The notes under the pieces: generated by a model
Seen by the model: the letters and a program-made list of their open reading frames with translations, nothing else
Database searches by the model: none
What the model was told of the DNA's origin: nothing
Position numbers and translations under genes: made by a program
Shown here: positions 1 through 22,165 of the stretch, in pieces
Layout: each line of letters opens with the position of its first letter
Position numbering within the stretch: position 1 is the first letter of the stretch
IMG/VR virus record: IMGVR_UViG_3300030090_003015
Span: 1-22,165 of that record
Origin: a virus
Direction: 5' to 3' (one strand)
DNA length: 22,165 bases

Positions 1-1072
1 TGCTAGGCTTATTTTTTATCATAGAACCGTTATACATCGATAGATTACCATTATCATTATAATGTTCTAACATTTCAAAATAAGCCCTTAAATCATCAAT
101 TTTATCTTCAGTGTTTGCGTAACAAACATCGCCTAGGCTTGATTCTGTATCATCACCTCTATAAAGATCGCTAGGCTTAAGTTTTGGTATATTCATGCCA
201 CCACCATATCCTGTTACATATCTACCACGATAATGAGCGTTCATTACAGACCCGCAATCGTATTGATACATCATTTCTAAAGTAGAATAAGGGTCAAAAG
301 TTTGAAAATAACTATCTACATTTAAATTGTTTTGATCAGCAAATATTTTATATTTAGGATCTTGCATCTGCTGTTGCGCCATGATCTTTAAAAACTGTTC
401 AAAATCTAAATTACCATCTGCGTTCTTTGAATTGTTTATTAATAAACTTAAATCATCATTTATAGTTTGTTCTGTTGAAAGAGATTGTCCGCGGTTATTT
501 TTTGGTAATATAGATTCAAAAGTATTTAAAGTTACGTTGTCATGAAACTTAGCTATTTGATTAGGAGGCACGTTTGTTGTTAAATAGTCGTATTCATCTA
601 AAACTTCATAAACATACTTCATTTGCTCTTGCATGTAAGGCTCGTATGTACTAATTACATTTTGTATTTTTTCACTATTAAGTAATACCTCGTTATAGTA
701 GCCTTGTTGTTCTATTATAGTTTCTTTAGCTTCTTGTAAATTACCACTTACAGCAGCGTCTATAGCTTCTGTAGGAAGAGTGCTAGTTGAAATATCTTTT
801 TCTTCAATACCACCAGTTGTTGATATAGCTTCTTCAACGTCTGTTCCTTCAAATTTTTCAATGCTTACGTATTTTTTTGTAGCCGCATCCCATCTTTGCC
901 CTTGTATAGCACAGCTACCGTCCTCTACGGTCGCGTCTTTATTGTAATTAGAAGCAGAGCTAACCATACAGCCAGGTATATCTTGCTTAACAACTTGTTC
1001 TTGTTCAGCTCCCTTAACTATATCCTCTTGTAATTTTTCGTTTTCTACTTGTAGAAGCGGATTAAATTTCAT
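1..1072 (-). CDS. Unrecognised virion-type protein with GCM cysteine motif and EF-hand-like loop (3' end missing)
   Basis: The frame opens with ATG at 1070-1072, one base after the TAA of the upstream 807-aa gene, and stays open to the left edge: at least 357 residues with no stop, so the C-terminus is outside the window. Residues 34-54 hold the motif GCM-x3-A-x-NY-x3-A-x-V-x-DG-x-C, which is also present in the upstream neighbour. Residues 110-165 look helical and charged. Residues 215-227 (SKNADGNLDFEQF) resemble an EF-hand loop, with Asn3, Asp5, Gly6, Leu8 and Asp9 in place but Ser at position 1 and Gln at position 12. No signal peptide or membrane segment is visible. The one-base spacing implies translational coupling with the preceding gene. 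Position at the end of the structural block suggests an internal (ejected) or other virion protein. I do not recognise a family. Confidence 0.85.
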   Translation of the reverse strand, partial: MKFNPLLQVENEKLQEDIVKGAEQEQVVKQDIPGCMVSSASNYNKDATVEDGSCAIQGQRWDAATKKYVSIEKFEGTDVEEAISTTGGIEEKDISTSTLPTEAIDAAVSGNLQEAKETIIEQQGYYNEVLLNSEKIQNVISTYEPYMQEQMKYVYEVLDEYDYLTTNVPPNQIAKFHDNVTLNTFESILPKNNRGQSLSTEQTINDDLSLLINNSKNADGNLDFEQFLKIMAQQQMQDPKYKIFADQNNLNVDSYFQTFDPYSTLEMMYQYDCGSVMNAHYRGRYVTGYGGGMNIPKLKPSDLYRGDDTESSLGDVCYANTEDKIDDLRAYFEMLEHYNDNGNLSMYNGSMIKNKPS

Positions 1073-1073
1073 A

Positions 1074-3497
1074 TTATATTTTCTTATATTTGTTTATTAA
1101 CTTTCTACTTTCGCTTAAATAGCTCATTGGACTATTTTCTCCACTAGGCGGTGGTGGAGGTGGTGCTTGCGCCATTGCTTGCTCTTGCGGTGGAGGTGCT
1201 TGTTGTTCAGTTTTTTCAGCATAAACACCTTGTTTGTTTTCTTTTTCTTTATCTATGTTTGACATAGTTTCGTCCATTATTTTTTGAGCACCTTCACCTG
1301 GTTGTGCAGCTTGTTGAGGTACATTTTTATTGTAAGACTCAGTTAGTTTAGATACTAACCAACCATGTACTTCGTCTGTTAATAGATCAAGATCAAAAGT
1401 GTTGCTTTCAGGCATAAACTTTTCTACATCAGCGTTAGGATTACCTTCTAAATAATCTTGAAGCCAAGATTGACCATACAAAGGATCAAAGGCCCATGAC
1501 AAAATACTGTCTTCATTTTTTAATAACTGATCAGCGTTACCCTTTACTGTGTTTTCGTTTAGTGGCTTACCAGACTCAGCTAACTTTTGTAAACTTTCAG
1601 AAACCTCTATAAACTGAGCGTGACCAATACTGTCCTTAGCAAAAACATCAAAATCCAACTCTTCAACATATTTTACGTTTGGTAACCCAAAAGACTTAAT
1701 ACCTATTTTACCGTCTTCAGCAATACCTATAGTAGTGTTTTTATCACCCATAAAAGTAATATTACCAATAAATCTTTCGTCTTTTTTAGAGCCTTGAGAA
1801 ACTACAGATCCACCAGCGTTACCTTCGGTGGCGTCACCAGCGTTTCTATCTATCCAGTCTAGAAATTTACCAGAATAAGTTGTTACATCTTGTATTAAAG
1901 TATTTACAGACGTACTTATTTTTTGCATAACGTCATTATTCTTTTCATTTGTAGCTTTTACCATTTCAGCTTTTTTACTTTGCAACCACTTAGTTATTAT
2001 ACTAACCCACTCTTTGTTTTGAAAAGAGTTTATAGGTTTATCTGTAGTTGGGTCGTACTTAGTATGTTTTATAAAAGTATCAATTTTTTTATCCATTGTT
2101 GGACCATATGCTTTCATTTTTTCCCATACGGTACTAAATTGTGAATCTATGTTTAATTGCTCTTGTTGGCGTAGTGGACTTCCATAATTCATAGGTGCGC
2201 TAGGCATCCAGTTTTCTCTATATCTTTTTATACTTAAATTACGTCTTGGAAATGGAGATTTAAATTGTATAGGCGTTTTATATTGCGTAGGAGCATTAGA
2301 CTGAAGATCACCGTTAAAAAATCCTCTAGACTTCATTTTTAACAATTGTAAACCTTCATAACCAGGATATTTATCTAAAAAATCTCCGTAAATTTTTTGG
2401 CTTTTATCAGTCTCGTTATAGTCACTATACTTTTGCTGTATCTCAGCTAAAGAACTTTCAACTTCCTGTAGTTTTGTTGTATAATAACTTCTAAGTTTTT
2501 TCCATTGAGCAGCAGAAAGCTCACCTGTTACAGGTACGCCAGCATTTCTAAAAATTTGTCTCATTGCTCCATTAGAACCCTTAAAAACGTTTTTATTAAA
2601 CGATATTGTACGTAAGCCGTTAGCATCTTCTTTTATGTCAAAGCTATAATTCCATGATTTTCCTATAGCGTCTTTACCTTTACTGACATAACCAGATACC
2701 TGACCATCGTTATTAAACACGCTTTCGTTTTTAAATTTTCTAAACTCACCACCACCTAAAGCGTTTGATATACCAGAGTTTTTGCCACTTGTAATACCAG
2801 CTACGTTTGGATTAACATTGTTTTTAGGATAACTATTATTTATTTGGTTTCTTTGTTTTCTGTTATAACTTTGTCCTGCTCCTATGTTCTGGTTTGCATC
2901 GTTTGCGGTTACAGATTGTTGGTTTCCTAAATTATCTCCTGTATTTTTTTTATTATCGACTACTACATCATTATCATCATCTTTTTTTATATCAGGTTTA
3001 TTATCATATATACACGCACCATCAGGTTGAACCTCTGCGTATTCATCATAATTTGTAGCCTTTGGATCCATACAACCTTCTTTTCTAATATGGCCCTCTG
3101 TTTGTTTTTTATCTACATTTTTATCATCAACATCATCAACATTTTCTTTTTCTTTGTTTTTGTCTCCTTCTTTTTTAATTTTCCTGAATTTTTCTTGATG
3201 AGACATTATATCTGTCAATGTTTTTTTAGCATCACTTACTTTTGACCAGTCAGGAAAACCACCTAAATATTCTCCTTCACCAGCTTTAGCCTCTAATGAA
3301 GTAAGCCAAGGATTTGATTTACCTGTTGTTCCACCCGTAGCTATGTTGTAAGGTTGTTTGACTTTAAAAGGGCCTTTTGGTTTTTCGTGAACATAACCCA
3401 TTTTATTCATGCGTACATGATCTTCATGTGTGTTAGCCTCATAACCCTTACCTGTTTTAGGGTCATACATCATATGTTTTTCAAATTCTTTTGCCAT
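1074..3497 (-). CDS. Large low-complexity virion-associated protein, probably internal/ejected (807 aa)
   Basis: Full-length gene, ATG to TAA. It is the only gene here with a textbook Shine-Dalgarno sequence (AAGGAG, 7 nt before ATG), lying inside the end of the upstream gene. Visible regions: Lys/Glu/Asp-rich 100-140; cysteine motif GCM-x3-A-x-NY at 141-162; Asn/Asp/Gln-rich disordered 165-250; a more folded part 250-400; a cluster of short x-[ST/A]-P-hydrophobic motifs at 406-442 (YKTPI, FKSPF, SAPM, YGSPL); a predicted folded part about 450-720; a Pro/Gln-rich tail with six prolines in a row at 779-784 followed by a basic C-terminus. Downstream gene starts one base after the stop. Size, disorder and placement after the 206-aa gp14-like gene fit a large internal or ejected protein of a podovirus, but no enzymatic motif such as a lysozyme signature is seen. 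Function is inferred from context only. Confidence 0.85.
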   Translation of the reverse strand: MAKEFEKHMMYDPKTGKGYEANTHEDHVRMNKMGYVHEKPKGPFKVKQPYNIATGGTTGKSNPWLTSLEAKAGEGEYLGGFPDWSKVSDAKKTLTDIMSHQEKFRKIKKEGDKNKEKENVDDVDDKNVDKKQTEGHIRKEGCMDPKATNYDEYAEVQPDGACIYDNKPDIKKDDDNDVVVDNKKNTGDNLGNQQSVTANDANQNIGAGQSYNRKQRNQINNSYPKNNVNPNVAGITSGKNSGISNALGGGEFRKFKNESVFNNDGQVSGYVSKGKDAIGKSWNYSFDIKEDANGLRTISFNKNVFKGSNGAMRQIFRNAGVPVTGELSAAQWKKLRSYYTTKLQEVESSLAEIQQKYSDYNETDKSQKIYGDFLDKYPGYEGLQLLKMKSRGFFNGDLQSNAPTQYKTPIQFKSPFPRRNLSIKRYRENWMPSAPMNYGSPLRQQEQLNIDSQFSTVWEKMKAYGPTMDKKIDTFIKHTKYDPTTDKPINSFQNKEWVSIITKWLQSKKAEMVKATNEKNNDVMQKISTSVNTLIQDVTTYSGKFLDWIDRNAGDATEGNAGGSVVSQGSKKDERFIGNITFMGDKNTTIGIAEDGKIGIKSFGLPNVKYVEELDFDVFAKDSIGHAQFIEVSESLQKLAESGKPLNENTVKGNADQLLKNEDSILSWAFDPLYGQSWLQDYLEGNPNADVEKFMPESNTFDLDLLTDEVHGWLVSKLTESYNKNVPQQAAQPGEGAQKIMDETMSNIDKEKENKQGVYAEKTEQQAPPPQEQAMAQAPPPPPPSGENSPMSYLSESRKLINKYKKI

Positions 3498-3499
3498 AT

Positions 3500-4120
3500 T
3501 TAATCTCCTTTATTTGACTGTACTTGAGTTATTGCCCCACCTACGCCACCAGCTATTTCACTAGCACCAGACCACATTGCAGTGTTAGCTTGTATTAAAC
3601 CTTCTGTTGCAGCAGCTTTTTCAGCAGCAGCCATTCTTAATTGACCTGTAATATTTTCTTGCTGCTTGTTGTAAACAAATTGCTCTCCTTGAGCTCTTTG
3701 GTTTTGTAACTGAGCAGCTTGTTGAGCTTTAGCCATTTGATTAGCTCTTTCTTGCTGACCAATATTAGCAGCAGTTCTTTGTGCCGCTTGTTGACCTTGA
3801 TTCATTATTTGTTGAGCTAAACCAGCTATACCAGATCCACCTGCCGCTCCTTGTAAAGCCTGCATTGTGTTAGCTTGATTAACAGCCATTTGCTGTCTTT
3901 CATAATCAACTTGCTGTTGATTAATTGTTAAATCCTCCATAGTGTTCTGCATATCAGCATAAGGGTTAGAAAGCTCTAAACCTTGTAAAGCTTTTTTCTG
4001 CTGCGCCATCTCACGATTAGCACGCTCTTGCTCTCTTTTTCTAGCTTTACGCTCTTTATTTGCAGCTATCATTTTACTGGCACCACCTACAACAGCAATA
4101 CCAACCATTACCCAACTCAT
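3500..4120 (-). CDS. Internal virion protein, T7 gp14-like type (206 aa)
   Basis: Starts with ATG at 4118-4120, overlapping the TGA of the upstream cupin gene as ATGA, which indicates translational coupling. Residues 1-20 form a Met-Ser-Trp plus hydrophobic, glycine-containing segment (VMVGIAVVGGASKMIAA) followed by a strongly basic stretch (about 21-35). The rest is Ala/Gln-rich helical sequence, interrupted near 90-105 by a Gly/Ala/Ser hinge (GAAGGSGIAGLAQQ). This layout and length (206 vs about 196 aa in T7 gp14) match internal virion proteins that leave the capsid and form a channel in the outer membrane; the ALxGS/AxxGxxG hinge is common in that class. Resemblance is by architecture, not by recognisable residue identity over the full length. 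An alternative is a chaperone or linker protein of the virion core. Confidence 0.7.
   Translation of the reverse strand: MSWVMVGIAVVGGASKMIAANKERKARKREQERANREMAQQKKALQGLELSNPYADMQNTMEDLTINQQQVDYERQQMAVNQANTMQALQGAAGGSGIAGLAQQIMNQGQQAAQRTAANIGQQERANQMAKAQQAAQLQNQRAQGEQFVYNKQQENITGQLRMAAAEKAAATEGLIQANTAMWSGASEIAGGVGGAITQVQSNKGD
3505..3510 (-). promoter_or_regulatory. Canonical Shine-Dalgarno site
   Basis: On the minus strand AAGGAG ends 7 nt before the ATG at 3495-3497. It overlaps the last codons of the 206-aa gene, whose TAA is at 3500-3502. It supports the chosen start of the 807-aa gene. The other starts in the window have AT-rich leaders without such a motif at normal spacing. Confidence 0.75.
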
Positions 4121-4587
4121 ATTATATTGTTTTTATTATTAATATATTCTTCAAATTCTTCATAATCTTTTACTATTATTTCTTTTTCTAATTGCTCTAA
4201 ATCTTCTGTGTTAGTAGGGTTAGGATAAACATTAACCCAAACAGAATCTTCGTGTGCATATATAACTCTTTTTGAACCTGCAGCAGCCTTAACATAACAA
4301 GGTGCTATATAATCATCAGTGTTTGTTTCTGAAGCAACAGATAAGTGACCAGACAGTAAAAACCAAACATGCTCATTTTTATGTATTTTTCCTATAACTG
4401 CTGAGTCTTTTTTCATTGACATTTGTCTAACATAAACGCCATCAACAAACATGTGTTCTAGCGGAAATACTTTTGTGTCACCTTTTACAATATTTTCCCC
4501 ATCTACAAGAGGTATCAGTGCTTTTTCTGCTTCTAATATCTTACTTCTTGTTTGTAATTCTTGTTCTTTTTTTATTATATTTTTCAT
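4117..4587 (-). CDS. Cupin-fold (double-stranded beta-helix) phage protein (156 aa)
   Basis: Charged helical N-terminus (1-25), then a small beta domain. Residues 66-80 (GKIHKNEHVWFLLSG) and 104-119 (GSKRVIYAHEDSVWVN) match the two cupin motifs, giving candidate metal ligands His69, His73 and His112; the usual HxH spacing is H-x3-H here and the glutamate is not obvious. The acidic C-terminus (127-150) is probably helical. It lies between the tail beta proteins and the internal virion genes, overlaps the next gene by ATGA, and follows the 118-aa gene by 41 bp. Cupin-like proteins of this size occur in the structural blocks of podoviruses; whether this one binds metal, is structural or modifies a glycan cannot be told from sequence. 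Confidence 0.65.
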   Translation of the reverse strand: MKNIIKKEQELQTRSKILEAEKALIPLVDGENIVKGDTKVFPLEHMFVDGVYVRQMSMKKDSAVIGKIHKNEHVWFLLSGHLSVASETNTDDYIAPCYVKAAAGSKRVIYAHEDSVWVNVYPNPTNTEDLEQLEKEIIVKDYEEFEEYINNKNNII

Positions 4588-4628
4588 TAAATTTAACTTA
4601 TATGTACTATAGTTACACTTTTTGCCAA

Positions 4629-4985
4629 TTATTTACTACTTTCCCACATGTCAGCACTTATACCAAAAAGCTCTGCTTCTTCAGTAGAATTATTTCTAAA
4701 ACATACTTCTGCGTAATAACCTTTTAAACCACTATTGTTTGCTTTTTTATTTTTACTAAATAATATAAAATCTGTTGCTGATGGTAGAACGGTGTTAGCA
4801 TCGTGATCTACCACCATACTTAACCTATCAGTAGCTATAGAGTCACACGTGCCTAAAACAACAACATCTGATGTAGACGCTGTATTAAAGCCAGCGGTTA
4901 AAGCTGTAGGACAATATAATATTAAGTCTCCAGTCTGAACAGAAACTTGTATAGGTATCGTAAATGTTAATGAAGCTAATGGCAT
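4629..4985 (-). CDS. Small beta-rich phage structural protein, function unknown (118 aa)
   Basis: ATG at 4983-4985 sits 6 bp after the TAA of the 763-aa gene, and the leader (TTAACATAATAAAAT) is AT-rich with no Shine-Dalgarno. The protein alternates hydrophobic and Thr/Ser/Val-rich strands over 1-70 (predicted beta sheet). It ends with a segment 85-118 (KANNSGLKGYYAEVCFRNN and then ELFGISADMWESSK) that looks like two further strands. Three cysteines, no signal peptide. This style is typical of small decoration, fibre-base or head-fibre-like proteins; I cannot place it in a named family. The 41 bp between its stop and the cupin gene is the widest spacer in this half of the window. Confidence 0.8.
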   Translation of the reverse strand: MPLASLTFTIPIQVSVQTGDLILYCPTALTAGFNTASTSDVVVLGTCDSIATDRLSMVVDHDANTVLPSATDFILFSKNKKANNSGLKGYYAEVCFRNNSTEEAELFGISADMWESSK

Positions 4986-4991
4986 ATTTTA

Positions 4992-7283
4992 TTATGTTAA
5001 TGTTATTGTTATATTAGCAGACGAGCTAGCATTTATACCGTCGCTAACAGTATAAGAAACTGTATCTGAGCTACCAGTAGAAGGAGCATTATATATTATA
5101 GATTTACCATCACCACTTATTATAGCCGTGCCACTTCTACCACCACTAGGTATTGTTGCTACAGTTAAGGTACCAGTGTGAGTTGTGCAAGAATCTAAAG
5201 GTTCTATAATTATACTACTGCCCAGTGGACAAGTAAAAGCGTCATCACCAGTAAACGCCGCTGCTGTTGGCGCAGAATAAGCTGTTACAAAATCATCTAA
5301 AGAAAGCGTTGTTGTAACATCAGTGTTACCAACTTGATCTATATAACCGTCTACATTAAGATTTACAGTTGCTGTTCCAGCTCCAGTAACTTCTACTTTT
5401 GTTATGTAAATAGAACTACCAGCTTCTGAAAAACTTAAAGTAAGATTAGCTGGTAAAGTTTGGTTTGATGACATTACTAATAAACCAGCGTTACTTATAG
5501 AGGAAACAGTTGGATATCCAACTATATTATCACCTTGTATTAGGTCACCAACTTTTATATCAAACGTGCCTTCAGGCACAGATTTTAATTGAACAGTATT
5601 GCTATTGGTAATAGCAGAAGACATATCATAATAAACATAACAACCATTGTTTAATCTAGCGGTAACACTGTTTTGTTTAAAGTCTTGAAACGATGGTTGT
5701 CTAGATATTCCAACTGTTCTAGTAAATACTAATGTACCAGAAATAGTTTCTGTAGAAGTTTTACTTAAAACAATAGTAGCACTACCATCAACAGTTATTG
5801 TTGTATCAGTATCAACACCTGTTCCAGTAACAGCATCACCGGTTTGTAATTTTAAAGCTGCTGAAGTTGCTGTTAAAACAACGGAAGTACTAGCGTGTGT
5901 ATGTGACGAAACAGTCCCATTAACCGTATAAGCTAATCTTTGAGAATAAGTAAAATACCCATTGTTAACAGTTCTAGGTGTTATTCCATAATAATCATTA
6001 GTTGGAAAAGAATTTGTTACAACGTTTTGGAGTTTAGAAAGCGGTATTTTATTTAAAGGATTTAATATGGTTGTTGATGCTGGTACAGCTCCGTTGGTAG
6101 TGTGTGCCGCAACGTTTAACATGTAGTCAACCTCTCCAAGTTGAAATAAGTTTATTATATAAGGGTTTTGGCTAGAGCTACTTGTAGAAGATGTTGTTGT
6201 TCCAGTAGGTGTTAAAGTTACCTTGTAACTTTTATCATAGTTAGCTTCTTTAAAAAAGGCTTGTATAAAAACTTTGTGCTTATTTTTATTATCATATCTA
6301 GCTAGTAAACCAGGGTCTACTATAGTGCCTTGTAGTTTTGTTGCTTCTCTTGTAAAAATTTCATTTTCAAAATCATAAGAAAGATTATTGTTGTCCTCAA
6401 CTTTTAAATCATAGGTAGCACCAGGAACACCATAGACACATATATAGTAATCTTTGCTTTCAGCAGGTATAATATCATTATCTTTATGACCTTCAACAAC
6501 AACGTTATAAATACATGTTCTCATAACTGGATTTGCTAACACGCTTGGTACCGTAGCGTATATAGTATGTACTTTAAGCCTTTCAGCAGATAATAAAACT
6601 GTTCCAGTGTCATAAAATATATCGTAAGCAATTCTTCTTAATAACGTTAAATTACCAACTGAAGAAGTATCTTCTGTTCTTTCATCTAGTCTTTCAGATA
6701 TTATAAACCTATCAGCGTTATCACCAGATATTCTAAAAGAAGGCTCTGAAGGCATATAGTAATCAAGGGCCGAAGTAGAGGAAAAAGCAAAAGTACCTAG
6801 TTTAACAACAGAGTTTATAGGTAAACCATTTATATACGAGCAAGCTCTAGTACGAGTAGATCCAGCGGTATTATCACTAACACTATTACTACCAAGATCA
6901 GAATTAAAGGTAAAGTTAGTTGTAGCGTTAGAAACAACGTTGTTAATAATATTCCAACTAGCCGCTCTTTTTGGCAAGTGTGCCGTGCCGTCTATATCAA
7001 CTTCTATAGTAACAGCCGTTGATGGCATTGTAAAAGTTTGTACTAAATTAACTCTAGCTATAACCTGATTAGAAGGATCTAAAGCTGTTGTAGTGTCAGA
7101 AAAGTTAACGCTAGCAACTTCAACTGGTAAAGTAGAACCTATAGTAAAGTCAGAAGCTTGAACTGTATAACCTGGGTTAGCAGTTATTATAATATCGTAA
7201 GTACCAGGCATTGTGCCGGCTGCTACACTATCTCCTGAAAACTCTACTGTTGTTGGTTGTGATGTTGTATAATTGTTTGCCAT
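4992..7283 (-). CDS. Beta-rich fibre/adhesin-like virion protein with C-terminal Ig-like domain (763 aa)
   Basis: Ser/Thr/Val/Asn-rich throughout with almost no helical sequence. Residues 25-100 form one beta domain. Residues 480-521 and 578-620 are two diverged copies of a strand motif of the form GDxVxGxxV...T.I/V...I.LS...T...LxF, a pattern I associate with phage tail proteins. Residues 694-763 (GTLTVATIPSGG, then IYNAPS, VSYTVSDG, ANITITLT) have the hallmark of bacterial Ig-like/cadherin-like domains that are often found in adhesins. A Ser/Thr linker lies at 360-371. The gene starts 2 bp after the nozzle gene stop, so it is co-translated with the tail block. The most likely role is host-surface contact as a tail fibre or spike component; a head fibre is the alternative. 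No catalytic depolymerase signature is apparent. Confidence 0.75.
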   Translation of the reverse strand: MANNYTTSQPTTVEFSGDSVAAGTMPGTYDIIITANPGYTVQASDFTIGSTLPVEVASVNFSDTTTALDPSNQVIARVNLVQTFTMPSTAVTIEVDIDGTAHLPKRAASWNIINNVVSNATTNFTFNSDLGSNSVSDNTAGSTRTRACSYINGLPINSVVKLGTFAFSSTSALDYYMPSEPSFRISGDNADRFIISERLDERTEDTSSVGNLTLLRRIAYDIFYDTGTVLLSAERLKVHTIYATVPSVLANPVMRTCIYNVVVEGHKDNDIIPAESKDYYICVYGVPGATYDLKVEDNNNLSYDFENEIFTREATKLQGTIVDPGLLARYDNKNKHKVFIQAFFKEANYDKSYKVTLTPTGTTTSSTSSSSQNPYIINLFQLGEVDYMLNVAAHTTNGAVPASTTILNPLNKIPLSKLQNVVTNSFPTNDYYGITPRTVNNGYFTYSQRLAYTVNGTVSSHTHASTSVVLTATSAALKLQTGDAVTGTGVDTDTTITVDGSATIVLSKTSTETISGTLVFTRTVGISRQPSFQDFKQNSVTARLNNGCYVYYDMSSAITNSNTVQLKSVPEGTFDIKVGDLIQGDNIVGYPTVSSISNAGLLVMSSNQTLPANLTLSFSEAGSSIYITKVEVTGAGTATVNLNVDGYIDQVGNTDVTTTLSLDDFVTAYSAPTAAAFTGDDAFTCPLGSSIIIEPLDSCTTHTGTLTVATIPSGGRSGTAIISGDGKSIIYNAPSTGSSDTVSYTVSDGINASSSANITITLT

Positions 7284-7285
7284 AA

Positions 7286-10200
7286 TTAATCTGTATCTCC
7301 AGTATCTTTAATTGTTACTTTATTTCTTACAACAGCTGTGTCTGTAGCTGTATTATCTGTAGAAGAAACAACACTACTAATAGCAGATAATTTACCTATA
7401 CCTTGTGTTGAAAATGTTTTTGGATCAAAATTAGTAATGTTATTAGATTTATTACTTCTTATAAAATTAAACCATTTACCTTCTTTTCTTTTGAACTCAG
7501 GTATGTATCCTGTTTCTAAATCTGTTTCTATATAGCTAGAATACCAACCATCAACAGGTGTGTTATTGTAAAATTCATCATCAGTTATATTTGCTAAAAC
7601 TCTAGACTGAGTTCCTTCGTAGTTTAACGAGCTAAAATGTTTTACGCTACTTGGTATATCGTTAAAAAGAACACAAACCTTAGACACGTGTTGTATCCCA
7701 TAAAAATTATTTCTAGTTTCACTACTGTGGTGTTCATATATATTACCACCTCTAAAGGTATAATATTTATCATTAAGACTTAAACCAGATTCTTTTAACC
7801 AAGACTGAAACGTTACCCAACCTTTGCTTTTTTCACTATAGCTAGCTGTGATATTTACTAAACTAGTGTTAGTATCATCTAAACCATCTGATGCAAAATC
7901 ATTAATATTATCATCGTCTTGGACTTCAAAAGGCCCTTGCAAAGACCATTTAAACATGTTTGAGTCTTGATAACCACTCCATCCAACAAGCCAATTTACT
8001 TTTACTTCGTAAACCTCTTTGACTGTATCATAAAATATACTTTCAATAGAATAAACCGCTTCTGGTTGATGAGTATGAGTCCAGTTGTTAGGCCAATTTA
8101 TAAAGGCTTGTATAACACCTAAGCCTGTTGCGCCAAGAGCTGGATTATGAAGGGGTGAATGCGCAAAGAAATTAGTTTGATATAAATAAACATTGTTAGG
8201 ACCGTGTGTATTAAGAGCGTTTATTAAAGAGTTCCAATTAGGCGTACTATCTGTAGCTGGCATAATACTATAACCAGTTGTTATTTTATCAAACCAAAGT
8301 GTTATTGGGTTTTCTAAAGTTGGATTAGCACCATACTCACCAGGTCCACCATGCTCTATACCGACTGGATGTGTTGGTGTTCCACTTGCTCTTATACCAG
8401 CCCAACCTCTTGTTGTTGTGCCTGTATTACCTATAATATTAGGCGGTGTTTGCGCGCTACTAGCACCGTTGGTTTCAATCCACTCAGCCCAATTATTAGT
8501 AATACCACCATATCTAAACCAGTTACCAAGAGGATTACCTACCGTAGGTATAGGCCCTGTATTTATAACAGTAAGTCCTGTATCGTCTTCGTCATCAGTT
8601 GTTGACAAAGTTTCTAAGTGTTTTGATCTTATAGTTAAGTTGTACAGCCCTTTATTATCGTCGTAACTACCTACAAGAGTTATGTCTTTTGCTCTAAAAG
8701 CATCTTTAAAATAATCTCTCATACCCATATCAGATATAGGTACTAGGCCTTGTGCTGATAATCTTAAAACAGCACCTCTTGCTTTGTCTGTAAAATAAGC
8801 TCTATACTCATCATAAGCAAAAGAACTAGGATCTGTAGATATTCCATAATCACCGCCATAAGGTTTTGCGTTACCTAAAACTCTATTTGTTGATGTTACG
8901 TTAGCATTGCCATCAGCATTAAATAAAGCGTCTTTATTAGCAAGTATGTTTATAACTCTATCTTCACATAAAGCTGTTAAGTTTGTATCTTTTGACCAAA
9001 GCTTTTGTATACTACCGTAAGTAGGATTTAAATCTTTAGTTATTTTTTCTGCCTGTATAAATTGATTTAAATTATTGACACCACTAATACTGTTATATAT
9101 ACCTGAATATATTAATCCTGACTTTCTACGCTCTTCTTTATATTGCTCTGCTAATACGGTAGAAACTTTAGGTCCTTTATCTATTGTAACAGCATTAAAG
9201 TCATCTCTAATTCTATTTGACTCAACACCGTTAGCAAAAGAAAAACAGTTGTAATATTGTAAAGGATTATAACTAGTGTAGTAATGTGAGCTTTCAAAAC
9301 GATTTTTATAAGTTGAAAACTCTTGGTCTATTGCTAAACAATCACTAGCTTCATGATAAATATCTAAATCAATATCTTCTTTTGGTTCTGTTTCAAATAT
9401 AGCTGGATTATCACTTGTATAAGAATCATCAACAGCAAGTTCTTCTAAAAACTCAATATGCCTTAAACCTTCTGCTGGTTCGTTTTGAAAATGTTTTATT
9501 CTATATCTATCGCTCCAAGCAACTCCTGAAGACTCTCCTTCTTCAAAACCATTAACACCTTCCCAGTTATCAGTAAAAGGATTATAACCTGTACCTGTTC
9601 TACCAACAGCATCAGCACCAGTGGTACCTAACGAAGGTTCAAACTCCATTCTTATCATGACGCTATGGTTTGACTCGTATCTAGCGCCTGCTTCACTGTT
9701 TATCCAGTTATTTGAAGAACGAGCGTAATTTTCAACCATCCACTCGTAGCCAGATGTTTTGACCCTATATATAGTAGTATCACCTTTAAATCTAAATAAC
9801 GTTCCAGGCCCTCTCATTTTTTCTGCTAAAGCTAGTTTTTTATCGTTACCACCTGTAAAGTTATTACCGTGTTTAGTAATACCAAATCTTTTCTTTGCTT
9901 TTCTTCTTATACCACCTTGACCTGCTTTACTCCAGTGCATCTGTATATCTAAAGTACTATAGTTTTGATCTGAAAAATCTTTAAATCCTCTTGTGCCTCC
10001 TGGGGCTGGGTACCACTCGGATCTATGGTCTATTTTACTTACAAAAAATCTTTGTTGCGGTATATCAACAACACCATCAGTACTGTCTCTATAATAGCTT
10101 TCATCATCTTGAACGTTTTTTTGATAACCTAAAGCTGTACTATCTGTTACTATGTATACTTTTTGAAGTTGTTTTACTAAAATGTTTTTTGAAAAAACAG

Positions 10201-13200
10201 CGTCTTTATGTATTTTAACAAAAAATCTACCATTAAATTCTGGTAAGTTTTTTACTTTTTTACTAGCTATTTCTACTGATAAACTATTTTTTAAAGTACC
10301 GCTATTAGTACCATCATCAGTTGTCCATGACATGTCTAGTCCAAAAGGTTTTTTAACTACAACACGTCTATTACCACCATATTCAGATATAGTAGATATA
10401 TCATACCAATCAGAAGTATTAGTAGCATTAGAAATTCTAACAGATCTATCTGTAGCGCTAGCTACATCTTCAAAAGAAGACCCGTCTTTAAATAAACTAG
10501 ATGGTAAATCAAAGTGTGACTGATCTATTTTTGGCTCACCATCTGCTGGAAAAGAAGGTGGTGTTACTGTACCAAGAGTATCAAATTTTGTTTTTACAAA
10601 TAAAGGCGCTTCATTTTCTATTGCTATAATTTTATATCTAGCTTTTTCAACTACAAACTCATCGTTATCATGTTGTTTTTTAAGTATTAAATACGTGTCT
10701 TCATCAACTTTATTTCTTTCAGAAGAAGGAAAGCTAAGCCAAACATTACCATCTTTAGCATCGTAAAATCTATCAAGTGCTAAATTATAATACTCGTTAG
10801 AAGTTTCTTTTACATAAATTTTAAAATGAGTAGCCCAAACAGGCCAGTCATCTGTTTCTTCAAGTCTTACTGTTAAGCCATTATAATCGTCAGCTTTATT
10901 TTTTTTAACCTTAATAACACCTGACTCATGTGTTTGAATAGGTGTTGTTCTACCAAACTCATCTACATAAGCCATACCTACTTGATATGTTCGTAAAGAT
11001 TTTAAAGATCTTTCAGGTTGTTTAGCTTCTGTTTCTAAAGCATTTAATGGACTATACCACTTTATTGTTTGACCTGTTGTCGGATCTACTAAAGCTGTAT
11101 TTTCGTCATACTGTAGATTATCTCTAATATTTTTTCTTTTACGTATAGCTGTTTTAAACTTTTGCTTTATAGTATTTTTGTCGTTTTTACCAATTATATT
11201 AAATTGATGTATATAATTAGCATAAACAATTCTATTAGCAGTTACTTCTTGACCTAATGCTTTTCTAGGAACATTGTCATAAGGTCTTAGTAATTGATTA
11301 GAAGGTACAGCAGCGTGTATTATATCTGATTTTATTTCTAAAGAACCTACAGGATCGTCTATGTTAAATGCTGGTTTTCTAGCTATAGTTCTTTTTATTT
11401 CAAAAGGACTACCATCATACAACCAAGTTGATGCTGAGCTTGTGACAGCGGTACCACCAGCAGTAAGAGATATATAGCTAGCTTCGTTTTCACTAACTAA
11501 AAAAGAATCAATTAAAATAGTTCCAGAAAGCCCTGTTTGTCCTGCTGTAAAGTTAATTTGATCTCCAACCTTAATATTAACATCTTCAAAATCATCTGTT
11601 ATGTTGTAATAATAAATACCATTTTCAATAATTTCACTTCCAGCAAAAGATGTTGTTCCAACCATAGCTAAGTCAGTAACTAAAGTATTAGGCGTTTCTC
11701 TTTTGATCACTTTCCCAAACCAACCTTCATCACCTTTATAATCAACAGTTCTTAATCTATTACCTACTGTTTTAGAACTAGGTGATTTAATTGTTTCTAC
11801 AGTATAAATATTTGGAGAGTTTGATTCTTTATATAAAATATCTATTTCAACAACATCTAAAGGTATTGTTATAGGTTTAAAACCATAAAGTAATAAATAT
11901 CTTAAATTATTTGTCATTCCTAAATTATGACCTTTTCTTGGGTGATAATCAAATCTATCCGCAATAAACGCAACTTCTGAAAAAGGTGAAAAAGCAGAAT
12001 ACTCACCATCTTCATATCTCCATCTATAAGCAAACCTTGGAAATTTAAATTCAAACAAAGGATCTTTTTGCTGCAGTCTAACTCTAAAATTAACAAGAGG
12101 TTTTATTATTTTAGTAGATATTGCTTGTATTTCAAAAGTAAATGTGTTTCCTGCTGTTTTAGAATCTACAATAACAGTAACTAAAGAACTTCCATCAAAA
12201 CCAGCTTCATCATCTTCTGGATAAAATTCAACTACATCTCCTTCCTCCCAGTCTAAAGATTGTGCAAAAGTTAAAGACGGTGTTGTTTGTCCATTTGTTA
12301 ATCTTGCGCCAGCTTCATCAAAAAAGAAACTACTAGAAACAACGTTTGGATCATCAAAAGGAAGTTGAACATCTTGTTCTACTACAATATTACCGTCTTT
12401 TGGCTGTATATCAGCTTTTGTAGTATTAGACATTATCATATCTAAAGAAGACGTAGGCGCGTTCTTTATTACGGTAGCATGTTTATAAGAAAAGAAAGGG
12501 TAGTTTATTGCAGACGCGTAATCGTCTAAGGACGCTAGTCTAGCGTTTGTTGCGTTGTCAGGTATTTGACCATTAACTATTAAAAGTGTAGGATATTTTC
12601 TAGTTCCGTTTTTATGGTAATGAGCTGCGGCGTTTGCAAGATCATCAGCGTTATCAGTGTGAGGACCATATGTTGATCCGTACTTACATCGGTTTATATT
12701 TATTTTTTTAGGCTCTGTTAAGTTGTCAGTCCAAAATAAAAGATCATCTATTATATTTATTCCAGTAATAACTTCACCCGGGTTTTTAGAAGCAAAATGA
12801 TTAAATGCTAACGCTCTTTTTTCATGAGGTAGTTTAAACTGTACGCTTGTGCCAGCGGTTGCTGTTCCTAAAGCAGCATATCCTAAATCATTAGCATCGT
12901 GTTCAGTGTATATTCTCCAACCGTTATAACCACTGTCAGTATCTTCTTCTATTTTTATTACAGAAGTTTTCATACCTTGCATGTAAACTTCCATACCAAC
13001 TTGTATACCTATAGGCCTTATATCACCAGGTAAACCTAAGTTACTTACATGTAGATGATCACCTTTTGCGTGTTGATCATTAGAAAGTTTAGTATTAACT
13101 TTTACGTGTTCTACAAAAACATATTTAGCATTATCACTACTTTCGTTATATTCTATTATGTAATCAGAATATATTTTATGCTTTACGTCTACGTTACCAG

Positions 13201-13579
13201 AGCTATCTTGTTCGGCGTGAACATATGTATTGTTTAAAGCATAATCACCAGTTTCCCAGCTAGCGTCATAGTTTCTATGTGGATCTGTAACAAAATAATA
13301 TATTTTGTTTTTAGCTTTATCAGCTATAGAACCAACACAAACCGCGTCCTTTGAAAACAAGTGACTGTCAGCTGTTAAAAAATCTAAATCTGTACTACCA
13401 ATTTGATCTGTGTTTAATAAAGTATTACCTTTTAGTGATTGTACAGTTCCAGCATTAGAACCCTCTGAAGTGTTAACTTCTATGTTTAAAGCATCTCTAT
13501 ATTCACCATTAGGTACTAATCTTTCGTCAAGATCTTTATTCATTCGACCTTGAGTAAAGTTACGTTTTAACTCCGGCAT
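7286..13579 (-). CDS. Giant tail nozzle/stabilisation-like protein (2097 aa)
   Basis: Largest gene of the window, 6.3 kb, starting 4 bp after the 292-aa gene. The N-terminus (MPELKRNFTQGRMNKDLDER, then PNGEYRDALNIEV and GTVQSLKGN) follows the pattern of P22 gp10/T7 gp12-type nozzle proteins: a Gly-Met-Asn-x-Asp start, a parameter list ending in PNG-x-YR, then G-x-V...GN, followed by IADKAKNKIYYF-like blades. Residues about 505-550 (FPRFAYRWRYEDGEYSAFSP) and about 1487-1630 (SGLIYSGIYNSISG..., GSIQKLWSKD, PYGGDYGISTDPSSFAYDE, YFTDKARGAVLRLS) are blocks I recall from nozzle proteins of Bacteroidota and marine podoviruses. Most of the remainder is beta-rich. Position after two adaptor-like genes supports the tail-tube end assignment. 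It is more than twice as long as T7 gp12 (794 aa), so extra domains must be present. Family assignment is from pattern and context. Confidence 0.7.
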   Translation of the reverse strand: MPELKRNFTQGRMNKDLDERLVPNGEYRDALNIEVNTSEGSNAGTVQSLKGNTLLNTDQIGSTDLDFLTADSHLFSKDAVCVGSIADKAKNKIYYFVTDPHRNYDASWETGDYALNNTYVHAEQDSSGNVDVKHKIYSDYIIEYNESSDNAKYVFVEHVKVNTKLSNDQHAKGDHLHVSNLGLPGDIRPIGIQVGMEVYMQGMKTSVIKIEEDTDSGYNGWRIYTEHDANDLGYAALGTATAGTSVQFKLPHEKRALAFNHFASKNPGEVITGINIIDDLLFWTDNLTEPKKININRCKYGSTYGPHTDNADDLANAAAHYHKNGTRKYPTLLIVNGQIPDNATNARLASLDDYASAINYPFFSYKHATVIKNAPTSSLDMIMSNTTKADIQPKDGNIVVEQDVQLPFDDPNVVSSSFFFDEAGARLTNGQTTPSLTFAQSLDWEEGDVVEFYPEDDEAGFDGSSLVTVIVDSKTAGNTFTFEIQAISTKIIKPLVNFRVRLQQKDPLFEFKFPRFAYRWRYEDGEYSAFSPFSEVAFIADRFDYHPRKGHNLGMTNNLRYLLLYGFKPITIPLDVVEIDILYKESNSPNIYTVETIKSPSSKTVGNRLRTVDYKGDEGWFGKVIKRETPNTLVTDLAMVGTTSFAGSEIIENGIYYYNITDDFEDVNIKVGDQINFTAGQTGLSGTILIDSFLVSENEASYISLTAGGTAVTSSASTWLYDGSPFEIKRTIARKPAFNIDDPVGSLEIKSDIIHAAVPSNQLLRPYDNVPRKALGQEVTANRIVYANYIHQFNIIGKNDKNTIKQKFKTAIRKRKNIRDNLQYDENTALVDPTTGQTIKWYSPLNALETEAKQPERSLKSLRTYQVGMAYVDEFGRTTPIQTHESGVIKVKKNKADDYNGLTVRLEETDDWPVWATHFKIYVKETSNEYYNLALDRFYDAKDGNVWLSFPSSERNKVDEDTYLILKKQHDNDEFVVEKARYKIIAIENEAPLFVKTKFDTLGTVTPPSFPADGEPKIDQSHFDLPSSLFKDGSSFEDVASATDRSVRISNATNTSDWYDISTISEYGGNRRVVVKKPFGLDMSWTTDDGTNSGTLKNSLSVEIASKKVKNLPEFNGRFFVKIHKDAVFSKNILVKQLQKVYIVTDSTALGYQKNVQDDESYYRDSTDGVVDIPQQRFFVSKIDHRSEWYPAPGGTRGFKDFSDQNYSTLDIQMHWSKAGQGGIRRKAKKRFGITKHGNNFTGGNDKKLALAEKMRGPGTLFRFKGDTTIYRVKTSGYEWMVENYARSSNNWINSEAGARYESNHSVMIRMEFEPSLGTTGADAVGRTGTGYNPFTDNWEGVNGFEEGESSGVAWSDRYRIKHFQNEPAEGLRHIEFLEELAVDDSYTSDNPAIFETEPKEDIDLDIYHEASDCLAIDQEFSTYKNRFESSHYYTSYNPLQYYNCFSFANGVESNRIRDDFNAVTIDKGPKVSTVLAEQYKEERRKSGLIYSGIYNSISGVNNLNQFIQAEKITKDLNPTYGSIQKLWSKDTNLTALCEDRVINILANKDALFNADGNANVTSTNRVLGNAKPYGGDYGISTDPSSFAYDEYRAYFTDKARGAVLRLSAQGLVPISDMGMRDYFKDAFRAKDITLVGSYDDNKGLYNLTIRSKHLETLSTTDDEDDTGLTVINTGPIPTVGNPLGNWFRYGGITNNWAEWIETNGASSAQTPPNIIGNTGTTTRGWAGIRASGTPTHPVGIEHGGPGEYGANPTLENPITLWFDKITTGYSIMPATDSTPNWNSLINALNTHGPNNVYLYQTNFFAHSPLHNPALGATGLGVIQAFINWPNNWTHTHQPEAVYSIESIFYDTVKEVYEVKVNWLVGWSGYQDSNMFKWSLQGPFEVQDDDNINDFASDGLDDTNTSLVNITASYSEKSKGWVTFQSWLKESGLSLNDKYYTFRGGNIYEHHSSETRNNFYGIQHVSKVCVLFNDIPSSVKHFSSLNYEGTQSRVLANITDDEFYNNTPVDGWYSSYIETDLETGYIPEFKRKEGKWFNFIRSNKSNNITNFDPKTFSTQGIGKLSAISSVVSSTDNTATDTAVVRNKVTIKDTGDTD

Positions 13580-13583
13580 TTAA

Positions 13584-14462
13584 TTAGTGTTTTATATGTT
13601 TAGACTTACCTCTTAAAATTTGAGTGATTTCTTCTAATTTAATATTAGACAGTCTTAGTTTTGCTTTTCTTATTTCAGCAAATCTTTCTTTTTTAAATCT
13701 TTGAACTAAATATTCTTGTGTATTAGCTCTAGTAGATAATATAGCATATGCTATATATTTATACATGGCTTCTTCAGCAAACTTATGTACTTTCATTTCT
13801 GCATCTGTACCTAGGCTATCACTTATATATTTTATTATTATTGTTTTTCCAGCTAAATTAGAACTAAAGTGTATTAAACCTGTGTTTGGGTCTATATAAA
13901 ACGAACCATTTATATTAGCGTGTTGAGGGTCTAAACCATACCGCTTACCCTCTAGCGCTTCATATATTTCATCATCATAATCATCGTCACTATCTGGCGT
14001 TGCCTCTATAGCCTCAAAGTTTTCCCAAGTAGAAGAAGAATTATCTGTATCTAAAACCCCAGCTGTAAAAGTATAATCTCCATTAGCGTCTTGAGTTACG
14101 TCTGTTGGGTTTGAAGTTTTTAAAGCTGGATATATAATGTGTTCTATACCAGAACCATCGCTCCAAGTAAATTTGACGTAATTAACATAGTCTTGTGGTA
14201 GTATCATTGTTAAAGAACTTGGTAAAACTATTTCTTGAGATTTTACAGATTTAAAAGTATCAAATGATAGTTCTTGTAAAGCTCTTTTAGCATGAAAAGA
14301 GACATCTGTTCTTCTTATCTTTGATATTATTTTATCTTCACCTACATAGGCGATAATAAATTGATTTATAATAGTTTCTAAAGATGTAAATTGATAATCA
14401 CCAAAAGGAGTTGGTGAGGCCGTACTATAATATTGTTGTCCTGTTTGTGTTATTAATCCCAT
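13584..14462 (-). CDS. Head-tail adaptor / tail tubular A-like ring protein (292 aa)
   Basis: ATG follows the upstream TAA with no gap (TAA ATG), and the leader is GGCTAAAAAACAATACTAA with no Shine-Dalgarno. Helical N-terminal part: SLETIINQFI (27-36), then VSFHAKRALQELSFDTF (53-70), a pattern common in phage neck proteins. This is followed by a beta insertion 75-215 containing an acidic low-complexity stretch (DSDDDYDDE, around 157-165). The C-terminal helices 220-285 (AEEAMYKYIAYAILSTRAN, then YLVQRFKKERFAEIRKAKLR) resemble the C-terminal helices of T7 gp11/P22 gp4-like adaptors. It sits between another adaptor-like gene and the nozzle-like gene, the usual place for tail tubular protein A. 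Assignment rests on helix pattern and order; no identity-level match can be claimed. Confidence 0.65.
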   Translation of the reverse strand: MGLITQTGQQYYSTASPTPFGDYQFTSLETIINQFIIAYVGEDKIISKIRRTDVSFHAKRALQELSFDTFKSVKSQEIVLPSSLTMILPQDYVNYVKFTWSDGSGIEHIIYPALKTSNPTDVTQDANGDYTFTAGVLDTDNSSSTWENFEAIEATPDSDDDYDDEIYEALEGKRYGLDPQHANINGSFYIDPNTGLIHFSSNLAGKTIIIKYISDSLGTDAEMKVHKFAEEAMYKYIAYAILSTRANTQEYLVQRFKKERFAEIRKAKLRLSNIKLEEITQILRGKSKHIKH

Positions 14463-15200
14463 TTAGTATTGTTTTTTAGCCATTAATTCGTTATCTTCGT
14501 TTGCCGCTACTTGAGTTAAACCTGGTTTGTTTAATGTTACTCCTGCTAGTTCTAATATTTTATATACTAACTCTGTTTCTTCTGAAGCGTGTAATTGAAA
14601 ATCTGTTGCTTGCGTAGCGTCGAATAACGCGTATGAACCTACAACATTGTAACCCCAAATAACTTGAGTTGGTTTAGATATATAATTGCAAAATATATTT
14701 GGATTATCACCAGCTATTGAATATGCTACTGTAGGTGAAGCTGGATATAAAAGTATTTTTGTATCTGTTTTTCTAACATATACAGGGTTGTTGTCAGTAG
14801 GTGTTGCTAAAGCTGTTTTTAACATATTATGCAAATCGTTTTTATCAACTCTTTCAACCTCACAATCATATGTACCAGCGTTGTAAAAAACAGTACCTAA
14901 TTTGTGTACAACTGGTGTTATTGGTAAAGTAGCCTCGTTACCAACTAAATTTGAAAATGCAACTTTCCAATTTTCAAAAGGCGCTATTTTTTCGTGTAAA
15001 ATATCAAGCCTGTCACTGTACTCACCAACGTTACCGTGTTCATCATACATTTTACCTAATTCATAGCAATATTGTTCAAATATTAATAATTGAGCTTGAT
15101 TAGCAAACAAATTAAATTCTTGAGGTGTTATATAACCTCTCTGCTCTTTGTTAGCCATAGCTTGTACTCTTTGATATACTGTATCTACACTTACTGCCAT
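14463..15200 (-). CDS. Neck/ring (adaptor-like) structural protein (245 aa)
   Basis: Begins MAVSVDTVYQRVQAMANKEQ, then GYITPQEFNLFANQAQLLIFEQY, an N-terminal helical signature that I recall from many uncultured marine phage structural proteins. The middle (85-190) is beta-rich with a conserved-looking patch KLGTVFY...VERVDKNDLHNML, and the C-terminus is helical (SEETELVYKILELAGVTL, 206-223). The gene starts just downstream of the second stem-loop of the module, with the A-rich leader CTAAAAAAAATAATAA directly before ATG. Its stop abuts the next ATG. Position between capsid and nozzle genes and the helix-beta-helix plan suggest a portal-proximal ring protein; a tail-completion role is also possible. 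Confidence 0.65.
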   Translation of the reverse strand: MAVSVDTVYQRVQAMANKEQRGYITPQEFNLFANQAQLLIFEQYCYELGKMYDEHGNVGEYSDRLDILHEKIAPFENWKVAFSNLVGNEATLPITPVVHKLGTVFYNAGTYDCEVERVDKNDLHNMLKTALATPTDNNPVYVRKTDTKILLYPASPTVAYSIAGDNPNIFCNYISKPTQVIWGYNVVGSYALFDATQATDFQLHASEETELVYKILELAGVTLNKPGLTQVAANEDNELMAKKQY

Positions 15201-15220
15201 TTATTATTTTTTTTAGTATT

Positions 15221-15244
15221 GCAACCACCCGTTAAGATGGTTGC
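15221..15244 (-). other. Intergenic stem-loop, not a classic terminator
   Basis: The minus-strand RNA forms a 9-bp stem (GCAACCAUC/GGUGGUUGC, one U-G wobble) with the loop UUAACG. On the plus strand the same position is a C-A mismatch, so the fold favours minus-strand RNA. It is followed by AAUACUAAAAAAAAUAAUAA and the ATG of the 245-aa gene: an A-tract, not a U-tract. It may be an mRNA-stabilising 5' end, a processing site or a weak pause element. Confidence 0.6.
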
Positions 15245-15255
15245 TTTACTTTGTT

Positions 15256-16077
15256 TTACTTCATTCGTTTTTCTATATTCTTGTACACCTCCATACCTTC
15301 ATCAGTTTTAAACCAAGCGGCTAAAGCTGAATACGGGTGCTCATCAAAAGGTACAGTCATTATTTTTCTACCAGTTGAAGCCCAATTAAAAGTTCTTTGA
15401 TCTGAAGTTAAAGATAATATACCAGCTTCTGTAGCTTTTATACCAAAGTTTCTAAGTTGTATATTATCGTCTGTAACTAATTCTAAGAACAGTTGAGGAT
15501 TTCTTTTAGCAAATATAAGTAAATCACGTTTTAATTCCTTATATGACATGCTAGATACCCTAGAGCCATTCTCTACCCTCATAACAGCTTCCATCATATC
15601 AACTTCTAAATCATTAGCCGCTTGTAAAGCAGCAACTTCAAATTCTAACCAGTCTAATTGTTTTTCTGCTTGCTGAACTGGTTTCCACTCATAATAAAGT
15701 TTATCCCTGTGTGGGTGATATAAACTTAAAAATTTTTGTAAAATTGTTTTTTCTCTAGGAACGTGTAGTACCCCGTTTCTAAATACAATATGAGATAATC
15801 TTTGGTCACCTTTCATTTCATCAACAAAAGGAGTTCTTTGATTTTCACAATATTTTAATTCTCTTTCAAAACCTTTTTCTTCGTCAAAATAATAGATATT
15901 AGTAGATCTTATCATGTAAGATAATGGTTTTTTATTACCTATTAAATAATAAACTCTATCTTTTACTTCCCATTCAGGTTTTTTAGGTTCAACTTTTTTA
16001 GGTTTCGGTGTTTCAACAACTGGTGTTTCAACAACAGGTACCTCTACCTTTTCTTTTGTTTCTTGTTTTTTTGCCAT
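15256..16077 (-). CDS. Unrecognised head/neck-region protein (273 aa)
   Basis: Starts with ATG at 16075-16077 downstream of the capsid terminator, with an AT-only leader (TTTATTATATATTAT). Residues 1-35 are a Lys/Glu/Val/Pro-rich, probably unstructured tail with a duplicated VVETP unit. The rest looks like one globular domain: beta start (WEVKDRVYYLIGNKKPLSYM), an Arg/His-rich middle, helices about 135-175 (QQAEKQLDWLEFEVAALQAA), and a C-terminus ending HPYSALAAWFKTDEGMEVYK. Two stem-loops flank the gene, so it may form its own transcript segment. The position just after the capsid gene would suit a head-completion, decoration or capsid-stabilising protein, but nothing in the sequence proves a role. 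Confidence 0.8.
   Translation of the reverse strand: MAKKQETKEKVEVPVVETPVVETPKPKKVEPKKPEWEVKDRVYYLIGNKKPLSYMIRSTNIYYFDEEKGFERELKYCENQRTPFVDEMKGDQRLSHIVFRNGVLHVPREKTILQKFLSLYHPHRDKLYYEWKPVQQAEKQLDWLEFEVAALQAANDLEVDMMEAVMRVENGSRVSSMSYKELKRDLLIFAKRNPQLFLELVTDDNIQLRNFGIKATEAGILSLTSDQRTFNWASTGRKIMTVPFDEHPYSALAAWFKTDEGMEVYKNIEKRMK
16007..16036. repeat. 15-bp tandem duplication
   Basis: GGTGTTTCAACAACT and GGTGTTTCAACAACA lie head to tail (14 of 15 identical). In the minus-strand gene they encode two VVETP units in the disordered N-terminal tail, so the length change is in frame. Confidence 0.85.
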
Positions 16078-16091
16078 AATATAATATATAA

Positions 16092-16132
16092 TAAAATTAA
16101 TAAAATAAAGCCGAGGCCGAAGCCTCGACTTT
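16092..16132 (-). terminator. Intrinsic terminator after the major capsid gene
   Basis: Stem-loop at 16107-16132 in the 66-bp gap after the capsid stop. The minus-strand RNA has an 11-bp stem (AAAGUCGAGGC / GCCUCGGCUUU, one U-G wobble) closed by the very stable C(UUCG)G tetraloop, then UUUAUUUUAUUAAUUUUAU as the U-rich tract. On the plus strand the wobble becomes a C-A mismatch and the loop is CGAA, so the element is built for leftward transcription. It stands out as the only GC-rich island in otherwise AT-rich intergenic sequence. Downstream genes lie in the same direction, so read-through or a new promoter is needed. Confidence 0.88.
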
Positions 16133-16143
16133 TATATAAATGC

Positions 16144-17640
16144 TTACTTCAATAAGAAGAAGTTATTAGCACCTTGTACAATTAAACATCTTTCAGATAA
16201 GTAATGTACCTCCATTGCATCTAGTTCAGATGTAGTAGCACCAACAGAACCAGTAACCCAAGTTTTCATTCTTCGGTCATCAGTTTGTGAAGCTCTATAT
16301 CTAACGTGTAAGAATGGACGTTTTAAATTCTTACCTAAAGTTTGATCATACACAGAAGAAACTCCTGCAGGTATCATACAACCTCTTATTGCATTAACAG
16401 TGTCTTTAGCATTAATAGCACCTCTTGTAGAAGCGTCGTTTAAGTATTTCCAGTCAGACTTGTAGAAGTCATAAGAACCTCTTCTGAAACCAGAGAAACC
16501 TAAATTAAGTGCCATATCTTCTTCGTTGTCAAACACACCGTAAGAAGTACCACCTGTACCATGAGAGTTCATTGAAGCTAACATGTCATCTATAGCTAAA
16601 CTAGTAGATCTGTTTAAGAACATCATGTTTTCTTCAATAGCACCTTGAGAATCAAGCTCAGCTAAAATAGCGTCAAACTCAGCTAAATCAGTACCAGCAT
16701 CAACACCTTCAATACCTGTAGCTATATTACCTCTAGTTTCAATAGCTGAAAATAAACCTTCAGTACCAAAAGTAGTGTGAGATGCTCCTAAAACAGAACC
16801 ATCAGCTGCAGACTGAGCACTATCACCAACAACAGATTCAATCATTGCCATTTCTAAATAATCAGCAAAACGAGCTCTAGTGTCTCCTTCAGCTTTTAAA
16901 TACCACATGTAGCCATTTTGTCCGTCTTCACCTGATATTTCAACCCAACCAACTTGAGAAGCATCAGATCCAGAGATGTCATACTTGTCTTTTAATATAA
17001 TTGGCTTGTTAGTAAATGATTTGAAACCTGGAGTATTAGTACCTACTCTTCCGTTAGTACCTTTTGAATACTCAGAACCAATAACTAGTACCGTTAAAGA
17101 TCCATCATCATCAGAACCTGTAGCAGTTAATCCAGTTAAGTTACCTATTTGACCATTTGCGTTTGTAGCATCGTAAGGAACAACACTAACTACGTTAAGC
17201 GCTACGGCTTGTACTAACAATCTGTGAGTAGCAGTAGCTGTAGCTACTAATAAGATGTCATTTATTCTAACACCATTGTCTCTAGCTGAAGCGTCTAAAG
17301 CTACACCATCAATAGTTTTGTCAAGAGTAATTTGACCACCAGCAGTAGTATCAGCACACTGTGTAGTGTTTTCAACGTGACCAGTATAAGATAAATGTAA
17401 TCTTCCTTGCTCAGACCATACTACTTGATCAGCAGTCATAGCCTCTTCTGCACCAACTTGTGAAAGAAAACCAGAGATAGTTCTGTTACCAAACACCTCA
17501 GCTTCTGCTTCCATTAAGTCAGGCAGGTATTGCTGCGCCCATCCGTCCGAAGACCCAAGCGTAGCAAAATCAATATAATTCGAAGACAGTGTTTGCTGTA
17601 TTGGAGCTGGCACTGTATTCGATGCACCTGTAATTGCCAT
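16144..17640 (-). CDS. Major capsid protein (498 aa)
   Basis: Forms the icosahedral shell. It begins MAITGASNTVPAPIQQTLSS, followed by a helical segment with YLPDLMEAEAEVFGNRTI (39-56), typical of the N-arm and spine helix region of HK97-fold capsid proteins. A beta-rich stretch about 85-235 (RINDILLVATATATHRLLVQ) could be the E-loop plus an inserted domain. The C-terminal half contains a long helix (DTRARFADYLEMAMIESVVG), an Asp/Glu-rich loop, and a C-terminal sheet ending LSERCLIVQGANNFFLLK. Location after portal and scaffold-like genes, size and the strong terminator right behind it all support the call. The leader CTAAAAATTTAAAATTACAAAATT contains no Shine-Dalgarno. No frameshifted minor capsid extension is seen after the stop. 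Confidence 0.82.
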   Translation of the reverse strand: MAITGASNTVPAPIQQTLSSNYIDFATLGSSDGWAQQYLPDLMEAEAEVFGNRTISGFLSQVGAEEAMTADQVVWSEQGRLHLSYTGHVENTTQCADTTAGGQITLDKTIDGVALDASARDNGVRINDILLVATATATHRLLVQAVALNVVSVVPYDATNANGQIGNLTGLTATGSDDDGSLTVLVIGSEYSKGTNGRVGTNTPGFKSFTNKPIILKDKYDISGSDASQVGWVEISGEDGQNGYMWYLKAEGDTRARFADYLEMAMIESVVGDSAQSAADGSVLGASHTTFGTEGLFSAIETRGNIATGIEGVDAGTDLAEFDAILAELDSQGAIEENMMFLNRSTSLAIDDMLASMNSHGTGGTSYGVFDNEEDMALNLGFSGFRRGSYDFYKSDWKYLNDASTRGAINAKDTVNAIRGCMIPAGVSSVYDQTLGKNLKRPFLHVRYRASQTDDRRMKTWVTGSVGATTSELDAMEVHYLSERCLIVQGANNFFLLK

Positions 17641-17664
17641 AATTTTGTAATTTTAAATTTTTAG

Positions 17665-18801
17665 TTATTTTCGTTTTTTAATTTTAAATGTCGCTGTTTT
17701 ATGATTGTTATTATCTCCAATAACCCTTGCTTTAAACCCTGTTTTAGGTGCTGTAAAAGATTGTCTAGGTTCCATGTTAACATTTTTGGATCTAGATATA
17801 CTTTCTCTTAAAGCATCTGCCTTACCTTGCTCGTAAAAATGATTTGCAATAGCATCAGGATTCATAGCTGTGAACAGTCCTTTGTGATAACCACTAGCAT
17901 TTTCCATTTGACCACTTTCATTAAGAAACTTTCTTATGAAATTATTAATGTCACTCTGGTTTGTTTTTACTTTTTCAGTATCACTTACATTATACCTAAA
18001 CCTTTTGTCTCCAATATTGTATTCAAATCCTTTAAATTCATTATTAAAAACTTGATCAGTTTTTTGTAAAAATGTAGACTGAGCTTGTTCTTGAGTTTTT
18101 AATCTTTCTTGCGACTCGTTGAAGTATTTAATAGCATCTTGCTGTTCGTTTGTAAGCTTAGACCCCATTTTAATATCTTCATAGTATTTAGACTTTAGCC
18201 CGTCTAAGTAGGCTTTAGCGCTGGCAACTTGCTCTTTTAACGCTAATTTTTTTCTTTTCACATCTTTTTCGTCATCTATTTTTTCATCCCAGTCAAAACT
18301 TTCTTGTACTAAAAAGTTTATTTCATCATCATCAAGATGTGGTTTTGTATCTTTGTAATAAGACCTAAGCAAATCATCATCACCATAATCATTAAAATCT
18401 CTATTTAAATTCATATAGTCATTTAGATCACCACCTGTGTCTTTCATAAAGTCAACAACCTTTTGTATGTTTTCTGGTAAATCTGGTTGTTTAGGTAGCT
18501 CTGGTTTTGGTGGTTGAGGTGGTTCGTTTGTTATTTCTTCTAATACTGGAGCTTCTTGTGTTTTTGTTTCCGGTTGTACTTCTTCTTGTTTTTGTACGGG
18601 CTCGGCATTTTTAAGCTCTGTAACCACTCCGTCGTTGTTAGTGTTATTTTCTTTAGTTTCATTTTCTTTTGGTTTACTCATATCAACTTTAATGATATCT
18701 GGTGTTTTTTCAAATTTTTTAGGTTTTTTCTTTATTTTTATTTTTTCAACTTTATCGTCTACTTTAGGCTTTTCAGCCACATTTTCTTTGTTTTCTTCCA
18801 T
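17665..18801 (-). CDS. Scaffold-like capsid assembly protein (378 aa)
   Basis: Highly charged. N-terminus 1-90 rich in Lys, Glu and Asn; Pro-rich linker 93-110 (EPPQPPKPELPKQPDLPE); acidic region 125-185 (DYGDDDLLRSYYKD, HLDDDEINFL); coiled-coil-like helices 180-260 (KRKKLALKEQVASAKAYL, ending in an EQAQSTFLQKTDQ-type stretch); and a strongly basic C-terminus (KARVIGDNNN, then TFKIKKRK). Scaffolding proteins typically lie between portal and capsid genes, are helical and acidic, and have a basic C-terminal capsid-binding end; this one matches on all points. No protease catalytic motif is visible, so it is not a prohead protease. The 27-bp leader is only A and T. An alternative is a portal-capsid assembly chaperone. 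Confidence 0.7.
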   Translation of the reverse strand: MEENKENVAEKPKVDDKVEKIKIKKKPKKFEKTPDIIKVDMSKPKENETKENNTNNDGVVTELKNAEPVQKQEEVQPETKTQEAPVLEEITNEPPQPPKPELPKQPDLPENIQKVVDFMKDTGGDLNDYMNLNRDFNDYGDDDLLRSYYKDTKPHLDDDEINFLVQESFDWDEKIDDEKDVKRKKLALKEQVASAKAYLDGLKSKYYEDIKMGSKLTNEQQDAIKYFNESQERLKTQEQAQSTFLQKTDQVFNNEFKGFEYNIGDKRFRYNVSDTEKVKTNQSDINNFIRKFLNESGQMENASGYHKGLFTAMNPDAIANHFYEQGKADALRESISRSKNVNMEPRQSFTAPKTGFKARVIGDNNNHKTATFKIKKRK

Positions 18802-18828
18802 AATATAATATAATAATAATTAATAATT

Positions 18829-21252
18829 TTACATGCCCATTATTCCAGCTAACGGATCTTGTGCAGCACCACCCATTTCAATATCTTCTTGCTGAAAATC
18901 TTTTGGTGGTGAATCGTTTTTTCTTTGATCAATTAACTGAGATTGTTGTGTAGCTTGTATTTTTGTTCTTTCGTCTTTACGATCTTCTTTGCCATCTTCT
19001 TTTGCTTTCATAGCATCAGCTTGTAATTTAGCTAATCTAATCTGTATCTGGAACTCATGGTCCATTAACTGTTTTTTAAGCTCTGTTTCTTGCATCATTC
19101 TTTCTGCTTCAAATTTAGCTTTTATACTTTCTAACTCTTGCATAGACTTAGACTCAGACTGTTTCTTTTGCATTTCCATTTGAGCAGAAGCTTGTTGAGT
19201 TTGTATATTAGCCTGTGATTGAGCCATTATATTCTCTTGTTGTATTTTTTGATCTCTTTCTAGCTTTTTCTTTCTACGTACTTTTAATAGTTGATTTGCT
19301 AGCTTTACATTTTTTATTTCTCTAAGATCAATAGCATCTTCTATATCTATCGTTTGTTGAGATAAAGCAATTTGTATATTATTTTCTAGTAATTGTTTTT
19401 CTTCTTCATCTGGCATTAATTCTATAAATATACCAAAGTCATACAAATGTAACTCAGACATTTCTTTTAATGTAGCCACGTTGTGAGCACCTATTTGCTG
19501 AACAAAAGCATTTTTAGTAGGTGAATATTCTAGTATATCAGATATTCTAAGTGATAAAGCTTCACAAACTTCTTGTGTTAAAAATAATCCTGATTGTAAT
19601 ATATGTCTAGTTGCAGTGTTACTATTTGCAGCTGCTAGTTTTTGCACACCTACTAAAGAGTATTTTTCTGGAGTTGCAGCGTCTCTAGCTTCATTTAAAC
19701 CAGTCACATCTCTAATCATTTGTAAATAATAATTATAGGTCTGTATTAAACTTTGCATTTTACCACCGCCATTATTAGTGTTTATTTCTTGTATTGGCAT
19801 TTTAGCAGGGTTCATGTCTCCATCCGCAGTCATTGATCTACCTATAACAGAACCTGTTTGGAAAAACATATTTAACGCTTCTTGTGGGTTGTAGTTAGTA
19901 CCGTTACCTAAGTCTATTTCAGCCAAACCATCTGCGTCTAAATAAACACCATCAGGAACCATACGCGACATTACCTGCTGTAACTTTAAATGTGTAAGCT
20001 GTATCATATCAGCAAAACCAGTAACCCTACTAACTAAACTTTCTATTTTTCCATTATACATCCTTGGAGCTGTAATAGCATAATTCATTTTTACTTTAGT
20101 AAAATCGCTTTTAGGCCTCATCATGTTTTCAGCCATTTCCCATTTAAGAAGTTTATTACTCCCTAATATCATAGCACCTTCAAACAAAACCTCTACACAT
20201 CTTTTTAAAGCGCTGTAATCTCCATCTTTATTTTCAGGTGGATTAAACGTGTCATCTTTTTCTATAGCTTTATCTGCACCTGTTCTAGTTTGTTTTACTT
20301 TATAAACCTCGTTCATATGAGTTTTATAATTAAAATATAATACTGGTACTTTGTTGACGTCTTTGTCTCCAAACTCACCGCCATATCTATACATGTCTTT
20401 ATTACCGGCTCCGTACTGTACTATTTCTTCTAGGTTTTCGTGAGTTAACTCTGGAAACTGTTTTACTAATTCGTTTATTGGTATTTCTTTTAACTCACCA
20501 ACATAATATATATCTTCAAAATAAGGTGATTCTGTATAAGAGTAAACAAGATGTGCTGGATCAACATAATCTATTTTAACACCTTCACTGGTATTAAACG
20601 TTGTTCTAACAGCGCCTATACCTAACACTGTTAAATCGTAATAAAACTGTTTTTTTATTAATTCGTACCTGTTGCCATCTAACAATGTATTTATAGCTTG
20701 TTCTTCTGCTAATTCTACAGCTTGCTTGTATGTAAGCTGCATATGAAGATTTAACTCTTGCTCTGAAGCAGGTATTATTGACTTATCGTTTTTATTAAGA
20801 GTTATACCTAAAGTTTCTTCAACTAAAGCATTTAAATCTTTTGTTTGAAAATCTCCTAGTAAAGACTCCATATATTCTGTTCTTTTACTTACACCGTGCG
20901 GATCTTGTGAGTAAGCTTTTACATCATACATTCTTTCGGCTATACCGTTTACAACTATATCTACAAACTTAGGTATAATAGGTACTGGTTTCCAGTCTAG
21001 GTTTAAGTAGCTTAAGTCACCATTTATAGATAATTCATCTTTATATTTTTGTATTGATTGTTCTCCTCTAGCGTAAAGTCTAAGGTTATGAAAATTATTA
21101 GAAGTATCTAAATACCTATTGTTATATGTACCATTAGCAAACCACTCGCTAGATATAGCTTTACCAACTTGCAACCCATACTCTGCAGACATTTTTTCTA
21201 TGTCACTTACAACCTGACTTGGAAAACTACCTTTGTAACCTTGTTTTAACAT
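18829..21252 (-). CDS. Portal protein with long C-terminal coiled coil (807 aa)
   Basis: Dodecameric DNA entry channel at the unique capsid vertex. Evidence: N-terminal helices with NFHNLRLYARGEQSIQKYKD, then PKFVDIVVNGIAERMYDVKA; a clip/stem region around 185-260 with EEQAINTLLDGNRYELIKKQ and VDPAHLVYSYTESPYFEDIYY; and RDVTGLNEARDAATPEKYSL near 510-530, a very common portal crown motif. From 663 to the end the protein is Gln/Glu/Lys/Met-rich helix with heptad character and an acidic Gly-Met tail (EMGGAAQDPLAGIMGM). It starts 5 bp after the terminase stop and precedes the scaffold-like gene. Portals of ordinary T7-like phages are about 530 aa; the 807 aa here is closer to P22-size or crAss-like portals, which carry long C-terminal helical barrels. 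Confidence 0.85.
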   Translation of the reverse strand: MLKQGYKGSFPSQVVSDIEKMSAEYGLQVGKAISSEWFANGTYNNRYLDTSNNFHNLRLYARGEQSIQKYKDELSINGDLSYLNLDWKPVPIIPKFVDIVVNGIAERMYDVKAYSQDPHGVSKRTEYMESLLGDFQTKDLNALVEETLGITLNKNDKSIIPASEQELNLHMQLTYKQAVELAEEQAINTLLDGNRYELIKKQFYYDLTVLGIGAVRTTFNTSEGVKIDYVDPAHLVYSYTESPYFEDIYYVGELKEIPINELVKQFPELTHENLEEIVQYGAGNKDMYRYGGEFGDKDVNKVPVLYFNYKTHMNEVYKVKQTRTGADKAIEKDDTFNPPENKDGDYSALKRCVEVLFEGAMILGSNKLLKWEMAENMMRPKSDFTKVKMNYAITAPRMYNGKIESLVSRVTGFADMIQLTHLKLQQVMSRMVPDGVYLDADGLAEIDLGNGTNYNPQEALNMFFQTGSVIGRSMTADGDMNPAKMPIQEINTNNGGGKMQSLIQTYNYYLQMIRDVTGLNEARDAATPEKYSLVGVQKLAAANSNTATRHILQSGLFLTQEVCEALSLRISDILEYSPTKNAFVQQIGAHNVATLKEMSELHLYDFGIFIELMPDEEEKQLLENNIQIALSQQTIDIEDAIDLREIKNVKLANQLLKVRRKKKLERDQKIQQENIMAQSQANIQTQQASAQMEMQKKQSESKSMQELESIKAKFEAERMMQETELKKQLMDHEFQIQIRLAKLQADAMKAKEDGKEDRKDERTKIQATQQSQLIDQRKNDSPPKDFQQEDIEMGGAAQDPLAGIMGM

Positions 21253-21257
21253 ATTTG

Positions 21258-22165
21258 CTATTTAATTATTTTAGACATATTCCCTTTGTTTTCATACTTG
21301 AATATGTTTATGTTTACTTTTTGTTTTTCAATTTTAGCATTTGGCGCGTATAAATGTCTATTACAAGCCATTATAGCTAAACCCGAGCTAATTGCAGCAT
21401 CAAACTTTGTTCTTTTATTTATATCAAACCTAGCCCAATCGTTTAAAGTTCTATTAAAATACATTTTACCGTAGTTACCGTTTGTTTGTAAACCTACTTT
21501 GTCTTGTATATACATCTCAATAGCAGCCGCATGAGCTTGTTTTATATCCTCACTAGAGTTTGGTATGCCACCTATTTCTTTTTCTGCTGCAGAAAGCTTG
21601 TTCCAAACTTTGTCTGGTCTATTCATACTATAACCTCTGTAACCTCTACGTCTTAAGTAATATAATAATCTAGGTTTATTATTTTCAGCAAGCAAAGGCA
21701 TACCATAAAAAACTAATGCCATTAATACATCTTCAAAAAATATCTCTGCTGTTTGTGGTCTAGCTATATATTCTAAGAAAAAAGAACTAGAAGGCGCCTC
21801 TTCCATTGAAAACTTAGTTAAACCGTGTAAAGCACCATTAGAACCTCTACCATCTACAGTTCCTGATATATCATAGCTATCACAACCAAAAGCGCCTACA
21901 TGCTCGTTACCAGGATATTTAATACCGTTTTTTGATACTATTTTGTTTTGTAAGTGAACTGGTGGCACCCAGCTTATATTAAACCTACCTTTTGGATCTG
22001 GGTAAAATATTACTTGCGTGTCTTTAACACCGTTAACCCATTGAAAATTACCCTTTGATATAACAGCTTCATTACCTATACCTTCATTGTAATCTATTTG
22101 TTCGTATATTTTTACTAAGTTAAATATACTATTTTTTGTTTCATCTCTAAACGCGTGCTCTTCAG
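21258..22165 (-). CDS. terL: Terminase large subunit, C-terminal nuclease domain (5' end missing)
   Basis: Packaging motor subunit that cuts and translocates phage DNA. The frame is open from the right edge to the TAG at 21258-21260, about 301 residues; the ATPase domain lies outside the window. A GTG at 21966-21968 is not the start because the frame continues upstream with sensible sequence (YNEGIGNEAVISKGNFQWVN). The RNase H-like nuclease is visible: FGCDSYDISG (first catalytic Asp, about residue 95 of the visible part), FFLEYIARPQTAEIFFEDVL, ENNKPRLLYYLRRRGYRGYS followed by MNRPDK, and near the C-terminus FDAAISSGLAIMA, whose Asp is the likely last metal ligand. Stop and portal ATG are 5 bp apart. 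The GYRG...NRPDK block is of the type I recall from crAss-like and related podovirus terminases. Confidence 0.87.
   Translation of the reverse strand, partial: EEHAFRDETKNSIFNLVKIYEQIDYNEGIGNEAVISKGNFQWVNGVKDTQVIFYPDPKGRFNISWVPPVHLQNKIVSKNGIKYPGNEHVGAFGCDSYDISGTVDGRGSNGALHGLTKFSMEEAPSSSFFLEYIARPQTAEIFFEDVLMALVFYGMPLLAENNKPRLLYYLRRRGYRGYSMNRPDKVWNKLSAAEKEIGGIPNSSEDIKQAHAAAIEMYIQDKVGLQTNGNYGKMYFNRTLNDWARFDINKRTKFDAAISSGLAIMACNRHLYAPNAKIEKQKVNINIFKYENKGNMSKIIK

Follow-up and report, generated by a model that had tools for sequence, protein, structure and literature searches.

The stretch of DNA analyzed here, referred to throughout as the window, comprises the 22,165 nucleotides of the IMG/VR virus record IMGVR_UViG_3300030090_003015. 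Its genes run leftward in the order terminase (fragment), portal, scaffold-like, capsid, a 273-aa gene, two further virion proteins, a 2097-aa protein, and then smaller ones. None of the long genes assigned lies on the plus strand. Searches of the window against Rfam and for tRNAs returned no match. The features on which the analysis centers are the following.

18829–21252, minus strand: portal protein gene (phrog_6547)
18802–18825, minus strand: A/T-only element directly before the ATG of the scaffold-like gene; candidate promoter for the capsid cassette
17665–18801, minus strand: scaffold-like gene, 378 aa (matches no family; name taken from its position)
16144–17640, minus strand: major capsid protein gene, 498 aa (phrog_13704, gene order, fold matches)
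16107–16132, minus strand: predicted terminator hairpin, 11 pairs, UUCG loop (fold and conservation in relatives)
16092–16106, minus strand: T-rich tail of the predicted terminator, interrupted by A (sequence)
16078–16101, minus strand: A/T-only element directly before the ATG of the 273-aa gene; proposed restart promoter
15256–16077, minus strand: first gene behind the predicted terminator, 273 aa (phrog_34748, phrog_16922; weak similarity to crAss001 gp33)
15221–15244, minus strand: second conserved hairpin, without a T-run

The product of 16144–17640 was identified as the capsid protein based on its match to phrog_13704 (“virion structural protein”), gene order, and the fold matches of a low-confidence structural model (pLDDT 51.7). 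In Foldseek searches with this poor model, the best-ranked solved structure was a crAss001 virion chain (E 1.9e-4), and capsid entries of crAss-like phages (2.1e-4 and 8e-4) ranked high in the viral library. The capsid profile showed no sequence-level match to crAss001 gp32 (hhalign probability of 0.5%), and sequence profiles of the capsid, 273-aa, and 245-aa proteins retrieved no solved structure. The crassvirus muzzle protein domain PF25729 scored 25.3 bits, below its cut-off of 27.

The nearest named phages were MW202828, Maribacter phage Panino, and the Flavobacterium elemo phages, with capsid proteins 39–45% identical to that of the window. Relatives were grouped as those found with the window's capsid protein (set A, hereafter the clade), those found with Panino's (set B), those found with elemoF's (set C), and named records (set D). 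Set A formed one branch with 100/100 support in a capsid tree of 64 rows selected from all loci, 27 of them from set A.

The hairpin behind the capsid gene

An 11-bp stem with a UUCG loop and a T-rich tail, acting on the leftward transcript, had been described behind the capsid stop in the original prediction, and both the structure (16107–16132, with the tail at 16092–16106) and its direction were borne out. On the minus strand, positions 16132–16107 read AAAGTCGAGGC-TTCG-GCCTCGGCTTT, followed by ATTTTATTAATTTTA, giving 11 pairs, one of which is T-G, and a T-run broken by an A. A hairpin rich in G+C thus precedes a T-run on one and the same strand, as in intrinsic (Rho-independent) terminators. 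Alone, the minus-strand hairpin folded to −18.3 kcal/mol (z −4.2 vs. 200 dinucleotide shuffles, 0 of which folded as well), whereas its plus-strand copy was weaker at −12.4 kcal/mol; it was also the strongest of eight terminator-like sites in 8000–22165, where 5.6 were expected. Of the 78 set A hairpins, 63 carried the CTTCGG motif in the late-strand sense and 0 in the antisense form. The same prediction placed the hairpin before tail genes of the same strand, which stood only in part: same-strand genes do follow, but the next one (15256–16077) has no assigned tail function.

The test applied to relatives called for one hairpin at or below −8 kcal/mol with five Ts in the eight bases behind it. 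All 207 testable relatives carried such a hairpin and T-run behind the capsid gene (A 78/78, B 78/78, C 48/48, D 3/3), two of 80 loci in each of sets A and B (<60 nt downstream) and two of 50 in set C (partial capsid genes) having been dropped before the count. Seven of the 48 set C hairpins (L217–L222 and L230) lie 89–105 nt behind the capsid stop and could represent another feature. In a matched test of distinct 120-nt stretches, 154/154 capsid-gene ends passed vs. 22/154 shuffled copies and 56/330 other gene ends drawn at random from 592, and a chance hairpin was ruled out by the shuffles, the conservation in relatives, and these matched controls. Scaffold-gene ends passed in 43 of 136 cases, most of them in set A (34/62), and those set A cases that were inspected consisted of long, loose stems within the capsid coding region. 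The start of that coding region passed a loose hairpin test in 45 of 74 distinct set A loci, and in loci such as L006, L009, and L017 we observed an imperfect inverted repeat, GTAGTTTAAATAGTGT...TTCAAACTAC, in its first ∼80 nt.

Comparison of the relatives showed that the predicted terminator is conserved as a structure, not as a sequence. Several unrelated stem sequences are represented within set A alone. The UUCG class comprised 25 distinct arm pairs, in which pairs 1–7 and 10 were formed in 25/25; pair 1 was invariant, and most other pairs varied on both sides (covariation). Changes in the stem were compensated, and it was lost in none of the relatives that could be tested, so that uncompensated loss, one of the outcomes named as refuting the original prediction, did not occur. 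This retention of structure while sequence changes is the pattern sought for an intrinsic terminator, and the order of element, scaffold gene, capsid gene, and terminator was conserved as well. The interpretation that fits best is that the hairpin is an intrinsic terminator at the end of a promoter–scaffold–capsid cassette, where we infer that transcription ends. A literature search that lay mostly outside subscription journals returned no paper on this terminator or on a phage sigma factor of this lineage, and we found none on crAss promoter and terminator maps that described this terminator.

A/T-only elements at two positions in the clade

Three studies (PMC7366714, PMC6847099, PMC9723704) describe TAHHTTTG as the −7 element that the primary sigma factor of Bacteroidetes uses. 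After omission of loci without a complete scaffold frame (3/80 in A, 13/80 in B, 3/48 in C), this motif preceded the scaffold gene in 116 of 118 non-clade relatives (B 65/67, C 45/45, named phages 6/6), whereas only one of 77 clade loci had the host sigma-A motif 15–50 nt before that gene. At all 77 clade loci the site before the scaffold gene was instead an A/T-only stretch abutting the ATG, with C allowed at −1. Across the five long clade contigs, TAnnTTTG before genes showed no excess (9/329 vs. 14/329 in the reversed control).

An A/T-only element also preceded the next gene behind the hairpin at 77 set A loci, where positions −11, −9, −8, and −7 were invariant and −10, −6, and −5 varied in at most two; because these loci were chosen by TAT[TC]ATG[GA], positions −4 to −1 (including an A at −3 in 77/77) were conserved by construction, whereas −11 to −5 were not. 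The element reaches to about −24. Its 15-mer occurs exactly twice in the window, at the next gene and at the scaffold gene (0.02 expected), and across the five long contigs and the window the two element sites were the two best ATG-abutting hits of a matrix that was itself built from such sites. The element was T-rich in 69/69 clade cases at the scaffold gene and in 12/12 at the next gene. Capsid leaders of the clade are A-rich, with T exceeding A in only 1 of 57.

A host-type promoter was looked for behind the terminator in the window and was absent. Among unique gaps at this position, TAnnTTTG was found in 10 of 15 in set C (reversed control 2), in 11 of 50 in set B, barely above its reversed control of 7, and in 0 of 66 in set A, with a further 15 gaps in C and four in A standing outside the count for want of an ATG in reach. 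Among the named phages, elemoF and MW202828 carried the motif behind the terminator and Panino did not. We consider that the clade's A/T element between terminator and next gene is probably a promoter, given that it is T-rich, unlike the A-rich translation leaders, and that at the scaffold gene it occupies the place taken by TAHHTTTG in other relatives.

A sigma70-family protein among the replication genes

Set A contigs encode, among their replication genes, a 253-aa sigma70-family protein, located for example at 49015–49776 of contig G004 (L100:9015–9776) on the minus strand, beside Erf and exonuclease genes. It matched PF04545 (Sigma70_r4) at 25.3 bits, over the cut-off of 24.1, and phrog_351 at 3e-18; PF04542 scored 22.5 bits in the protein scan, just under 24, and 26.2 bits with the frame neighbors in the genome search. 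Sigma70-family regions 2 and 4 were thus recognized in relatives of the window. The gene was present in four of 34 clade records, exactly the four that reach its neighbor, the Erf-type annealing gene, and among non-clade records a search by protein found it in 0 of 30 and one with Pfam region 2 in 0 of 12. The proposed link between sigma factor and A/T element is a co-occurrence drawn from these four contigs, and the window record ends short of the sigma region.

Late promoters of the T4 gene 55 type are A/T-rich and are served by a phage sigma70-family factor. The clade shares with this system a sigma70-family factor encoded by the phage and a candidate late promoter that is A/T-rich, and differs in that only two such candidate sites per genome were found, both abutting an ATG. 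A giant RNA polymerase of the crAss type was set aside as the reader of the element: a D.D[GQ]D motif search of frames of at least 250 aa in five contigs gave only three unconvincing hits, and a PHROGs search with the 3448-aa protein gave no match. On contig G005 (C1:49319–49864) we observed that the Erf-type annealing gene, unlike its relatives, contains one internal TGA and one internal TAA.

Transcription across the capsid cassette

The reading that we favor, and judge reasonably probable, is that of a terminator, a short capsid transcript, and a restart at the A/T element with the phage sigma factor. The element would be read as a promoter by an RNA polymerase carrying the phage-encoded sigma70-family factor, with transcripts probably beginning at or very near the ATG. 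At the hairpin, a large share of the transcripts from the element before the scaffold gene would stop, ending a short scaffold–capsid transcript and yielding a short, abundant capsid mRNA. In the clade, transcription of the next genes would restart at the second copy of the element directly behind the terminator, leaving the capsid unit insulated. Against a restart promoter, the fixed distance between element and ATG also suits a translation signal; against near-leaderless transcripts, two studies describe leaderless mRNAs as rare in Bacteroidetes (PMC7366714, PMC9723704).

The original prediction had likened the hairpin to T-phi of phage T7, and as far as position is concerned the likeness extends to the window and to nearly all of the 207 relatives tested: a hairpin directly behind the major capsid gene, with further structural genes on the same strand after it. 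Phage T7, which is transcribed by its own single-subunit polymerase, shares with the window a hairpin terminator at this place and a scaffold–capsid pair with promoters in front. It differs in having a promoter before both scaffold and capsid genes, where here the pair shares one upstream element, and in having no promoter after Tphi until phi13, 3 kb on, where here a second A/T element follows the terminator directly.

Closer to the T7 arrangement are crAss001, phi14:2 (with a weak T-run), phi38:1, and phi46:3, in which the hairpin is followed, as in T7, by no host-type promoter before the next gene; in crAss001 and phi14:2, TAHHTTTG is lacking for about 4 kb behind it. These two members of the Crassvirales (a Bacteroides and a Cellulophaga phage, respectively) share with the clade the succession of promoter, scaffold-like gene, capsid gene, hairpin, and next gene, and differ in carrying a host-type promoter in front, where the clade has the A/T element, and none over those 4 kb. 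The late genes of crAss001 are thought to be transcribed by the host polymerase, according to PMC8375218, which fits its host-type promoters. In crAss001 we also observed a terminator-like hairpin ahead of the capsid cassette, along with a TATCTTTG promoter (L235 26866–27100), so that its capsid unit looks bounded on both sides. In the T7-like relatives the next genes would have to be supplied by read-through, unless they have a promoter of some other type. Elemovirus elemoF and MW202828 share with the clade a terminator behind the capsid gene and a promoter-like site immediately after it, and differ in that this site is the host-type TAnnTTTG with an A-rich leader.

The strongest alternative is that T-phi logic applies unmodified, i.e., that a leaky terminator makes read-through the sole mRNA source for the genes behind it and that the A/T element is just a leader. 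T7 itself, crAss001, and phi14:2 are in line with it, as are most set B relatives, which have no clear promoter in this gap. We nevertheless regard it as unlikely, since the clade carries like elements behind the terminator and at the scaffold gene, the site of a promoter in other relatives, since these elements are T-rich, unlike translation leaders, and since a host-type promoter follows the terminator in the elemo phages and MW202828. The original idea of downstream genes supplied by read-through is not supported for this window, where a conserved A/T element, a probable promoter, lies between terminator and next gene. Of the conserved regulatory logic that it proposed, the group-wide capsid terminator and the T7 arrangement in crAss001 and phi14:2 held up, whereas dosage by read-through in the window is doubtful.

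Next in standing is the possibility that the terminator is a terminator but the A/T element is a translation-start signal, not a promoter. Its fixed distance to the ATG would suit this role, as would the A at −3 (77/77, by selection), a positive determinant in Flavobacterium according to PMC6847099. This too appears improbable to us, given that the capsid gene of the clade itself lacks the element, that the element is T-rich and runs to about −24, and that at the scaffold gene it stands in the promoter place of other relatives. That the hairpin is an mRNA end-stabilizer or processing site and not a terminator is very improbable: a second conserved hairpin one gene on (63/65 clade gaps, T-run in 1/63) lends the idea some substance, but the capsid-gene hairpin has a T-run in 78/78 clade cases and a compact stem in 73/78.

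Returning to the favored reading of termination followed by restart, we tentatively raise a broader proposal, which could well be wrong: that one lineage of Bacteroidota-type phages swapped the host sigma-A promoters of the capsid cassette for a private sigma70-family factor and an ATG-abutting, A/T-only late promoter, used twice per genome (at the scaffold gene and behind the terminator), with late mRNAs that are nearly leaderless and with capsid genes dosed separately from neck and tail genes. The clade would then offer a naturally occurring switch of promoters, a candidate sigma factor included, and a test case for late-transcription takeover in hosts with unusual promoters. The T7-type arrangement of the capsid terminator recurs across Bacteroidota phages, some of them cultured, so that whether it governs capsid-to-tail dosage is directly testable in crAss001 and Cellulophaga systems.

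Two further sequence features were observed. The second hairpin, at 15221–15244 on the minus strand of the window, lies about 20 nt before the 245-aa gene and shows many compensatory changes among the clade gaps; it may mark a processing site or act as a translational operator. Since the operon also contains hairpins that lack a T-run, a hairpin by itself is no proof of termination. The early regions of three contigs (G001, G002, and G004; pieces L088, L093, and L100) contain, on the early-gene strand and 1–37 nt before an ATG, a repeated ACAAACTAAATACGA-N8-GGATAATATA motif, with a variant in G003, which is a probable early promoter.
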